Source: Sedimentibacter sp. MB35-C1 (GTDB lineage: Bacteria; Bacillota; Clostridia; Tissierellales; Sedimentibacteraceae). From it: a stretch of DNA of 64,000 nucleotides. The notes under the pieces are model-generated. The model had not been told where the DNA came from. It made no database searches and worked only from the letters and a program-made list of their open reading frames with translations. Of this stretch, positions 1 to 64,000 are shown piece after piece (position 1 is the first letter of the stretch; each line of letters starts with the position of its first letter). The stretch lies in assembly GCF_030913635.1 (NCBI RefSeq), contig NZ_CP133188.1:1-64000 (forward strand), read 5' to 3'. Made by a program: the position numbers and the translations under genes.

Positions 1-2907
1 GTCCTGCTTTCATTATAGCGGTTGTTCTGTCTTCACCCCTGTTTCTTCGGTTATTTATATAGTCTACAAGAACTATGGCATTGTTAACTACTATACCTAC
101 AAGAATAATCAACCCGATTATTCCTATTACATTCAGAGGAAGACACTTGCTAAAAACAGCCCTACTCTAAATCCTCCAGACAATGCAAGTGGAACCGAAA
201 ACATTATGGACAATGGCTGAAGGAGCGATTCAAACTGCGCTGCGATAATCATGTACACAAGAATGATTGCAACAAGCATAACCATTGTAAATCTGTAAAT
301 GTCTCTTCCATCTGCTCCGTCTCTCCTCCGAAAGTATAGCTGTATCCGTTTGGCATTTCATACTTGCTGAGCAAGCTTTCTATTTCTGTTGAAACAGACT
401 GAGTATCTCTTCCCAAAACACTTCCGCTTACTGTCAGAACTCTTGTCTGATTTTCTCTCATAATGCTGATAGGACCTTTTTCAATGCTGATTTCTGCTGC
501 TATTTCCGAAAGCTTGGTGACACACTTCCTCCCTGCGGTGTTTGTATTGGAAGCATCTCAAGCAAAGAAATGCTTTTGTCCGTATATATTATCTCCCTTT
601 AATATAACGTCAGCTCGTCACCGTCAACTTTAAACTTCGTAACGGTTGACCCTGATAAAACATTATTTACTTCCAGAACCTATCTGTGCTGTAGTCAGTC
701 CATACTGAGAAGCTATGCCCCTGTCGGCTTTTATCTGAACCCTGCAGTATTCCATCATCATAACTTGTAGTTACTTCTCTTGTTCCTTCAGCACTTTCGA
801 TTATTTCCTTGAAATCATCTCCAATAATATCCATAAGAGGCTACATCTGTTCGCCGTCTCCCTTGATGCTGATACTTATGGAACCAGCACTCATCCCCAT
901 CATCATCATTGATGCTTCCAGAAACGCACTTATCTCGGCTCCGGGGACATGCCCAACCATTTTCGAATCTCACTCGCTTATATCTCTTTTGCACTTTCTG
1001 TCTCTCTCCCATTCCAGCTCGCTCAGAATAACAGTCATAGAACCGGTACCTGAACTTACCTCCCATACTCGCATTATGCCGGAGCTGCCCGCCTGAGTAA
1101 ATATCGAAACAACTTCCGGTATTTCCTGTATTGATGACTGGATTTCCTTTAGAATCCTCATCAATCTGTTCATCTCCAGATCCTGCTGGAAGAGCTAACA
1201 CCTAACATTTATTATCCCCTCGTCTGTGGCAGGAAAAAATTCCGCTCCCACCGATGAAAGCTTATGTAATGCTGGCAACAAACAACCCTATACTCGCCGC
1301 TATTGTAACTAAAGCGATGCGCCAACTCCAGCTTAAAACAGTTTTTGTACAGCACAACCAGCGGTCCATGCTTTTTTCCTGGAGTTTCTTCAGATTCAAA
1401 GGTTTCTAGCTGTAACGAGTTTGGATGACAACATAGGAACCAGTGTAAAGTGCAATGACCAATGAACTCATAAAGAGCTATTACTATGGCAAGAGCAAAG
1501 TCACTTGAATATGGTTGCAGCCAACCCTCCCGTAAATACAATCGGCAGGAAAACTGCTACAGTGGTGAGTGAAGAAGCTGTTACTGCCATTGAAACCTCA
1601 TTTGCACCGTTTATAGACGCCGTTGTTCTGTCCCATCGCCACCCAGGCTTCTGTTTCTATATATATTCTCAAGAACAACAATAGAGTTATCTACCGAAAG
1701 CATACCTATTCCGAGAGCAATCCCACCTATGGTCATCATATTGAGTGTTATCTTTTTATGTAAAGAATAAAATAACAAATGTAATGATTACGGAAATAGG
1801 TATAAGAAAGCGCAATTACAAGTGTCGGTTTTAAAGCTTCTTAAAAATATCATAAGTACGATTTTATAAAACTCCACCTAAAATCGCTGTTCTTATCATA
1901 TTTTTAATTGCAAAATTTATATAATCTGCCTGATAAAAAAGAGATATCATATTTAAAATCCGGATATTCTTTTTTTTATTTTTTCCAATTCTTTGTTTAC
2001 TTTTTTGAAACATTAACTGTATTTCAATCTGACTGCTTCATATTGGAAATCTGAACTACTTCTTTGCCGTCCATCTTCGAATTTATAGTAGATTGATCCT
2101 TATCAGCCATTTTAACATCGGCAATATCCTGAAGCCTTACTGTTCCCCCTGTAGTAAGAGGAATTGTCAGATTTCTTTATGTCTTCTATTGATTTAAACT
2201 CCCCTATTGTTCTGACTGTAAGTTCATTACTTCCTTTTTTGACACTGCCTCCCGGCAGAATTGATATTTGCCTGCCTGAATCACTTGTGTCACGTAGGCC
2301 TGACTAAGATTGAAGCCCTTTAGCGCCTCTTCTTTAAGCATTACCTCAATCCTGCTTTTTCAAGACCGCCGGAAACAGAAGCTGAAGCCGTTCCTTCAAT
2401 TCTTTCAAAGGCGCGGAGCTATAATATGTGTCTCAGCCATTTTTTGAGGCATTATACAGATCTCCGCCGCTTGAAACAGCCATCTGAATAATTGGCATTG
2501 CACTTGGGTCCGAAGTTTCGCTACTATGGGTGATGTTATACCGTCCACGGCAGGAATCGGCTTCAATCAAATCCAATGTTTTTCTCTAAGCTGAAGCATT
2601 GCATTATCCATATCCGTTCCAAATGCAAAATTGGATCAATACCAACGAGCTTCCTTCATTTGAATATGATATCATACCTTCAATATTTTCAACAGTAGCC
2701 ACACTCTGTTCCACCGGCTTCGTAATTAAATTCTCAATTTCCTCCGGTCCTGCGCCGGAATATCCTGTTTGAACCATAACATACGGCAGTTCCATCTGCG
2801 GAAGCAAATCTATCTGCAATTTACTTAATGACACCACTCCCAAAACAATGACAATTAATATCATCATTGTAATTGTAACGGGTTTTAACCGAAAATCTTG
2901 AAAGCAT
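1..2907 (-). pseudogene. RND (HAE1/AcrB-type) efflux transporter, multiply frameshifted, runs off left edge
   Basis: Pieces of one RND permease lie in order on the minus strand but in changing frames. The N-terminus reads MLSRFSVK, then a first membrane segment and the family-typical IDLLPQMELPYVMV and GYSGAGPEEIE (2604-2867). A TM4-like stretch [22 protein letters not shown] lies near 1640-1740 (split here as [10 protein letters not shown] and [12 protein letters not shown]). A C-terminal-half segment with GIVVNNAIVLVDYINNRR lies at about 1-140. The start is ATG 2907 behind AGGGGTG, two bases after the stop of the fusion-protein gene, so the two are translationally coupled. The frame breaks roughly every 100-300 bases; the first is an extra A near 2890. 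Intact, it would be an inner-membrane proton-driven exporter. Real decay and poor sequence both fit; sequence error is more likely given the breaks in proS nearby. Confidence 0.8.
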
Positions 2908-2909
2908 TA

Positions 2910-4017
2910 CTATTCACCCCTTACAACCTTTATATTGCTGCCGTCGCTTACATAATCCTGGCCCTTTACGATTACTTGATCTCCTTCATTTAAACCGGAT
3001 ATAATCTCTGTATAAACTCCAGTGTCAAGTCCGGTTGTAACTTCTCTCTCAACCGCAGCTTCATCTTCAGCTACAAACACGTATTTTTGTCTCCATTTTC
3101 CTTTACAGCTTCCGTCTTAACTGCAAGTGCGTTTTCTATTCTGTCTGTGTCTAAGTAGACGCTTTGGCAAACATCCCTGGCTTAATCATACCGTTATTGT
3201 CAAGAATTATATCAACATTATACAAGTTTGTCATTAAATCAGCAGATGAACTTACACTGTTTATGACGGATTCCTGTTTAAACTCGGCAGCTTTTATTTC
3301 CACAGTTGCTGCATCACCTTTTTTTATCTTGTTTATCATATTGCCCGGAACACCAAACTCAATTGTTATGCTGTCGGAATCAACAATTGTTATAGGTGGA
3401 TTGGCTGATGTTACATATTCGCCTTCTACAATGCTAATATTAGAAATAACTCCTGAAATCGGAGCTTTTACTTCCGCATTTTCAAGCATGGATGCTGCAT
3501 TTTCATATGCTACTCTTGCCTGCTCCGCTCCCATCCTCGCCGCTTCCAGCGATTCGTCCGATGCCGCCAGCTTTGCCTGTTCATACTGTGTCTCGGTTAC
3601 TGCGCCTTCTTCGTACAGCTTCTTCATCTTCTCAAAGGAATCCTTTGCCGTCTGAATTTGAGCGGCGCTTACATCATACCCCGCCTTTGCGGCTTCATAT
3701 GCGGTATATGCCTGATTTACCTGCTTGTTAATATCATCTTTATCCATAACGAATAGAACCTGATTCTTTTGAACTTTGTCTCCTACGCTGACATTTATTT
3801 TTTCAACTTTTCCCGCTGTAAGAGGAACTACGTAGACATCTTTGTCCGCATATGCTTTAGCTGTCATGATATTTTCTATGTATAGTTCCATCGGCTTTAA
3901 TGTTTCAACTTCTACTGCCGTATAAGATACTTCTTCCGTTGCAGACTCGCTGCCTGTGCCGCTGCATCCTGCTAAAACGAATGCAGTAATTAATAATAAT
4001 GTCAATAATTTCTTCAA
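2910..4017 (-). CDS. RND efflux membrane-fusion (HlyD/MFP) lipoprotein, two frameshifts
   Basis: This is the periplasmic-adaptor-type partner of the RND pump. It begins with a lipoprotein signal (MKKLLTLLL...LAGCSG), then a biotinyl-lipoyl-like part (VSVGDKVQKNQVLFVMDKDD), a coiled-coil hairpin of about 80 residues, and the second lipoyl/beta-barrel half (VKAPISGVISNISIVEGEYV). I choose TTG 4017 because GGGAGG sits six bases upstream; the longer reading from 4032 would start inside the ribosome site. The frame breaks near 3158 and 3092, after which the C-terminus (VFVAEDEAAVEREV...GLNEGDQVIVKGQDYV) continues to TAG at 2910-2912. In a Gram-positive, the adaptor is anchored to the outer face of the membrane. 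Substrate unknown. Confidence 0.85.
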
Positions 4018-4036
4018 GTTTTCCTCCCTCAATTTC

Positions 4037-4050
4037 CGACCGACCGGTCA
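4037..4050. promoter_or_regulatory. candidate TetR-type operator
   Basis: The 14-base imperfect palindrome CGACCGACCGGTCA has half-sites GACCG and CGGTC two bases apart. It lies between the -10 box and the start of the fusion-protein gene. Operators of this shape are common for TetR-family repressors of efflux pumps. No TetR gene is in the window, so the regulator is unknown. Confidence 0.45.
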
Positions 4051-4061
4051 GTTCTATAAAA

Positions 4062-4090
4062 ATTATAGCACTGCTTTATTATAAAGTCAA
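4062..4090 (-). promoter_or_regulatory. promoter of the efflux operon
   Basis: On the minus strand TTGACT is followed after 17 bases by a perfect TATAAT. It is placed 45 bases upstream of the TTG start of the fusion-protein gene and directly upstream of the GACCG/CGGTC palindrome. Confidence 0.75.
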
Positions 4091-4149
4091 TTAATTATAT
4101 TTCTCTTAAATTATAATTATGTTTTGATTAAATAAGGTCATAATCATGT

Positions 4150-4204
4150 AAAAAATAAGAGATTTTAGACTAAGCCATTAAATTGACTAACCCACAATCT
4201 CTTA
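4150..4204 (-). terminator. intrinsic terminator
   Basis: On the minus strand TAAGAGATT pairs with AATCTCTTA and is followed by TTTTTT. It closes the 5.9-4.2 kb transcription unit before the efflux promoter. Confidence 0.7.
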
Positions 4205-4239
4205 ATTTATTTATTGCATTGAACAATGTATCTTTAGCG

Positions 4240-5287
4240 TTAATCGGTAACTTTTCTTCTTCTGCTGCCGGAATGTGTTGGTGCCTTTGTATGGCTTGAA
4301 ACAATTGCTTCTTCCATTGACTCTAAAGTGTTAATATCTTCCGGTGTAAGTTTTTCGTACATGCTTTGTCTGTAGGCTTTAACTTCATCAGCTTTTTTTA
4401 CTTTTCTATTAGCCGGACTAACATCAAGCCAAGAAATTTTTTATTTTTGTGATATAAGTCAAAATCTACCAGCCTTTTGCCATCAATTGTATATTCCAAT
4501 GCCGCCAAAATTCGTTTAACCTCCTGGGGCGTAAAAAATGTAAATAATCTAACCTGGTAGGTCATCACTGAATATAGAAGCACTGCATAATCCTTAGTCC
4601 AGCTTTCTCCTAAAACCATTCCCATTTCCAGCTTTGACAGTATGAACATAAGCCTGTCATAGTGCTTCTGATACTCGCCCATAGAATCATATATGTTAAT
4701 TCTAAGCTCATACCACTGGCTGTCTTTTAAGCTTTGGGTCATAAGTCTCAATCCCTCTAATCGCAATTTTCCACGAACCTCTATGGATGGGCGTGGGACT
4801 AATATCTTTGTATCCAAAATATCTGATGAAACCAATGGACCGTTAATTGACTTTTTGGTAAAGGCCAGAATAGTATCATCCTTTTCTCCCATTCCAATGC
4901 CCTCTATCCAATCAACTTCTTTTGCCGTCAAATAGATCCTTAACCCTATCTATTAGCTTGCTTTCATCACCTGCTATACGCATAATCATTGATGTTGGAC
5001 CCATGTCAATTTTGCAAAAGATTATATCCGCGACTATTAATAATTGTAGATAGTATCACTGAAGCAACATCATTAATGAGCACAATTTTTCTTGCATCCT
5101 CTATGTAGGTCTTTTCATAATTAATGCCTGTTATAAAACAAAGAGTGCTATTCTCTGATGCCCTGCCCATGCCCTGCTGGAAGCCTATAACTTCTCCATT
5201 AAGGCTTTTCTCTAAAAACTTTGTGGTTCCTTCAATATCTTCAGTTCTAATAAATAAATATCGTGGTCCCATCCTAAATAACAGCAT
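4240..5287 (-). pseudogene. unknown protein (about 350 aa), frameshifted
   Basis: I do not recognise this family. Three reading-frame pieces join into one protein from ATG 5287 (AAAGGGGG upstream) to TAA at 4240-4242. Joins are near 5040, near 4920 (an extra A in AAAA restores DLFDGKEVDWIEGIG) and near 4405 (a missing A restores LIEKVKKADEVKAYR). The product has no signal peptide or membrane segment, a hydrophobic N-terminal part, a central alpha-rich part (YDSMGEYQKHYDRLMFILSK) and a basic tail (SGSRRRKVTD). It starts 20 bases after the metallophosphoesterase gene, so the two are probably co-transcribed. All breaks fall at short A/T runs. Confidence 0.55.
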
Positions 5288-5306
5288 AGTACATGCCCCC
5301 TTTCAC

Positions 5307-5935
5307 TTATAAGCCGATTCTTTTTAATACAACGCCTCTTGACTCATTTGTCCCCACAGGATACTCTAAATGGAATACATTTTTATTTGATAAATCAATT
5401 ATATTTATATTCAACACCCCATTTAAACAGACCGTTTTATTTTTCTTGTAATGTCCGGGTTCAATAGTATGTCCATAAAGATTAAAATCTGCCTCATAAA
5501 AATATTCCTTGTAGTAGTGTCCCACTGTAATTTTACAATCCTCTATTGTCAGCAAACCATCCTCAAGAATTGTTCCTCTCTTAGTCAGTTGGCTTACAGT
5601 TTCATAATCATCGTGGTTACCCAACACATAGTAGATTTTTTGAAAATTCATTCTTCTCTAAACCTTCTATGAGCTTTGTAACACCTCTAGAGTAGCAATC
5701 AATTTTATTTTTATAAATTCCCAACTTAATATTATCCGCCATATCTCCTGTATGTATAACGTATTGAGGCTTTATGATATTAATTATTCTAAAAATATAA
5801 TCGTAGATATCTACAGGAGTATCACTTATATGAAGCAGTATAGGCCCTTTTAATTCTTTTTAAAATCTCCTCGGATATATAAGGAAAATTAAACAGTGAT
5901 AGAAATTCTCTGTATATATCCTTTAAGCTTTTCAT
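5307..5935 (-). pseudogene. metallophosphoesterase (YfcE/calcineurin-like), two frameshifts
   Basis: After joining frames, the motifs of a calcineurin-like phosphoesterase are in order: LLHISDTP, HTGDMADN, VLGNHDD, VGHYYKE and LYGHT. The N-terminal piece starts at ATG 5935 behind GGGAGG. An extra A near 5860 (AAAAGGG) and another indel near 5653 break the frame. The usual first motif is DxH; here it reads DTP, which may matter for metal binding or reflect sequence error. Length restored is about 208 aa, normal for small cytosolic phosphoesterases. Substrate cannot be told. Confidence 0.7.
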
Positions 5936-6053
5936 TATAGTTATCTACCTCCCAAGTTAAAATACAGAAAAATATAACTTTGTCTCAGTATTAGTTAAAT
6001 CACATTTTTTTCATTATATCATAATATTTACTTTTTAAATATTAAAATCAAAT

Positions 6054-6103
6054 AAAAAAACAGATCTTTGCGACCGTTCTTTAAGTCGTTATGATCTGTT
6101 TTT
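6054..6103 (-). terminator. terminator of proS
   Basis: AAAAACAGATC and GATCTGTTTTT form a long stem with an inner GCGAC/GTCGT-like stem, 60 bases after the proS stop; on the minus strand it ends in a T run. Confidence 0.7.
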
Positions 6104-6164
6104 ATATGTTCTTTTGCTACATCCCTATTAGTGGCTAGTTGGCCTGTATTGCCGGATTTCTATT

Positions 6165-7692
<1,528 letters not shown>

Positions 7693-7730
7693 CTACTCAG
7701 TTATCCATAATAAAAATGGATTTAGGGTAT

Positions 7731-7945
7731 AAAAATTAACCGCCTCTAAATCAAGAGGCGGATTTCCGCGGTACCACTCTAATTGCTGCAATTATTTGCA
7801 GCATCTCATTCAAATAAGGGGATTTCCCTTTGGGTTGTTACTCCCAAATACTCCGAGACGGGTTCGATATACAGAGGGCCAAAAACCTTTCACCAATCAG
7901 TTTTCTCTCTATTGCCATGTAAGTTCTACTGCTTCTCTTCATCGT
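7731..7945 (-). ncRNA. T-box riboswitch leader of proS (tRNA-Pro sensing)
   Basis: On the minus strand the conserved T-box AGAGTGGTACCGCGG lies at 7766-7780. It is followed by a terminator stem CCGCCTCT/AGAGGCGG (7740-7761) and a T run. Upstream is a Stem I-like region; CGAACCCGTCT near 7856-7866 contains a CCC/CCG proline codon that could be the specifier. The family reads uncharged tRNA and prevents termination when proline charging is low, which suits the gene downstream. The exact specifier is inferred. Confidence 0.92.
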
Positions 7946-7964
7946 AAATATTTATTTATAACTC

Positions 7965-7993
7965 ATATTATAGAAAAAGTTTAGTTTTGTCAA
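7965..7993 (-). promoter_or_regulatory. promoter of the T-box/proS transcript
   Basis: On the minus strand TTGACA is followed after 17 bases by TAATAT, about 20 bases upstream of the T-box Stem I. Confidence 0.65.
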
Positions 7994-8045
7994 TCATTTT
8001 TGATATTTTTCTTATATTTATATGGGTATAATATTTTTTAGGTGC

Positions 8046-8074
8046 TTGAAAATGTTTCCAACTATTATTATAAT
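8046..8074 (+). promoter_or_regulatory. promoter of the 5'-nucleotidase gene
   Basis: TTGAAA, 17 bases, TATAAT, 43 bases upstream of the ATG; it diverges from the proS promoter. The 505-base stretch between the two genes holds the T-box and these two promoters and nothing else I can identify. Confidence 0.7.
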
Positions 8075-8116
8075 AAGTAAAAGCATAACAATAATATAAT
8101 TAGGAGGAAAGTAAGT

Positions 8117-9891
8117 ATGAAAAAAAGAGTAACAAGTTTAGTCTTAGTAGCATTATTAATACTAAGCAGCTTCAGCTTTGCATTTGCAGACGAAACAGGA
8201 ATTACTGCTATTACTATTATCCACACTAATGACATTCACGGAAGGATTGAAGAAGACAGTTATAATAATGTAATGGGCCTTGCTAAAATAGCTGCATTGA
8301 TTAAAGAGGCCAAAGAAGCAAATCCTAACACTCTTGTGCTAGATGCCGGTGATGTTCTCCACGGAATGCCCATAGTTAATATAAGCAAGGGTGAAAATGC
8401 CTTAAATGTTTTAGAAGCCGCAGGGTATGATTATATGACTATCGGCAATCACGATTTTAACTATGGAAAAGAAAGATTGTTTGAACTTAGAGATATGTCC
8501 GGAATCGGCATGCTGTGTGCCAATGTTTTAGATGAAGAAGGAAAACCAGTTTTCACTCCATACACCATTGAAGAAATGGACGGAGTAAAAATAGGAATAT
8601 TTGGATTAGCCACTCCGGAAACCATGTATAAAACCAGCCCGTTAAACGTTGAGGGTTTGACATTTGCTGATCCAGTTGAAATTTCAAAAGAAATGGTTGA
8701 AGAATTAAAGGATCAGACTGATGTAATAATAGCTCTTGCACACATAGGTCTTGATGAAAGTTCTGTTATTACTTCCAAGGCAATAGCCCAAGAAGTAGAT
8801 GGAATTGATGTAATAATAGACGGACACAGCCACACTCTTTTAGAGGAAGGCATGATTGTAAACAATACACTGATTGCACAGTCCGGAAATTATGATAAGA
8901 ATCTTGGCTATGTTGATATAAGTGTTCAGGACGGCGAAGTTATAGAAAAAACAGCTCGCCTTGTTTCGGCTGAAGCTGCTGCAAACACTGAAGCTGATCC
9001 TGAGTTAGCAGCTATTATTGAAGAAATAAATTCCAAAAAATAAGGAAACATTTGATCAGGTTGTTGCAAAAACAGATGTATATCTTGACGGTATAAGAGA
9101 GCATGTAAGAGCTCAAGAGACAAACCTTGGTAATTTATCCGCTGATGCCGTAAGAGCAGAGTCCGGTGCAGATGTGGCATTCGTTAACGGCGGAGGAATA
9201 AGAGTAGACATTCAACCAGGCGACATTACCCTGGGAAGAATAGCAGAACTATTCCCGTTTGGAAATATAGTACAAATTAAGAAAATAACCGGTGAAGATT
9301 TATTGGCAATGCTGGAACATTCAGTAAGTGGTTATCCGTCTCCGCAGGGAGCATTCCTTCATGTCAGCGGATTGACGTTTGAGTTTGATCCCGAACAGCC
9401 TGCAAGGTCTGAGAGTTATAGATGTAAAAATCGGTGACAGCCCTCTTGATTTAACAGCAGAATATACTGTTGCTATAAATGATTTTATATCAGTGGGTGG
9501 AGACGGTTATGAAATGCTGTCAAAATATGACGTGGAAGCTGAATTTGGTACATATGAAGAAATTTTTGCAAATTATCTGAACACTAACGGAACTGCCGGA
9601 AGCGAAGTTTCAGGAAGAATAACTGTTAAAGAAACTGTTGCTGAAGAACCTGCTCCTGTTGAACCCGTTGAGCCCGAAGAACCGGAGTCCGTTCCCGAAC
9701 CGGAGCCTGCTCCCGTTGAAACAGTTCCGGAACCTGCAGCTGAAGTAACATACATAGTTGTTTCAGGAGACGTTTTATGGAAAATAGCCGAAAAATACGA
9801 CACTACATGGGAAATATTGACTGAATACAACAACTTAGCTAATCCTCACCTGATTTTCCCTGACCAGGCAATTAAGATTCCCGTAAAATAA
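8117..9891 (+). CDS. secreted 5'-nucleotidase/UshA-type phosphoesterase with C-terminal LysM, two frameshifts
   Basis: It probably releases phosphate from extracellular nucleotides at the cell wall. Order: signal peptide (MKKRVTSLVLVALL...FAFA), metallophosphatase domain with IIHTNDIHGR, VLDAGDVLHG, TIGNHDFNYG, LAHIG and DGHSHT, the 5_nucleotid_C substrate domain (AFVNGGGIRVDI, NDFISVGGDGYEML), a Pro/Glu-rich linker, and one LysM (TYIVVSGDVLWKIAEKYDTT) that would hold it on peptidoglycan. Extra A bases near 9035 (A6, A5 expected) and near 9408 (GCAAGG, GCAGG expected) break the frame; with both removed one protein of about 590 aa results. RBS GGAGGAAAG. Single gene between two terminators. 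Confidence 0.9.
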
Positions 9892-9910
9892 TTACCTGAC
9901 TAAATGTAAT

Positions 9911-9948
9911 AAAGGATTTGTGCAAGTGTGCACAAATCCTTTTGTTTA
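9911..9948. terminator. bidirectional terminator
   Basis: A 14-bp perfect stem (AAAGGATTTGTGCA) with an AGTG loop and T-rich flank separates the convergent nucleotidase and YkuE-like genes. Confidence 0.85.
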
Positions 9949-9956
9949 TTGATTAT

Positions 9957-10778
9957 TCAGCAAAATACAGACAGCTCCGGAGGAGCCATCAGCCTGAGAG
10001 GTAATTGTGATGTCCCAAGCCCTGTGTTCACATATACCATGGTCTGTCTGAAATTATTAAAAGTATATATTCCGCCCGTGTATTTTTTCGCCAGAAGCGG
10101 AAGCCATTTGATAAAGGGAAGATTAACCTGACACCCGTGGCTGTGCCCTGCTAAATACAAATCTATTTCATATTCCAGCAAATAATCAATCACATCCGGC
10201 TCGTGGCTCAGCACCACATTATAGCATTCCTCATCCAGCAGGCTTATGAGCATTTCTTTGTCAAATTTTCCGAATATTGAGTCGTCCATTCCTATAATAT
10301 TAACATTATACTCATCCAAAACAATTTTCTCATTTTTCAATATAACAAATCCGCTGTTCTCCATTATTTTTTTATATGCGTATTCTGCTCCTCCTCCATA
10401 ATCGTGATTGCCGTAAATAGCATACTTACCCATAGGAGCCTTGATCGACCCAAGTATTTTGCTTATTCCATCAATATTGTCCTTACCTTCGTAGCTGCTG
10501 TACTCATCTAATAAATCTCCGGTAAAAACTACTATGTCAGGATTTTCGCCATTTATTTTTTCTGCGACCTTCTTAATGTCTTTTTCATCAAAATATTCCG
10601 ATATATGCATATCGGAGAACTGAAGTATTTTTAAATCTTTATCGCTTGAACTGATACGACTGTCCTTTACATTTATATAGTGGACCATTAATAGGTTAGT
10701 CTCAACATATCGGGCGTATATATACACAACAAAAGCAATCAACAAAAGAGTACTTATAAATCTTAAAAATTTTTTCAC
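9957..10778 (-). CDS. membrane-anchored metallophosphoesterase (YkuE-like)
   Basis: An N-terminal hydrophobic segment (FISTLLLIAFVVYIYARY) anchors a calcineurin-like domain that would face outside. Metal-binding motifs are intact: LQFSDMHI, VFTGDLLDEY, YAIYGNHDYGG, VLSHEPD and LAGHSHGCQV. This is the layout of the YkuE/YaeI group, some of which act on lipid A precursors or phospholipids in other bacteria; the substrate here is unknown. At 273 aa it is full length, and it is the first undamaged gene of the left part. It has no co-directional neighbour within 100 bases. Confidence 0.88.
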   Translation of the reverse strand: MKKFLRFISTLLLIAFVVYIYARYVETNLLMVHYINVKDSRISSSDKDLKILQFSDMHISEYFDEKDIKKVAEKINGENPDIVVFTGDLLDEYSSYEGKDNIDGISKILGSIKAPMGKYAIYGNHDYGGGAEYAYKKIMENSGFVILKNEKIVLDEYNVNIIGMDDSIFGKFDKEMLISLLDEECYNVVLSHEPDVIDYLLEYEIDLYLAGHSHGCQVNLPFIKWLPLLAKKYTGGIYTFNNFRQTMVYVNTGLGTSQLPLRLMAPPELSVFC

Positions 10779-10918
10779 TGTAACACTCCATAAGAGATTT
10801 CAAGTTGAAGTATATCAAATTCGGCAAAAAAAATAAAGCGAAACTTAATTCATACAAAAAGTAATTTATGTATTGAATATAAGTTTACTTTATTTTTCGA
10901 GTTTCATCTTTTACACTA

Positions 10919-11176
10919 TTATACGATTTTTGTTTCCTCTTCATCACATATGAAAAATTCAACGTAATTAGTTAAAATATCAATATAATTAAATGACACC
11001 ACTCTTCTTAATCCTTTGTTATCAACGTGAACCGTAAATACTGAAGGATACGTGTCAGCGATTACCCCTTCACTAATATGCGACCTGGCTTTCCCTTTTC
11101 TTACTTTAAATTTAACTTTTTGGCCTACACATCCTTCTACCAATCCTTTTACCCTAGCTACAGAATTTGCCGTCAA
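10919..11176 (-). CDS. veg: Veg family protein
   Basis: An 85-aa cytosolic protein that matches Veg over its length: VGQKVKFKVRKGKARSHISEG, then DTYPSVFTVHVD and RRVVSFNYIDILTNYVEF. (First motif split: VGQKVKFKVRKG, KARSHISEG.) In Bacillus subtilis Veg promotes biofilm matrix expression; the mechanism is not settled. The start is TTG 11176 behind AGGTGA. In many Firmicutes veg sits directly upstream of ispE; here ispE is 1.7 kb away on the other strand with corA between, so a local inversion or insertion separates an otherwise common pair. Confidence 0.85.
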   Translation of the reverse strand: MTANSVARVKGLVEGCVGQKVKFKVRKGKARSHISEGVIADTYPSVFTVHVDNKGLRRVVSFNYIDILTNYVEFFICDEEETKIV

Positions 11177-11361
11177 AAAATCACCTTCTACACTATATTA
11201 AATGAAAATCAGGTAAAATTTATTCATTTATTAATATCTTTACCATAACAATGAAAAATATGTGCTTTTTCTTTAATTTACTTATTTTTAACTTGCAAAT
11301 AATAAGAAAATAGACTATTATAATTAAGGCAATTAAACATATAAAAAAGGAAGTGAATGTA

Positions 11362-11450
11362 ATGGACGAGGTCCCTACGGTCAAACAGATTGCACAAAAT
11401 AAACTTAATACTTCTCTATTACTGAACTTATCATCAATTTGGTAATAGAG
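11362..11450 (+). other. short leader ORF and hairpin upstream of corA
   Basis: ATG 11362 behind AGGAAGTG opens a 27-codon frame (MDEVPTVKQIAQNKL...SSIW, stop 11443-11445). Its end overlaps a 9-bp perfect inverted repeat CTCTATTAC (11414-11422) / GTAATAGAG (11442-11450) with a 19-base loop. A TATAAT box at 11319-11324 lies upstream, without a good -35. A leader peptide controlling the Mg transporter is possible. With one base shifted near 11412 the frame would instead read SITELIINLVIEEIYY to about 11465, so a damaged small gene is also possible in this error-prone part. Confidence 0.35.
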
Positions 11451-11478
11451 GAAATCTATTATTAAATTGAGGTGAACA

Positions 11479-12412
11479 ATGCTTGATATATTCAAATCTA
11501 TTAACGACACTCTTTTCACACTGGAAGAAATAGAAGACGGAGCATGGATCAATCTGGTTGATCCGACACCCGAAGAACTGGATTTTATTGAAGACGAACT
11601 TTCAGTAGACAGAGATTTTTTAAGAGCAGCACTTGATGAGGAAGAATCTGCACGTTTAGAAACAGAAAATGATCAGGTTTTAATACTTGTGGATACACCT
11701 TATGTGGAAAAAACTGATGATCACATAATATATGAAACGCTGCCTCTTGGAATTATTATAACTGGAAAAAACATTATTACCGTATGCCTGAAAAATTCTA
11801 TTGTCCTTGACCAATTTGAAAAGAACAGCATACGAACATTTTACACTTATAAAAAGTATCGATTCTTGTATCAAATACTTTACAAAAATGCACAGAGATA
11901 TCTTCTCTATCTGAGACAAATCGACAGAATGAGCAATTACGTTGAAAAACAGCTGCATCAGTCGATGAAAAATAAAGAACTTATTCAGCTTTTAGATCTT
12001 GAGAAATCACTTGTTTATATAACCACAGCGCTAAAGGCAAATCAAGTGGTGCTTGAAAAAATTCTTAGAATCAACATAATTAAAAAGTACTCTGAGGATG
12101 AAGATCTTCTTGAAGATGTAATAATCGAGAACAAGCAGGCCATCGAAATGGCTAACATATATAGTGGAATACTTAGCGGAACAATGGATGCATTTGCATC
12201 AATTATTTCAAACAATCTTAACATTGTAATGAAGCTGTTAACATCAATAACAATATTGATGGCTATTCCAACAATGTTCTCAAGTTTTTGGAATGAACGT
12301 TGCAAACATACCATTTGCTACATCTCCTTTCGGCTTTTGGATCGTATTAGGAGTATCAGTAGTTACAGCCGCAATCGTTGGGGTTGTTCTGCTGAAAAAG
12401 AATTTATTTTAA
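11479..12412 (+). CDS. corA: CorA-type Mg2+/Co2+ transporter, C-terminal frameshift
   Basis: A CorA family divalent-cation channel, about 311 aa when repaired. The long N-terminal cytosolic domain is followed by a helix rich in charged residues, then TM1 (ITILMAIPTMFSS), the signature GMN (GMNVANIPF) and TM2 (FWIVLGVSVVTAAIVGVVLLKKNLF, cited by its ends FWIVLG and VVLLKKNLF). The frame breaks near 12287 in AGTTTTTGG: four T (or seven) after AG restores the GMN loop; stop TAA is then at 12410-12412. RBS GAGGTG. This is the last frame break in the window going right. Confidence 0.9.
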
Positions 12413-12415
12413 CAA

Positions 12416-12470
12416 ATGAATAGCACCCGATTTTCTTCAATTACACACTGGAAAATCGGGTGCTATTCAT
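12416..12470. repeat. 20-bp perfect inverted repeat after corA
   Basis: ATGAATAGCACCCGATTTTC at 12416-12435 is exactly repeated inverted at 12451-12470 with a 15-base loop. No clear T run follows on either strand, so it is either a terminator without a classic tail or another RNA structure. Confidence 0.8.
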
Positions 12471-12475
12471 TCTGA

Positions 12476-12894
12476 TTATCTATTTCTGTTTTTGGGGGAA
12501 TCACCTCTTCTGTTAATCTATACATTAACGCCTGTTTTATTTACTACCGTTTAGATTCTGTAGAGAATACATTCAATTCAAACTCAGTCAAAATTTAGTT
12601 TAAAAGTATTAACTCATCTCATTCTTACTTTAAATCTTACATAAACAAATCAGATAATTATCTTTATCATACTTCTCAATACATTTACCAATAAACTAAA
12701 ATCTGTCTTTTAAAGTTTATTTGAAATAATCTAAACGATAAATTTAAATAAAACATTTGCTGTATTTATTATATACCCAATTAAATTTTAATTAATCACA
12801 GTTTTTCAAATAATTAAAAAAATTTTTAAGTTGTTATAATTTGCTGGTTAATATATAATAAACACTAACTTTGTATTCTGATGAGGTTATAGTG
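12476..12894. other. AT-rich intergenic stretch before ispE
   Basis: About 420 bases without a supported gene. A TATAAT at 12835-12840, 55 bases before the ispE start, is the likely -10 box; no convincing -35 is seen. No repeat or RNA structure stands out. Confidence 0.5.
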
Positions 12895-13761
12895 ATGAAA
12901 ATTTATTCTTATGGAAAAATAAATTTATTTTTAGATATAGAGGGAAAGCTACAAAACGGATATCACCTTATAAAAACAATCATGCAGTCCATAGACATGC
13001 ATGATGAAATTCAAATAAGTAATTACGATAAAGATGAAATTATTATACAATGCAGCACTCCGAATATTCCGGTTGATGAAAGGAATACATGCTATAAAGC
13101 TGCAGCTGCTATAAAAGAAATATATCATATAAATTCAGGAATAGTCATACAAATTAATAAGACAATACCTTCCGAAGCCGGGCTGGCAGGCGGAAGCGGC
13201 AATTCAGCAGCTGTCATAAGAGGATTGAATATTTATTGGAATCTGAATATGTCTGAACTTGAAATGCAGGCAGTAGCTCTCAAAGTAGGATCTGATGTTC
13301 CATTCTGCCTAACGGGAGGAACTTATAAGGCTGAAGGTACAGGCGAAAAGCTTGCTAAGTTAAATGATTTTACTTGGGATAATATTTTAGTAGTAAAGCC
13401 GGATTTCTCAATGTCGACGAAGTTTGTATACAGCAATACTGAACCACGCCATTACAACTTGCATAAAAACAGTAAAATATTAGATTATATTAATTCAAAC
13501 AACTTCTGTAGCACTGCCCAATCTGCATGCAATTCTCTTGAGAAGGTTGTTGAAATATTTCATCCTGAAATAAATAAAATAAAAAAAATGATGATACAAA
13601 AAGGAGCAATAAATTCACTTATGACAGGAAGCGGATCAGCAGTGTACGGGTTGTTTGCTGACAAATTGAGCCTTGAAGAGGCATATAAAAACATTTCAAG
13701 CATATATCCTCAAACATTTATAACTAAAACAATTAATAAAGGTTATCAAATAATTGTTTAG
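12895..13761 (+). CDS. ispE: 4-diphosphocytidyl-2-C-methyl-D-erythritol kinase
   Basis: It phosphorylates CDP-ME in the non-mevalonate (MEP) isoprenoid pathway. GHMP-kinase features are in place: YGKINLFLDI with the N-terminal lysine, the ATP loop PSEAGLAGGSGNSAAV, GSDVPFCLTGG with the catalytic Asp, and the C-terminal MTGSGSAVYGLF. Length 288 aa is normal. I start at ATG 12895, where homologues begin (MKIYSYGKINL); GAGG lies ten bases upstream, while the longer TTG reading from 12871 lacks support. It is 52 bases ahead of the TlpA-like lipoprotein gene. Confidence 0.93.
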   Translation: MKIYSYGKINLFLDIEGKLQNGYHLIKTIMQSIDMHDEIQISNYDKDEIIIQCSTPNIPVDERNTCYKAAAAIKEIYHINSGIVIQINKTIPSEAGLAGGSGNSAAVIRGLNIYWNLNMSELEMQAVALKVGSDVPFCLTGGTYKAEGTGEKLAKLNDFTWDNILVVKPDFSMSTKFVYSNTEPRHYNLHKNSKILDYINSNNFCSTAQSACNSLEKVVEIFHPEINKIKKMMIQKGAINSLMTGSGSAVYGLFADKLSLEEAYKNISSIYPQTFITKTINKGYQIIV

Positions 13762-13813
13762 AGCAATTTATATGAGGGTATCAGCATAATAAATAAAAAG
13801 ACTGAGGTAAATT

Positions 13814-14353
13814 ATGAAAAAATTGCTGCTAATTATTGGACTGATTGCTTTGCTGGCAACGGGCTGCACCAAACAAATTGAAGAAATCCCCAATGAAGAA
13901 GAAATAGGCGGACAAGAAACCGAATCTGAACAAGAAAAAAGTGCTGCACTAATCGCCCCTGATTTCGAACTTAAATCGCTGGATGGCACTACCGTTAAAT
14001 TAAGTGAATTGAGAGATAAAAATGTAATACTGAACTTCTGGGCAACATGGTGCGATTTTTGCGTTATTGAAATGCCAGATTTGCAAAAATTGCAGGAAGC
14101 ACATAAGGACGACCTTTTGGTACTGACTGTCAACGTTGGAGAATCAAAAGAGGTTGTGCAAGGCTTTCTTGAAGAAAATGGACTTGACATTAATGTAGTT
14201 CTGGATGAAGATATGAGTGTTGCAGGCACATACGGCGTACGCTCCTTCCCTACAACAATATCCATAAATAAAAAAGGCGAAGCCGTACAAGGATATGTAG
14301 GAATGCTTTCATACGAGCAAATGGAACAGCTTTATGGCTTTTTTGAGGAATAA
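13814..14353 (+). CDS. TlpA/ResA-like thioredoxin-fold lipoprotein
   Basis: A membrane-anchored extracytoplasmic thiol-disulfide protein. It has a lipoprotein signal (LLLIIGLIALLATGC), an acidic linker rich in Glu, and a TlpA-like thioredoxin fold with active site FWATWCDFC and the cis-proline loop SFPTT. The CDFC dipeptide differs from the CEPC/CPPC of ResA and CcdA-linked relatives. No CcdA or cytochrome c gene is adjacent, so its reductant and substrate are unknown. RBS GACTGAGGTAA; complete at 179 aa. Confidence 0.88.
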   Translation: MKKLLLIIGLIALLATGCTKQIEEIPNEEEIGGQETESEQEKSAALIAPDFELKSLDGTTVKLSELRDKNVILNFWATWCDFCVIEMPDLQKLQEAHKDDLLVLTVNVGESKEVVQGFLEENGLDINVVLDEDMSVAGTYGVRSFPTTISINKKGEAVQGYVGMLSYEQMEQLYGFFEE

Positions 14354-14395
14354 TATAAATTATTCAAAATTATGTAATATCCATAATACACTTTT

Positions 14396-14430
14396 AAATG
14401 CGGCTGCGAATTTATCGCAGCCGCATTTTT
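14396..14430. terminator. bidirectional terminator
   Basis: A 14-bp perfect stem (AAATGCGGCTGCGA) with a five-base loop and T5 separates the convergent TlpA-like and etfA genes. Confidence 0.9.
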
Positions 14431-14445
14431 GCCTGTTCGCAAAAT

Positions 14446-15630
14446 TTATTTCGTTTCCTTTATTTTTTCTGTAAGTATGGGAAGAATTTCTTTGATATCA
14501 CCTACTATTTTGTAATTTGCGACTTTAAATATTGGTGCATCAGGGTCATTGTTTATTGCCACAATAGTTTCTATATCTGCAAGACCTGCAAGGTGCTGTA
14601 TAGCACCGGATATACCGCAGGCTATATATATTTTGGGAGCAACTGTCTTGCCCGTCTGTCCTACTTGCTGGCTGTAAGGCATCCACCCTGAATCAACAAC
14701 CGGTCTGGAAGATCCCAGCGCACCTCCCAGAGCATCTGCCAGTTCCTGAGCCATATGAATGTTTTTCTGGCTTCCTATTCCTCTTCCTACGCTTACGATT
14801 ATATCTGCATCTGAAAGATTTAACCCCTCGTCATTGTCAATATCTCTTATTTTTTTAACAAAACTTTCTACGGGAGACGGGACATCCAAAAATGTTATTC
14901 TGCCTTTTCTTTCATAGTCAGGTTCCTTTTGTTTAAAAACCTTGGGGCGAACGGTGGCCATCTGAGGTCGGTTATTGGGGCACACTATAGTCGCCATCAA
15001 ATTTCCACCAAAAGCCGGTCTCGTCTGGAGAAGCAGCCTTTCTTCTTTATCTATTTCTAATAATGTACAGTCGGCAGTAAGTCCTGTACGAAGCGCCGAC
15101 GAAATATGAGGAGCAAGAGACCTTCCGTTTGATGTCGCTCCTATGAGCACTATTTCAGGCTTGTATTTCTTTACTAGATCAAGCATTACCTCGCCGTAAA
15201 TGTGGTCATTGAAATCTTTAAGCCATGGAGCATCCATTATCATAACTTCATCAGCTCCATATGCAATGAGCTCTCCCGGAAGGCTTCCTATGTCTGAACC
15301 CAGTATTACAGCTGTAACATGAGTATTTAATTCCGCTGCCAATTCCTCGGCCTTTCCCAGAAGCTCCAGTGCAACTGGTTTTAGTTTGCCGTATCTCTGC
15401 TCAGCAAAAACCCATATACCCTCGTATGCACTTAAATCCTTTTTTGTACTTTCATCTCTTATAAATTCAATTGCTCCAAATTTGCAGCTTTCCACACAGG
15501 AACCACAGAGGGTGCACTTAGACCCTATAACAGCTTTTTTATCCTTTAATTCTATAGCTCCGAAGGGACATGTTCCTATACATCTTTTGCAGCCAACACA
15601 CTTTTCCTTTATGATGCTTATACTTGCCAT
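14446..15630 (-). CDS. etfA: electron transfer flavoprotein alpha subunit with N-terminal 2[4Fe-4S] ferredoxin domain
   Basis: Residues 1-65 form a ferredoxin domain with two cluster motifs ([12 protein letters not shown] and [11 protein letters not shown]). The rest is an EtfA with the C-terminal FAD domain ([52 protein letters not shown]). The same fusion occurs in LctC of Acetobacterium woodii, where the complex couples lactate oxidation by NAD+ to ferredoxin oxidation (electron confurcation). I start at ATG 15630, behind GGTGA at five bases; GTG 15639 is possible. It follows etfB by 14 bases and is the last gene of a three-gene operon. Confidence 0.9.
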
Positions 15631-15644
15631 TATCTTCACCGTCC

Positions 15645-16427
15645 TTAAACTTCTATGGAAAGCAGTATCTCGGCCAGTTTTTCTGCCTTCTCCCCGGGAC
15701 TGCCATTTATTTCGACGCTGTTCACTTCATGAACAGGCACAAATGTCTTTCTTACCTGTGTCGGAGAGCCTTTCAATCCTGCTCTCTCTTCATCAGCGTC
15801 GATGTCGCCAAAAGTAACAATTTCTATCTCCGCCTTCTTAGACTTCTTGATGCTTTTTATGGAAGGAAGTCTCGGCATGTTTATCTCTTTGACAACTGTA
15901 ATAAGCGCCGGTAATTTAATTTCAATTTCTTCATATCCATCATCTGTTATTTTCATGCAGCACATGGTATCTTTTTTTATTTCAATTATTTTGCTGATAT
16001 TTGTTGCATATGCGATTCCTAGAGTTTTTGCAAGGCTTGGCCCTACCTGCGCCGTATCTCCGTCTGTTGCCTGCTTTCCGCAGATTATCAAATCATAGTC
16101 ACCGATTTTTTCCACACCTTTGCTGAGAGCATAAGACGTTGCCAGAGTATCAGAGCCTGCAAATTTTCTGTCCGTAAGAAGCATAGCCTTATCGATTTTT
16201 AATGATACTGCTTCTCTCATCATTTCAGCCGCAGCGGGAATTCCCATGCTTATTCCGAAAACTTCCGCTCCGTATTTCTCTTTTATTCTCACAGCTTCTT
16301 CTATGGCATATGTGTCAAAAGGATTAATTATTGCCGGTACGTTCTCTCTTATGATTGTATTTGTTTCAGGGTCCATTTTTACTTCGTTTGTTCCGGGGAC
16401 CTGTTTAATGCATACGATAATTTTCAT
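15645..16427 (-). CDS. etfB: electron transfer flavoprotein beta subunit
   Basis: A 260-aa EtfB. The N-terminus MKIIVCIKQVPGTNEVKMD and the nucleotide-binding ICGKQATDGDTAQVGPSLA are typical, followed by LPALITVVKEINMPRLPSI. In confurcating/bifurcating Etf proteins this subunit binds the second FAD. Its ATG overlaps the stop of the upstream FAD dehydrogenase by four bases (ATGA), so the two are translationally coupled. Function as part of a lactate dehydrogenase-type complex is inferred from the order FAD subunit - etfB - ferredoxin-etfA. Confidence 0.92.
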   Translation of the reverse strand: MKIIVCIKQVPGTNEVKMDPETNTIIRENVPAIINPFDTYAIEEAVRIKEKYGAEVFGISMGIPAAAEMMREAVSLKIDKAMLLTDRKFAGSDTLATSYALSKGVEKIGDYDLIICGKQATDGDTAQVGPSLAKTLGIAYATNISKIIEIKKDTMCCMKITDDGYEEIEIKLPALITVVKEINMPRLPSIKSIKKSKKAEIEIVTFGDIDADEERAGLKGSPTQVRKTFVPVHEVNSVEINGSPGEKAEKLAEILLSIEV

Positions 16428-18031
16428 ATGTTTCCCTCCTCTTTCTCATAGGGAAATATTGTTCCTCTATTAAACAGCTGCTTCGGATCAAATATTTTCT
16501 TTATGTTTCTCATTTCATTCAATTCACTGTGGCTGTACATTTTTTGAAGAAAAGGAACCTTTAACTTCCCGACTCCATGTTCGGCCGACACAGCGCCGCC
16601 CATTGCGGAAATTTTTTCAGCCCACAACAGGAATAGATCCTTTCCCTTTTTATACTCGTCCATATTTCTCGGAATTAAGTTTACATGAAGATGATTATTC
16701 CCTATATGACCAAATATAACAGCATGAAGTTTATTCTTTTCTATATCTTCGTTGTACATTTCCATAACTTCCTTAAGTTTATCATCCGGAACCGACATAT
16801 CTGTTCCCAGCTTTGTTATATTTGGATCTATCTTTTTCACTTCATCTATCTGCATATTTACGCACTCGGGACATGCATGCCTGAAAGCGTGCAGCTTCTC
16901 AAGACTGACAGGATTATTTGCAACCCACGTTGCATCCTCATCGCCGCCCAGCTTTGCAATAACATCTCCCAGCTTTTCAATTCCAGCCCAGATTTCTGTG
17001 TCTGAATCTCCTTCAATTTCTGTGTACACTGCCGTATGGTAGCCTTCCTTTATCTCTTGCACAGAGGAAAAAGCCGGGTTTGTCTTCTGCTGCACTTTAA
17101 GCATTTCCAATGCCTTATGGCTGAAAAATTCGATGGCCGAAGGTTTGATGTTAAGCGGCTCCATATTGTCGAACAGTTTTTCCCCTCTCAATGCCCTCAC
17201 CAGATCCAAAGCCTTGTCCTCATCCGGCATAAAAATAGTAACGCCCCAGTTTGATTTATGTGTTCTGTTTAGCTCAATTTCAATCTCCGTTATTACTCCC
17301 AGAGTTCCGTCAGAGCCTATAAATAAATCTATCATATCCATGGCAGGCTTGTTGTAGTATCCTGAAGTATTCTTCTTCACATCAGGCATTTTATATTTCG
17401 GAAGTTCACCCGAAATTTTCCTTCCGCTCTCGGTTACAAGGGTAAACCCTCCTTCAGAGACAATATTTCTCCCTCTTGCCATGCTTAAAACATCTCCATT
17501 CGCAAGAACCACTCTTATGGCTGTCACATGATCTCTTGAGGAACCGTATCTGAAACTTTTTGCACCTGAAGCATTGCATGATACCATACCGCCTATGGAT
17601 GCAGACGCCTCGGTAGGGTCAGTTGAATAAAACCATTCATTTTTCGCCATATGTTCCAAGGCATCTTTTGATTCCTTGCCCCAATCCGTCGTTATAAATG
17701 ACTTGTTAAGCAGGTATTTTCTGATTTCGGCAAGAAGAACACCTGGCTGTACACTTAAAAAGAACCTGTCCTGCTTTTTATCGTACCTTGCTCCAATTAC
17801 ACTGTTCATCCTGCTCAGATTTATAACATGTCCTCCCATGGGAACCGCAGAAGCGGCAAGCCCGGTGCGCGCTCCTTGTATAGTTATAGGCACACATTTA
17901 GAAGCACATTCTTTAACCGATGCCATAATTTCTTCTTCTGTTTTTGGGAATATTATACTTTCGGCAGCACCTGTCTGACGGGATTCGTCTCGTAAATATT
18001 CTCCGTAAGTTTCTATAAAGTCACAATTCAT
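16424..18031 (-). CDS. FAD-linked 2-hydroxyacid (lactate-type) dehydrogenase, Etf partner
   Basis: A GlcD/Dld-type flavoenzyme of the VAO/PCMH fold, 535 aa. The FAD-binding part contains PITIQGARTGLAASAVPMGG and ASASIGGMVSCNASGAKS; the C-terminal substrate domain has FGHIGNNHLHVN and AVSAEHGVGKLKVPF. Relatives with etfB and ferredoxin-etfA downstream are the LctD lactate dehydrogenases of acetogens; this protein is longer than those, so D-lactate, 2-hydroxyglutarate or another 2-hydroxyacid are all possible. RBS AGGAGG. No lactate permease is adjacent. It starts a three-gene operon. Confidence 0.87.
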   Translation of the reverse strand: MNCDFIETYGEYLRDESRQTGAAESIIFPKTEEEIMASVKECASKCVPITIQGARTGLAASAVPMGGHVINLSRMNSVIGARYDKKQDRFFLSVQPGVLLAEIRKYLLNKSFITTDWGKESKDALEHMAKNEWFYSTDPTEASASIGGMVSCNASGAKSFRYGSSRDHVTAIRVVLANGDVLSMARGRNIVSEGGFTLVTESGRKISGELPKYKMPDVKKNTSGYYNKPAMDMIDLFIGSDGTLGVITEIEIELNRTHKSNWGVTIFMPDEDKALDLVRALRGEKLFDNMEPLNIKPSAIEFFSHKALEMLKVQQKTNPAFSSVQEIKEGYHTAVYTEIEGDSDTEIWAGIEKLGDVIAKLGGDEDATWVANNPVSLEKLHAFRHACPECVNMQIDEVKKIDPNITKLGTDMSVPDDKLKEVMEMYNEDIEKNKLHAVIFGHIGNNHLHVNLIPRNMDEYKKGKDLFLLWAEKISAMGGAVSAEHGVGKLKVPFLQKMYSHSELNEMRNIKKIFDPKQLFNRGTIFPYEKEEGNI

Positions 18032-18096
18032 TTTATCCTCCTATGAAAAATCATAGTTATAAGCAACAAGTAATAATTATAATAGGAATAATAACA

Positions 18097-18149
18097 CAAA
18101 AAACAGGAGGATACAAGTATTCCTTTAATCAGGAAATTATATCCACCTG
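18097..18149 (-). terminator. terminator after ltaE
   Basis: On the minus strand CAGG-GGATA-TTCCT pairs with AGGAA-TATCC-CCTG, followed by TTTTTT. It separates the fchA-folD-ltaE unit from the dehydrogenase-Etf operon. Confidence 0.7.
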
Positions 18150-18171
18150 CGCATTATTCTAAATTAAAAAA

Positions 18172-19203
18172 TTATTTATCTTTCACAAGACCCTTCATAG
18201 TACCGACTACATAGTCGATATCTTCTCTTGTCACGCCTATATGCGCTACGAACCGGTATTCTCCGTCCTCAATTCCATTAATTTTTATGTTATTTTCATA
18301 AAGTTTTTCCACAAGAGTTTTCTCCGGAATTATGTCCTCTCCCATTTTAAAGAACACCATATTTATGTCAAGTCTGCTCTTTATTACTTCTACGCCTGGT
18401 ATTTCTTCAAGCCTCTCAGCCATGTATTTTGCATTATCATGGTCTTCCTGAAGTCTCATGGTCATTTTTTCGAGAGCTATTATACCTGCTGCTGCCAGTA
18501 TTCCTACCTGTCTCATACCGCCGCCCATGAGCTTTCTTTTTTTTCTGGCTCTGTCAATAAATTCTCTGCTTCCGGCAACCATGGAACCTGCCGGAGCTGA
18601 TAATCCCTTTGAAAGGCAGAACATAACAGAATCACAACATGATGCTATTTCCTTAGCATCTACTCCCAGAGAAGCCGCTGCATTGAAAATTCTTGCTCCG
18701 TCCATGTGAACAGGAATCGAATTTTTTTCTGCTATCTGCTTTATTTCTTTTAATGTATCCATAGGAATAACAGCACCGCATCCATGAGCTTGCTCCACAC
18801 AAATAAGCCCTGTTTCAGGCTCGTGAATATCATCTTGGCGAATTGCTTTTTCAACGTCCTTCGGGCTCACTGCTCCATTGGATGTCTCAAGCGTTCTCAG
18901 CTGTACACCGGCGATTACTGCAGATGCGCCTACTTCATGGACCACTATGTGATTATTCTTTCCTAGAATAACCTCCTGGCCTCTTCTTGCATGGGTAAAC
19001 AAAGCCAGCTGGTTTCCGAACGTACCGCTGGGAACAAATAACGCTGCCTCCTTGCCTACCTTTTCTGCAGCTATCTTTTCCAGCATGTTTATAGTTGGAT
19101 CATCTCCGTAAACATCATCACCAACTTCAGCAGACATCATTGCCTTTCTCATTTCCTCAGTTGGCATAGTAACCGTATCACTTCTTAAATCAATGTATTT
19201 CAT
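18172..19203 (-). CDS. ltaE: low-specificity L-threonine aldolase
   Basis: A PLP enzyme cleaving L-threonine or allo-threonine to glycine and acetaldehyde. It starts YIDLRSDTVTMPTEEMRKAM, typical of the family, with the PLP lysine in FCLSKGLSAPAGS and conserved MDGARIFNAA and GGGMRQVG. 343 aa, complete. Its start overlaps the folD stop by four bases, so it is coupled to one-carbon enzymes: glycine from threonine could feed glycine cleavage or reduction, and the C1 unit would enter the folate pool. That link is inference. Confidence 0.92.
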   Translation of the reverse strand: MKYIDLRSDTVTMPTEEMRKAMMSAEVGDDVYGDDPTINMLEKIAAEKVGKEAALFVPSGTFGNQLALFTHARRGQEVILGKNNHIVVHEVGASAVIAGVQLRTLETSNGAVSPKDVEKAIRQDDIHEPETGLICVEQAHGCGAVIPMDTLKEIKQIAEKNSIPVHMDGARIFNAAASLGVDAKEIASCCDSVMFCLSKGLSAPAGSMVAGSREFIDRARKKRKLMGGGMRQVGILAAAGIIALEKMTMRLQEDHDNAKYMAERLEEIPGVEVIKSRLDINMVFFKMGEDIIPEKTLVEKLYENNIKINGIEDGEYRFVAHIGVTREDIDYVVGTMKGLVKDK

Positions 19204-20060
19204 ATGTTACCCCCAATGTTTAATTTGCACGCTTTCACAACATTTTTTGCCAACACGGCTGTTGTTACCGAACCTACTCCTGCAGGTACAGGAGTAATGA
19301 GCCCGGCTTTTTCGATGCAGTCGGATGTATTTACATCACCTGTAATTTTTCCTTCGCCATCTACATTTATACCCACATCTATAACAGTTGCACCTTCTTT
19401 AATATAATCCGGCGTAACCATTTTTGATTTTCCGATTGCAGCTACAAGTATATCTGCCCTTGATGACATTTCACTGAGACTTGCAGTTTTTGAATGGCAT
19501 ATGGTAACTGTAGCATTTTCTTTTAACAGAAGCATAGACAAAGGTTTACCTACAACCATTGACCTTCCCAAAACCACAGCTTCTTTTCCCTTTAATTCCA
19601 CTTTGTAGTATTTCAAAATTTCTATGGCCGCAGAAGGAGTACAAGGAGCAAAGCCTGATTCATCACCTTCGGTTACCTTGGCAACATTGATCGGATTCAT
19701 ACAATCAATATCCTTTTCAGCACTTATAATATATTTAATTTCATTTTCATTTAATTGCTTAGGAAGCGGTCTAAAAAGCAGTATGCCATGTACCGATTCA
19801 TCGTTATTTACCTTTTCTAACTCCTCTGAAAAATCCGCCTGACTTATGTCAGCAGGCAAGCTAAGAACATCACATTCTATACTGCATGCATTCATTCTTT
19901 TTACTGCAGCCCTCTCATAGGCAAGATCATCTTCGCGCTCTCCCACTCTAACAATTTTAAGTTTTGGCATGATTCCTTTTTCTCTTAAAGCTTCGGCCTC
20001 TTTCTTAACCTCAGTTGTTATTGCATCCGCAACCGGCTTTCCCTTTATTAAGTCACCCAT
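19200..20060 (-). CDS. folD: methylenetetrahydrofolate dehydrogenase/cyclohydrolase
   Basis: It interconverts methylene-, methenyl- and formyl-THF. The family signatures are clear: GILLFRPLPKQLNE, DIDCMNPIN, VVLGRSMVVGKPLSMLL, VIDVGINVD and ITPVPAGVGSVTTAVL. The catalytic helix reads AYERAAVKRMNAC, where the lysine is six residues after the tyrosine rather than four as in the human enzyme (YxxxK). With a cyclodeaminase-family gene directly upstream, this copy may act mainly as a dehydrogenase. 286 aa, 12 bases after fchA. Confidence 0.93.
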   Translation of the reverse strand: MGDLIKGKPVADAITTEVKKEAEALREKGIMPKLKIVRVGEREDDLAYERAAVKRMNACSIECDVLSLPADISQADFSEELEKVNNDESVHGILLFRPLPKQLNENEIKYIISAEKDIDCMNPINVAKVTEGDESGFAPCTPSAAIEILKYYKVELKGKEAVVLGRSMVVGKPLSMLLLKENATVTICHSKTASLSEMSSRADILVAAIGKSKMVTPDYIKEGATVIDVGINVDGEGKITGDVNTSDCIEKAGLITPVPAGVGSVTTAVLAKNVVKACKLNIGGNI

Positions 20061-20072
20061 CTCTCTCTCCTG

Positions 20073-20702
20073 TTAGCTTAATATTTTTAATACCTTTTCA
20101 TATATTTTGTCAGCTTTTACATTTCCGTCTTTCAACAGTCCTTTGACCATTTCTTTGTTTTTATTAACGTATTCCTGATCCGATATAGAATTAATGTTTA
20201 TCAAAACATTTAAATAAGCGCTGTTCAAAGCAGCTTTAAGCAGCTGAACACCGACTCCTATATCGCTTATTATAGTTTTGGAGCTTATGTCCACAAGCTC
20301 GTCATGAAGAAGTATTCCCTCATACACAAGGCGGAGTGTTTCCAGCGGCGCTTCATTTGCATCCTTGAGACATTTCTGCATAACCTCATTTTTAATTCTT
20401 TTCTCCTCTTCGGTACCTGACGGCATAACGTATGCCTTTGATAATGGTTCGAAGTTCTCTGCATCTTTTTCAATTGCAGTCAACAACTTTTGAGCTAATT
20501 TTTCTCCCTTTTCCAATATTTCCTCGTGTTGCTTTTCAAAACCAATAAATTTTTTCTTTCCTTTGGAGAAGTTTGCCACCATTGAATTTAAGGCCACACC
20601 TAGTGCACCTGCCAATGCAGCAGCTCCACCTCCGCCCGGAACGGGTTTTTTTGACGCAAGTTCACTTGCGAATTCCTCACATGATAATTTTGTTAAATTC
20701 AT
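20073..20702 (-). CDS. fchA: formiminotetrahydrofolate cyclodeaminase family / methenyl-THF cyclohydrolase
   Basis: A 209-aa all-helical protein with the family N-terminus FASELASKKPVPGGGGAAALAGALG (cited by its parts KKPVPGGGG and AAALAGALG) and the later NEAPLETLR. Family members act on formimino-THF in histidine breakdown, or as methenyl-THF cyclohydrolase next to FolD in acetogens and purinolytic clostridia. No hut genes are present, and folD follows by 12 bases, so I favour the cyclohydrolase role. First gene of fchA-folD-ltaE. Confidence 0.88.
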   Translation of the reverse strand: MNLTKLSCEEFASELASKKPVPGGGGAAALAGALGVALNSMVANFSKGKKKFIGFEKQHEEILEKGEKLAQKLLTAIEKDAENFEPLSKAYVMPSGTEEEKRIKNEVMQKCLKDANEAPLETLRLVYEGILLHDELVDISSKTIISDIGVGVQLLKAALNSAYLNVLININSISDQEYVNKNKEMVKGLLKDGNVKADKIYEKVLKILS

Positions 20703-20823
20703 AATTTATCCCTCACTTTACAATAGTATATATCAAGTAGCCTAGCGATTACAATATTATTATTTGACATTTTTATTATCATTGTTTACCATATTAATAA
20801 CTATAAGATTAAGGGAGCATAAT

Positions 20824-22176
20824 ATGAACAACTCTGGACAAAACAAAATGGCCTCCGGCTCAATGACAAAACTAATTGTTACCATGTCTCTTCCGCCTAT
20901 CGTTTCAATGTTTATTCAAGCTATGTACAACATAGTTGACAGCATCTTCGTTTCAAAGATAGGGATGGACGCATTAACCGCTGTTTCACTTGCATTTCCA
21001 ATGCAGCTTATTCTTGTAGCCTTATTTGTGGGAACGGGTGCTGGAGTTTCATCCCTGATATCAAGACGTTTAGGTGAAGGAAATCGCGATGCTGCAAGTA
21101 AGGCTGCAAGCCACGGTTTTATGGTAAGCCTTATATACTCTGTATTGATTGCTATAATAGGAATTTTTCTAACAGACTTCTTTATTCGATTGTTTACAGA
21201 CGATTCATTGCTTCAAGGGTTAACAGCTCAATATTTAAGAATTATATTAATTTTTTCCTTTTTTAATTTTATCTCCAATGCCGGAATTTCCATACTGCAG
21301 TCTACGGGAAATACAATGATGCCCATGGTTTCACAACTTGCAGGAGCTTTAACAAACATTATTCTTGATCCCATAATGATTTTCGGTTACTTTGGCATGC
21401 CTGCCTTGGGCGTATCGGGAGCGGCCTTAGCTACTATTATTGGTCAGCTTGTTTCATTTATTTTGATCGTTATAATGTTTAAGAAGGACAAGTCTCTTGA
21501 GATTAAGCTTAAGAATTTTAAATTTGAAAAGGCAATTTTAAAGGATATGTATATTGTGGCACTTCCTGCAATTATAATGCAGTCCCTTGCTTCCGTAATG
21601 GTAAGTGGATTAAACCTGATCCTGATAGCTTTCAGTGATGCCGCCGTTTCTGTGCTGGGCATATACTTCAAGCTGCAATCATTTATATTCATGCCTATTT
21701 TCGGAATGATGCAGGCGTTTAGAGCTATCCTCGGATACAATTTTGGTGCAAAAAATAAGGGCAGAGTCTTAAATGCATTAAAAATCACCCTTTTATTTTC
21801 TGTGTGCATCATGCTTGCAGGAACATTTATTTTTCAAATATTTACCGAGCAACTTCTCGGGATGTTTGACAGCAATGCTGAAATGATGTCCATAGGAACC
21901 AAAGCTTTAAGAATAATAAGCTTGACCTTCCCAGTCGCTGCCGTTGGGATTATAATAAGCACTTCGTTTCAGGCCTTTGGCAAGGGAATGCTCAGCCTTG
22001 TCATATCATTTACAAGACAGCTTTTAATACTGTTGCCTGCTGCATATGTGCTTTCAAAAATAAGCGGTTTAGATTTATTCTGGTATTCATTTACCCTTTC
22101 GGAAATATTATCAGTTCTAATAGCTGTACCAACAATGAGCATCTATCTAAAAAAAACATTTAGTTCCTGGAAGTGA
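20824..22176 (+). CDS. MATE family multidrug/cation antiporter
   Basis: Twelve predicted membrane segments in the NorM/DinF-like layout. Family features include the N-terminal VTMSLPPIVSMFIQAMYNIVD (in parts VTMSLPPIVSM, FIQAMYNIVD) and the repeated half beginning near residue 235. I start at ATG 20824 behind AAGGGAG; a longer frame from 20764 lacks a ribosome site. 450 aa. The stop codon touches the stop of the convergent GNAT gene, leaving no room for a terminator. Substrate unknown. Confidence 0.88.
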   Translation: MNNSGQNKMASGSMTKLIVTMSLPPIVSMFIQAMYNIVDSIFVSKIGMDALTAVSLAFPMQLILVALFVGTGAGVSSLISRRLGEGNRDAASKAASHGFMVSLIYSVLIAIIGIFLTDFFIRLFTDDSLLQGLTAQYLRIILIFSFFNFISNAGISILQSTGNTMMPMVSQLAGALTNIILDPIMIFGYFGMPALGVSGAALATIIGQLVSFILIVIMFKKDKSLEIKLKNFKFEKAILKDMYIVALPAIIMQSLASVMVSGLNLILIAFSDAAVSVLGIYFKLQSFIFMPIFGMMQAFRAILGYNFGAKNKGRVLNALKITLLFSVCIMLAGTFIFQIFTEQLLGMFDSNAEMMSIGTKALRIISLTFPVAAVGIIISTSFQAFGKGMLSLVISFTRQLLILLPAAYVLSKISGLDLFWYSFTLSEILSVLIAVPTMSIYLKKTFSSWK

Positions 22177-22731
22177 TTATATTCTATCGTTGTAAAACGC
22201 AAAGTGGATATGATCCTCCCACTTTCCGTTTATTTCCAAGTATCGTTTTGAGAAACCCTCTTGCTCGAACTCCAGCTTTTCCATCACTCTGAGCGACCTG
22301 CCATTTCTGGGCACAACATTTGCTTCTATCCTGTGAAGTCCGAAATTGTCAAACATAATTTCTACTGTTCTTTCAATGGCTTCCGTCATATATCCCTTGT
22401 TAATTTCATCTTTATCAAGTTTGTATCCCAAGAAGCAAGATTTGAAATTGCCCATAATTATATTGGAGTAGCAAACATTCCCTATTAATTTGTTGTCTTC
22501 CTTTTTAATTATCCAAAATCTCACCTGCAAATCATTCTTAAACAGGTTGTATTCGTTGTATAATTTTCTTTTATGATATGAAAGCGTATAAAAATCTCTG
22601 GGATGTGCAGGATCCCACTCATTTAGAAAATTATGATTTCTTTTGTAGTAATCAAGAACCTCCTGCGCGTACCTGGGCTTTAATATCCTTAAATATAATC
22701 TTTCTGAGTCGTATCTAGTCTGTTTGAACAT
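22177..22731 (-). CDS. GNAT acetyltransferase (RimJ/RimL-like)
   Basis: A 184-aa GNAT. The early ERLYLRILKPRYAQEVLDYY and the late HRIEANVVPRNGRSLRVMEKL (in part NGRSLRVMEKL) are typical of the RimJ/RimL/SpeG-like branch, with the acetyl-CoA region around YMTEAIERTVEIMF. The start at ATG 22731 follows AGGGAG; upstream codons to 22776 have none. It may acetylate ribosomal protein termini or small molecules; the target cannot be told from sequence. Confidence 0.85.
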   Translation of the reverse strand: MFKQTRYDSERLYLRILKPRYAQEVLDYYKRNHNFLNEWDPAHPRDFYTLSYHKRKLYNEYNLFKNDLQVRFWIIKKEDNKLIGNVCYSNIIMGNFKSCFLGYKLDKDEINKGYMTEAIERTVEIMFDNFGLHRIEANVVPRNGRSLRVMEKLEFEQEGFSKRYLEINGKWEDHIHFAFYNDRI

Positions 22732-22865
22732 TTTTATCTCCCTTGTAAATTTCAGTTCTAATTTTATAATTTGCAACTTAAATAGTCAACTTATTTTGCT
22801 TTACTATATATTTTTTTTATGTTAGTATAATACAGAATTCAATGAATTGGATGAAAGGGCAAAAA

Positions 22866-24026
22866 ATGATAACTAAAGGCAATAAGGTATTCTTGATATT
22901 TACTCTCTTTTACATATATTTTACGATGGCTCTGTTTGACAGTTCCCGAGGTAATTTCTTACCTTTTTTTATTAAGGAATTTAATATAAACAACACAATT
23001 ATGAGCTTAATATTAAGCTTATCCACATTGGGAAATATAATAGGGAGCTTTTTGGGCGGTCACTTTTGCGAAAAATACGGCCACAAAACAGTATACATAA
23101 TTGGGTCAGTCACCTCAACAATAGGCATATTAATTGCTCCGTTTACTCATAATGTATTTATGCTTGGACTTTTCTACTTTATATACGGTGTTGGACGTCA
23201 ATTCCTGTGTATAGGAATTGATTCAATGATTCCTGTTCTGTCTGTGGGGTTCGAGTCAATACTAATGAATATTACACATTTTATGTTTGGTTTAGGAAGC
23301 TTTGCTGGACAAAGTGTTTACGGAAGGTTACTATCCAACGGAATTTCATGGAGAATTATTTATTTTTACATAGGTATATTCTTTGTTATTACCGTAATAT
23401 TAACTTTAATGATCAAAACTCCTAGCATACAAATAAGCAGCGAGATATCATTCAATAGAAAAGGTATGTACAAAAATAATCTGATTTATATGTTTGTAGT
23501 AGCTCTTACTTTTGCACTGATAGCAGAAACTATTGTGCAAACATGGTTTATCAGCTATATGACAGATTCATACAGCCTAAGCCCTGCAGCTGCTGCAAAG
23601 TATGCTTCGATATTTTTCCTTTTATTTGCACTGGGGAGGCTTCTTGGAGGATTTATAATCAATAAAACTGGTACTTCACGAGGATTGAAACTGTTCCTTA
23701 TTGCAGCGGCAGTATTCATGCTTGTCGGGCTTCAGCTGAAGCGAGAAGGGCTTATTCTTGTAGCAGCATCAGGTATATTTATTTCCATCACTTTCCCTAC
23801 AATGATGGTACTAATCAGTTCAGCCTTCAGCCAAAACTCTTCATTTGCAATCGGGTTGATCGTCACATTAAGCAATATATTATTTTTAGTTTTATTTAAC
23901 ATAACAGGAGCATTAAATGACTTATTGGGATCATACGGCGCCTTTTACATGGCACCGATATCAATAATTTGCTGTCTGGGAATGCTCGTTGCTATAAGCA
24001 GAAAAACAAAGAATGAAAGTATTTAA
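22866..24026 (+). CDS. MFS transporter
   Basis: About 386 aa with twelve hydrophobic segments. The first loop has GSFLGGHFCEKYGHKTVY, matching the MFS G-x-x-x-D-R/K-x-G-x-R/K loop in position. I use ATG 22866 behind AAAGGG with a six-base spacer rather than upstream ATGs at 22842 and 22851. It ends 15 bases before asnA and is probably in the same transcript. Substrate unknown. Confidence 0.82.
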   Translation: MITKGNKVFLIFTLFYIYFTMALFDSSRGNFLPFFIKEFNINNTIMSLILSLSTLGNIIGSFLGGHFCEKYGHKTVYIIGSVTSTIGILIAPFTHNVFMLGLFYFIYGVGRQFLCIGIDSMIPVLSVGFESILMNITHFMFGLGSFAGQSVYGRLLSNGISWRIIYFYIGIFFVITVILTLMIKTPSIQISSEISFNRKGMYKNNLIYMFVVALTFALIAETIVQTWFISYMTDSYSLSPAAAAKYASIFFLLFALGRLLGGFIINKTGTSRGLKLFLIAAAVFMLVGLQLKREGLILVAASGIFISITFPTMMVLISSAFSQNSSFAIGLIVTLSNILFLVLFNITGALNDLLGSYGAFYMAPISIICCLGMLVAISRKTKNESI

Positions 24027-24041
24027 CATCGGAGGTTTTTT

Positions 24042-25055
24042 ATGTCATTAGAAAAATTATTGATTCCGGAAAGATACGTAAACAAGTTTTCTCTTCTGGA
24101 AACACAAATTGCAATTAAAAGAATAAAGGATTTTTTTGAAGCCGGGCTTGCAAAAAATCTTTCTCTCATTAGAGTATCCGCGCCTTTAATGGTTCGTCCA
24201 GAGTCAGGGCTTAATGATGATCTGAACGGGCACGAAAGAGCGGTGCGCTTCGACATGCTCGAGACAAAGTATGATGTTGAAATTGTTCAATCTCTTGCAA
24301 AATGGAAAAGGATGGCTCTTGGAAGCTACAGCTTTGATACATACACAGGACTTTATACAGATATGAACGCAATCAGACGCGATGAAGAGTTAGATAATAT
24401 CCACTCTATCTACGTTGACCAATGGGACTGGGAAAAAGTAATAAAGAAGGAAGACCGAACAAAGGAAACTTTGATGGCAGTTGTAAACCAAATATACGGC
24501 GCATTTAAATCAACAGAAATCTACTTGAGAAGTCTATATCCATTTTTAAGGAATGAGCTTCCTGAGCAAATTCATTTCATGACGACAGAGGAGCTTCTTC
24601 AACTCTATCCTGATAAAACACCTAAGGAACGTGAATATCTGATTACAAAGGACAAGAAAGCTGTATTCCTAATGGAAGTCGGCAAAAAACTTTCTGACGG
24701 AACTGTCCATGACGGACGCGCTGCAGACTATGATGACTGGTCACTGAACGGAGATATACTATTTTATTTCTCTACTCTGGATATTGCTTTAGAACTTTCT
24801 TCCATGGGCATAAGAGTAGATAAGAATGCACTTATGAGCCAGCTTGAGGAAAAGGATCAGATGTACAAAGCCGAATATCCATTCCACCAGGATATTATAA
24901 ATGAAAAAGTTCCTTTCACAATTGGAGGCGGTATCGGACAATCAAGAATATGCATGTTTTTCCTACAAAAGGCGCATATTGGAGAAGTTCAGGCTTCCGT
25001 TTGGTCCGAAGAAATGAAGGATGTATGTAGAAAAAACGGAATACACCTTTTATAA
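24042..25055 (+). CDS. asnA: aspartate-ammonia ligase (asparagine synthetase A)
   Basis: ATP-dependent, ammonia-using asparagine synthesis; fold related to class II tRNA synthetases. Conserved features: FFEAGLAKNLSLIRVSAPL, GLNDDLNGHERAVRFDM, WKRMALGSYSF, the DDWSLNGDILF region and the C-terminal IGGGIGQSRICMFFLQKAHIGEV (in part GGGIGQSRICMFFL). 337 aa is standard. RBS GGAGG. Use of free ammonia suits an amino-acid-fermenting anaerobe. Confidence 0.96.
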   Translation: MSLEKLLIPERYVNKFSLLETQIAIKRIKDFFEAGLAKNLSLIRVSAPLMVRPESGLNDDLNGHERAVRFDMLETKYDVEIVQSLAKWKRMALGSYSFDTYTGLYTDMNAIRRDEELDNIHSIYVDQWDWEKVIKKEDRTKETLMAVVNQIYGAFKSTEIYLRSLYPFLRNELPEQIHFMTTEELLQLYPDKTPKEREYLITKDKKAVFLMEVGKKLSDGTVHDGRAADYDDWSLNGDILFYFSTLDIALELSSMGIRVDKNALMSQLEEKDQMYKAEYPFHQDIINEKVPFTIGGGIGQSRICMFFLQKAHIGEVQASVWSEEMKDVCRKNGIHLL

Positions 25056-25074
25056 CAACCATTTAAACAAACCG

Positions 25075-25112
25075 AGGCTGCATGTGACTATCACAGATGC
25101 AGCCTTCTTTTT
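25075..25112. terminator. terminator after asnA
   Basis: AGGCTGCAT (25075-25083) pairs with ATGCAGCCT (25097-25105), with an inner GTGA/TCAC stem and TTCTTTTT on the plus side. Its right arm overlaps the 3' end of the convergent zinc-ribbon gene. Confidence 0.85.
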
Positions 25113-25753
25113 ATCTCCGCATGGAGCCTTTTTTCTTCAAAGATGAGTATTGTTGACAATGATATTATGCTTGTAACTATACATATAAGCGAAGGATACA
25201 ATGCAGTCAATCCTCCCGTAAATATAAATATTATCTGAACCAAGCCGAATAAACCGTCTATTATTATATACAATATATAATCCTCAACGTAAAGCTTGCG
25301 TACTTTTGATATTATAGCCATTGAAATCATTGCAAAACAGCATACGAATGGAATAACATACGTAATTGACCATCCCTTCCAGGCTGTTAAAAAGTCCCAT
25401 ATAACTACTATTACAGAAATAATCATTACCTGGTAAACAATATTTTTTGGAATATTATTTCGCTTGTTTATGGCTGATATCATGCTTGCCCAAACCGAGC
25501 CCAGGCCTCCGAGAATAAATATCGACCACGCCCCGCTCCGCGGTAACAAAATATTTATAGCTACAGAAACAGATGCGATTACAATTGAAACAAGAAGCAT
25601 TATTTTAAAAAACAGGCCATGCTCCTTGTATACAAATGAAATAGCCGGAAACACCTCATCGCTGTGCTTATCTCCATTGAGCGTTGCCTGACAGAGAGGG
25701 CATTTTCTCCTGTTTCCTTTCACATTTATCTTGCAATTATTACAATATTTCAA
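25091..25753 (-). CDS. zinc-ribbon membrane protein (DUF6320-like)
   Basis: The N-terminus is a rubredoxin-like zinc ribbon (YCNNCKINVKGNRRKCPLCQ), then about six hydrophobic segments fill the rest of 220 aa. Its function is unknown. It is the last gene of a three-gene operon: 11 bases after the acyltransferase-like gene, which directly abuts the esterase gene. The ribbon would lie on the cytoplasmic side if the first hydrophobic segment is a normal signal anchor; I infer a role in assembling or regulating the other two at the membrane. Confidence 0.75.
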   Translation of the reverse strand: MKYCNNCKINVKGNRRKCPLCQATLNGDKHSDEVFPAISFVYKEHGLFFKIMLLVSIVIASVSVAINILLPRSGAWSIFILGGLGSVWASMISAINKRNNIPKNIVYQVMIISVIVVIWDFLTAWKGWSITYVIPFVCCFAMISMAIISKVRKLYVEDYILYIIIDGLFGLVQIIFIFTGGLTALYPSLICIVTSIISLSTILIFEEKRLHAEIKRRLHL

Positions 25754-25764
25754 TGGCTCACCTT

Positions 25765-27036
25765 CTATTCCTCGTGTACTATGTTTGATTCTATGGTTAC
25801 GGGAATGTCCATATCCGTTAGAGTTTTAAAAAATCTTCTCTGCACCTCAGTACTGACAAATGCAGACGTAAAACTGATTCTGAACTTATTCTCAAAAGAG
25901 CATGCACATGCCTGCAGCTTATTTGTGCTTACAAATATATCGAAGGAAGATATGAAAGGTCTGATATCCTCCGGCATACTTACAATTCCCACATTTGACA
26001 AGGTTGAAGTGTAGCTTCTGTCTACTATGCTGTTTGCAATTTTCAACGCAATGTCCTTTATAGAAAGAGGAATTGCGCGAAGAATAAAGTTATGCTCCAA
26101 TGATGAAAGCATGTTTATTCTCCTGCCTAAAGTTTCAGGAGTTAGGTTTTCTCTGAAACTTTGCTTAAGGTGTTCTATTACATCAGGCAATTCTCCGCTC
26201 CCTGCAGAAAAATTATAATCCACATTTATTACACCAAAAAAGTTTCTGGCTGTATGAGAATAATAGTAGTTTCTCAAATTAACCGGTATGCTTAAAACAA
26301 CAGGTCTCTCCTTAAGTCTGACAGGTATTTCCTCATTGATTGCACACATGAGGATTGCAGCAAGAAAAATTGTCATGGAAGTGTTATATTCCTTTACCTT
26401 TGCCAGCAATAAATCAACCGGAATAACCCCTTCTATAACGCTGATTCTGTACTCTGGTATCTTGGATCCTCGAAGTTTAAAAGCCTTCTTCCCTTTTTTC
26501 TTCTCATTGCCGACTTCCCCCGAATAATATCTCTGAAAGCTGTCATCCATTTTCTGTGTCTTTGATGACTCAATATCCAGCACAGGTACTTTATCTCGAA
26601 ATTTATGTTCATGCTTGATAGTAATATAATGGAAAACCAAAGTTTTTAAAAACTGCAAAGCACCGGCTCCGTCTGACAGGGCATGGTAAACTTCAAAGCT
26701 TATTCTTTTTTTATAATACATGACTCTGAAAAGCAATGTTTTATTATTTTTATCATAAAGAGTCGTGCATGGAGGAAGGTGTTCTTCCGTTACAACAGCT
26801 TTAAAATGGCTTCGCTCAAAATAATACCAGAACAGTCCGCTCTTAATTACAGATTTATATAGTGGATACGCATCTACTGTTATGTCCAACGCCCTTTGCA
26901 AAACATTTTTATCTACATTCTCATACAGTTCACACGCAAATCTAAAAACCTTCGTATCGCTGCTCTTGCTGTTTGGCGGAAATATCTTTGCCGCATTATC
27001 TAATTTACTCCATTCTGATATTTTTTTTCTTTTCAA
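25765..27036 (-). CDS. condensation-domain / alcohol acyltransferase-like protein
   Basis: A 423-aa stand-alone member of the CoA-dependent acyltransferase/condensation fold (PapA5, BAHD, NRPS C-domain relatives). The catalytic pattern HxxxDG is seen as VYHALSDGAGA, and the second-half VLSIPVNLRNYY with RNFFGVINVDYNF matches the bridging region. No NRPS or PKS module is near, so it is not part of an assembly line; it probably moves an acyl group to an alcohol or amine. Stop and start of neighbours nearly touch, so it is made with the esterase and the membrane protein. Confidence 0.75.
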   Translation of the reverse strand: MKRKKISEWSKLDNAAKIFPPNSKSSDTKVFRFACELYENVDKNVLQRALDITVDAYPLYKSVIKSGLFWYYFERSHFKAVVTEEHLPPCTTLYDKNNKTLLFRVMYYKKRISFEVYHALSDGAGALQFLKTLVFHYITIKHEHKFRDKVPVLDIESSKTQKMDDSFQRYYSGEVGNEKKKGKKAFKLRGSKIPEYRISVIEGVIPVDLLLAKVKEYNTSMTIFLAAILMCAINEEIPVRLKERPVVLSIPVNLRNYYYSHTARNFFGVINVDYNFSAGSGELPDVIEHLKQSFRENLTPETLGRRINMLSSLEHNFILRAIPLSIKDIALKIANSIVDRSYTSTLSNVGIVSMPEDIRPFISSFDIFVSTNKLQACACSFENKFRISFTSAFVSTEVQRRFFKTLTDMDIPVTIESNIVHEE

Positions 27037-27960
27037 TTATTTCACCTCGTAGCTTGAAAGAAAAGTGTTAATTATCTCATAACACAGCCTGACCTGCGGA
27101 AATCTCGGAGGAAGGGCAAAAAAGCCGTGCAGACCGTCTTTAATTCTGAATATCTCCACATTGTTTCCTGCAGCTCTTAATTTTTTCCCGTATTGCTCCC
27201 CTTCATCTCTCAGAGGGCAAAACTCCGCTGTTATTATCAGGGTATCAGGCTGGCCCTTAAGATCTTCTGCCAGCAAAGGAGCAAAATACTTACTGTTTCT
27301 GTCCTCTTCACTGCTTTTGTACAGGTCCATGTAATCACAGATTTTTTTTGACGTGAGCAAATACTCCTTTCCGTAATCATGAACTGATTGGAACGGTGTT
27401 TTTTCACTATGGTCGTTATACGTTGCCGGATAAATCAATATCTGCCTTTTAATTTTAAATTCATTTCTTTCTTTTGCCAGCAGCGACAACGCGGCAGCCA
27501 GGTTACCTCCCGCACTATCTCCTATTATTGTAACCTCTTTTTCATTAATTACTTTGTTAGAAATAAATGCTTTCGCAACATTATAACAATCCTCAAGCCC
27601 GGCAGGAAACGGGTTCTCAGGTGCCAACCTGTAGTCTACGGAAACAACCTTGTGACCTGTCAGTTTTGCCATATTTACGCAAACCTTACTATAGCTGTCT
27701 ATGTTTCCTACTACCCATCCGCCACCGTGAAAAAAAAGCAACACAGGATAATTACCTTTATCTCCCGGAGCATATATTCTGATAGGAATGCTGTGGTTTC
27801 CCGAATCAATTGAGCAATCCCATGTATTGAAAGGCGGTTTTAAATAATTTCTGTGGGCAAGATTCACAAAATTTCTATGAAGAAGATAGTTCTTCTTAAT
27901 ATCAATATCTCTGTATGTTATTGCCTTTAGTGCAGCTCTGACGACCTTATTTATAGCCAT
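27037..27960 (-). CDS. alpha/beta-hydrolase, hormone-sensitive-lipase family esterase
   Basis: All HSL-family motifs are present: oxyanion-hole FFHGGGWVVG, nucleophile elbow IIGDSAGGNLAAA, catalytic Asp in AEFCPLRDEGE, and His in DGLHGFFAL. 307 aa, no signal peptide, so a cytosolic carboxylesterase. It is the first gene of a tightly packed trio with an acyltransferase-like and a zinc-ribbon membrane protein; the start of the next gene follows its stop without a gap. A joint acyl-transfer/hydrolysis role on a lipid or secondary metabolite is inferred. Confidence 0.88.
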   Translation of the reverse strand: MAINKVVRAALKAITYRDIDIKKNYLLHRNFVNLAHRNYLKPPFNTWDCSIDSGNHSIPIRIYAPGDKGNYPVLLFFHGGGWVVGNIDSYSKVCVNMAKLTGHKVVSVDYRLAPENPFPAGLEDCYNVAKAFISNKVINEKEVTIIGDSAGGNLAAALSLLAKERNEFKIKRQILIYPATYNDHSEKTPFQSVHDYGKEYLLTSKKICDYMDLYKSSEEDRNSKYFAPLLAEDLKGQPDTLIITAEFCPLRDEGEQYGKKLRAAGNNVEIFRIKDGLHGFFALPPRFPQVRLCYEIINTFLSSYEVK

Positions 27961-28053
27961 GATTACCTCACTGTTTAGTTTACACCATTATATATATAAA
28001 AATTACACGTGTCCATAATTTTATTTATTCTTTAAAATCAAGCGCTTTTTTTG

Positions 28054-28081
28054 TTGACAATTATTAGTATTACGTTAAAAT
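28054..28081 (+). promoter_or_regulatory. rubredoxin promoter
   Basis: TTGACA, 16 bases, TAAAAT, about 30 bases before the ribosome site of the rubredoxin gene. Confidence 0.7.
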
Positions 28082-28112
28082 AATAGTAAGTACAATTTTA
28101 AGGAGGAAAATT

Positions 28113-28271
28113 ATGCAAAAATATGTTTGTGACGCTTGCGGTTATGTATATGATCCAGCTGAAGGAGATCCGGATAACGGTATAGCTCCAGGAACTTCAT
28201 TTAATGATTTGCCAGAAGATTGGGTTTGCCCTCTTTGCGGAGTCGGAAAAGATCAATTTTCACCGGAATAA
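28113..28271 (+). CDS. rubredoxin
   Basis: A 52-aa one-iron electron carrier ([15 protein letters not shown]...). Iron ligands are CDAC and CPLC, with the typical [18 protein letters not shown] core (in part [14 protein letters not shown]). RBS AAGGAGG. It is a single-gene unit with its own promoter and terminator. In anaerobes rubredoxin feeds electrons to flavodiiron proteins such as the FprA encoded at 36-37 kb, and to peroxide- or superoxide-reducing systems; the pairing here is inferred. Confidence 0.97.
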
Positions 28272-28282
28272 AATTTAGTATA

Positions 28283-28323
28283 AAAGGGGATTGCAGCATC
28301 TTAATTTTTGCCACAATCCCTTT
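28283..28323 (+). terminator. rubredoxin terminator
   Basis: AAAGG-GATTG pairs with CAATCCCTTT with a 20-base loop that is T-rich. Confidence 0.5.
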
Positions 28324-28357
28324 ATCCTTAAACGAAGACTCTTTCGCATGAAAAGCT

Positions 28358-29599
28358 TTAATTTTGCACGCTATTTCTACCAGGAAGTATTATATTATAA
28401 ATTAATATTAAAACAATTGATACAATTAACATAAAAATATATGAATAGTTGTAACTTCCTGTCATGTCAAATACCACACCGTTTATTATCGGAGCGGCCA
28501 CTCCCCCTATGCTGCTTGCTGCACAAAACAATCCATAAATGTTGCTGAAATCTTTTTGTCCGTATAATTTGTCTGTTATGATGGGAAATGCAATTGTTGA
28601 AAACGCACTTCCAAATCCAGTTCCTAAAACAATGAAAATCAAAAATATTCTATACTTGGCAAACAGCAGACCAACAAGTCCTACCACATTTAACAAAATA
28701 GATAGTATAGAAGATGTTCTTACCCCGAATCTGTCAAACATCCTGCCCAGAGCCAATTTACTTACTGCTAATACTCCCATAGTTAATGCTGTAATATTTG
28801 CACTGGTTGTTAAGGAATATCCTGAATCGCTCATGTGAGGAGATATTGTAAAAAATGTTGTAGCCATTCCAATGCTTCCGGCGATAAAACAGATCATTAA
28901 AATCCAAAATTTATATGTTTTTCTTGCCTCTTGAAGTGTTATTCCATCATCGTAATCCATAATCTGAGATTTATTTTCTTTATAATATGATGATTCTGTA
29001 TATACGTCTCTGGGATGAATCTCTATAATTAAAAACACGCATGGTATTATTACTATTCCCATTATAACAGCCAAAGCCATATAGGCGAATCTAAACCCAT
29101 AAGATTCCATCAAAATGCCAGCTAATGCATTAAACAGCATTCCTCCCACTCCGCTTCCCATAAATGCAAAGCCTATGGCCAGCCCCTTTTTATCGCTGAA
29201 CCAGTTGTTAATAATAAGAGAGAGAGGAAGTGTTGTTAAAAATGCTGCGGATACACTTGCAACTATTGTTATTGCATAAAATTCAAACAGCGAGTCAGCT
29301 AAGGAATACATAAAATATGATACGGAAATAACTACCGATGATACCCTCATTAATCGTTTAATATTAATTTTTGAAAATATTTTGCCTGATACAACAGATA
29401 TAATTGTCTGAGAGAACATAGACAATGTAACTATTGCACTGACATAAGAACGTTTAAAACCAAATTCATCGCTTATTGGCTTGACAAATATACTTGCACA
29501 GTTAAAAATAATCGCCCATGCAGTAGCCATAATTAAAAACCCAGCGAGTACGATTATCCATCCATAGTATACTTTAGTTTTTAAAAGCAGTTTTTTCAT
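28358..29599 (-). CDS. MFS transporter, oxalate/formate antiporter (OFA)-like
   Basis: Twelve hydrophobic segments; the start YYGWIIVLAGFLIM and the acidic central loop (EIHPRDVYTESSYY) resemble OFA-family carriers of monocarboxylates, and LALGRMFDRFGVR matches the second MFS loop. ATG 29599 follows AAAGGAG at a good distance; the codons to 29608 overlap that site. 413 aa. A role in organic-acid exchange is plausible but unproven. Confidence 0.82.
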   Translation of the reverse strand: MKKLLLKTKVYYGWIIVLAGFLIMATAWAIIFNCASIFVKPISDEFGFKRSYVSAIVTLSMFSQTIISVVSGKIFSKINIKRLMRVSSVVISVSYFMYSLADSLFEFYAITIVASVSAAFLTTLPLSLIINNWFSDKKGLAIGFAFMGSGVGGMLFNALAGILMESYGFRFAYMALAVIMGIVIIPCVFLIIEIHPRDVYTESSYYKENKSQIMDYDDGITLQEARKTYKFWILMICFIAGSIGMATTFFTISPHMSDSGYSLTTSANITALTMGVLAVSKLALGRMFDRFGVRTSSILSILLNVVGLVGLLFAKYRIFLIFIVLGTGFGSAFSTIAFPIITDKLYGQKDFSNIYGLFCAASSIGGVAAPIINGVVFDMTGSYNYSYIFMLIVSIVLILIYNIILPGRNSVQN

Positions 29600-29631
29600 T
29601 ATTAGCATACTCCTTTAGTTGCCAGTCATCT

Positions 29632-29680
29632 TAAAAGGGTTATCTCCTATTAGGAACTAATCTCCATTTAAGATAACCCT
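29632..29680 (-). terminator. terminator after mnmA
   Basis: AGGGTTATCT (29636-29645) and AGATAACCCT (29671-29680) form a 10-bp perfect stem followed by TTTT on the minus strand. Confidence 0.7.
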
Positions 29681-29732
29681 GTCATACTTTTTTAAATATT
29701 TTATTTTGCAATACACTGCCGTTTTAACAATA

Positions 29733-30809
29733 TTAAATAATTGTGCCTCCCCCAATTACAACATCCCCGTCGTAAAACACAGCTGCCTGCCCCGGTGTCA
29801 CAGCACGCTGTTTGTTTTCGAACTCTGCAATAATTTTATCATCACCCTCAGGGTGTAGCACTGCTTTTACCTCTTTCTGACTGTACCTTGTTTTTACCGT
29901 TGCTTTCATTGGAGATGTAAGTTTCTCCACAGCAATCATGTTAATATCACGAACCTCCATCCTGTCTGTGTACAGGTCGTCCTCATTTCCCAAAATTACC
30001 GTGTTTTCATCCTTATTCTTGCTCACTACATAAGCAGGTTTCCCTAAAGCAATTCCAAGGCCCTTTCTCTGGCCTACGGTGTAATGAATAATGCCTTTAT
30101 GTTCACCTACTTTATTTCCATCAATGTCAACAAAATTTCCCTTTTTAGATATAATTCCCATTTTGTTTTCAAGAAATCCCGCATAATCTCCATCCTGAAC
30201 AAAGCATATATCCTGACTGTCAGGTTTTCTAGCATTTATCAGATTTCTTTCCTCCGCTATTCTTCGTACGTCAGTTTTATTCATAGAGCCTAGAGGAAGC
30301 AAAGTTCTTGACAAGTCATGCTGAGAAAGAACATACAGCACATAGCTCTGGTCTTTAGACATATCAACTGATTTCTTTAGTAAATATCTGCCGCTTGCAT
30401 TATCATATTCTATCTGAGCATAATGACCGGTGGCTATATAATCTTTTCCCATTAAAAGAGCTCGTTTGATCAGCTTACTAAATTTAACGTATCTGTTGCA
30501 GTCAATACACGGATTTGGAGTAGTTCCTGCTTCATAGCTGTCAGCAAACTTTTTTATTACTTCTTCTTTGAATGTGTCACCGAAGTTAAAAACAAAATGC
30601 TCAATCCCCAGCTTGTAGCATACGCTTCTTGCATCTTCCACATCTTCAAGAGAACAACAGGTTCTTGTTTTGCAACTGTCAAGAACTTCTTCGTTGCTGA
30701 ACAATTTCAATGTTGCACCGCATATATCATAGCCCTGATCCCTTAGAAGGACTGCTGCCACTGAGCTGTCAACTCCTCCGCTCATGGCAACCATAACTTT
30801 TTTATTCAT
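29733..30809 (-). CDS. mnmA: tRNA-uridine 2-sulfurtransferase
   Basis: It thiolates U34 of tRNA-Lys, -Glu and -Gln using ATP and a persulfide. Seen: PP-loop VMVAMSGGVDSSVAA, the catalytic cysteines in TTPNPCIDCNRYVKF and DSQDICFV, the tRNA-binding GHYAQIEY and VGQRKGLGIA. I start at ATG 30809 (MNKKVMVAMSGG) behind AGGAG; the frame continues upstream to 30902 but only through the promoter. 358 aa, normal. A terminator-shaped hairpin lies in its own leader. Confidence 0.95.
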   Translation of the reverse strand: MNKKVMVAMSGGVDSSVAAVLLRDQGYDICGATLKLFSNEEVLDSCKTRTCCSLEDVEDARSVCYKLGIEHFVFNFGDTFKEEVIKKFADSYEAGTTPNPCIDCNRYVKFSKLIKRALLMGKDYIATGHYAQIEYDNASGRYLLKKSVDMSKDQSYVLYVLSQHDLSRTLLPLGSMNKTDVRRIAEERNLINARKPDSQDICFVQDGDYAGFLENKMGIISKKGNFVDIDGNKVGEHKGIIHYTVGQRKGLGIALGKPAYVVSKNKDENTVILGNEDDLYTDRMEVRDINMIAVEKLTSPMKATVKTRYSQKEVKAVLHPEGDDKIIAEFENKQRAVTPGQAAVFYDGDVVIGGGTII

Positions 30810-30823
30810 ACTTTCTCCTATCT

Positions 30824-30851
30824 TAAAAAACAGGACATTTCTGTCCTGTTT
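30824..30851 (-). terminator. hairpin with T run in the mnmA leader
   Basis: On the minus strand AAACAGGACA-GAAA-TGTCCTGTTT is followed by a run of T. It lies between the mnmA promoter and its ATG, and 80-100 bases after the tatC stop. It could end the panE-tatC transcript, or attenuate mnmA. Confidence 0.75.
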
Positions 30852-30873
30852 ATAGTATCTTTTGTATACAGCA

Positions 30874-30902
30874 ATTATATAACTTGCGCAAAACATTGTC
30901 AA
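30874..30902 (-). promoter_or_regulatory. mnmA promoter
   Basis: Consensus TTGACA, 17 bases, TATAAT on the minus strand, upstream of the leader hairpin. Confidence 0.8.
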
Positions 30903-30929
30903 ATATTTTGAAAGTTAACATTTAAAAGG

Positions 30930-31670
30930 TTACTCAATTTCATCCTTTTTATTTTTTCTCTCAACAACTGATGCGAAAATTACACCCACCTCAAACAACA
31001 GTATCATAGGCAGCGCCAATAACGACTGTGTTATAATATCCGGCGGAGTAAGCAATGCTGCTACTACAAATATAATCAAAATTGTATATTTTCTATTTTT
31101 CTTAATAAAGCTTACTTTCAGTATATGGAATTTTGTCAGAATAACCATTAAAATAGGAAGCTCAAATATTAATCCAAACGACAGCAGTGTATTGATTACA
31201 AATGACAAGTAATTGCTGAAGCTGATCATTTCATCAATCTGTTCTATCTCAAATCCCATAAAGAACTGAAGCATTATTGGAAGTACCACAAGATATGCAA
31301 ATACAACACCTAGAATAAAAAACATACCTCCTACAAACAACGAAACCGCAATTGTTTTTTTCTCACTTTTTGTAAGTCCCGGACTTACAAAAAGCCACAG
31401 CTGAAGCATCAAAAACGGAGCTGCTATAACTAACCCTCCGATTACCGCAATCTTCACATATGACAGCAAAAGTTCTGCGGGAGCTATAAATACAAAATTG
31501 ATTTCAGGAGCAATATCTATTATATGCTTAACTACTACTTCCGCAAAATTATAAAATATAAAGACAGCTGCTATAAGAACAACACTTGAATAAATAAGTC
31601 TTTTCCTAAGCTCGGATAGATGCCCTACCAGCGTTAAATTTCTCTCATTTTTTTTATTTTTTTTTCTCAT
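30930..31670 (-). CDS. tatC: Sec-independent (Tat) translocase subunit TatC
   Basis: The six-helix core of the twin-arginine translocase, 246 aa. The family N-terminus LVGHLSELRKRLIYSS includes the signal-peptide-binding region; FVFIAPAELLLSYVKIA and ELPILMVIL and AALLTPPDIITQSLLALP follow in order. It is 16 bases after panE and probably co-transcribed. The only TatA in the window is at 55 kb, next to a Tat-type selenoprotein. No TatB is seen, as is usual in Firmicutes, where TatA-TatC suffices. Confidence 0.95.
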   Translation of the reverse strand: MRKKNKKNERNLTLVGHLSELRKRLIYSSVVLIAAVFIFYNFAEVVVKHIIDIAPEINFVFIAPAELLLSYVKIAVIGGLVIAAPFLMLQLWLFVSPGLTKSEKKTIAVSLFVGGMFFILGVVFAYLVVLPIMLQFFMGFEIEQIDEMISFSNYLSFVINTLLSFGLIFELPILMVILTKFHILKVSFIKKNRKYTILIIFVVAALLTPPDIITQSLLALPMILLFEVGVIFASVVERKNKKDEIE

Positions 31671-31686
31671 AATAAGCCCTGCTCTG

Positions 31687-32604
31687 CTATTGATATAATT
31701 CTTCTGTTGATTTTATTATACAGTAAAGTACATGATTAACGGGTGTCGGAATATTCAACCTTTTCCCCATTTCAACAACTGTTCCCGCAAAGTAATCGAC
31801 TTCTGTCTTTCTCTTTGCTTCAACATCCTGAAGCATGGATGTTTTGCCATTTGGTGAAAAATTGCTCATTAGAACAACAAATTCCTCAATATCTTCTTCT
31901 CTTAAATCTATTTGAGAAGCTTCTGCAATTGTAAGCACTTCTTCCATTGCCTCTCTGAACAGTGTTAGGTTTGTTTCAAGGCTTGTAACCTTTCCATATG
32001 GAGATCTTGTAACGGCAGTTACCTGATTAACTCCAACGTTTAACATAAACTTTTTCCATACCATTCTTTTCATATCTGGAAATACAAGGTTTCTTATTCC
32101 TGAATTGTCAAAACATTCTTTAACTGCTTGTACTTCTTCAGAAACAACCGTATTATCGGCTTCACCGAAATGTATTTCACCATCTTCGGTATTTACTACG
32201 CCGCTTTCAGTCCTTATTGCATCAATTTTCATTGATAATCCGTAGAGAACATTATTGTCCGGATATGCTTCTTTAATCTTTTCTCTCGCCGTTACGCCGT
32301 TGAGAAATGTTATTAGAATTGTTCTTTCTCCAACAAACGGCCTTACGTCTTCGATTGCATGTTCAAGCTGATAGTTCTTAACCGCGAATATTACCAAATC
32401 GTATTTTACGCCGTTATTTCCGCCTGATACTACTTCAGGGTAAAAAGTATTTCCGTTCAACGTAAATCCGTTTTTCCTTAATTTTTCCTGTCTTGAATCG
32501 TCAGCTATTACAGCAAAATTCTTACCGTATCGTTTAAAAAGCAAATTTCCGTACACAGTTCCCACTGCACCCATTCCTATAAGTGCAACCGTTTTTATAT
32601 TCAT
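31687..32604 (-). CDS. panE: 2-dehydropantoate 2-reductase (ketopantoate reductase)
   Basis: An NADPH-dependent reductase of the pantothenate/CoA pathway or a paralogue. The Rossmann start VALIGMGAVGTVYGNLLF, the KNYQLEHA catalytic-lysine region (VIFAVKNYQL), the KFMLNVGVNQ segment and SMLQDVEAKRKTEVDYFAG are all family hallmarks. ATG 32604 follows GGGTGA; the GTG at 32613 lies within that site. 305 aa. Paralogues with other 2-ketoacid substrates exist; no panB/C/D is near, so the exact substrate is open. Confidence 0.88.
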   Translation of the reverse strand: MNIKTVALIGMGAVGTVYGNLLFKRYGKNFAVIADDSRQEKLRKNGFTLNGNTFYPEVVSGGNNGVKYDLVIFAVKNYQLEHAIEDVRPFVGERTILITFLNGVTAREKIKEAYPDNNVLYGLSMKIDAIRTESGVVNTEDGEIHFGEADNTVVSEEVQAVKECFDNSGIRNLVFPDMKRMVWKKFMLNVGVNQVTAVTRSPYGKVTSLETNLTLFREAMEEVLTIAEASQIDLREEDIEEFVVLMSNFSPNGKTSMLQDVEAKRKTEVDYFAGTVVEMGKRLNIPTPVNHVLYCIIKSTEELYQ

Positions 32605-32648
32605 ATCTATCACCCGATTTATTTTTTAAAACAAACTCATCGCAATAT

Positions 32649-32677
32649 ATTATAATAGAATTATTCTCTTTATGCAA
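32649..32677 (-). promoter_or_regulatory. panE-tatC promoter
   Basis: TTGCAT, 17 bases, TATAAT on the minus strand, 45 bases upstream of the panE start. Confidence 0.7.
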
Positions 32678-32739
32678 TGCATTAAATTAATTAAATCATT
32701 ACATATTGCTTAAAGAATCAAATTAAGCTTACGATATGC

Positions 32740-32765
32740 AAAGCTAAAACAGAAAAATGCTGTTT
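32740..32765 (-). terminator. terminator of speD-speE
   Basis: On the minus strand AAAACAG-CATTTTT-CTGTTTT overlaps the end of speE; the T tail is short. Confidence 0.5.
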
Positions 32766-33616
32766 TATTTCGCGTTATTAAGCAAATCAATTACATAATT
32801 CGGCAGTGCAAATGCTCCTTTGTGGAGATTCGAATTATAATAATTTGCGGAGATTCCCAAAGATTCCCACTTGCCTGCTTCATGGTTCTTAACAGGATCA
32901 TATTTTTTCGAAGCAAATCCAAACAGCCAGTGACCTGAGCCGTAAGTAGGGATATGAGCCTGGTATACATTTGCAACAGGGAAAACAGATTTTATCTTTT
33001 TGTGAGTCCTTTGCATAGTTTCGGCTTCTCTTCTATAATATGGACTCTCATGCTGATTTACAAGAATTCCGTCTTCCTTCAATGCATTGTAGCAATTTTT
33101 GTAAAATTCCTGCGTAAACAATTCGACTCCCGGACCGATGGGATCGGTTGAGTCTACAATAATCAAATCATATTCATTTGTTTTTGCCTTTACAAATTTC
33201 AATCCATCTTCAAAAAATAGATTGACTCTTTTATCATTTAATTTTGAAGCTGTCTGCGGAATATGCTCCATGCACACATCCACAACCATTTTGTCTATTT
33301 CGACCATATCAATTTTTTCAACGGTTGAATATCTTGTCAATTCTCTGACAGTTCCTCCGTCTCCCGCACCGATTACCAGAATGTTTTTTATGCTCGGGTT
33401 AACTGCCATGGGAACATGAGTTATCATTTCGTGGTATATAAACTCATCTTTTTCTGTCAGCATTATAAATCCATCAATTACAAGAACCTTTCCAAATTCA
33501 GGTGTTTGAAAAACATCTATTTTTTGAAAATCACTTTGCATGCTTTCTATGTGCTTGTCAACTCTGACAGAAAATCTTACATTGTCTGTATGCTCTTCAG
33601 TAAACCATAATTCCAT
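32765..33616 (-). CDS. speE: spermidine synthase (polyamine aminopropyltransferase)
   Basis: It adds the aminopropyl group of decarboxylated SAM to putrescine. Conserved pieces: ELWFTEEHTDNVRFSVRV, FGKVLVIDGFIMLTEKDEFIYHEM (in part KVLVIDGFIMLTEKDEF), LVIGAGDGGTVREL, VDSTDPIGPGVELFTQEFY and NQHESPYY. 283 aa, complete. Its start follows the speD stop with no gap, so dcSAM producer and user are made together. No speA/speB/speC is in the window. Confidence 0.95.
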   Translation of the reverse strand: MELWFTEEHTDNVRFSVRVDKHIESMQSDFQKIDVFQTPEFGKVLVIDGFIMLTEKDEFIYHEMITHVPMAVNPSIKNILVIGAGDGGTVRELTRYSTVEKIDMVEIDKMVVDVCMEHIPQTASKLNDKRVNLFFEDGLKFVKAKTNEYDLIIVDSTDPIGPGVELFTQEFYKNCYNALKEDGILVNQHESPYYRREAETMQRTHKKIKSVFPVANVYQAHIPTYGSGHWLFGFASKKYDPVKNHEAGKWESLGISANYYNSNLHKGAFALPNYVIDLLNNAK

Positions 33617-34450
33617 TTAATTCTCCTCCTGAAATATATTCATGCCGCTAAAAATCTCAATCATTTCTTTTCTTAAGCTGTCTGAAATCTCAAGTCTCGT
33701 TTTGGGAAGCAGTTCATAAACATCTTTGTTAAAAAGATAGTTTTGAAGGTCAATATCTTTTATTAGCATCTTTGTGTGAAATGTATTAGATTGAAAAACA
33801 TTGACATCAATAGCATCGTATTTTTTCAACGTCGACTTATCTATATAATCCTGTATTGATTTAATATCATGATCGATATAGAATTTCTTGCCGCCTAAAT
33901 CTCTTGTAAATCCTCTTACACGATAATCAATTGTGATAATGTCGGAATCAAAACTCCCTATTAAATAGTCCAACGCATTAAGAGGAGAAATTTTGCCGCA
34001 TGTGGATACATCTATATCTACTCTGAATGTTGAAATAGCCTTGTTCGGATGATATTCCGGATATGTGTGCACAGTTACATGACTCTTGTCCAAATGTGCA
34101 TGGACTGTTTCCTGATAACACACGTTATTGCATACCAGCTTTCCTTGATTGCATGATTCATCAATCTCTTCGACATTCAACGCCGCTTCGGCAATCAATA
34201 AATTAACCGACGCTCCCTGCGGATCATAATCCTGCTTTGATATATTAAGAATATGTGCTCCGATAATTTCAGTCACCTTGCATAGTATCTGTGTAAGTCT
34301 TTCTGAATTATATTGCTCATCAATATACTCAATATACTCTTTCTGTTCCCTCTCGCTTTTAGCATAGCATACATCGTAGATGTTAAAACTAAGCGATTTG
34401 GTAAGATTATTAAAGCCATACAATGTCAGCTTTTTTTCCAACCCTAACAC
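33617..34450 (-). CDS. speD: S-adenosylmethionine decarboxylase (long, Escherichia coli-type SpeD)
   Basis: A pyruvoyl enzyme making decarboxylated SAM. It is the 270-residue type, beginning [19 protein letters not shown] as in Escherichia coli. Self-cleavage would occur at the Lys-Ser bond in [16 protein letters not shown]; the catalytic cysteine lies in [19 protein letters not shown] (in part [13 protein letters not shown]). Start is uncertain among GTG 34453, GTG 34450 and TTG 34441; AAAGG fits 34450 best. First gene of speD-speE, behind a promoter with TTGATA, 17 bases, TATAAT. Confidence 0.93.
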
Positions 34451-34479
34451 CACTACCTTTCTTAATTAAAATTTTTTTC

Positions 34480-34508
34480 ATTATAAACTATATATAAATA
34501 TATATCAA
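34480..34508 (-). promoter_or_regulatory. speD-speE promoter
   Basis: TTGATA, 17 bases, TATAAT on the minus strand, 27-30 bases upstream of the speD start. Confidence 0.75.
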
Positions 34509-34605
34509 GGCTTTTAAAGAGTAAAATAATGTTAATTGGGACAGCTTTAAAAACATTTAGCTTACCTGTTACAACTACTGTTTAAACAGCCATTCTTCCA
34601 TTTAA

Positions 34606-36012
34606 TTATATTGTTATTTTTGTCCAATTTCCCTTTATAAATCTTGTATAATTAATAATAAGCCGAAGTGACTGGTCAGTACCGAATGCAATCCATGCCC
34701 CTATCAGCCCTAGACCCAACGGGTAGCAAAATAACCATGTAGCTCCAGGTCTGACTATTCCTATGCTGATAAACGAAGTCAAAGCTACAAACTTTGTATC
34801 TCCAGCCCCCCTCAAACTTCCTGAAATAACGACACCCGAAGTCTGAATCGGTGACGTGAATGCTATTAAAATCATAATTTGTGAGCCAGCTAAAATTACT
34901 GCTGCATCGTTTGTATATAATGAGATCAGAAAATACCTTCCTGTAATAAATATAACTACAAACATTAATCCCATAGTTAAAGCAATTCTTTGAAGAGTTT
35001 TTCCATAAATGGTAGCTAAATCTCCTCGTTTTGCACCAAGGCTTTGCCCCACCAATGCTGATGCAGCTATTCCTAGGCCGTCACCAAATGCAAAAGATAT
35101 GCTTACCAGGTTCATGCATATTTGATGTGTTGCAAAATCAACCGTTCCAAGACCGGCTATAAGCTTGTTTGTGGTAAAAAAACCTACACGCATGAAAACC
35201 TGCTCTACAAAAGCACTTCCGCTTATGCCCAAAATACTTTGTATTGTTTCTTTTTCAAGCTTCCAGCTTTGATTTCTCTTAAGTTCCAGGAAATGATATG
35301 CAAAAGTAACAGACTTTAACGAGAGCAAAAACCCTATAAGATTTCCTATTGCCGTAGCAATAGCAGCTCCTATAACACCTAATGCAGGAAAGCCTAGGTG
35401 CCCGTTTATGAGAAGGTAATTAAAGAATAAATTTACCAGATTGGCTGCAACATTTGTTTTCATAGATATTTTTGTATTGCCTGCCCCTCTTTGAGCTGCA
35501 TTTATTGTAAGACTTAGTGATGTAAAAAAATTTCCTATACAAATAATTCTAAAATATATTATTGCGCTTTCAACCACGTCGCTTTGTGCTCCAGCAAATA
35601 TAATCAGCGGCTCCGCGTATATTATTCCTAATGTTGATAATATTACTGACAGCACTGCACATATTAATAAAGACTGTCTCAGTGTCTTATTAGCCTCTTC
35701 CCTGTTTCCTTCTCCCCTTCTCCTTGCTACAACAGCTGTTACGCCAATATTAAGTGAAAGAATCACCGCAAGCAGTATAAATCTGGGCTGAGTTGTAATT
35801 CCAACTGCTGATATTGCAACAGGTCCCAAACTTCCAACCATAATCAAATCCGCAGACGATATAAGCTGAACCAATACTGCCTCTAAAGCAGATGGCCATG
35901 CGACCTCTGCAGCATTTTTGTATATTTCCTTGTCAGAAGGAATGTCTCCAACTATATTTTCGGCTTTTACCATATATTTATTGGAATATATCCTTTTAAT
36001 TAAATTGGTCAT
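34606..36012 (-). CDS. MATE family efflux transporter
   Basis: A second MATE protein, 468 aa, with about twelve membrane segments. Family features: AAEVAWPSALEAVLVQLISSADLIMVG (in part WPSALEAVLVQLISSADLIM), and the second half beginning FFTNKLIAGLG, with VGQSLGAKRGDLA. It is only distantly like the MATE at 20.8 kb. ATG 36012 follows AAAGGAGG, so the longer frame to 36051 is not the start. Single gene, substrate unknown. Confidence 0.88.
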   Translation of the reverse strand: MTNLIKRIYSNKYMVKAENIVGDIPSDKEIYKNAAEVAWPSALEAVLVQLISSADLIMVGSLGPVAISAVGITTQPRFILLAVILSLNIGVTAVVARRRGEGNREEANKTLRQSLLICAVLSVILSTLGIIYAEPLIIFAGAQSDVVESAIIYFRIICIGNFFTSLSLTINAAQRGAGNTKISMKTNVAANLVNLFFNYLLINGHLGFPALGVIGAAIATAIGNLIGFLLSLKSVTFAYHFLELKRNQSWKLEKETIQSILGISGSAFVEQVFMRVGFFTTNKLIAGLGTVDFATHQICMNLVSISFAFGDGLGIAASALVGQSLGAKRGDLATIYGKTLQRIALTMGLMFVVIFITGRYFLISLYTNDAAVILAGSQIMILIAFTSPIQTSGVVISGSLRGAGDTKFVALTSFISIGIVRPGATWLFCYPLGLGLIGAWIAFGTDQSLRLIINYTRFIKGNWTKITI

Positions 36013-36202
36013 ATTTTCCTCCTTTACCCAACATAATGTATTGTAATCCATTTACATTTATTATTCAATACATTTTGTTTGCAGCAAGGATTTCAGGCAT
36101 GCAAAAAAGCCGATATTCTGAAATACAGGCTACCAGCTTCTGTCTAAAATATTATGCGTCTTTACTTACTGCAATCATTCAGCCGTTCGAAAAGTTATAT
36201 TA

Positions 36203-36246
36203 TTAACACACTAAATTGTCTGTTTTTAGACAATCTAGTGTGTTAA
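36203..36246 (-). terminator. fprA terminator overlapping the stop codon
   Basis: AACACACTA-AATTGTCT pairs with AGACAAT-TAGTGTGTT around a GTTTTT loop; the stop codon of fprA is inside one arm. The tail on the minus strand is AT-rich without a pure T run. Confidence 0.7.
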
Positions 36247-37418
36247 ACCAATTCCGCACCGAACTTTTTGCATCTGTTAATTGCCTCTTCATCCGGATTC
36301 CAAAGTTCCTTAATCCCTTCTGAAATAACTTCAAATTTTGCTTCTTTAAGTAAATCTGTAATTATTTTTACAGATTCTCCGCTCCATCCGTAACATCCAA
36401 ATGCTGCCGCTTTTTTCTCAGCAAATTTCAAACCCTTTATCATTTCCAAAAAACCCGATGAAGCTGACAGAATTCCGTTGTTTATTGTAGATGACCCCAC
36501 AAGTATTAATTTTGACTTAAACACCTCGGTTACTATATCGTTTTTATCTTTTTTGGCACAATTATATAGCTTAACAGTAACGTTTTTATCCTTTAACTTT
36601 ATTCCTTCTGCAATGGCTTCAGCCATTTTCCTTGTTCCTCCCCACATTGTATCATAAATTATAGTAATTTGATTTTCATGATACTCTTTAGCCCATTCCA
36701 TGTATTTGTTAACAATTTGCAAGGGATCTGTTTTCCATATAATACCGTGACTGGGGCAAATCATTTCAATTGGTATATTCATAGAAACAACCTCTTCAAT
36801 TTTTTTCACCACAAATTTACTGAATGGCGTCAAAATATTTGCAAAATACTTTATTGCTTCATTGTAAAGTTCATATTGATCAACCTTATCATTGTACATA
36901 AGCTCTGAAGCATAATGCTGTCCAAAAGCATCATTACTGAACAGTATATTTTCTCCGGACATATATGTCATCATTGAATCAGGCCAATGAAGCATCTTTG
37001 CTTCAACAAATATAAGTTTGTTTTTTCCTATACTCAACGAATCTCCGGTTTTAACCTCAACAAAATTCCAATCCTTATGATGAAGGCCCTTTATAATTTT
37101 AGCACCATTTTTTGTACAATAGATCGGAGTATCCGGAATTTCCTTCATCAATTCTCCTAATGCTCCCGCATGATCGACCTCCGAATGATTCATTACTATG
37201 TAGTCTATTTTTTTCAAGTCAATTTCTTCTTTCAAATTTGAAACAAATTCTTTTGAAAAAGGCTCCCAAACCGTATCAATCAAAACATTTTTCTCGTCCT
37301 GAACCAAGTATGAATTATACGATGATCCTTTGTGTGTGGAATATTCTTCTCCGTGAAATTTTTCCAACTCCCAGTCTATTTTTCCTACCCATTTTACCGT
37401 TTCCGAAATTTTAAACAT
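36243..37418 (-). CDS. fprA: flavodiiron protein (A-type flavoprotein, O2/NO reductase)
   Basis: It reduces O2 to water or NO to N2O in anaerobes. The N-terminal beta-lactamase-like domain carries the diiron ligands HSEVDHAG, MLHWPDSM, FSNDAFGQHY and CPSHGIIW; the C-terminal flavodoxin domain begins ITIIYDTMWGGTRKMAEAI and has SSTINNGILSASSGF and GCYGWSG. No rubredoxin domain is fused; a separate rubredoxin gene is at 28.1 kb. 391 aa. It is the last gene of the stress block but has a hairpin upstream (37473-37505), so it may be its own unit. RBS GGAGG. Confidence 0.95.
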   Translation of the reverse strand: MFKISETVKWVGKIDWELEKFHGEEYSTHKGSSYNSYLVQDEKNVLIDTVWEPFSKEFVSNLKEEIDLKKIDYIVMNHSEVDHAGALGELMKEIPDTPIYCTKNGAKIIKGLHHKDWNFVEVKTGDSLSIGKNKLIFVEAKMLHWPDSMMTYMSGENILFSNDAFGQHYASELMYNDKVDQYELYNEAIKYFANILTPFSKFVVKKIEEVVSMNIPIEMICPSHGIIWKTDPLQIVNKYMEWAKEYHENQITIIYDTMWGGTRKMAEAIAEGIKLKDKNVTVKLYNCAKKDKNDIVTEVFKSKLILVGSSTINNGILSASSGFLEMIKGLKFAEKKAAAFGCYGWSGESVKIITDLLKEAKFEVISEGIKELWNPDEEAINRCKKFGAELV

Positions 37419-37472
37419 AATCCCTCCTTTTACTACTTAACATTTTAACTTATTTTTGGTTATATATATTGG

Positions 37473-37505
37473 AAGCCTGTCAAAATATATTAATCCGACA
37501 GGCTT
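37473..37505 (-). terminator. hairpin between cupin gene and fprA
   Basis: AAGCCTGTC and GACAGGCTT form a 9-bp perfect stem just after the cupin stop; the tail on the minus strand is AT-rich rather than poly-T. Confidence 0.5.
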
Positions 37506-37511
37506 GATTCA

Positions 37512-37853
37512 TTATATTTCCTTTGAAAATTTGGGGTCTGAGGGTTTAGGAGAAAGTATAACAAATAATGAAATGTCTTCATATACCTTTGGAATACCAA
37601 ACTCTTCTTTTCCCTTAGCCATTACAGCCGTACCTTTTTGGATTTTCTGCACGTCATTGCCAACCTGCAATTCTGCACTTCCCTGAAGTACCAGCAATGT
37701 AAGGGCAGAATCATTGTGCTGATGAACAGGAAGTGTGTGACCTGCTTTAAGATTTAGCACAAATCCCAATACCTCATCATCATTAAACGCAATTTTTTTG
37801 GTCAGCTGGTTATCATTAAATACTATGCATTCATTCAAATTTTTTAAATTCAT
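37512..37853 (-). CDS. cupin-domain protein
   Basis: A 113-aa single-domain cupin. Metal-binding motif 1 is seen as HTLPVHQHNDSALTLLVLQG and motif 2 in FGIPKVYED is degenerate. The fold is typical of small sensors or dioxygenase-like proteins. It lies 14 bases downstream of a hemerythrin gene and upstream of fprA, so it probably belongs to the same O2/NO response; enzyme or sensor role is open. Confidence 0.8.
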   Translation of the reverse strand: MNLKNLNECIVFNDNQLTKKIAFNDDEVLGFVLNLKAGHTLPVHQHNDSALTLLVLQGSAELQVGNDVQKIQKGTAVMAKGKEEFGIPKVYEDISLFVILSPKPSDPKFSKEI

Positions 37854-37867
37854 TATTATCTCCTCTT

Positions 37868-38422
37868 TTAAATATATTTCTTTTCTAGGCTTTCAAGAAT
37901 ATCAATAAAATATTTTTGAGTTCCCATCTTTTCAGCTTCTCTTTCAAACTTATCCGTTTTTTCATTAATCTTATCTATCACTTCTTTTGGCAGATTCTTT
38001 TCACCAAACATATAAACTGCTTCGTTTTCCTTAGCTATATGTCTTTTAAGGAGATTTGTATAGGCAACGGCATTGCTTATTACATCAAGCTTACTTTCAT
38101 CATCGCCTTTTTTCAACTTATGCAAAGCATCCTCAAGATTACTTACATACAACCTTCCGTAATCGTGTTCAACCAGCATTCCGTGTGTTATTAAATTCTC
38201 TCCTAATTTTCCCAAATTTATCTGCATTTCCTTAAAAAGAAATTTTTCTTCCTTGCCATGATGGTGTGCATCAGCATACTTTCTTATAAATTCAATTATT
38301 TTGCTGAAATCGTCATAATTAATATTCTCACCATTCATAGCATTAATGCATGCCTTGCGCATAACATTTAGCATACGCAAAATATAGTCATGCTCCATTA
38401 CCATTATTTCCACACTTTTCAT
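37868..38422 (-). CDS. hemerythrin HHE-domain protein
   Basis: A four-helix diiron protein of 184 aa with the expected ligand pattern: EHDYILRML, DAHHHGKEEKFLF, HGMLVEHDYGRLYV and LKRHIAKENEAVYMF. Related proteins bind O2 or NO, or repair iron-sulfur clusters (YtfE/RIC-like). Its ATG overlaps the stop of the preceding unknown gene by four bases, so the two are translationally coupled. Part of the hcp-led stress block. Confidence 0.9.
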   Translation of the reverse strand: MKSVEIMVMEHDYILRMLNVMRKACINAMNGENINYDDFSKIIEFIRKYADAHHHGKEEKFLFKEMQINLGKLGENLITHGMLVEHDYGRLYVSNLEDALHKLKKGDDESKLDVISNAVAYTNLLKRHIAKENEAVYMFGEKNLPKEVIDKINEKTDKFEREAEKMGTQKYFIDILESLEKKYI

Positions 38423-39030
38423 AGATCTATCCTCAAAATTTTATAAGTTGTATCATTTAATTTCTTGTATTTTATATTTGTAGAATGCAGAAGACCTTTT
38501 ATAAACTCATCTCTTAAAATATAAAATACGCGCACATCACTGTTAAATTCATCCCAATACTTACAATGGACACATTCATATCTCTTCCATACGGCTTCAT
38601 TCTTATCCTGCTTGACTATAGCATTGATGTGATCGCAAGGCATGCCGTCAAGCAGTGTATCATTAATGGCTTTAAACGCCTCTTCAATTCCGGAATTTTT
38701 GTCCAATGGAGAATACCTTTCCCCATTTAATTTGAATACTTCCTTAATATCCTCAATATTATCCGCTTCATTTTTTATTGCTTCGGTTACAGACTCAGCA
38801 AGCTTATATTCAACTTTTGATATCTGATTTTGAAGCCACTTGTGTATATTGTCCTCATCTATTACTTCATCCAATGGTTTTAATTCTCCGTCACCGTATT
38901 TCACATTAATTCGTTCTCTTATCTCTGAACTAATGACCAATTGTAAATCTAATATATCTTCTACAATTTTATTTTGTATTTTTATCTTATTATACAGCCA
39001 AAAATGTATAGGTCCCAAAAATGCACTCAT
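38419..39030 (-). CDS. unknown hemerythrin-associated protein
   Basis: I do not recognise the family by name. 203 aa, no signal or membrane segment. It begins MSAFLGPIHFWLYNKIKIQN, is helical and acidic in the middle, and has a C-terminal Cys/His patch (MPCDHINAIV, YECVHCKYW). The start at ATG 39030 follows GGAGG; the frame upstream runs through a hairpin. Its stop overlaps the hemerythrin start (ATGA). Position between DUF1858 and hemerythrin in an hcp block suggests a metal- or NO-linked role; that is inference. Confidence 0.75.
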   Translation of the reverse strand: MSAFLGPIHFWLYNKIKIQNKIVEDILDLQLVISSEIRERINVKYGDGELKPLDEVIDEDNIHKWLQNQISKVEYKLAESVTEAIKNEADNIEDIKEVFKLNGERYSPLDKNSGIEEAFKAINDTLLDGMPCDHINAIVKQDKNEAVWKRYECVHCKYWDEFNSDVRVFYILRDEFIKGLLHSTNIKYKKLNDTTYKILRIDL

Positions 39031-39055
39031 ACTTCCTCCATTATTATTTAAAAAT

Positions 39056-39081
39056 ATGAGCATGAATTTCTCCATGCTCAT
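39056..39081 (-). other. hairpin between DUF1858 gene and the unknown gene
   Basis: ATGAGCATG and CATGCTCAT form a 9-bp perfect stem with an 8-base loop, followed on the minus strand by ATATTTTTAAA. It may be an internal partial terminator inside the hcp block. Confidence 0.55.
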
Positions 39082-39091
39082 ATTCATATTA

Positions 39092-39295
39092 CTACTCCGC
39101 TTTCGAAAAACTATTCAACTGCTCTAATAGATTTTCAACATTAAAGCCATGAACCATTGCTGCCTCTTCCAGTGTTTCCATCTGAGAAGATGGACATCCT
39201 AAGCAATGCATTCCGGCATTCATCAGAATGTCTGCAAAGCCTTGGTTCATTTGCAATATTTGGCCTATATACATATCCTTTGTAACTTTTTCCAT
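39092..39295 (-). CDS. DUF1858 / hybrid-cluster-associated redox disulfide protein
   Basis: A 67-aa protein with the family pattern: VTKDMYIGQILQMN, then GFADILMNAGMHCLGCPSSQ with a CxxC that is the proposed redox disulfide or metal site. Such proteins are regularly encoded next to hcp. ATG 39295 follows GAGGTGA; GTG 39304 is in that site. It lies downstream of hcp with a hairpin between. Confidence 0.9.
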   Translation of the reverse strand: MEKVTKDMYIGQILQMNQGFADILMNAGMHCLGCPSSQMETLEEAAMVHGFNVENLLEQLNSFSKAE

Positions 39296-39320
39296 ATAAT
39301 TCACCTCTTCATTTTATTTT

Positions 39321-39347
39321 GCGGTAAAAGACATAATCTTTTACCGC
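39321..39347. repeat. hairpin between hcp and DUF1858 gene
   Basis: GCGGTAAAAGA and TCTTTTACCGC form an 11-bp perfect stem with a five-base loop. Neither strand has a T run after it, so mRNA processing or stability is more likely than termination. Confidence 0.65.
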
Positions 39348-39372
39348 TGAATTATTATTGTATTCTAACCAA

Positions 39373-41010
39373 TCAGTCAAGAAATATTTTCAAATCGTCT
39401 TCAACAGTACCTATTCCTGCTATTCCAAAATCTCTAACCAAAACATCCGCAACATTCGGCGATAAAAATGCAGGTAGTGTAGGCCCTAAGTGAATATTTT
39501 TAACTCCAAGATATAAAAGTGATAACAATACTATAACAGCCTTCTGCTCATACCATGCAATGTTAAATGCCAAAGGAAGTTCATTAATATCCTCAAGCTC
39601 AAACACTTCCTTTAGTTTAAGAGCAATAAGCGCCAGTGAATACGAATCATTACACTGCCCCGCATCCAATACTCTCGGAATACCGCCTATATCTCCCAAA
39701 TCAAGTTTGTTGTACTTGTATTTTGCGCAGCCGGCAGTTAATATTACAGTATCTTTTGGCAGTGCCTTAGCAAATTCGGTATAGTAGTTTCTTGATTTAG
39801 CTCTGCCGTCACACCCTGCCATTACAAAAAATTTCTTGATTGCTCCTGACTTAACCGCATCAACAACCTTGTCGGCAAGCGCAAACACCTGCTCATGGGC
39901 AAATCCGCCCACAATTTCTCCTGTTTCAATTTCAGTAGGTACAGGACTTCTCTTGGCAATCTCTATAATTTCTGAGAAATCTTTTTCTGTCCCCGTAGAC
40001 CCGTCAATGTGCTTGCATCCGGGATAACCTGCAGAACCTGTTGTAAACAATCTGTCTTTGTAGCTGCTCTTTGGTGGCACAATGCAGTTAGTAGTCATTA
40101 GAATAGGCCCGTTAAAAGATTCAAATTCTTCTTTTTGCTTCCACCATGCATTTCCATAATTGCCCACTAGGTGTTTGTACTTCTTCAAATGAGGATAGTA
40201 ATGAGCAGGAAGCATTTCTGAATGTGTATAAACATCTATTCCAGTGCCTTCTGTTTGTTTCAGCAGCTGCTCTAAATCGCCCAAATCATGTCCCGAAATC
40301 AATATGCCTGGATTTTTGCCTACTCCTATATTTACCTTTGTAATCTCCGGGTTACCGTAAGTGCTTGTATTTGCCTTATCCAGTAAAGCCATTCCGCTTA
40401 CGCCAAACTTTCCTGTTTCCATTGTCAGTGCAATAAGCTCTTCTGCCGACAAATTATCATCTAAAAGTTTAGCCAATGTACCCTGCATAAATGCATTTAC
40501 ATTTTCATCATCGTAACCTAAAACATTAGCATGCTTCATATACGCCGACATACCTTTTAGTCCGTAAGTAATCAGCTCTCTAAGACTTCTGACATCTTCA
40601 TCTCTGGTTGCCAGCACACCTACGTTCCATGCCTTTTTATCAAATGCCATATTAGTATCAGCATACCATATTGCCGCCTCTGATAAACCTTCTCTGCACA
40701 ACAATTGGTTTATTAAATCATTTTTAACATTAAGCGTCATTTTTATTCTGTCATAAAATACATCATCGTCAAAATTTGCATTTGTGATTGTAGTAAATAA
40801 GTTTAAAGTTATTAAATGATTAACATCTGATGAAATTTCTTTTCCTTCTTTTCTTAATCTAGTTGTCACATCAGACAATCCTTTGGAAACATATATTAAC
40901 AAATCCTGTAATCTTGCTGTTTCCGGCTGTTTACCGCAGACTCCTGCCTTTGTACACCCTGTGCAGCCTGCTGTCTCCTGACATTGATAACAAAACATTT
41001 TATTTTCCAT
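39373..41010 (-). CDS. hcp: hybrid-cluster protein (hydroxylamine reductase, NO stress)
   Basis: 545 aa. The N-terminal cluster motif is C7-x2-C10-x8-C19-x5-C25 ([21 protein letters not shown] in parts CYQCQETAG and CTKAGVCGK), the class I [4Fe-4S] type of strict anaerobes. Hybrid-cluster ligands appear in [46 protein letters not shown] and [14 protein letters not shown]. Hcp reduces NO to N2O and handles hydroxylamine; it lies in the cytosol. No separate hcr reductase is adjacent. RBS GGAGG. It leads the block that ends with fprA. Confidence 0.97.
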
Positions 41011-41074
41011 TAATATATTTCCTCCTAAATTTTTTCATTTCTTTTTTCTTCATGACTATATGATAAAGCAAATA

Positions 41075-41102
41075 ATTATATTTTTCCGTAACAATTGTTA
41101 CG
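41075..41102 (-). promoter_or_regulatory. hcp promoter with palindromic operator (FNR/HcpR-like)
   Basis: CGTAACAATTGTTACG at 41087-41102 is a perfect 16-base palindrome of the form GTAAC-N4-GTTAC. A TATAAT on the minus strand is at 41075-41080, with a second candidate TATAGT at 41055-41060. Sites of this shape are bound by CRP/FNR-family regulators, and HcpR-type regulators control hcp in clostridia. The regulator gene is not in the window. Confidence 0.65.
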
Positions 41103-41249
41103 CTTTTTGAAAATTTTTAATATTATTTTAAAAACATTGAAGCAGCTACAGCCAAACGTTACATAATAGTAAAAATGACTGATTGACATATTATAATTAT
41201 TAATGTATTGTCTATTTCATAAGCGCAAATAAATTTTATCGGAGGTAGT

Positions 41250-41531
41250 ATGGACTTTATACACGAAAAGGAAAGAATATATTTGGAAAATGAAAGCGGA
41301 GAATGTATTGCTGAAATTACATTTCCTTCAGTATCAGAAGACATGGTCAATGTTAACCATACATACGTTGACAAATCACTAAGAGGACAGGGAGTTGCCG
41401 ATAAGTTAATGACCTCATTAGTTAAAGATTTGAAAAAAAACAGCAGGAAGGCAGCTGCAACCTGCTCATATGCTGTCGACTGGTTTGAAAAACATCCTGA
41501 GCACAAAGACATATATATAGAAAAAAACTAA
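41250..41531 (+). CDS. small GNAT-fold N-acetyltransferase (YjdJ/NATD1-like)
   Basis: A 93-aa minimal GNAT. The acetyl-CoA loop is seen in HTYVDKSLRGQGVADKLM, then AAATCSYAVDWFEKHPEH, exactly the layout of the YjdJ/NATD1 group whose function is not known. RBS GGAGG. TTGACA, 17 bases, TATTGT (41183-41211) is a likely promoter, divergent from hcp. Confidence 0.9.
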   Translation: MDFIHEKERIYLENESGECIAEITFPSVSEDMVNVNHTYVDKSLRGQGVADKLMTSLVKDLKKNSRKAAATCSYAVDWFEKHPEHKDIYIEKN

Positions 41532-41536
41532 GACAT

Positions 41537-41577
41537 AACAACAGGGAAAGCTAATACACAGCTTTCCCTGTTGTGTA
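41537..41577. terminator. bidirectional terminator
   Basis: A 15-bp perfect stem (ACAACAGGGAAAGCT) with a seven-base loop between the convergent GNAT and LRR/SLH genes. Confidence 0.85.
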
Positions 41578-41593
41578 AAACTTAAACGCTTAA

Positions 41594-44500
41594 TTATAAA
41601 ATCTCTTCAATAAACTTTGTTAAAATCATTGCTGATTCTCCACGTGTTACCACATCACCCGGTGCTAACATTTTATTGTTTCTGCCCTGTAACAAGCCTG
41701 CAGAAACTGCCCACTCCATTGCAGAGTTACTCCAGTCAGCAATTTCATTACTGTCATTGTATGAACTCAAATCACTTCCAACTGTAGTATCTATTCCTTT
41801 GTACTGAGCGTAACGGTATAGTATGACAATCAGCTGCTCCCTTGTCAGCTTCTCGTTTGGAGCAAAGAAATCGTCGGTGAGGCCCTTAACAATATCAGCG
41901 TTAGCTGCCCATGCAACTCCATCGCCGTACCATGATTTATCTTGCACATCTTTAAAAGACGGAGAACTGTTTATTTCAGGATTATTTTCATAGCGGTAAA
42001 GCACAGTTACAAGCATAGATCTGGTCATGGTGTAATCAGGAGCAAATTCATCGTCGGATACTCCACAAAATAGACCATTTGCAATTACAAAATCAATACT
42101 GTTTTTTGCCCAGTGGTCATTAATATCCGCAAATTTACCTGTATTGATTTTTTCTTTAAATATTACTTCTACACTGTGATCTTTATCATCAGAGAATTCA
42201 TAGGAATTTAAAGCACCCACAGAGTTTCCGTCAATAATTAAATCAGCTATTTCATATCCTTCATCAGGTACTATATTTACAGTTCTATTATCAACGGATA
42301 TTGCTACCTTCCCGCCGAGAGTTTCTTTTGGCAAAACAATACCCGGTGTTTTCGCAGTTGACGAACCCTTGTGGCTTCCACTGCTGCTTGATTTACGATA
42401 AATAATATTATAGGATGCGGAATCCGGGAAATCTAAGTGATTTTTATTACGAGTATACAAGTTAATCTTACCGCTTGATTCAAAGCCTGTATTATGATCA
42501 AAAGCAGTTGCATCTAACTTTTCCAGGCTTTTAGGAAGATAAACTTCTTTTAAAAGACTTACAGCGAAGGCTTCAGACCCGATTTCCTCTAATCCCTCAT
42601 TAAGTACAAGCTTCTCCAAACGGATGGCCTTTGTTGTACCGGAAAACGCCCTGTGTCCTAAGACTTTAACACTGCCCGGTATTTCCAATTCCTTGATTTG
42701 ATGATAGTAGAACGCTCCCCTTCTGATTTCCGTAACAGAATCAGGAATGTCCAGACTTTTCAACTGAGCACCATTGAACGCATATTCGTCAATTATCTCT
42801 ACGCCCTGTGGGATGTCAATGTGCTGCAATGTAATGTTGCGGGCAAATAAACCTTTTGGAATCACCTTCATATTATCGGGCAGAGTAACATCTGTCAGCT
42901 TGTTGGTGGAAAATGCACCTTCTTCAATGTTGGTAATAGTCTCCGGAATAACGAGCTTTTGCAGCTTATTACCATTAAAGCATTGCAGCTTTAAAGTAGT
43001 TAAAGTGTCGGGGAATTCAACAACTGTTAAATTATTATATTGAAAAGCTCTTTGCTCAATAACTTCCAGATATTTCGGTAACACAACCTTGTTCAAACCG
43101 TTAGGAGAAATAATCTCTTCTTTTATTATATCATAATCGTCTGGAACAAATGCATTCTGACCTATTATTGTAATCTTCTCTCCCTCAAGATTCAGATCGG
43201 GTAAAACTGCATATCTATATAATACAGCTTTTGCTTTTCCTTCTTCTGAAAAGCCCATTAAAGTTGTTCCGTCATAAATAAAATCTTCTGCTGTCCACAG
43301 TTCTTCCGTACTATAAAATATTATCTCATGGCTTTTCTCATCTGAAGAAAAATCTTTATGAGCTTCATTTGTGGTGTAAACACGCACACAGCCTGAATTA
43401 TCAACAAAACTTTTGCTGTCTAGTGCGGTAACGCTGCTTGGAAGATCCACTCTTGTCAACAGATTTTTATTAAAAGCCCCTTTAGCGATGGTTGCCAATC
43501 CTTCATTAAGATTTAGGGATTTCAAAGTTTTAAAATTTCCATCCCCTTCAAATGCATTTCTATCAATATATTTAACATTTCCCGGAACAGTCAGCGTATC
43601 CAAGCGGTGCAATTTAAAAGCTGATCTGCCGATTTTCTCCACTGTGGAAGAAATAGCTAAAGTCTTTAATGGGGCACCTGCGAAAGCGTTGCTGCCGATT
43701 TCCTCTACTCCTTCCGGTATCTCAAGATTTGTTAAAGTCGTATTGGAAGTAAATGCTCCTGTCGGAATCACTTTTAATTTATGATTTATCTCCAGTGTCG
43801 TCAGTTTATTAACCCCAAAAGCACCAGCACCCATTGTTGTTAAATTTTCCGGTAATGTCAGTGCTGTAATTTTATTGCTGTTGAAAGCCAGAGCTCCTAT
43901 GTGCTCCAAAGACTGCGGAAATGATAGTTCCGTAAAATTATTATACCTAAAAGCATTGTTTCCTATTGACTGCAAATCCTTTGGAAAAACTACGCTGGTA
44001 AACCCGTCGGGAGAAATAACTTCATCGTCACTAAAATCAGCTTCCACCTCAAAGGCATTGTCAGCAATTCCTGTAATTTTCTCACCTTGCGGGCTTATAT
44101 CAGGCAATACGAGAATTTTATTAGAGATCGCTTTTGTTGTTCCGGATTCAGACAAACCTGTAATTTTTCCTTCTTCATATGTAAAGTCATTTACTTCCCA
44201 CTCATCTGAATATTCTGAATCCCTCAAAATCAATTTTTGATAAGGAACAGGATTTGTTCCGCCAATGCGTGAAATACGGTCATTGTTAAAATGGTTGGCA
44301 TTTGAAGTATACATATAAACAATGCCGGAGCCGTCTGTAGATGAAGGTTCCATGCCAGGATTGTTCAGAAATGCGGTACCTGCTAACTTTTCTACTCTAT
44401 ATGGAAGGACAAATGATTTTATATTGTTATCATAAAAAGCATTTCCGTCTATTTGAATTTTTTCTTTTGTATCTGCAATAGTCAAAGAAGCAATTTCATT

Positions 44501-45565
44501 GTCTCCAAAGGCAGAATTTCCTACCTTTAGAGTGCTTTGAGGCAAGCTTAATTCCGTAATTTTATTGTGAAGAAAGCATTGGCTTTCAAAAATACGAATA
44601 CCTTCAGGAATCGTAACCTCACTGATATTGTTGCTCATAAAAGCACTGCCGTCGATTGTAAACTCGTCTAAGCCTTCCGGAAAGATAACCTTTGTCAGAC
44701 CCTTATTTGTAAAAGCATTGGAAGAAATAGCAGTAATTATATTGCCTTCTTTATTTTTTAAAGGAATTTCTAAGACTTTATTGTCAGTCAGTTTATCAAT
44801 ACCTTCAGGGCTAAAACCGGTTATGATTGTTTCATCATCGGAATCATATGTGAAGTCCTCTGCTATCCATGGCTTTTCTTCCACAATCAGTTTCGCAAAA
44901 GCTGAGTAGTTCTGATCTCTTTCTCCGTCATAATGATAAATATTAGGATTATTCAGATGGGAAGGGTTTTCCGAATATAAATAAACTAATTTATCAACCT
45001 CCGGATCATTGCCGGGATTCCTCATAAAGGCATTACTGTAAATCCCTTTCACATTATATGGAAGGCGTACTGTTTTAAGCTGATTATTACCAAATGCCGT
45101 ACTTTGAATATCTATTCCTTCCGGAAGTGTATGCCGGTTTTCTTCAAAGGCAATTTCAGTTAATTTGTTAGCAGCAAATGCACCCGCATTAATTACAGTA
45201 ACACCTTTAGGAATTTCAACCTGAGTAATTTTATTTCCTATAAAAGCATACTTACCTATAGTCTCAATCGTATCCGGAAAAGTAATGGATGTTAAGCCTT
45301 CACCCTTAAAAGCATCTGCCCCAATACCTGTAATTGCAGTACCGGTAACATTTTGAGACGGTATTACAAGATCTTTGTTTGTTTCAATCTTAGCTATGCC
45401 TGCTTCACTAAGTCCCGTAACTATGGATTCATCATATGTAAAATCTTCCGCAGCCCAGCCGTTTTCTGTATCTGCAAATGTTATGTTAAAAGCAGGAGAA
45501 AGGCATGCGACTATTATAAAAACAGGAATTAATATTTTTGTTAAATTTTTAACTAACTTGTTCAT
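41594..45565 (-). CDS. giant surface protein: BspA-type leucine-rich repeats with three C-terminal SLH domains
   Basis: 1,323 aa. A signal peptide (KILIPVFIIVACLSPAFNITFA, in part LIPVFIIVACLSP) is followed by four large modules. Each opens with a W-x-A-E-D-F-T-Y-type line and a short beta unit ending in a proline-rich strand (for example WAAEDFTYDES, WIAEDFTYDSD, WEVNDFTYEEG, WTAEDFIYDGT), then a run of LRR_5 repeats of the type AFxxNxLTxLxLPxxLxxIG. A Ser/Gly-rich linker (SSSGSHKGSSTAKTP) and a small beta domain precede three SLH motifs (FADINDHWAKNSIDF, FKDVQDKSWYGDGVAWA, YNDSNEIADWSNSAMEWA). It should bind the wall polymer and display repeats outside, for adhesion or scaffolding. Gene intact, RBS GAGGTG. 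Confidence 0.92.
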   Translation of the reverse strand: MNKLVKNLTKILIPVFIIVACLSPAFNITFADTENGWAAEDFTYDESIVTGLSEAGIAKIETNKDLVIPSQNVTGTAITGIGADAFKGEGLTSITFPDTIETIGKYAFIGNKITQVEIPKGVTVINAGAFAANKLTEIAFEENRHTLPEGIDIQSTAFGNNQLKTVRLPYNVKGIYSNAFMRNPGNDPEVDKLVYLYSENPSHLNNPNIYHYDGERDQNYSAFAKLIVEEKPWIAEDFTYDSDDETIITGFSPEGIDKLTDNKVLEIPLKNKEGNIITAISSNAFTNKGLTKVIFPEGLDEFTIDGSAFMSNNISEVTIPEGIRIFESQCFLHNKITELSLPQSTLKVGNSAFGDNEIASLTIADTKEKIQIDGNAFYDNNIKSFVLPYRVEKLAGTAFLNNPGMEPSSTDGSGIVYMYTSNANHFNNDRISRIGGTNPVPYQKLILRDSEYSDEWEVNDFTYEEGKITGLSESGTTKAISNKILVLPDISPQGEKITGIADNAFEVEADFSDDEVISPDGFTSVVFPKDLQSIGNNAFRYNNFTELSFPQSLEHIGALAFNSNKITALTLPENLTTMGAGAFGVNKLTTLEINHKLKVIPTGAFTSNTTLTNLEIPEGVEEIGSNAFAGAPLKTLAISSTVEKIGRSAFKLHRLDTLTVPGNVKYIDRNAFEGDGNFKTLKSLNLNEGLATIAKGAFNKNLLTRVDLPSSVTALDSKSFVDNSGCVRVYTTNEAHKDFSSDEKSHEIIFYSTEELWTAEDFIYDGTTLMGFSEEGKAKAVLYRYAVLPDLNLEGEKITIIGQNAFVPDDYDIIKEEIISPNGLNKVVLPKYLEVIEQRAFQYNNLTVVEFPDTLTTLKLQCFNGNKLQKLVIPETITNIEEGAFSTNKLTDVTLPDNMKVIPKGLFARNITLQHIDIPQGVEIIDEYAFNGAQLKSLDIPDSVTEIRRGAFYYHQIKELEIPGSVKVLGHRAFSGTTKAIRLEKLVLNEGLEEIGSEAFAVSLLKEVYLPKSLEKLDATAFDHNTGFESSGKINLYTRNKNHLDFPDSASYNIIYRKSSSSGSHKGSSTAKTPGIVLPKETLGGKVAISVDNRTVNIVPDEGYEIADLIIDGNSVGALNSYEFSDDKDHSVEVIFKEKINTGKFADINDHWAKNSIDFVIANGLFCGVSDDEFAPDYTMTRSMLVTVLYRYENNPEINSSPSFKDVQDKSWYGDGVAWAANADIVKGLTDDFFAPNEKLTREQLIVILYRYAQYKGIDTTVGSDLSSYNDSNEIADWSNSAMEWAVSAGLLQGRNNKMLAPGDVVTRGESAMILTKFIEEIL

Positions 45566-45639
45566 TATGCACCTCTAACTTGTTTTTATTCTAGGTTCGT
45601 TGACTATAAAATAGTTTTATTCAAAATACATGCATTGAA

Positions 45640-45680
45640 AAAGGGATAGCCTGTAATCAAGCCATTCCCTCTTTTGTTTT
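45640..45680 (-). terminator. terminator after the rhodanese gene
   Basis: On the minus strand AAAGAGGGA pairs with TCCCTTTTT (one G-U) around a 20-base loop. Confidence 0.55.
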
Positions 45681-45687
45681 ATAAGTT

Positions 45688-46167
45688 TTATTTTTCCAGT
45701 AAATCAGAATAAGTCCAGCCTTTGTAGCCGCCTTCTAAAGTATAGATATTAGCAGCATCTATGCCTAATTCCTTCAAAAATTCTGTTCCTGCTGCAGCAT
45801 ATCTTTTACCTGAATAGCACAGCAAAACAAATTTTTTATCTTTGCTGTCAGTTTCAGCTAATGCTTTTTCCATGTTCGCTTTAGCTGGTGCAGGATCCTC
45901 ATTAGATATTATAGAATCTACATCAGTAGATATAGAACCTTTGATGTGTTCAATGTCATAATCTGCTTTTTTTCTAACATCGAATATTAAGTAGTCGCTG
46001 TTTCCTTCTGTTATAATAGCTTTCAGTTCATCAGCAGTCATATACTGCGTCTCTGCAGACTCTTGCTGTGCATCTTGCGGCTGTGCATCTGATTGAGCAC
46101 TGCATCCTGCAAATACGCTTGCCATCAACATTAGCACTAAAAATAAAGATAAATACTTTTTGTTCAT
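45688..46167 (-). CDS. rhodanese-domain lipoprotein
   Basis: A lipoprotein (SLFLVLMLMASVFAGC) with a Gln/Glu-rich linker and one rhodanese domain. The active-site loop is LLCYSGKRYAAAG, with Cys as the persulfide carrier; upstream are YLIFDVRKKADYDIEHIKGS. It would act outside the membrane, in sulfur transfer or thiol redox. GGAGG lies immediately before an upstream ATG, so ATG 46167 (six bases further) is the better start. 159 aa, single gene. Confidence 0.88.
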   Translation of the reverse strand: MNKKYLSLFLVLMLMASVFAGCSAQSDAQPQDAQQESAETQYMTADELKAIITEGNSDYLIFDVRKKADYDIEHIKGSISTDVDSIISNEDPAPAKANMEKALAETDSKDKKFVLLCYSGKRYAAAGTEFLKELGIDAANIYTLEGGYKGWTYSDLLEK

Positions 46168-46173
46168 TTTCAT

Positions 46174-46406
46174 CCTCCAAATTTGTTTAATATATTAACA
46201 TTTTTAGGGTAGCAGCTTTAAAAAATTAAGTCAAGGTAGCCAGCCATGAATAATAATTATAAGAATATCTAATTTATATACAAATCTTCATACTCCCTTT
46301 TTATTGCTTATTTGTTATTTATTGGAATTGAATTTTTGCGCCCTTTTTCCTATTCCGGATAAGATACTCCGGCCGTTTTCTTTTTTACGGCATCATTTTT
46401 AAGTCA
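46174..46406. other. intergenic stretch between rhodanese and glutathione peroxidase genes
   Basis: Together with the following hairpin this leaves about 300 bases without a gene. I see AT-rich sequence and no clear promoter consensus, repeat or structured RNA. Confidence 0.4.
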
Positions 46407-46439
46407 CAAAAAAAATCGTTGATCTTCAACGATTTTTTG
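46407..46439 (-). terminator. terminator after the glutathione peroxidase gene
   Basis: AAAAATCGTTGA and TCAACGATTTTTTT around a 2-3 base loop. Confidence 0.85.
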
Positions 46440-46475
46440 TGGCTTTTATATTTTTCACTTTAGATATAAATATCT

Positions 46476-47060
46476 TTATATACATCCATCAGAAAAATCC
46501 GGATGGCAAACAATTTCTATTTCTTCTTCTCTGACCAGTTTAGCTATATGCTGATCTAACTCTTCAGGTGTAATGTTAGGAGCAAATCTCGCTTTTACAT
46601 TTCCTTCCTTGTCAATCAAGAACTTAGTAAAATTCCATCTAATATCATTCTCTTTTATATCCGGTGTGAATTGTTTTACCTTTTCATAAAATCCTAATGT
46701 ATCTTCACTTCTGTACTCTTCTGCAGTAGTTTTTAAATATTTGTACAAAGGTTCCTCATTTTTACCGTTCACTTCAATTTTTGAAAATTGTTTAAAATCA
46801 ACACCGAAGTTTAGTCTGCAAAAGCCGGCAATTTCCTCGTTTGTTCCAGGGGCCTGCTCTAAGAACTGATTGCTTGGAAAATCCAGTATTTCAAATTCTT
46901 CGTCTTTATATTTATTATACAGCTTCTGTAATCCGTCATACTGAGGAGTGAAACCACAGCCTGTTGCACCGTTTACTACAAGCAACACCTTTCCTTTATA
47001 CTCCGATAATGATACTTCTTTATTTTCTATATCCTTCACTTTAAAATCATATATTTTCAT
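46476..47060 (-). CDS. glutathione peroxidase family protein (Cys type) with a cysteine-bearing tail
   Basis: 194 aa. The peroxidatic Cys is in VVNGATGCGFTPQYDGLQ, with the rest of the active-site tetrad in DFPSNQFLEQAPG (Gln) and IRWNFTKFL (Trp, Asn). Cys-type bacterial members usually take electrons from thioredoxin. The C-terminus extends past the fold by about 12 residues as EIVCHPDFSDGCI, adding two cysteines that are not part of the core family. The position used by Sec in animal enzymes is a plain TGT here. RBS GGAGGAA. Cytosolic, single gene. Confidence 0.93.
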   Translation of the reverse strand: MKIYDFKVKDIENKEVSLSEYKGKVLLVVNGATGCGFTPQYDGLQKLYNKYKDEEFEILDFPSNQFLEQAPGTNEEIAGFCRLNFGVDFKQFSKIEVNGKNEEPLYKYLKTTAEEYRSEDTLGFYEKVKQFTPDIKENDIRWNFTKFLIDKEGNVKARFAPNITPEELDQHIAKLVREEEIEIVCHPDFSDGCI

Positions 47061-47262
47061 TTATTCCTCCTGAAATTATTTTTATTATAAATGTACATTC
47101 TTTTTATACCCTCATATTAAAGTTTTAAGCAAAAACTTTAAAAATTTATACCATTAGTTTTAGATATCAATATAGGAGCTTAATTTCAGCAGCTCTTCTT
47201 ACATATTGTTTAATTTAGTAATTTCTGCTATACTTATTTAAAAATACCGGGTGGTGATAATC

Positions 47263-48861
47263 ATGAAAACAATACTTTACAATGCAAAAATTTATATTGA
47301 AAAAAACGTTTTTCAAGAGGCTGTTTTAATTGAAGACGGAGTCATTAAAGCAATCGGGCCCAGCAAAAATATTATGCTAAATCATGCGGACAAGATAATA
47401 GACTTGCAGGGAAAAACCGTTATACCCGGCTTAAACGACAGCCATCTTCATATTGCCATGGTTGGAGAGTCAATGAACGCATGCATCTTAACAAGCGCCA
47501 AATCCATTGATGATATAATCAGCATGGGAAAAAATTACTTGGAAAACTGCGAAAATCCAACCGCTCTCCACGGGAAAAACTGGAACCAGGACTATTTTAC
47601 TTCAGGGGAACAAAGAATGCCAACCCGCCATGATTTGGATAAAATATCATCAGAAATACCTGTTGTATTGGAAAGAGTTTGCGGTCACGTTATATGCGGC
47701 AACACAAAAGCTCTTGAACTGCTGGGAATTGACGAAAATACAGAGGTTGACGGCGGTGAAGTTATAAAAGGAAGCGATGGAAAGCCTAACGGAATATTTA
47801 CGGAAAATGCCACAAGGCTGCTGCTGCCGGTCATGCCTGATAAAAGCCTTCTTGACAGAGAAAATGAAATTCTTAAAGCCGCAAGTTATGCATTAAGTAC
47901 AGGTATTACTTCCGTACAATCATGTGATGTAATGAGCAAAGATTTTAAAAGTGTATTTAAGGTAATACACAATATTTACGATAACGGCAAAACAAAATTA
48001 AGATATAGCCCTCAGTTCAATTTTCAGGATATAGATGTATTTAAGGAATACTTGGAAACCGAACATATAAACGGCAGTTACAACGGTAGATTTTTATCAA
48101 AAGGAGCATTAAAGCTGTTTAAGGATGGTTCCTTAGGAGCCAGAACTGCACTTATGATTAATGATTATAATGACGCACCTGGAATAAAAGGCGTTCCTGC
48201 TTTAAGTGACCAGCAGCTTCAGGCCCTCTGCAATTTAGCAACGGAAAACCGAATAAGAGTCGTTACTCACGCCATAGGAGACGGTGCTGTTGAAAGTGTT
48301 ATAAATGCTTATGAACGGGCTATGAAAGGAAGCAGCAATACTCTTCGACACGGCATTGTCCACTGCCAAATTACAAACCGCAGTCAAATAGAAAGGATTG
48401 CACGTCTCAATATTCCTGTAATGCTGCAGCCTATTTTCCTTGACTACGACATACAGATAGTGGAATCCCGCGTAGGGAAAACATTGGCTGAAACTTCATA
48501 TGCTTTTAATACATTGAATAAGCTAGGTGTCCCTATAAGTTTCGGTACTGATTCGCCTGTGGAAGATTTAAATCCGTTTCCAAACATCTATTCAGCTGTA
48601 ACAAGACAAAGAATGAGCATGACACCTGAAGGCGGATTTATTCCCAGCGAAAAGATGAGTGTTGAAGATGCTGTTGATGCATATACCATAGGTAGTGCTT
48701 TCAACGAATTTAAGGAGCATGAAAAAGGAAGGCTCAAGCCCGGATTCGCTGCAGACCTGGCTGTACTGGACTCTGATATATTTACCATCGACCATAATAA
48801 GATTAAAGATATAAAAGTGGTTAAGACTATGGTCGACGGAGATTTCGTCTTTGAAAGATAA
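47263..48861 (+). CDS. amidohydrolase (YtcJ-like, amidohydrolase family 3)
   Basis: A 532-aa metal-dependent hydrolase. The metal motif is GLNDSHLHIAM, followed by KLFKDGSLGARTALM with the bridging lysine, VVTHAIGDGAVESVINAYE, RHGIVHCQI and FGTDSPVEDLNPF, ending in GRLKPGFAADLAVLD. The group includes N-substituted formamide deformylases and exoenzymes with unknown substrates. ATG 47263 follows GGTGA; the in-frame GTGs at 47251 and 47254 lie in that site. Single gene with its own terminator. Confidence 0.88.
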   Translation: MKTILYNAKIYIEKNVFQEAVLIEDGVIKAIGPSKNIMLNHADKIIDLQGKTVIPGLNDSHLHIAMVGESMNACILTSAKSIDDIISMGKNYLENCENPTALHGKNWNQDYFTSGEQRMPTRHDLDKISSEIPVVLERVCGHVICGNTKALELLGIDENTEVDGGEVIKGSDGKPNGIFTENATRLLLPVMPDKSLLDRENEILKAASYALSTGITSVQSCDVMSKDFKSVFKVIHNIYDNGKTKLRYSPQFNFQDIDVFKEYLETEHINGSYNGRFLSKGALKLFKDGSLGARTALMINDYNDAPGIKGVPALSDQQLQALCNLATENRIRVVTHAIGDGAVESVINAYERAMKGSSNTLRHGIVHCQITNRSQIERIARLNIPVMLQPIFLDYDIQIVESRVGKTLAETSYAFNTLNKLGVPISFGTDSPVEDLNPFPNIYSAVTRQRMSMTPEGGFIPSEKMSVEDAVDAYTIGSAFNEFKEHEKGRLKPGFAADLAVLDSDIFTIDHNKIKDIKVVKTMVDGDFVFER

Positions 48862-48873
48862 AAAGCAAATAGT

Positions 48874-48901
48874 TAAAAGCGGTCTTACAGGCCGTTTTTT
48901 T
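48874..48901 (+). terminator. terminator after the amidohydrolase gene
   Basis: CGGTC-TTACA-GGCCG followed by TTTTTTT. Confidence 0.7.
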
Positions 48902-49108
48902 ACACAAATTATTATAATATTGAACAAAAAAATCATTAGGTGAAAAAAGAAATATATTTCAAATCACGAATCTTATTACTAAGCAATATTTTTCAATTTA
49001 AAAGTTTATAATTTTTCAATTATTGTAACAATTTTAACAAATTCGCTAACTATTTTTTAAAAAATTAGTATTATCTTCAATTTGAAGTACTTTTTATAAG
49101 GCTGTAAG

Positions 49109-49253
49109 ACATTTTTTCGTTAGTTAATTAACTATATATTAACAAAATGTAAAATTTATCACCCTTGACTTTTTTTTCTAATATACATATTTTTTCGGTT
49201 AAGGACAACTTTTAAAAACTTACATATTTTTTCTCATATATGAACATTTTTTC
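49109..49253. repeat. four copies of ACAT(AT)TTTTTTC upstream of agcS
   Basis: ACATTTTTTC occurs at 49109-49118 and 49244-49253, and ACATATTTTTTC at 49185-49196 and 49222-49233. They lie in a 505-base gene-free, very AT-rich stretch upstream of the agcS promoter. They may be binding sites or simple-sequence drift. Confidence 0.5.
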
Positions 49254-49264
49254 ATTTTTCAGCA

Positions 49265-49293
49265 TTGTTTATATATCATATATGTGATAGAAT
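49265..49293 (+). promoter_or_regulatory. agcS promoter
   Basis: TTGTTT, 17 bases, TAGAAT. A second -35-like TTGACT is at 49165-49170 but has a weak -10. Confidence 0.55.
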
Positions 49294-49301
49294 GGTGAAA
49301 A

Positions 49302-49336
49302 CGTTATATTTTACGTTCTCTAATATAACGCTTTTT
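49302..49336 (+). other. hairpin with T run at the 5' end of the agcS mRNA
   Basis: CGTTATATT (49302-49310) pairs with AATATAACG (49322-49330), followed by CTTTTTC. It lies within about ten bases of the predicted transcription start and 32 bases before the ATG. Confidence 0.55.
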
Positions 49337-49367
49337 CATTCATTATATTATTATAGGAGGCTACTCT

Positions 49368-50717
49368 ATGGAAGCAATTATGAACATCAACAGTTGGCTA
49401 AATAATATTGTGTGGGGACCACCAATGTTAATACTGATTGTTGGAACAGGACTATTTTTATCAGTAAGTACAAAGTTCTTCTCAATTACCAAGTTAGGGT
49501 ACATCTTGAAGAACACTCTTCTTAAAATCTTTTCTAAGGACCAATCTGGAGAAGGTGAAGTAACGGCATTCCAGGCTGTTGCTACAGCTCTTGCCGCTAC
49601 AGTTGGAACAGGTAACATAGCAGGTGTTGCAACCGCTATTGCTGCCGGAGGTCCAGGAGCATTATTATGGATGTGGATTGCCGCAATACTAGGTATGACT
49701 ACTAAGTTCTCAGAAGTTGTACTGTCCATTAAATTCAGAGAAAAAACACCTGACGGACGTTTTGTCGGCGGACCCATGTACTATATTAGGAATGGCTTAG
49801 GATGGAACTGGCTTGCAGTGCTATTTGCTCTGTTTGGTACACTTGCAGCATTCGGAATCGGTAACATGGTTCAATCAAACTCAGTTGCTGACGCTCTGCA
49901 ATCTTCTTTCAGCCTTAATCCTTGGATTACAGGTATTGTATTGGCAGTTGTCACTGCTTTGGTTATAGTTGGCGGAATAAAAAGAATTGGTGCCTTCACA
50001 GAAAAACTTGTTCCTTTTATGGCTGCTATTTATATTCTTGGTGGATTAGCAATTATTATAATTAACATAGGTAAGGTTCCTGCTGCTTTCGTTACTATAT
50101 TTGAAAGCGCATTCTCTGGAAGAGCTGCTGTCGGCGGTTTTGCAGGAGCAACAGTTATGCAGGCTGTTAGATTCGGTGTTGCCCGCGGTGTATTTACAAA
50201 CGAAGCCGGTTTAGGTAGTGCTCCAATAGCTCACGCTGCTGCTACTACAGATCACCCTGTTCGTCAAGGCCTTTGGGGAGTATTTGAAGTATTTGCAGAC
50301 ACACTTGTTATATGTAGTATAACAGCTTTGGCAATAATTACATCAGGTGTTTGGGAAACAGGCATGACAGGAGCCGCACTTACAACACAGGCTTTCGACG
50401 TATCGTTACCAGGCGGAGGATACATCGTATCAATAGGTATTGTAATGTTTGCTTTCTCAACTATAGTTGGATGGGAATACTACGGTGAAAGATGTGCTGA
50501 GTACTTATTCGGACCTAAAGCAATTATGGTTTACAGAATAATTTGGATACCGTTTATTTTAATAGGCGCTATCGGTGGTCTTGAAGTTATTTGGGCTTTA
50601 GCAGACACATTAAACGGATTAATGGCTATTCCGAACTTAATAGGCGTTGTAGCATTGAGCGGAACAGTATTTAAACTTACAAAAGAGTTTTTCTCTTCAG
50701 AAAAAGCTAAAAACTAA
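49368..50717 (+). CDS. alanine/glycine:cation symporter (AgcS family)
   Basis: A Na+ or H+-coupled importer for alanine or glycine, 449 aa with about eleven membrane segments. Family signature regions: GEVTAFQAVATALAATVGTGN (in part AVATALAATVGTGN), GGPGALLWMWIAAILGMTTKF (in part GALLWMWIAAILGM), PMYYIRNGLGW and VARGVFTNEAGLGSAPIAHA. RBS AGGAGG. It is a single gene between an upstream leader hairpin and a strong terminator. Glycine or alanine uptake fits an amino-acid-fermenting anaerobe. Confidence 0.93.
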   Translation: MEAIMNINSWLNNIVWGPPMLILIVGTGLFLSVSTKFFSITKLGYILKNTLLKIFSKDQSGEGEVTAFQAVATALAATVGTGNIAGVATAIAAGGPGALLWMWIAAILGMTTKFSEVVLSIKFREKTPDGRFVGGPMYYIRNGLGWNWLAVLFALFGTLAAFGIGNMVQSNSVADALQSSFSLNPWITGIVLAVVTALVIVGGIKRIGAFTEKLVPFMAAIYILGGLAIIIINIGKVPAAFVTIFESAFSGRAAVGGFAGATVMQAVRFGVARGVFTNEAGLGSAPIAHAAATTDHPVRQGLWGVFEVFADTLVICSITALAIITSGVWETGMTGAALTTQAFDVSLPGGGYIVSIGIVMFAFSTIVGWEYYGERCAEYLFGPKAIMVYRIIWIPFILIGAIGGLEVIWALADTLNGLMAIPNLIGVVALSGTVFKLTKEFFSSEKAKN

Positions 50718-50724
50718 ATCAACA

Positions 50725-50756
50725 AAAAAGCTGAGATATAAACCTCAGCTTTTTCT
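50725..50756. terminator. bidirectional terminator
   Basis: AAAAAGCTGAG/CTCAGCTTTTT, an 11-bp perfect stem between the convergent agcS and acidic SLH genes. Confidence 0.9.
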
Positions 50757-50766
50757 TTTTATCTTA

Positions 50767-52431
50767 TTATCTTACATAGATTTTAATTAATCCGTCATAA
50801 ACATTATAGTTATCTTCATCTTCATCTTCAAAAACAGTATAATTAAATTCTATATTACCTTCATCCTCAAAAATATATCTTATATATTCAATATCCTCTA
50901 ATTCATAGCTTACATCATTTTGAACATTGATTAAATTTCTCTTGCCATCAAGCTTAATTTTAAGAGTTCCTTCGTCAGGAATCACAAACATTGCATACTC
51001 GAGTTCTTCTTCGTCTATGTCATCTTCAACCAGTTCAAACAGTTCTTCTACAAAATCAACATCTATGAATTCATCCTCATAATCTGTCGTCAGTTTCATC
51101 GTAGAAATTTCTTGAACAGCTTCAACCGTTATCTTTATTTCCCCTTCATATACTTTATCGCTTGATTTTTCTTCTGCATAATATTTTATAACAACTTCCC
51201 CGTCAAAACCTTGATTTGGCTCAAATATGATGTAATCAACATCTTCTATATCATATGTTTTTGTTCTGGTCACAACTTCCTTGCTTTCAGGTTTTCCGTC
51301 CCCATCACTGTCATAGTACAAAACACCCTGTTTTTCTGAAGGAATTACAAATTTAACCGTATCAACAAAATCTTCAAAATCATCTTCATCTATGCGCACA
51401 TATTCGTTTTCAGAAATTTCATAGGTAATAAGCTTAAGGTTCTCATAGTCAACTCTTATTATTATTGACCCGTCATAGGAATCTTCTTCTGTATACGCCG
51501 TATATTTTACTGTAACTTCTCCTTCAAAATACTCTTCCGGAACAAATGCAATATTTCTTATTATGTTTTTTTCATACTTGCCTAAATAATACTTTGTTAC
51601 CTCAGATACCAAGGAATTTTCATTTTGATCTTCGTCATAATCATAATATAGTTTTCCTCCGGATTCCGGCAGTTCGAACTTCACATATTCAATGTCATCT
51701 TCTATAACATCGTCTAAAGCCTCTGTAAACCAGCTGTCTTTAAAGTCCAACTGTTCTCCATTTTCAACATTTACCTTAATATCGTTTATGTCATATTCCT
51801 TTTCATCATAATCATATTCGTTCATTATATAAAACATCATCCAAAAGACATCTCTTCTCTTTGCAAAGCTGTTTAATTCATCTTTGTAGATTTCTTCTAA
51901 CTCCTCTATCTTACCATCTTCAAAATCCACATTTAAGATTTCTCCCGAACGCTGTATAAGCCATATTGCCTCTTGAATTGTAACCGGGTTTCCAGGTCTG
52001 AAATATTTTCCATCTCCTTTAGCAATGCCCAGATCCTTTGCTATTTTAACCGATTCATAATAATACTCGTTAAAATCAACATCATCAAAAATTTCTTTAA
52101 ATTCTTCGGCTTTATCGTCGTAGTCGTCTTCGTCAATTACATCATATTGATCTAGCATCCTAGTGATCATTACAATCACATCAGCACGTTTTATATTTCC
52201 GCTCAAGCCAAAGTCCCCATTGCCGTATCCCTTCACTATATTCATTCTAATCAATAGATCCAGAGCATTTTCATAATCCTTCGTTTCTACTTTTTGGTAT
52301 GTTTTTTGGTATGTTTTCTGATGTGTTTTCCATTTGTCTTTCTTTGCCGACGGCACTGCAAATGCCGCAGTTGTAAATATCATACTCAATGCAACTGTGG
52401 ATGATATAATTCTTAAAACTTTGCTTTTCAT
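50767..52431 (-). CDS. acidic SLH-domain surface protein with beta repeats
   Basis: 554 aa, secreted (signal VLRIISSTVALSMIFTTAAFA, in part ISSTVALSMIFTTAAFA). After a short repeat HQKTYQKTYQK come SLH motifs (ALDLLIRMNIVKGYGNGDFG, FDDVDFNEYYYESVKIAKDLGIAKGDG; cited in parts IVKGYGNGDFG and VKIAKDLGIAKGDG). The rest is about three beta repeats with the pattern VKFxLPxxGxLYYDYD ... FVPEEYFEGEVTVKYTAY ... YDGSIIIRVDY. Asp and Glu dominate, so the protein is strongly acidic and may bind Ca2+. It resembles N-terminal-SLH proteins of clostridia. RBS GGAGG. Function unknown. Confidence 0.85.
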   Translation of the reverse strand: MKSKVLRIISSTVALSMIFTTAAFAVPSAKKDKWKTHQKTYQKTYQKVETKDYENALDLLIRMNIVKGYGNGDFGLSGNIKRADVIVMITRMLDQYDVIDEDDYDDKAEEFKEIFDDVDFNEYYYESVKIAKDLGIAKGDGKYFRPGNPVTIQEAIWLIQRSGEILNVDFEDGKIEELEEIYKDELNSFAKRRDVFWMMFYIMNEYDYDEKEYDINDIKVNVENGEQLDFKDSWFTEALDDVIEDDIEYVKFELPESGGKLYYDYDEDQNENSLVSEVTKYYLGKYEKNIIRNIAFVPEEYFEGEVTVKYTAYTEEDSYDGSIIIRVDYENLKLITYEISENEYVRIDEDDFEDFVDTVKFVIPSEKQGVLYYDSDGDGKPESKEVVTRTKTYDIEDVDYIIFEPNQGFDGEVVIKYYAEEKSSDKVYEGEIKITVEAVQEISTMKLTTDYEDEFIDVDFVEELFELVEDDIDEEELEYAMFVIPDEGTLKIKLDGKRNLINVQNDVSYELEDIEYIRYIFEDEGNIEFNYTVFEDEDEDNYNVYDGLIKIYVR

Positions 52432-52533
52432 AAATTTCCTCCATTTACTACTAATTATAATTGTTACTTCTGAAATTCCAGATACACAATAATGTTCGGT
52501 ACCAGCAAATAAAATTTAGGGGTGTAATTTAAT

Positions 52534-53238
52534 TTAATGAAATTCTATGTATTGATTATTAACATCCACCAAATATTTTTCGCATGTGCCTTGAAACCTT
52601 TCTGCCACTAAATTCTCAATTTCAGCCATAGCATTATACAGTGATGCCCCCTCCTCATATTCAAAACCCACAAGCTGAAAAAATACATCTTTACTGTTTA
52701 AAGTAATTTTTCCCAACTCGCTCTGTCTCCAAACCCATTTTAAAGTTTGGACTTTATTCCCGCTTGTAAACACAAGTTCACCTTCGGGCACACCCTCATA
52801 CTCGCTTGCACCAAAAGGCAGAAAGATATCATTATTTCTACTGTATCGAACTTCTAAATCTTCGCTAATGTCTTTCAAATCATGTCCACCAAGAGAGATA
52901 CCGTTTTCAATTGAAACAGCATTGCACAAGTCAACCAAAGCATTTATAACAGGAAGATGCCCTCCTTTTAATACTCTTTTAAACATTGCTTCCACAGAAG
53001 GCGGATATTTATTAGGATTTATCCCCGACTTAAGCATTACTTCTCTGTAAAGCGACACATTGTGCAACTGCCTAAGCTGGGCAGGATTTATATCTTCTTT
53101 CATTCTGGATTCTGCCTTTCTTAGCCGCTGCTCGTCCTCAGGCAAAGTTTCAGAATTTTTAATATTATGCGCAACTATAATTCCAAATTTTATTTTTTGT
53201 TCTAATTCAAAAACGGATTTATCAATTGTATATTTCAT
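52534..53238 (-). CDS. B3/B4 tRNA-binding-domain protein
   Basis: A stand-alone relative of the B3/B4 editing domain of PheRS beta. Typical pieces are LRQLHNVSLYREVMLKSGINPNKYPPSVEAM (in part YREVMLKSGINPNKYPPSVE), LPVINALVDLCNAVSIENGISLGGHDL (in part NALVDLCNAVSIENG), and VFFQLVGFE. Free-standing members are thought to clear mischarged or otherwise modified aminoacyl-tRNA, but few are tested. 234 aa; ATG 53238 follows GGAGAG. Single gene. Confidence 0.88.
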   Translation of the reverse strand: MKYTIDKSVFELEQKIKFGIIVAHNIKNSETLPEDEQRLRKAESRMKEDINPAQLRQLHNVSLYREVMLKSGINPNKYPPSVEAMFKRVLKGGHLPVINALVDLCNAVSIENGISLGGHDLKDISEDLEVRYSRNNDIFLPFGASEYEGVPEGELVFTSGNKVQTLKWVWRQSELGKITLNSKDVFFQLVGFEYEEGASLYNAMAEIENLVAERFQGTCEKYLVDVNNQYIEFH

Positions 53239-53386
53239 CACGCTCTCCTCGTTTTATATTTATATTTATTATATTATATCGTAACTTCCAAAAAATTCAA
53301 TTTATTTTGAATTTATATCTTTTATATTTTAACATTAGCAGGATATATTTTGATATTTTGAAAATAATATTACAGGAGGTGTTTTT

Positions 53387-53920
53387 ATGAATTTTACACA
53401 AAAAGAAAGAACTTTGCTGGAAGATCAAAAAAGCCACGAGGAAATTTGCATACAAAAATATACTAACTATGCAAGTTTAGCACAAGATCAAGAGTTAAAG
53501 AATATTTTCAATCAAATTGCTCAAACAGAACAGCAGCATTACAACACTATTGATCAGCTCTTAAAAGGGCAGGTACCACAAATGCAGCAGGGAGGATCAC
53601 AGCAGAATCAGAGCAGCGGCATGCAGATGAAATCTCAGCAGTTGCAGTCAATGCAAGGCAGTCAGCAAAAGCAGGCAAATCAATCGCCCAGTTTTGTGCC
53701 TAAAGGCCAATCTCTAAATTATAGCAATTCAGACAAAGATTTGTGCAGTGATTTGCTTATGACTGAAAAATATGTTTCATCAACGTATGATACAGCCATA
53801 TTTGAATTTAGAGATCCACAGGTTCGTAGTATTTTAAATCACATTCAAAAAGAAGAACAGCAGCATGGGGAAACTCTATATAAATATATGGAAAGCAAGG
53901 GAATGTACCAGGCTAAATAA
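53387..53920 (+). CDS. CotF-like spore coat protein
   Basis: A 177-aa protein with two halves of a ferritin-like helical pair, separated by a Gln/Ser/Met-rich linker (residues about 65-100). The N-terminal LLEDQKSHEEICIQKYTNYA and the C-terminal LLMTEKYVSSTYDTAIFEF with IQKEEQQHGETLYKYM are typical of coat protein F. It indicates an endospore former. RBS AGGAGGTG. Single gene with a strong terminator. Confidence 0.92.
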   Translation: MNFTQKERTLLEDQKSHEEICIQKYTNYASLAQDQELKNIFNQIAQTEQQHYNTIDQLLKGQVPQMQQGGSQQNQSSGMQMKSQQLQSMQGSQQKQANQSPSFVPKGQSLNYSNSDKDLCSDLLMTEKYVSSTYDTAIFEFRDPQVRSILNHIQKEEQQHGETLYKYMESKGMYQAK

Positions 53921-53942
53921 AACAATCTTCTTCAACTATCTG

Positions 53943-53995
53943 AGCGGCATTATTCTTGGTGACTTTGTCATCAAGAAATAATGCCGCTTTTTATT
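53943..53995 (+). terminator. cotF terminator
   Basis: AGCGGCATTATT (53943-53954) pairs with AATAATGCCGCT (53977-53988) followed by TTTTTA. Between here and 54188 the sequence is AT-rich with nothing else visible. Confidence 0.9.
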
Positions 53996-54187
53996 TTAGA
54001 ATATCAAACAAAATTTTATTATAATTATAACGATTGTTTGTTTTTTTACACTCAAACTTTTTTGTATAATATTTTTTCATTAATTGTTGTCTATTTTTAA
54101 AAAAAATTCATGCTTTAAAGGCGTTGATTTTGCTTGTTTTCATTGAAATACCAGCACAATTTACTGGCATATGTCAAAATTTAATTA

Positions 54188-54216
54188 TTGATATATTTTA
54201 AATTTTAGATTATAAT
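54188..54216 (+). promoter_or_regulatory. promoter of the selenoprotein gene
   Basis: TTGATA, 17 bases, TATAAT, 43 bases before the ATG. Confidence 0.75.
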
Positions 54217-54259
54217 TATTATATAGTTTTAACATACTACTTATATTAGGAGAGTGAAT

Positions 54260-54916
54260 ATGTCAGAAAACAAACAGATATCAAGGAAAGAATTCATCAA
54301 AAGCATGGGATACACGGCAGCAGGTGTAGTTGCAGCCGGTTCGTTAGGCGGACTTCTTACAGGTTGCTCAACTTCTGCACCAGCAGCAGATGTTGATACT
54401 TCTCAGGCTCCAGAGTTTCCATGGCCTTATAAAAAGCTTGACCCTGCAGTAGTAGAGGCGGCAGCTTTTCAAGGATATAAAGAAAAGGGTGGCTGAGGCT
54501 CCGGAGTGGCTGAAGGTTTCTTCGGCGTATTATCTCAAGAAGTAGGATATCCATTCAATCAAGTTCCTGTAGCAGCATTTACAAATTTTGGAGCAGGATT
54601 CCAGCAGGCCGCATTATGCGGATCTGTAGGAGCAGCAGCACTATGTCTTGGAACTGTTTGCGAACCAGATGTAGCTAAAAAACTACTAGGAGAATTGGAA
54701 AGCTGGTATAAAGAAGCTGAACTTCCTATATACCAACCGGATATTAAATTAGAAACAACTGTTGCAAACTCTATTCTATGTGCAGACTCAGTGGGAACCT
54801 TTATGGAGAAAACAGGAGTCGAAATGGGAAGCGATGAAAGAAAAGCTCGCTGTGCAGGTGTTGCAGCAGATGTAACCAGAAAAATGGTAGAATTGCTTAA
54901 TGCTCAATATGCATAA
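54260..54916 (+). CDS. Tat-type selenoprotein lipoprotein, C_GCAxxG_C_C / split-Soret-like redox family
   Basis: 218 residues with Sec at 79. The frame from ATG 54260 (RBS AGGAG) meets TGA at 54494-54496 and continues in the same frame to 54916. Upstream: a Tat-like signal (SRKEFIKSMG, one Arg-Lys pair in place of Arg-Arg), hydrophobic stretch and lipobox LLTGC36. Downstream: GSGVAEGFFGVLSQEVGYPF, NFGAGFQQAALC120, C129, C134, C174 and C198, as in the C_GCAxxG_C_C family and the N-terminal part of split-Soret cytochromes, where the UGA position is Cys (KGGC-G). No CxxCH haem site. A SECIS-like hairpin follows the UGA. Inferred role: exported selenol/thiol redox protein on the outer membrane face. 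A nonsense mutation in a pseudogene is much less likely. Confidence 0.9.
54497..54526 (+). promoter_or_regulatory. bacterial SECIS-like element
   Basis: Twelve bases after the UGA, GCUGAAG (54509-54515) pairs with CUUCGGC (54520-54526; one G-U) around the loop GUUU. The distance and size match the SelB-binding upper stem-loop of Escherichia coli fdhF (11 bases after UGA, about 17 bases, G and U needed in the loop). Confidence 0.75.
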
Positions 54917-54930
54917 AAAGCAAATTATTA

Positions 54931-54972
54931 AATAAACGAGGATTATTCTTCCTCGTTTATTTAATAATTTTT
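54931..54972 (+). terminator. terminator after the selenoprotein gene
   Basis: AATAAACGAGGA (54931-54942) pairs with TCCTCGTTTATT (54950-54961), followed by TTAATAATTTTT. Confidence 0.85.
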
Positions 54973-54975
54973 AGA

Positions 54976-55004
54976 TTGAAAAATGTAACGTTTCATAGTA
55001 TAAT
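54976..55004 (+). promoter_or_regulatory. tatA promoter
   Basis: TTGAAA, 17 bases, perfect TATAAT, 30 bases before the tatA start. tatA can therefore be expressed apart from the selenoprotein gene. Confidence 0.8.
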
Positions 55005-55033
55005 AGACAAAAAAGCACAGAAGGTGGGATTAC

Positions 55034-55225
55034 ATGGGCAGAATTGGAGCACCAGAGTTAATATTAATATTAGCTATTGCATTAATAATTTTTGGTCCTT
55101 CTAAGCTACCCGAAATCGGAAGATCAATCGGCGAAGCTTTTGGACAATTTAAGCGTCATGCAAACAAAGTCTCAGAAGACACTACTACTGAAGCTAAAGA
55201 TTCAGACAACGATAAGAATAGTTAA
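55034..55225 (+). CDS. tatA: Sec-independent (Tat) translocase subunit TatA
   Basis: 63 aa: one N-terminal membrane helix ([15 protein letters not shown]), the hinge [20 protein letters not shown] with the conserved FG and amphipathic helix, and a short charged tail. It forms the pore-lining or membrane-thinning part of the twin-arginine translocase with TatC (encoded at 31 kb). Its location directly after a Tat-type selenoprotein gene suggests that the two are functionally linked. RBS AAGGTGGG. Confidence 0.95.
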
Positions 55226-55236
55226 CAGAGGATAAA

Positions 55237-55270
55237 AATACTTAGTATTAATATTAAGTATTTTTTCTTT
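55237..55270 (+). terminator. tatA terminator
   Basis: AATACTTA/TAAGTATT followed by TTTTT. From here to 55412 the sequence is AT-rich with nothing clear. Confidence 0.7.
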
Positions 55271-55412
55271 TTAAGAGAAAAGCTTAAGTGCTTTAGCGCT
55301 GGGTTTTATTGTTAAAATATTTACTTTTACTTCTGCTTCTAAAAACTAACAAATCATTTTTTTCTTTTTAATTATTTGTTTAGTTCAAAATAAATAAAGG
55401 ACAAACTATTAA

Positions 55413-55442
55413 TTGACAAATTGTGCATATATGTGTTATCAT
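55413..55442 (+). promoter_or_regulatory. orphan promoter (extended -10)
   Basis: TTGACA, 18 bases, TATCAT, with TG one base upstream of the -10. No plus-strand gene follows before a terminator about 60 bases on. Confidence 0.6.
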
Positions 55443-55448
55443 TAATTT

Positions 55449-55552
55449 GTTAATTAATTAACCTTTCAATTAATTCCTCCATCGATACATCCAAGTATAT
55501 ATAAATTGCTCCTCCTTGCCATAATTACAGGCATGGAGGAGCAATTTTTATA
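55449..55552 (+). ncRNA. candidate small RNA
   Basis: Between the orphan promoter and a strong terminator there is no open frame of note. The predicted RNA of about 100 nt has a free CCUCC (55476-55480) and a terminator stem AAATTGCTCCTCC (55503-55515) / GGAGGAGCAATTT (55535-55547) with an inner GCC/GGC pair and T5. CCUCC could pair with Shine-Dalgarno sequences. The hairpin also lies just after the sfsA stop on the other strand and may serve both. Confidence 0.45.
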
Positions 55553-55559
55553 CAATGAA

Positions 55560-56240
55560 TTACAATCTAACGTCAACATTATTTTTAGCTTCTATTGAAT
55601 TTTCTGTAATTTCACAGTCAAGAGCCAATATGGTAACCCCTCTTTTTTTTGCTCTTATTAAAGCTTCTCCGAATTCTCTATGAGTTTTGTAGTTTGGAGT
55701 AAAATATAGCACATCGCTCATCTGCACAATAAATACAACATATGCTTCATATCCGTCATGCAGGCATTCTGCCAGTTCATTAATATGTTTTAACCCCCTG
55801 GCCGTGGGTGCGTCCGGAAACAGAACTATATTATCTTCCTCTAATGTAACACCTTTAACCTCTATTAGTATTTTTTTATTGTCTGCTTCTATATAGAAAT
55901 CAAATCTAGAATTATTATATTTATACTCCGGTTTTATCAGACTTATATTATTAAATAAATACCCTTTCTTTACCCACTCATGAAATACTTTATTTGGTGC
56001 CTGACTGTCAATATTAATGAGTCTGTTTCCTTTATAAACTGAAATCAAATCATATTTTGTCTTTCGTTTTGAACTATCAAATTCCTGGACAAATATTTTA
56101 GAATCCTTAATAAGAAGCTCCTTGCACCTGCCTGTATTCTTAACATGGCAGACTTCATTTTTCCCCTCGATTTCAATATTAGCAATAAATCTGTTCGGTC
56201 TGTTAATAAATTTAGCCTTCTTTATATTTTTATATTTCAT
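55560..56240 (-). CDS. sfsA: SfsA family protein (DNA/RNA nuclease-like)
   Basis: 226 aa, complete. It shows KNTGRCKELL, SRFDFYIEADNKKILIEVKGVTLEE (in part SRFDFYIE and ILIEVKGVTLEE, the PD-(D/E)XK-like core), FPDAPTARGLKHINEL and FTPNYKTHREFGEAL. In Escherichia coli SfsA was named for stimulating sugar fermentation genes; the fold suggests a nuclease. Role here unknown. Single gene. Confidence 0.93.
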   Translation of the reverse strand: MKYKNIKKAKFINRPNRFIANIEIEGKNEVCHVKNTGRCKELLIKDSKIFVQEFDSSKRKTKYDLISVYKGNRLINIDSQAPNKVFHEWVKKGYLFNNISLIKPEYKYNNSRFDFYIEADNKKILIEVKGVTLEEDNIVLFPDAPTARGLKHINELAECLHDGYEAYVVFIVQMSDVLYFTPNYKTHREFGEALIRAKKRGVTILALDCEITENSIEAKNNVDVRL

Positions 56241-56386
56241 AGTGTTCTCTTTTCTTATGCCGAGATTTAATCATAATATCACATGAAGCTTATTATTGTC
56301 AAAGCCTTAAGATATACGGAATTTTATATGGATAATATTTAATTTATGTTCAATACTAAATATAGTTTAATGTAGAGGTGTTTAAT

Positions 56387-57115
56387 TTGAATGAAGGTTT
56401 AGTTGTTTTAGTAAGATCAATAATAAGTTTTTTTACTCTTCTTATATTTGCAAAGATACTGGGGAAACAGCAAATAAGTCAATTGGCTTTTTTTGATTAT
56501 GTATTGGGAATTACCATCGGATCAATTGCCGCTAGCCTTGCCTCTGATTTGTCAAGCAGAGCATGGCCTCATTGGGTCGCATTATTAACCTGGGCAGCAT
56601 TAGGTTATTTAATGGAATTTATAACTATGAAATGGAGATATTCAGCAAAGTATATAGAAGGAGAACCTACAATAGTTATAATGAACGGAAAAATAATGGA
56701 GGATGCACTAAGAAAAATGCAGTTCAGAGTATCTGACATAATGCAACTCCTTAGAAATAAAGATGTGTTTGATTTATCTCAGGTTGATTTTGCCATTATC
56801 GAACCCAACGGCCAATTGTCAGTACTTAGAAAGCCTGAATACGAGCCGTTAACAGCCAAAGACATGAAAATAACCAAAAAACCTTCCGGTATAAGTACAG
56901 AACTTATTTATGACGGGATTTTGATAGAAGAAAATCTAAGGCAGTTGAATAAAAACAAAAAGTGGCTTATGGATCAACTAAAAAGCAAAGGAATAAAAGA
57001 TGTCTCAGAAGTTTTTCTAGCTACATTAAATCCAGCCGGTTCCTTTTATGTTGATAAATATGAAGATCACATTAAAAAAGTTATTGATATAGGCGATTAT
57101 AAAGGCCCTTACTAA
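56387..57115 (+). CDS. DUF421 (YetF/YrbG-like) membrane protein
   Basis: Three membrane segments (LVRSIISFFTLLIFAKILG..., VLGITIGSIAASLA, WVALLTWAALGYLMEF) are followed by a cytosolic domain with ILMNGKI-like GEPTIVIMNGKI, then VDFAIIEPNGQLSVL and SEVFLATLNPAGSFYVDKYED. The family is common in sporulating Firmicutes and has been linked to spore or envelope functions; the activity is unknown. TTG 56387 lies five bases after GAGGTG; the GTG at 56378 is inside that site. It overlaps a two-gene unit with DUF4363 nine bases on. Confidence 0.85.
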   Translation: MNEGLVVLVRSIISFFTLLIFAKILGKQQISQLAFFDYVLGITIGSIAASLASDLSSRAWPHWVALLTWAALGYLMEFITMKWRYSAKYIEGEPTIVIMNGKIMEDALRKMQFRVSDIMQLLRNKDVFDLSQVDFAIIEPNGQLSVLRKPEYEPLTAKDMKITKKPSGISTELIYDGILIEENLRQLNKNKKWLMDQLKSKGIKDVSEVFLATLNPAGSFYVDKYEDHIKKVIDIGDYKGPY

Positions 57116-57124
57116 GGAGGTTAT

Positions 57125-57490
57125 ATGCGAAAATTTTTAGTTATATCAATACCAATTGTTACGACTGTATTATTTATTCTAGTGATGTTAAGTGACAAAG
57201 TTCTGAAAAATCCACTGACTAATGATGATAATATACCTGCTGTAATAGATTCAATAAGAGACGAAATCAAAAAAGATAATTGGGCAGAGGCAAGTAATAA
57301 AGCCTTACAATTGACAAACACTTGGGACAAAATTACTAAAAGAGTCCAATTCAGTGCCGAAAAAGATGAAATAAACGGCTTTTATAAAAGCCTAGCAAGG
57401 TTAAACGGCGCAATAGAGGCGAAAGATATGTCCGATGCGTTTATGGAGCTTAATGAGGCATACGAGCATTGGGTTAATTTGGGAAAGTAA
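57125..57490 (+). CDS. DUF4363 family protein
   Basis: 121 aa with one N-terminal membrane segment (ISIPIVTTVLFILVML) and an outward helical domain (WAEASNKALQLTNTWDKI, ARLNGAIEAKDMSDAFMELNEAYEHW in part KDMSDAFMELNEAYEHW). It regularly follows DUF421 genes in clostridia; no function is known. RBS AAGGAGG. Complete and co-transcribed with the DUF421 gene. Confidence 0.85.
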   Translation: MRKFLVISIPIVTTVLFILVMLSDKVLKNPLTNDDNIPAVIDSIRDEIKKDNWAEASNKALQLTNTWDKITKRVQFSAEKDEINGFYKSLARLNGAIEAKDMSDAFMELNEAYEHWVNLGK

Positions 57491-57530
57491 AATCAAACAA
57501 AGCGTTCTTGCATATTGGCAAGATTATCAA

Positions 57531-57570
57531 AAAACAAGGATTTTTCCTTTATGGATAGTCCTTGTTTATT
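57531..57570 (+). terminator. terminator after DUF4363 gene
   Basis: AAACAAGGA (57532-57540) pairs with TCCTTGTTT (57559-57567). Confidence 0.65.
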
Positions 57571-57590
57571 TTATATGAACCACAAGTTTT

Positions 57591-58499
57591 TTATTCTTGT
57601 TCTATTCTTCTCCGCCTTTTTTTTATTAATTCTTTGAAATCTATCTCCATAATAAAAATGCTTGCAATCATCAGTGCTGCGCCAAAATATGCCTTAAATG
57701 TAAGAACCTCTTTTGCAAACGCAAATGCCACTATTCCTGCGAAGACAGTTTCAAGAGAAAAAATTACACCTACGTGGGATGCTGTAGTATATTGCTGGGC
57801 AATGGCCTGCACTACAAATGCCACTCCCGTACATAATATTGCCAAAAATAACACAGATGCCCATATGTTCGGCTGTGTTGGGAAGTGAGGTTTTTCAAAT
57901 ATAATTGCAAGCGTAAAATTCAAAACTCCAGTTACTCCCAACTGAAAAACTCCAAGCTGAAACGGGTCTACGTCTTCAAGAGAAACAGCTTTTTCAGTAA
58001 TATTCAAATCAATGGCATATGCAAGCGCGCACATTACCGAAGCTGCATCTCCAAATAAATTACCTTGGTTAAGCGAAAAATTATCTTTTAATGTTAATAG
58101 AGCAATTCCAATGGTTGTCATAATTATCACCATAGTAAGTTTTTTATCAGGTGCCTTCTTATGAATTATACTTGACACAATAGGAGTAAACACAACAGCA
58201 AGCCCGCACAGAAAACTTGTGTTTGATAAAGTTGTATACATAACTCCAAAATTTGCACCTATGTACACCACAGTAAGTGCCGCACCAATTATAAGACTGT
58301 ACTTCAATGTGTTTTTCGAAACATTTTTCAATTTTGGAAATGTCAATAATGCTGCAATAAAAAAAGCGATTAGAAATCTATGCGCATTCAACGTAAATGA
58401 CCCCATATCTGACAGGCTTATATCAGAAAGATAATAAGAAATCCCCCAAAATATAGTTATCATCAGCAGCATAAGGTCTGCTTTTAATTGCTTAGTCAT
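57591..58499 (-). CDS. DMT superfamily (EamA) transporter
   Basis: 302 aa, ten predicted helices in two EamA halves. Landmarks: LLMITIFWGISYYLSDISL at the start, SFLCGLAVVFTPIVSSI in the first half and SLETVFAGIVAFAFAKEVLT in the second, which are typical repeats of the family. Substrate unknown (amino acids or metabolites in relatives). Single gene. Confidence 0.9.
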   Translation of the reverse strand: MTKQLKADLMLLMITIFWGISYYLSDISLSDMGSFTLNAHRFLIAFFIAALLTFPKLKNVSKNTLKYSLIIGAALTVVYIGANFGVMYTTLSNTSFLCGLAVVFTPIVSSIIHKKAPDKKLTMVIIMTTIGIALLTLKDNFSLNQGNLFGDAASVMCALAYAIDLNITEKAVSLEDVDPFQLGVFQLGVTGVLNFTLAIIFEKPHFPTQPNIWASVLFLAILCTGVAFVVQAIAQQYTTASHVGVIFSLETVFAGIVAFAFAKEVLTFKAYFGAALMIASIFIMEIDFKELIKKRRRRIEQE

Positions 58500-58634
58500 G
58501 GCTTCCCCCTGTATTTAATCATAACATATTATAACTCAATCTTAGTTTAAATGCCACCAATTAAATTTATTTTATTAAATAAAATATACCTGCATATAAT
58601 TTATAAGCAGACATATTTTTCAAGGAGTACTATC

Positions 58635-58991
58635 TTGAAACGAAAAACCATTTTAATTGTTTATAACGTCCTGGTTTTATTTAATTTATATTTTATTATT
58701 GCCGCAGTATTTACTGCAATATATATAGCGATTGATTACGCAGGGCTTGGATACATCGCTGACCATTATGCAGCTGTTTCGAACCAGCAGCATACACCTA
58801 TAGGCATTATCACTCGTTCCCTTTACTTCAGCTTCATTACATTATTTGCAGTAGGATACGGCGACATGACTCCCTTCGGGCTGTCAAGGGCTGTTTCAAT
58901 GATTCAAGCGTTCGTAGGATTTATATTACCGTACGCAATAATATTAAATTACGCCATCATTAATCCTAATGTTATTAAATTTAAGAAATAG
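58635..58991 (+). CDS. two-helix potassium channel (Ion_trans_2)
   Basis: 118 aa with two membrane helices around a pore loop. The selectivity filter reads LFAVGYGDMTP. The first helix is NLYFIIAAVFTAIYIAI, the second AVSMIQAFVGFILPYAIIL. No RCK/TrkA domain follows, so it is a minimal KcsA-like channel. I choose TTG 58635 seven bases after AAGGAG; the frame from 58551 has no ribosome site. Its stop is adjacent to the stop of the convergent chitinase gene. Confidence 0.85.
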   Translation: MKRKTILIVYNVLVLFNLYFIIAAVFTAIYIAIDYAGLGYIADHYAAVSNQQHTPIGIITRSLYFSFITLFAVGYGDMTPFGLSRAVSMIQAFVGFILPYAIILNYAIINPNVIKFKK

Positions 58992-60416
58992 CTAATTCAA
59001 TGCGTTAAATACTGAATTTAACAGCTCACTGTTGTAGTCCTGGCTGAGCTCCCAGATCATAACTCCTGCAAGGCCTTTGTCTTTAACGTATTCTGATTTC
59101 AATGCAATTGATTCTGCATCATCATAGCTTATAAAAATATTGTCCTTATAAATCCAAGGAACCATTGATTCTTCGCTGTACATTTTATTATAACTACCGT
59201 TCAAGTAATTTAGCATGATCGTGCTGTAACTCAGCGCCTCGCCTCCATTGCTCACTTGGTAAAGTCCACTGCTATCATGGGTCTCTACATTGTACAAATA
59301 ACCATAAAATGGCACTCCAACAACAATCTTGTCTTTTGTAAACCCTGCGTTTATCCATAGCTCTACACTTGAATCAACACTTGCTTTGTACTGCGGAGAC
59401 CATGCACTGCTGCTATAGAGCGGCGCATTAAAATCAGAATATGAATCCCACGGCCCATGAAGATCATAGGTCATAAGATTTGCATAGTCAACATATTCAT
59501 TTATTTTAGAAGCTTCTATGTTTTCTAAGTAATAGCTGCTCGCTCCGCATGCTATGGTAAGAAGGTAATGTTTATTATCCTTGACCCCCTGTTCATCCAG
59601 TTTCTCACGTATTTCCTTAAGAAGAAGTGTAAAATTCTGCTTATCTTCAGGCCTATTAGAATTTCCCTCCAGACCTCCGCCTACTGGATATTCCCAGTCT
59701 AAATCTATCCCGTCAATGCCGTACTTGACTATAAAGTCCACACAGCTTTGAGCAAATATCTCTCTCGAAGAATCTGAGCTTGCTACATCCGAAAATTTTG
59801 CGGACCAATTCCATCCTCCAACAGAAATTAATATTTTTAAATCAGGGTTTATTCCCTTAAGCTCGTTTAACTTTTCAAAATTTTCCGGGTCCTTGTCAGG
59901 ATATCCTAATTTTATTTTATTGTCCTGACCTATATAGGCAAATGCATAATTAATATGCGTTAGCTTTTGAGCATCAATATTATCCGGCGTAAATTCATCG
60001 TATGATTTCCACGCAGGATAGTATCCGATAATTTTAGCCGATTCAACTGACGTATCAGTTTTTACAACAATCGGTTCTCCTGCAGGCGACACGTTGTTAT
60101 TTGCTGTTTCTGACCTTATATAAAATTCATATTCTGTATCTGGATTAAGGTTTTCTACCTTATATGTATTTGTTTTTGTTGAATCAATATATGTACTGTT
60201 CTTATAAATCTTGTAATTATTAATATTGCTGCTTTGTGGTTTGTCCCATTCCAAGGTGACTGAACTTTCAGTTACTTCCTTAACCGTTAAATTCACAGGT
60301 GATTCCGGAGCTTTTAAATTTTTATCCGCAAATACCGTATTATCAACCCTGTAACCTAAAAGTATTACAATTAGCAGCAATACTGCAATATTATTAATTT
60401 TAAGGTATTTCTTCAT
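58992..60416 (-). CDS. secreted glycoside hydrolase family 18 protein with Fn3 domain
   Basis: 474 aa: signal peptide or anchor (INNIAVLLLIVILLGY), one fibronectin type III domain (SPVNLTVKEVTESSVTLEWD, residues about 38-120), and a GH18 barrel. The catalytic line DGIDLDWEYPVGGG contains the D-x-x-D-x-D-x-E motif with the acid Glu; ILISVGGWNWS and YANLMTYDLHGPWDS and GLAGVMIWELSQD complete the active site. It should cleave chitin-like GlcNAc polymers, or peptidoglycan in spore-related GH18 relatives. Catalytic residues are intact. Confidence 0.93.
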   Translation of the reverse strand: MKKYLKINNIAVLLLIVILLGYRVDNTVFADKNLKAPESPVNLTVKEVTESSVTLEWDKPQSSNINNYKIYKNSTYIDSTKTNTYKVENLNPDTEYEFYIRSETANNNVSPAGEPIVVKTDTSVESAKIIGYYPAWKSYDEFTPDNIDAQKLTHINYAFAYIGQDNKIKLGYPDKDPENFEKLNELKGINPDLKILISVGGWNWSAKFSDVASSDSSREIFAQSCVDFIVKYGIDGIDLDWEYPVGGGLEGNSNRPEDKQNFTLLLKEIREKLDEQGVKDNKHYLLTIACGASSYYLENIEASKINEYVDYANLMTYDLHGPWDSYSDFNAPLYSSSAWSPQYKASVDSSVELWINAGFTKDKIVVGVPFYGYLYNVETHDSSGLYQVSNGGEALSYSTIMLNYLNGSYNKMYSEESMVPWIYKDNIFISYDDAESIALKSEYVKDKGLAGVMIWELSQDYNSELLNSVFNALN

Positions 60417-60599
60417 AACGTCTCCCTAAAGATATTTTTATAATTATACCATAAATTTTTTCATACCCCATCTGAAATTATTGGCAAGTTGTTTTGGCAT
60501 TAGGAGGTTAACCATAATAAACCAAAGATTATAAATAAATAGAAACAATAAGTTTCATCACTCATATTATAAGTACATCAGGCTATAAGGAGGTTCATT

Positions 60600-61523
60600 T
60601 TGAATTTTACAGCCATTACCGACAGTGTTTTATCTCTTTTTATAATAATATTAGTTGGTTTTTACGGAAGCAAAAAAAAAATAATAACTCCAGAGCTTAA
60701 CAAAGGTCTTACTGACATTCTTATTAAAATAGCTCTTCCTTTTATGATAGTATCTTCCTTCATGTTTTCATATGATGATTCTATTAAGTACAACGTTATT
60801 AAAACTTTTTACTACAGCCTTGGCGCCTATGCTGTTATGGCAGCTGTTTCATATGTCATGCTTACTCCTGTTAAAGGAGAAAAACGCACCGTTCTGCACT
60901 TTGCAAACATATTTGTGAATACCGGCTATGTGGGATTTCCCATACTTAATTCTGTATTCGGTGCTGAAGGCGTAATTTATGGTTCCATATTCAATGTTTT
61001 TTTTGTGATATTTGTATGGACCTACGGAATTATGCTTTACAGCGGAAATTTGGAAAAGGGTTATTTAAAAAAAGAAATCAAAAGCCTTTTGCTGAATCCA
61101 TCCATAATAGCTGTTGCAGTCGGCATAATCCTGATGTCGTTGGAAATAAAAATTGAAGGTGCTCTACTGACAAGCATTAAAAGTATAGGAAGCATAACAG
61201 GTCCGATTTCTATGTTTATTATAGGTGTTATATTATCAAACATAAAATTGAAGAAATATTTAAAGGACTGGACAATATATTACGGAATATTAATTAAATC
61301 AATAGTTATTCCGGTTGTTATTTACTTGCTGTCTCTTCTGCTGAAAGACAGTTCTAAAGCTGTCTATTCGATCGTTATAATGACTGCCATGCCAGCCTCC
61401 GCCATGACATCAATTTTAGCTGAAAATTACAACAAAGAAAGAGAATTTGCCGCAATAATTGTTTCTGCAACGACTCTTATATCTTTACTAACAGTTCCCG
61501 TACTTATTAAGCTTATTATGTAA
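60600..61523 (+). CDS. AEC family (auxin efflux carrier-like) transporter
   Basis: 307 aa, ten helices in two halves. Conserved pieces: GLTDILIKIALPFMIVSSF, FANIFVNTGYVGFPILNSVFG (in part NTGYVGFPILNSVFG) and MTAMPASAMTSILAENYN. Bacterial members export organic acids such as malate, or amino acids. The start TTG 60600 is six bases after AAGGAGG. Single gene. Confidence 0.9.
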   Translation: MNFTAITDSVLSLFIIILVGFYGSKKKIITPELNKGLTDILIKIALPFMIVSSFMFSYDDSIKYNVIKTFYYSLGAYAVMAAVSYVMLTPVKGEKRTVLHFANIFVNTGYVGFPILNSVFGAEGVIYGSIFNVFFVIFVWTYGIMLYSGNLEKGYLKKEIKSLLLNPSIIAVAVGIILMSLEIKIEGALLTSIKSIGSITGPISMFIIGVILSNIKLKKYLKDWTIYYGILIKSIVIPVVIYLLSLLLKDSSKAVYSIVIMTAMPASAMTSILAENYNKEREFAAIIVSATTLISLLTVPVLIKLIM

Positions 61524-61592
61524 AACTCCCCCTCGACTCTATCGTACCGAGAGGGATCTTCTATATGCTACTTAGGTTCAACCACGGTCAAA

Positions 61593-63572
61593 CTATCTGC
61601 TCACAATCCTATAATATGTCCTTGCGGTAATCTTATATACAAGTGCATACATAATCGAAAATATTATAATAGTAACGACTGTGCAAACTGCAAATAATGG
61701 TACATTTGTAAGATTAAATATTGCCAGCAGTCTTGTTATAACTTTAAAAGAAAACGCAATATGAACCGCTGTCATTAAGAGAGGAAGGAAGAATACCGAC
61801 AAAACCTGATTTTTTATTGTATCTCTTACTTCTTTACTGCTCATTCCTACTTTCTGCATTATTTCAAATCTTTCTCTGTCATCATACCCTTCTGCAAGCT
61901 GTTTATAATAAATAATGAGCACCGTTGCCATGATGAAAAGCAATCCCAAAAATATTCCCAGAAAAAACAATCCACCATAGAGACTGTAAAATGAATTTCT
62001 ATATTCATCAACACTTTGTACATATGTGGGAACATCTATCCCTTCAAATATACTTTTTAGCCCTTTGACTGCTTCTATTCGATAATTTTCATCTGCATCC
62101 GTGTCAAATCCGTAAAAATATGACAGTTCTTCCATTTTATTTTCGTCAGTATTAAATAAATTATATATCTTCTCAATGGTGCTCGTGTTATCAACTACCA
62201 CATAGCTGCTGTATGTCATTGTATCAACCTTTTCAATCACGGAATCAAACGAATTCATATATTCATTTACAGATATTTTATACCCGTTAAAATCCAAGTT
62301 GTTTCCCTTAACATCACCATCAGCACTGAATACAAGGGCTTCTCCTTCTTCTAGTGAAACCGACCTAGCTTCAAGTTTGTTGTACTCGTCCTGCGTCATA
62401 AAAATAAGGACATAAAAATTATCTGACGCATAAGATTCATTAGTGGCGGGCATAAACACAGCTCCATCTCTCACTGCATATACACTCATGGATCGATATC
62501 TGACAATATTCTTTTGCTCCAGCTTGTATTCAGATGAAACCATATTTATATACCAATCCAATTCCTCAGCTTTTTCTTCCGACACATTGTCCGCACTGAT
62601 CAAAATATTTCGCTGAAATCTACCTCTTAAAGCATCCTCTACCCCCACATACAATGAAATTGTAGATGAAATCATTATAATCACAGCAGTGGATAAAATA
62701 CATATATTTGCAAGCCCTGCCGCGTTTTGTTTCATTCTGTACATCATTCCCGAAACAGAAATAAAGTGTTTTGAATTATAGTAATATTTTTTGTTGTTTC
62801 TAAGCATTTTCAGCACCGCAATACTTCCTGCCGTAAATAAGCAGTATGTCCCAACCATTACAAGTAATACAGCAATAAAAAATAAGTTGAGAGCGGCCAA
62901 AGGAGATTCAACGGTAATCGCAATATAATAACCGGCTGCTAGAGTTATGATTCCAATGAGAGCAATTATCCACTTTGTCTTTGGTTCTTTTTCCCCTGTT
63001 TTTCCACCTTTCAATAACTCAATCGGATTTGATAAATGAACCTGATGAATATTGTAAGCAAGGTTTATAACAAATATACCGCTGAACAGCAGGACTGTTA
63101 CCAGCACAGATGTCGCAGGAATTTCAAAACCAAATACAGCTTCAATGGAAATTAATTTAAATAAGAACAATATTATAAGTTTGCTGAGAAGAATCCCCGA
63201 AAGTATTCCTGCCAATATTGCAACAGCCGCAGTAATCAATGTTTCATAAAACATTATTTTGGCCACATGTTTTTTTTCCATTCCCAGCACATTAAACAGT
63301 CCAAATTCTTTTTTTCGCTGTTTGATTAAAAAGCTATTTGTGTAAAATAAAAATATGGTAGAAAAAATCCCAATTACTATAGCCCCCAAGTACATAATAG
63401 CTCTTAGAGACTCACTGTCACTGACAATTCCTATACTGTCAGCAACAGTAAGAAAGCTCATGTTATAAAACATCATAATTGTTCCTATGCATGCAAAGAT
63501 ATAAGGAATATACATCTTTGAGTTTTTTTTAATATTGTTCAAGGCTAACTTCTGATAAAAAAATTTACTCAT
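61593..63572 (-). CDS. BceB-type ABC transporter permease (FtsX-like)
   Basis: About 659 aa with ten predicted helices in the BceB order: one, then three (KQRKKEFGLFNVLGMEKKHV cytosolic loop between), and a large outward domain of about 190 residues between helices 7 and 8, where antimicrobial peptides bind in BceAB systems. The late GYDDRERFEIMQKVGMSSKEV is typical. Start ATG 63572 follows GGGGGGTG. Paired with the ATPase gene that precedes it (eight-base overlap). The usual BceRS two-component genes are not in the window but may lie beyond the right edge. Confidence 0.9.
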   Translation of the reverse strand: MSKFFYQKLALNNIKKNSKMYIPYIFACIGTIMMFYNMSFLTVADSIGIVSDSESLRAIMYLGAIVIGIFSTIFLFYTNSFLIKQRKKEFGLFNVLGMEKKHVAKIMFYETLITAAVAILAGILSGILLSKLIILFLFKLISIEAVFGFEIPATSVLVTVLLFSGIFVINLAYNIHQVHLSNPIELLKGGKTGEKEPKTKWIIALIGIITLAAGYYIAITVESPLAALNLFFIAVLLVMVGTYCLFTAGSIAVLKMLRNNKKYYYNSKHFISVSGMMYRMKQNAAGLANICILSTAVIIMISSTISLYVGVEDALRGRFQRNILISADNVSEEKAEELDWYINMVSSEYKLEQKNIVRYRSMSVYAVRDGAVFMPATNESYASDNFYVLIFMTQDEYNKLEARSVSLEEGEALVFSADGDVKGNNLDFNGYKISVNEYMNSFDSVIEKVDTMTYSSYVVVDNTSTIEKIYNLFNTDENKMEELSYFYGFDTDADENYRIEAVKGLKSIFEGIDVPTYVQSVDEYRNSFYSLYGGLFFLGIFLGLLFIMATVLIIYYKQLAEGYDDRERFEIMQKVGMSSKEVRDTIKNQVLSVFFLPLLMTAVHIAFSFKVITRLLAIFNLTNVPLFAVCTVVTIIIFSIMYALVYKITARTYYRIVSR

Positions 63573-64000
63573 TTTGCACCCCCCCGGTTGCAATCATAGT
63601 CAAAGTATCCGATATTTTTTGATACATGTCCTCATTAGACATATTTGCCCTGTATATTTGATGATATATGCTTCCGTCTTTTATGAACAGCACTCTTTTA
63701 GCATGACTTGCAGCCTTCACACTGTGGGAAACCATAAGAATAGTCTGCCCATCTTTGTTCAGTTCACTGAACAGCTTTAAGACCTCGTCGGAAGAGCGTG
63801 AATCAAGAGAACCAGTAGGTTCGTCAGCAAGTATTACCTCAGGTTTTGTAATAAGCGCCCTCGCTATGGCAGCTCTCTGCTTTTGTCCTCCTGAGATTTC
63901 ATAAGGGTATTTATTTAAAATTTCTTCAATACCAAGTCTTTTGGAAATCGGTTTTAATTTATCTCTCATTTCTTCATATTTTTCCCCTGCCAGAACCAAC
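63565..64000 (-). CDS. BceA-type ABC transporter ATPase, truncated by the right edge
   Basis: The C-terminal 145 residues of an ATPase: signature ISGGQKQRAAIARAL, Walker B VILADEPTGSLDS, and H-loop MVSHSVKAASHAKRVLFI. The N-terminal Walker A part lies beyond the window. The stop overlaps the start of the BceB-type permease. Likely a bacitracin/lantibiotic resistance or sensing transporter. Confidence 0.92.
   Translation of the reverse strand, partial: LVLAGEKYEEMRDKLKPISKRLGIEEILNKYPYEISGGQKQRAAIARALITKPEVILADEPTGSLDSRSSDEVLKLFSELNKDGQTILMVSHSVKAASHAKRVLFIKDGSIYHQIYRANMSNEDMYQKISDTLTMIATGGVQNE

Follow-up and report, generated by a model that had tools for sequence, protein, structure and literature searches.

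A selenocysteine form of the C-GCAxxG-C-C family (PF09719) has already been listed as a predicted selenoprotein (WP_012158890.1) in Table 1 of a 2022 review (PMC9312934), where the entry carries no Sec motif, signal or genomic context. The main text of PMC2398784, taken to be reference 64 of that review, does not contain the family name, and among the 12 papers found to name the family or split-Soret cytochrome, PMC9312934 is, judged by title, the only one concerned with selenoproteins. One family member is labelled as putative FeS cluster-binding in a table of PMC8322314. The title of the PDB entry for split-Soret cytochrome c (1H21) names a novel iron centre. The split-Soret genes of Desulfovibrio alaskensis had no fitness effect under the conditions tested in PMC4215793, so that their role may be conditional. 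In sulfur import, the extracytoplasmic redox protein SoxS has been proposed to hand sulfur to SoxT, a YeeE-like transporter, with TusA as the acceptor (PMC11582611).

The gene at positions 54260-54916 of the window (the entire 64,000 nucleotide stretch of Sedimentibacter sp. MB35-C1 DNA analysed here) belongs to the same PF09719 family as the listed selenoprotein, and almost certainly encodes a protein with selenocysteine at residue 79. Taken as a whole, the best explanation of the data, which we consider highly probable, is an exported selenocysteine lipoprotein with the split-Soret fold, to which a possible metal site and, more tentatively, a role in sulfur or selenium uptake can be added. 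An earlier note on this DNA had regarded a selenocysteine form with such a signal as undescribed. The selenocysteine form as such was already on record as a prediction; the record has neither Sec motif nor localisation. Literature searches combining split-Soret with selenoprotein, selenocysteine with twin-arginine, and Sedimentibacter with selenoprotein did not bring up the lipoprotein form among the matches listed, which mostly do not extend to subscription papers. The exported lipoprotein form, the kinship with split-Soret cytochromes, the recurrent exchange of cysteine and selenocysteine, and the gene module are apparently new. The earlier note does not mention the split-Soret kinship, the second Sec copy or the linkage to Tat and sulfur genes.

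The gene and its surroundings

The gene (54260..54916, plus strand) consists of 218 codons and a TAA stop, with 78 codons before the UGA (54494..54496), read as Sec79 in a GG-U-G motif, and 139 codons after it; this reading rests on the translation, the PF09719 match, the homologues and dN/dS. The five cysteines that the earlier note had seen downstream of the UGA are borne out by the translation as residues 120, 129, 134, 174 and 198. The PF09719 match covers residues 85-211 (39.9 bits, cut-off 27, E 5.1e-10). In a 28-row alignment, position 79 (U or Cys) is invariant, as are Cys120 (54617..54619), Cys174 (54779..54781) and Cys198 (54851..54853), and the lipobox residue Cys36 is present in 27 rows. 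The protein contains no CxxC or UxxC motif anywhere, and no CxxCH heme motif.

Upstream, a ribosome-binding site AGGAGAG can be read directly from the sequence at 54248..54254. A promoter-like site TTGATA-17-TATAAT (54188..54216, plus strand) has 11 of 12 consensus matches; however, the consensus scan finds nine such sites in the region versus 4.7 in shuffles, so the promoter evidence is weak. Downstream, a terminator-like hairpin of 20 pairs, four of them G-C, was found by the hairpin scan at 54923..54969, in the gap between the selenoprotein gene and tatA, which encodes a Tat translocase subunit (55034..55225, plus strand; PF02416, 64.9 bits). The sole PF00902 match of the genome, tatC, lies in the same window on the minus strand (30930..31670, 204.6 bits). 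The Rfam scan of the window returned a T-box leader only (7751-7951, minus strand, 109.6 bits).

Reading of the UGA codon

The genome has a complete selenocysteine machinery: selA (624.8 bits), selB (394.9 bits), selD (372.8 bits) and tRNA-Sec (68.2 bits) all score above their cut-offs. The genes selD, selA and selB are adjacent, and the tRNA-Sec gene follows about 5 kb further. Within the order, selA is common (171 of 249 genomes), and it is found in all 19 genomes that carry the gene discussed here. The selD gene (L021:5380-6348 and upstream) itself seems to encode a selenoprotein, with a UGA immediately ahead of the called start, in the context KASG-U-AAKIG.

Seventy-four homologous loci span the column of residue 79. 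It is occupied by UGA in 51 of them (39 tabulated rows, L029 and 11 loci fetched later) and by a cysteine codon in the other 23, and every homologue read that covers the column has Cys or U there. Wherever a TGA occurs inside the domain of the homologues read, it is in this column. The earlier note had placed the single in-frame UGA on a family-conserved cysteine, and had pointed to the sel genes and to alternation of Cys and Sec in homologues as checks on its reading; all of this agrees with what was found, and the TGA at this column recurs in independent genomes.

A stem-loop that starts 13 nt after the UGA is a credible SECIS element. In the window it lies at 54509..54526, with seven base pairs (GCUGAAG/CUUCGGC) and the loop GUUU, as seen in the comparative stem analysis, RNAalifold and the hairpin scan. 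A stem of seven pairs at this distance, mostly GCYGAAG/CUUCGGY, is common to the first 40 Sec loci; it is closed by a loop of four bases, the first of which, at +20, is G in all 40. Along the stem, the pairs are kept in 38, 40, 40, 40, 40, 36 and 38 of the 40 loci. In the 37 distinct rows, 96.9% of the 259 cells are paired, versus at most 59.5% in controls with a slid stem. Cells changed on both sides number 8, versus 1.0 in shuffles, and three pairs show double-sided change, which is reached by 16 of 500 shuffles; the number of pair types is not above that in shuffles (117 of 500 reach it). RNAalifold picks the same stem independently. Phenylalanine codons within the stem are TTC in 62 of 62 cases, versus 90 of 278 elsewhere in the same genes, a contrast that is inflated by relatedness and for which 16 loci were counted from 50 codons before the UGA. 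When single sequences are folded, the stem of the window gene does not reach significance (z -1.10) and the best fold differs; for three other loci, z is -2.95, -0.59 and +0.25. Ten of the 11 later Sec loci do not have the exact seven-pair stem, which is present in L137. As candidates in its stead, five have another seven-pair hairpin at almost the same position, and the remaining five have one further downstream. These ten loci (L138-L147) encode split-Soret-like proteins with UGA in the same column, and since other hairpins follow it, their SECIS elements would differ.

In principle, the UGA could be a true stop, leaving either a broken gene or two short peptides, the second starting for example at the GTG at 54506, and the mechanical list of open reading frames does end one frame at the UGA and resume at this GTG. 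This reading is very improbable in view of the recurrence of UGA at one column in 51 loci, the conserved and covarying stem behind it, the Sec machinery, and purifying selection downstream of the UGA (dN/dS of about 0.10 to 0.20 against six relatives). A chance frame or a broken gene is rejected in view of the conservation, the selection and the stem. Decoding of the UGA as tryptophan, or by near-cognate suppression, has nothing in its favour other than the open frame, and is hardly conceivable. The homologues read have only Cys or UGA in the column, the genome has the Sec genes, and TGA otherwise serves as a normal stop codon in the window, where it terminates 7 of the 37 ATG frames of at least 200 codons; Trp read-through is rejected on these grounds. 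In the window, a TGA is preceded by 60 or more open codons and followed by 120 or more in two frames. The one other than the selenoprotein gene, at 43782, resembles a shadow frame, as judged from its translation only.

Exchange of cysteine and selenocysteine

Four PF09719 matches are present in the genome. Besides the window gene, they comprise a second Sec copy (2058149-2058799), which is 77% identical to the window protein, a Cys copy (1005651-1006322), which is 47% identical and has GGCC at the site, and a fourth match at 2854872. The one close relative with a name is a Sedimentibacter MAG with a 97% identical protein. Of the 249 genomes of the order, 19 contain a match to the protein, with 24 places that have one TGA and four that have none; one of the 24 (L029, at a contig end) also has a TAG. 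The draw from the class yielded 9 matching genomes of 391, and that from the phylum 56 of 398, own genome included. The remaining TGA-bearing matches of the phylum have U at the column in 11 of 11 cases. The sample of Cys forms is partial, as the phylum matches without a stop are represented by the fetched loci only. Pattern searches gave 20 matches but no relatives in viral contigs, and no relatives in plasmids.

Trees were built without L037 (a duplicate of L023), L029 (contig end, extra TAG) and L075 (a fragment without the column), and the 72-row tree also without L146 (a fragment with an extra TAA). In the latter, seven changes between Cys and Sec are needed, of which at least five are forced by well-supported branches. 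An estimate of only two changes, from a 62-row tree, is superseded by this tree, which also takes in the later loci. Five of the seven heme-less Cys rows, among them the Cys copy of the genome itself, nest within the heme-less Sec clade and thus look like returns to cysteine, while the other two (L089 and L090) fall outside it. As the root is a midpoint root, the direction of the changes is unsure. The presence of heme changes three times, at least once by force of the branches, in a quick tree of 62 rows.

Export

The product is very probably exported via the Tat pathway. Its signal, encoded at 54260..54367, consists of the motif SRKEFIK (Arg9-Lys10), a hydrophobic stretch and the lipobox LTGC with Cys36, at which lipidation is predicted; motif and lipobox were also tabulated in the relatives. 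With a Tat-type signal and a lipobox, the protein would cross the membrane in folded form and remain attached to its outer face. The Tat-like signal and the lipobox of the earlier note are both present, and export is predicted, but the motif has Lys at the position of the second Arg of the twin-arginine motif. Among the relatives, tabulated without the 11 later Sec loci and L029, the 32 heme-less Sec rows comprise 29 with [ST]RK, two with RR and one with neither, the seven heme Sec rows two with RK, four with RR and one with neither, and the 23 Cys rows 21 with RR and two without a motif. The Tat profile TIGR01409, at E values up to 1, hits three places in the genome, namely the Cys copy and one other above the cut-off and one below it, and lists neither Sec copy. 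At about 1958871 (L106:1459-2139), the genome encodes a further protein with a Tat signal and a lipobox, which has ferredoxin-like Cys clusters; a frame of 700 codons comes next.

The distribution of TatC bears on the same question. TatC is found in 31 of the 249 genomes of the order (30 above the cut-off), namely in 17 of the 19 genomes with the gene and in 14 of the 230 without it (Fisher 4.6e-16, a value that ignores kinship, with the 19 genomes coming from two families). The two gene-bearing genomes without TatC are 74% and 70% complete. The genome analysed here has both TatA and TatC, and tatA adjoins the selenoprotein gene.

Tat-exported formate dehydrogenases and hydrogenases with selenocysteine are known. 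The outward-facing location, described as rare in the earlier note, is less exceptional than it seemed, because the same genome also encodes a TtrA-like molybdopterin oxidoreductase with a Tat signal and an in-frame UGA at NSYSHGYS-U-GGS (L107/L108, from about 1057900 onward). The stretch read scores 354.5 bits to TtrA, for which the cut-off of 1750 applies to the whole protein. Its UGA apparently sits at the Mo-ligand position, and this enzyme would apparently give the genome a second type of exported selenoprotein.

Fold and putative metal site

The structure of the window protein is predicted with a pLDDT of 79.9 and a pTM of 0.81. In a Foldseek search, the prediction matches 1h21_A (E 1.4e-8, TM 0.69, rmsd 2.6 over 172 columns), with the next match at E 1.2. 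Sequence search returns 1H21 as the only entry (E 1.2e-18), with Sec79 aligned on the Cys of its GCG motif, so that the likeness to split-Soret cytochrome c extends over about 170 residues in both sequence and predicted fold. The best NCBIfam model is that of split-Soret cytochrome c (NF047622, 103.7 bits), at a score below its cut-off of 400. We infer from the predicted structure and the sequence that the window protein has the split-Soret cytochrome c fold minus the heme domain. Unlike split-Soret cytochrome c, which has a heme domain with CxxCH sites, it has neither, and, again in contrast to the cytochrome, it would by its lipobox be a lipoprotein. Seventeen heme-bearing Sec relatives (L081-L086, L088, L137-L145 and L147) have selenocysteine in the same column as the window protein, but keep two CxxCH motifs after the domain. 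By analogy with the split-Soret iron site, the chances are about even that Sec79 and the three invariant cysteines hold an iron (iron-sulfur) centre with selenocysteine as a ligand.

Gene neighbourhoods

Neighbourhoods were compared for 31 Sec stretches of 5.7 to 16 kb, covering 32 of the first 40 Sec loci (the L064 stretch holds two), and for 12 of the 23 Cys loci as controls; L024, L027, L028, L029, L031, L033, L043, L046 and all 11 later loci are outside this set, and the search profiles were built from some of the same stretches. A tatA or tatC gene is near in 20 of the 31 Sec and 2 of the 12 Cys neighbourhoods (Fisher 0.007), and tatC in 14 and 1, respectively (Fisher 0.03). A YeeE-like transporter gene together with a TusA gene is found in 11 Sec neighbourhoods, from six families, versus one Cys neighbourhood, an excess that is not significant alone (Fisher 0.13). 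In the 11 Sec stretches fetched after the pattern had first been noticed, tatA or tatC occurs eight times and YeeE with TusA six times. In ten proteins from these loci, the assignments to TatC, Sulf_transp, TusA and LysR are confirmed by Pfam. In NCBIfam, the transporters come close to YedE/FdhT and TsuA, with scores under the cut-offs. Table 1 of PMC9312934 lists a selenocysteine form of YeeE/YedE. In two genes for YeeE-like transporters (L110:5385-6545 and L112:2386-3558), the frame runs into a TGA and stays open for a short stretch beyond it; these TGAs are perhaps ordinary stops.

The module is shared by one Cys form (L131). Heme Sec loci L110, L112 and L123 are linked to tatC, YeeE and TusA, and L113 to YeeE and TusA alone, while three of the seven heme Sec loci with neighbourhoods (L111, L124 and L125) have no tat, YeeE or TusA neighbours. 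Neither Sec copy of the Sedimentibacter genome itself has YeeE or TusA nearby; a PF04143 match is located at 1.74 Mb. On the strength of the relatives' gene neighbours, a role in sulfur or selenium uptake can tentatively be proposed.

Discussion

The neighbourhoods and the predicted fold also bear on two alternatives to the reading given above. The signal could engage the general Sec translocon (SecYEG), with the adjacent tatA a coincidence. The Arg-Lys motif of 29 of the 32 heme-less Sec forms, the one form with neither motif by pattern, and the silence of TIGR01409 on both Sec copies all fit this view. In E. coli test proteins, however, Lys in place of the second Arg slows Tat export, but does not block it (PMC1182353). 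TatC is rare in the order and yet accompanies the gene in 17 of 19 genomes, and tat genes lie nearby in 20 of 31 Sec neighbourhoods, which makes use of SecYEG improbable. The balance is different for the chemistry of Sec79, which could be a metal-free catalytic selenol of a peroxidase-like, disulfide-reducing or persulfide-carrying protein, with another cysteine resolving. This remains a serious possibility, if one to which we give less than even odds. According to PMC9312934, the majority of predicted selenoproteins have thiol-based oxidoreductases as homologues, Cys and Sec have been exchanged at the column at least five times, and genes for sulfur handling lie close by in 11 of 31 neighbourhoods. 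Against a selenol, there is no CxxC or UxxC in the protein, the only solid match of the fold is to a metalloprotein and not to a thioredoxin-like protein, none of the four Cys/Sec positions varies, much as expected of a metal site, and export by Tat suits a cofactor.

In the mechanism that we propose for the exported lipoprotein with a metal site, the protein would fold with its metal in the cytoplasm, and such cytoplasmic insertion of the cofactor would explain the use of Tat. The folded protein would then leave by Tat and become lipid-anchored on the outside of the membrane. With an iron centre like the split-Soret iron site, ligated by Sec79 and the three invariant cysteines, the anchored protein would there pass on electrons or sulfane sulfur. 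It would work on the outer side of the YeeE/YedE-TusA route, which is suggested by the gene neighbours of the relatives, where it would reduce sulfane sulfur, thiosulfate or selenium species, or present them, so that they can be taken up.

Among described systems, the nearest parallel is the proposed presentation of sulfur to SoxT by SoxS (PMC11582611). With respect to YeeE/TsuA-TsuB and SoxT-TusA import as described there, a YeeE-like transporter and TusA are common to both systems. The partner of SoxT-TusA is a thiol-disulfide oxidoreductase, whereas here it would be a selenoprotein of the split-Soret fold. Moreover, a direct counterpart of the SoxT-TusA linkage is missing from the window genome, and the transporters of the relatives are below the NCBIfam cut-offs. 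The full proposal is that selenocysteine has taken the place of a cysteine ligand at the split-Soret iron site, that the lipoprotein bearing it is exported by Tat and supplies a YeeE-TusA importer with sulfur or selenium, and that this ligand position has been swapped between Cys and Sec several times across the split-Soret cytochromes of the phylum. It is speculative and, as a conjunction, rather unlikely to hold in every part.

Gene callers that halt at UGA would split these genes in two. A predicted, functionally blank selenoprotein family gains a fold, a likely cellular location, a candidate for a metal site and a pathway open to testing. With related paralogs of both the Cys and the Sec type coexisting in one genome, and with the two residues exchanged repeatedly at one column, the family may provide a natural experiment on why cells pay for selenocysteine.
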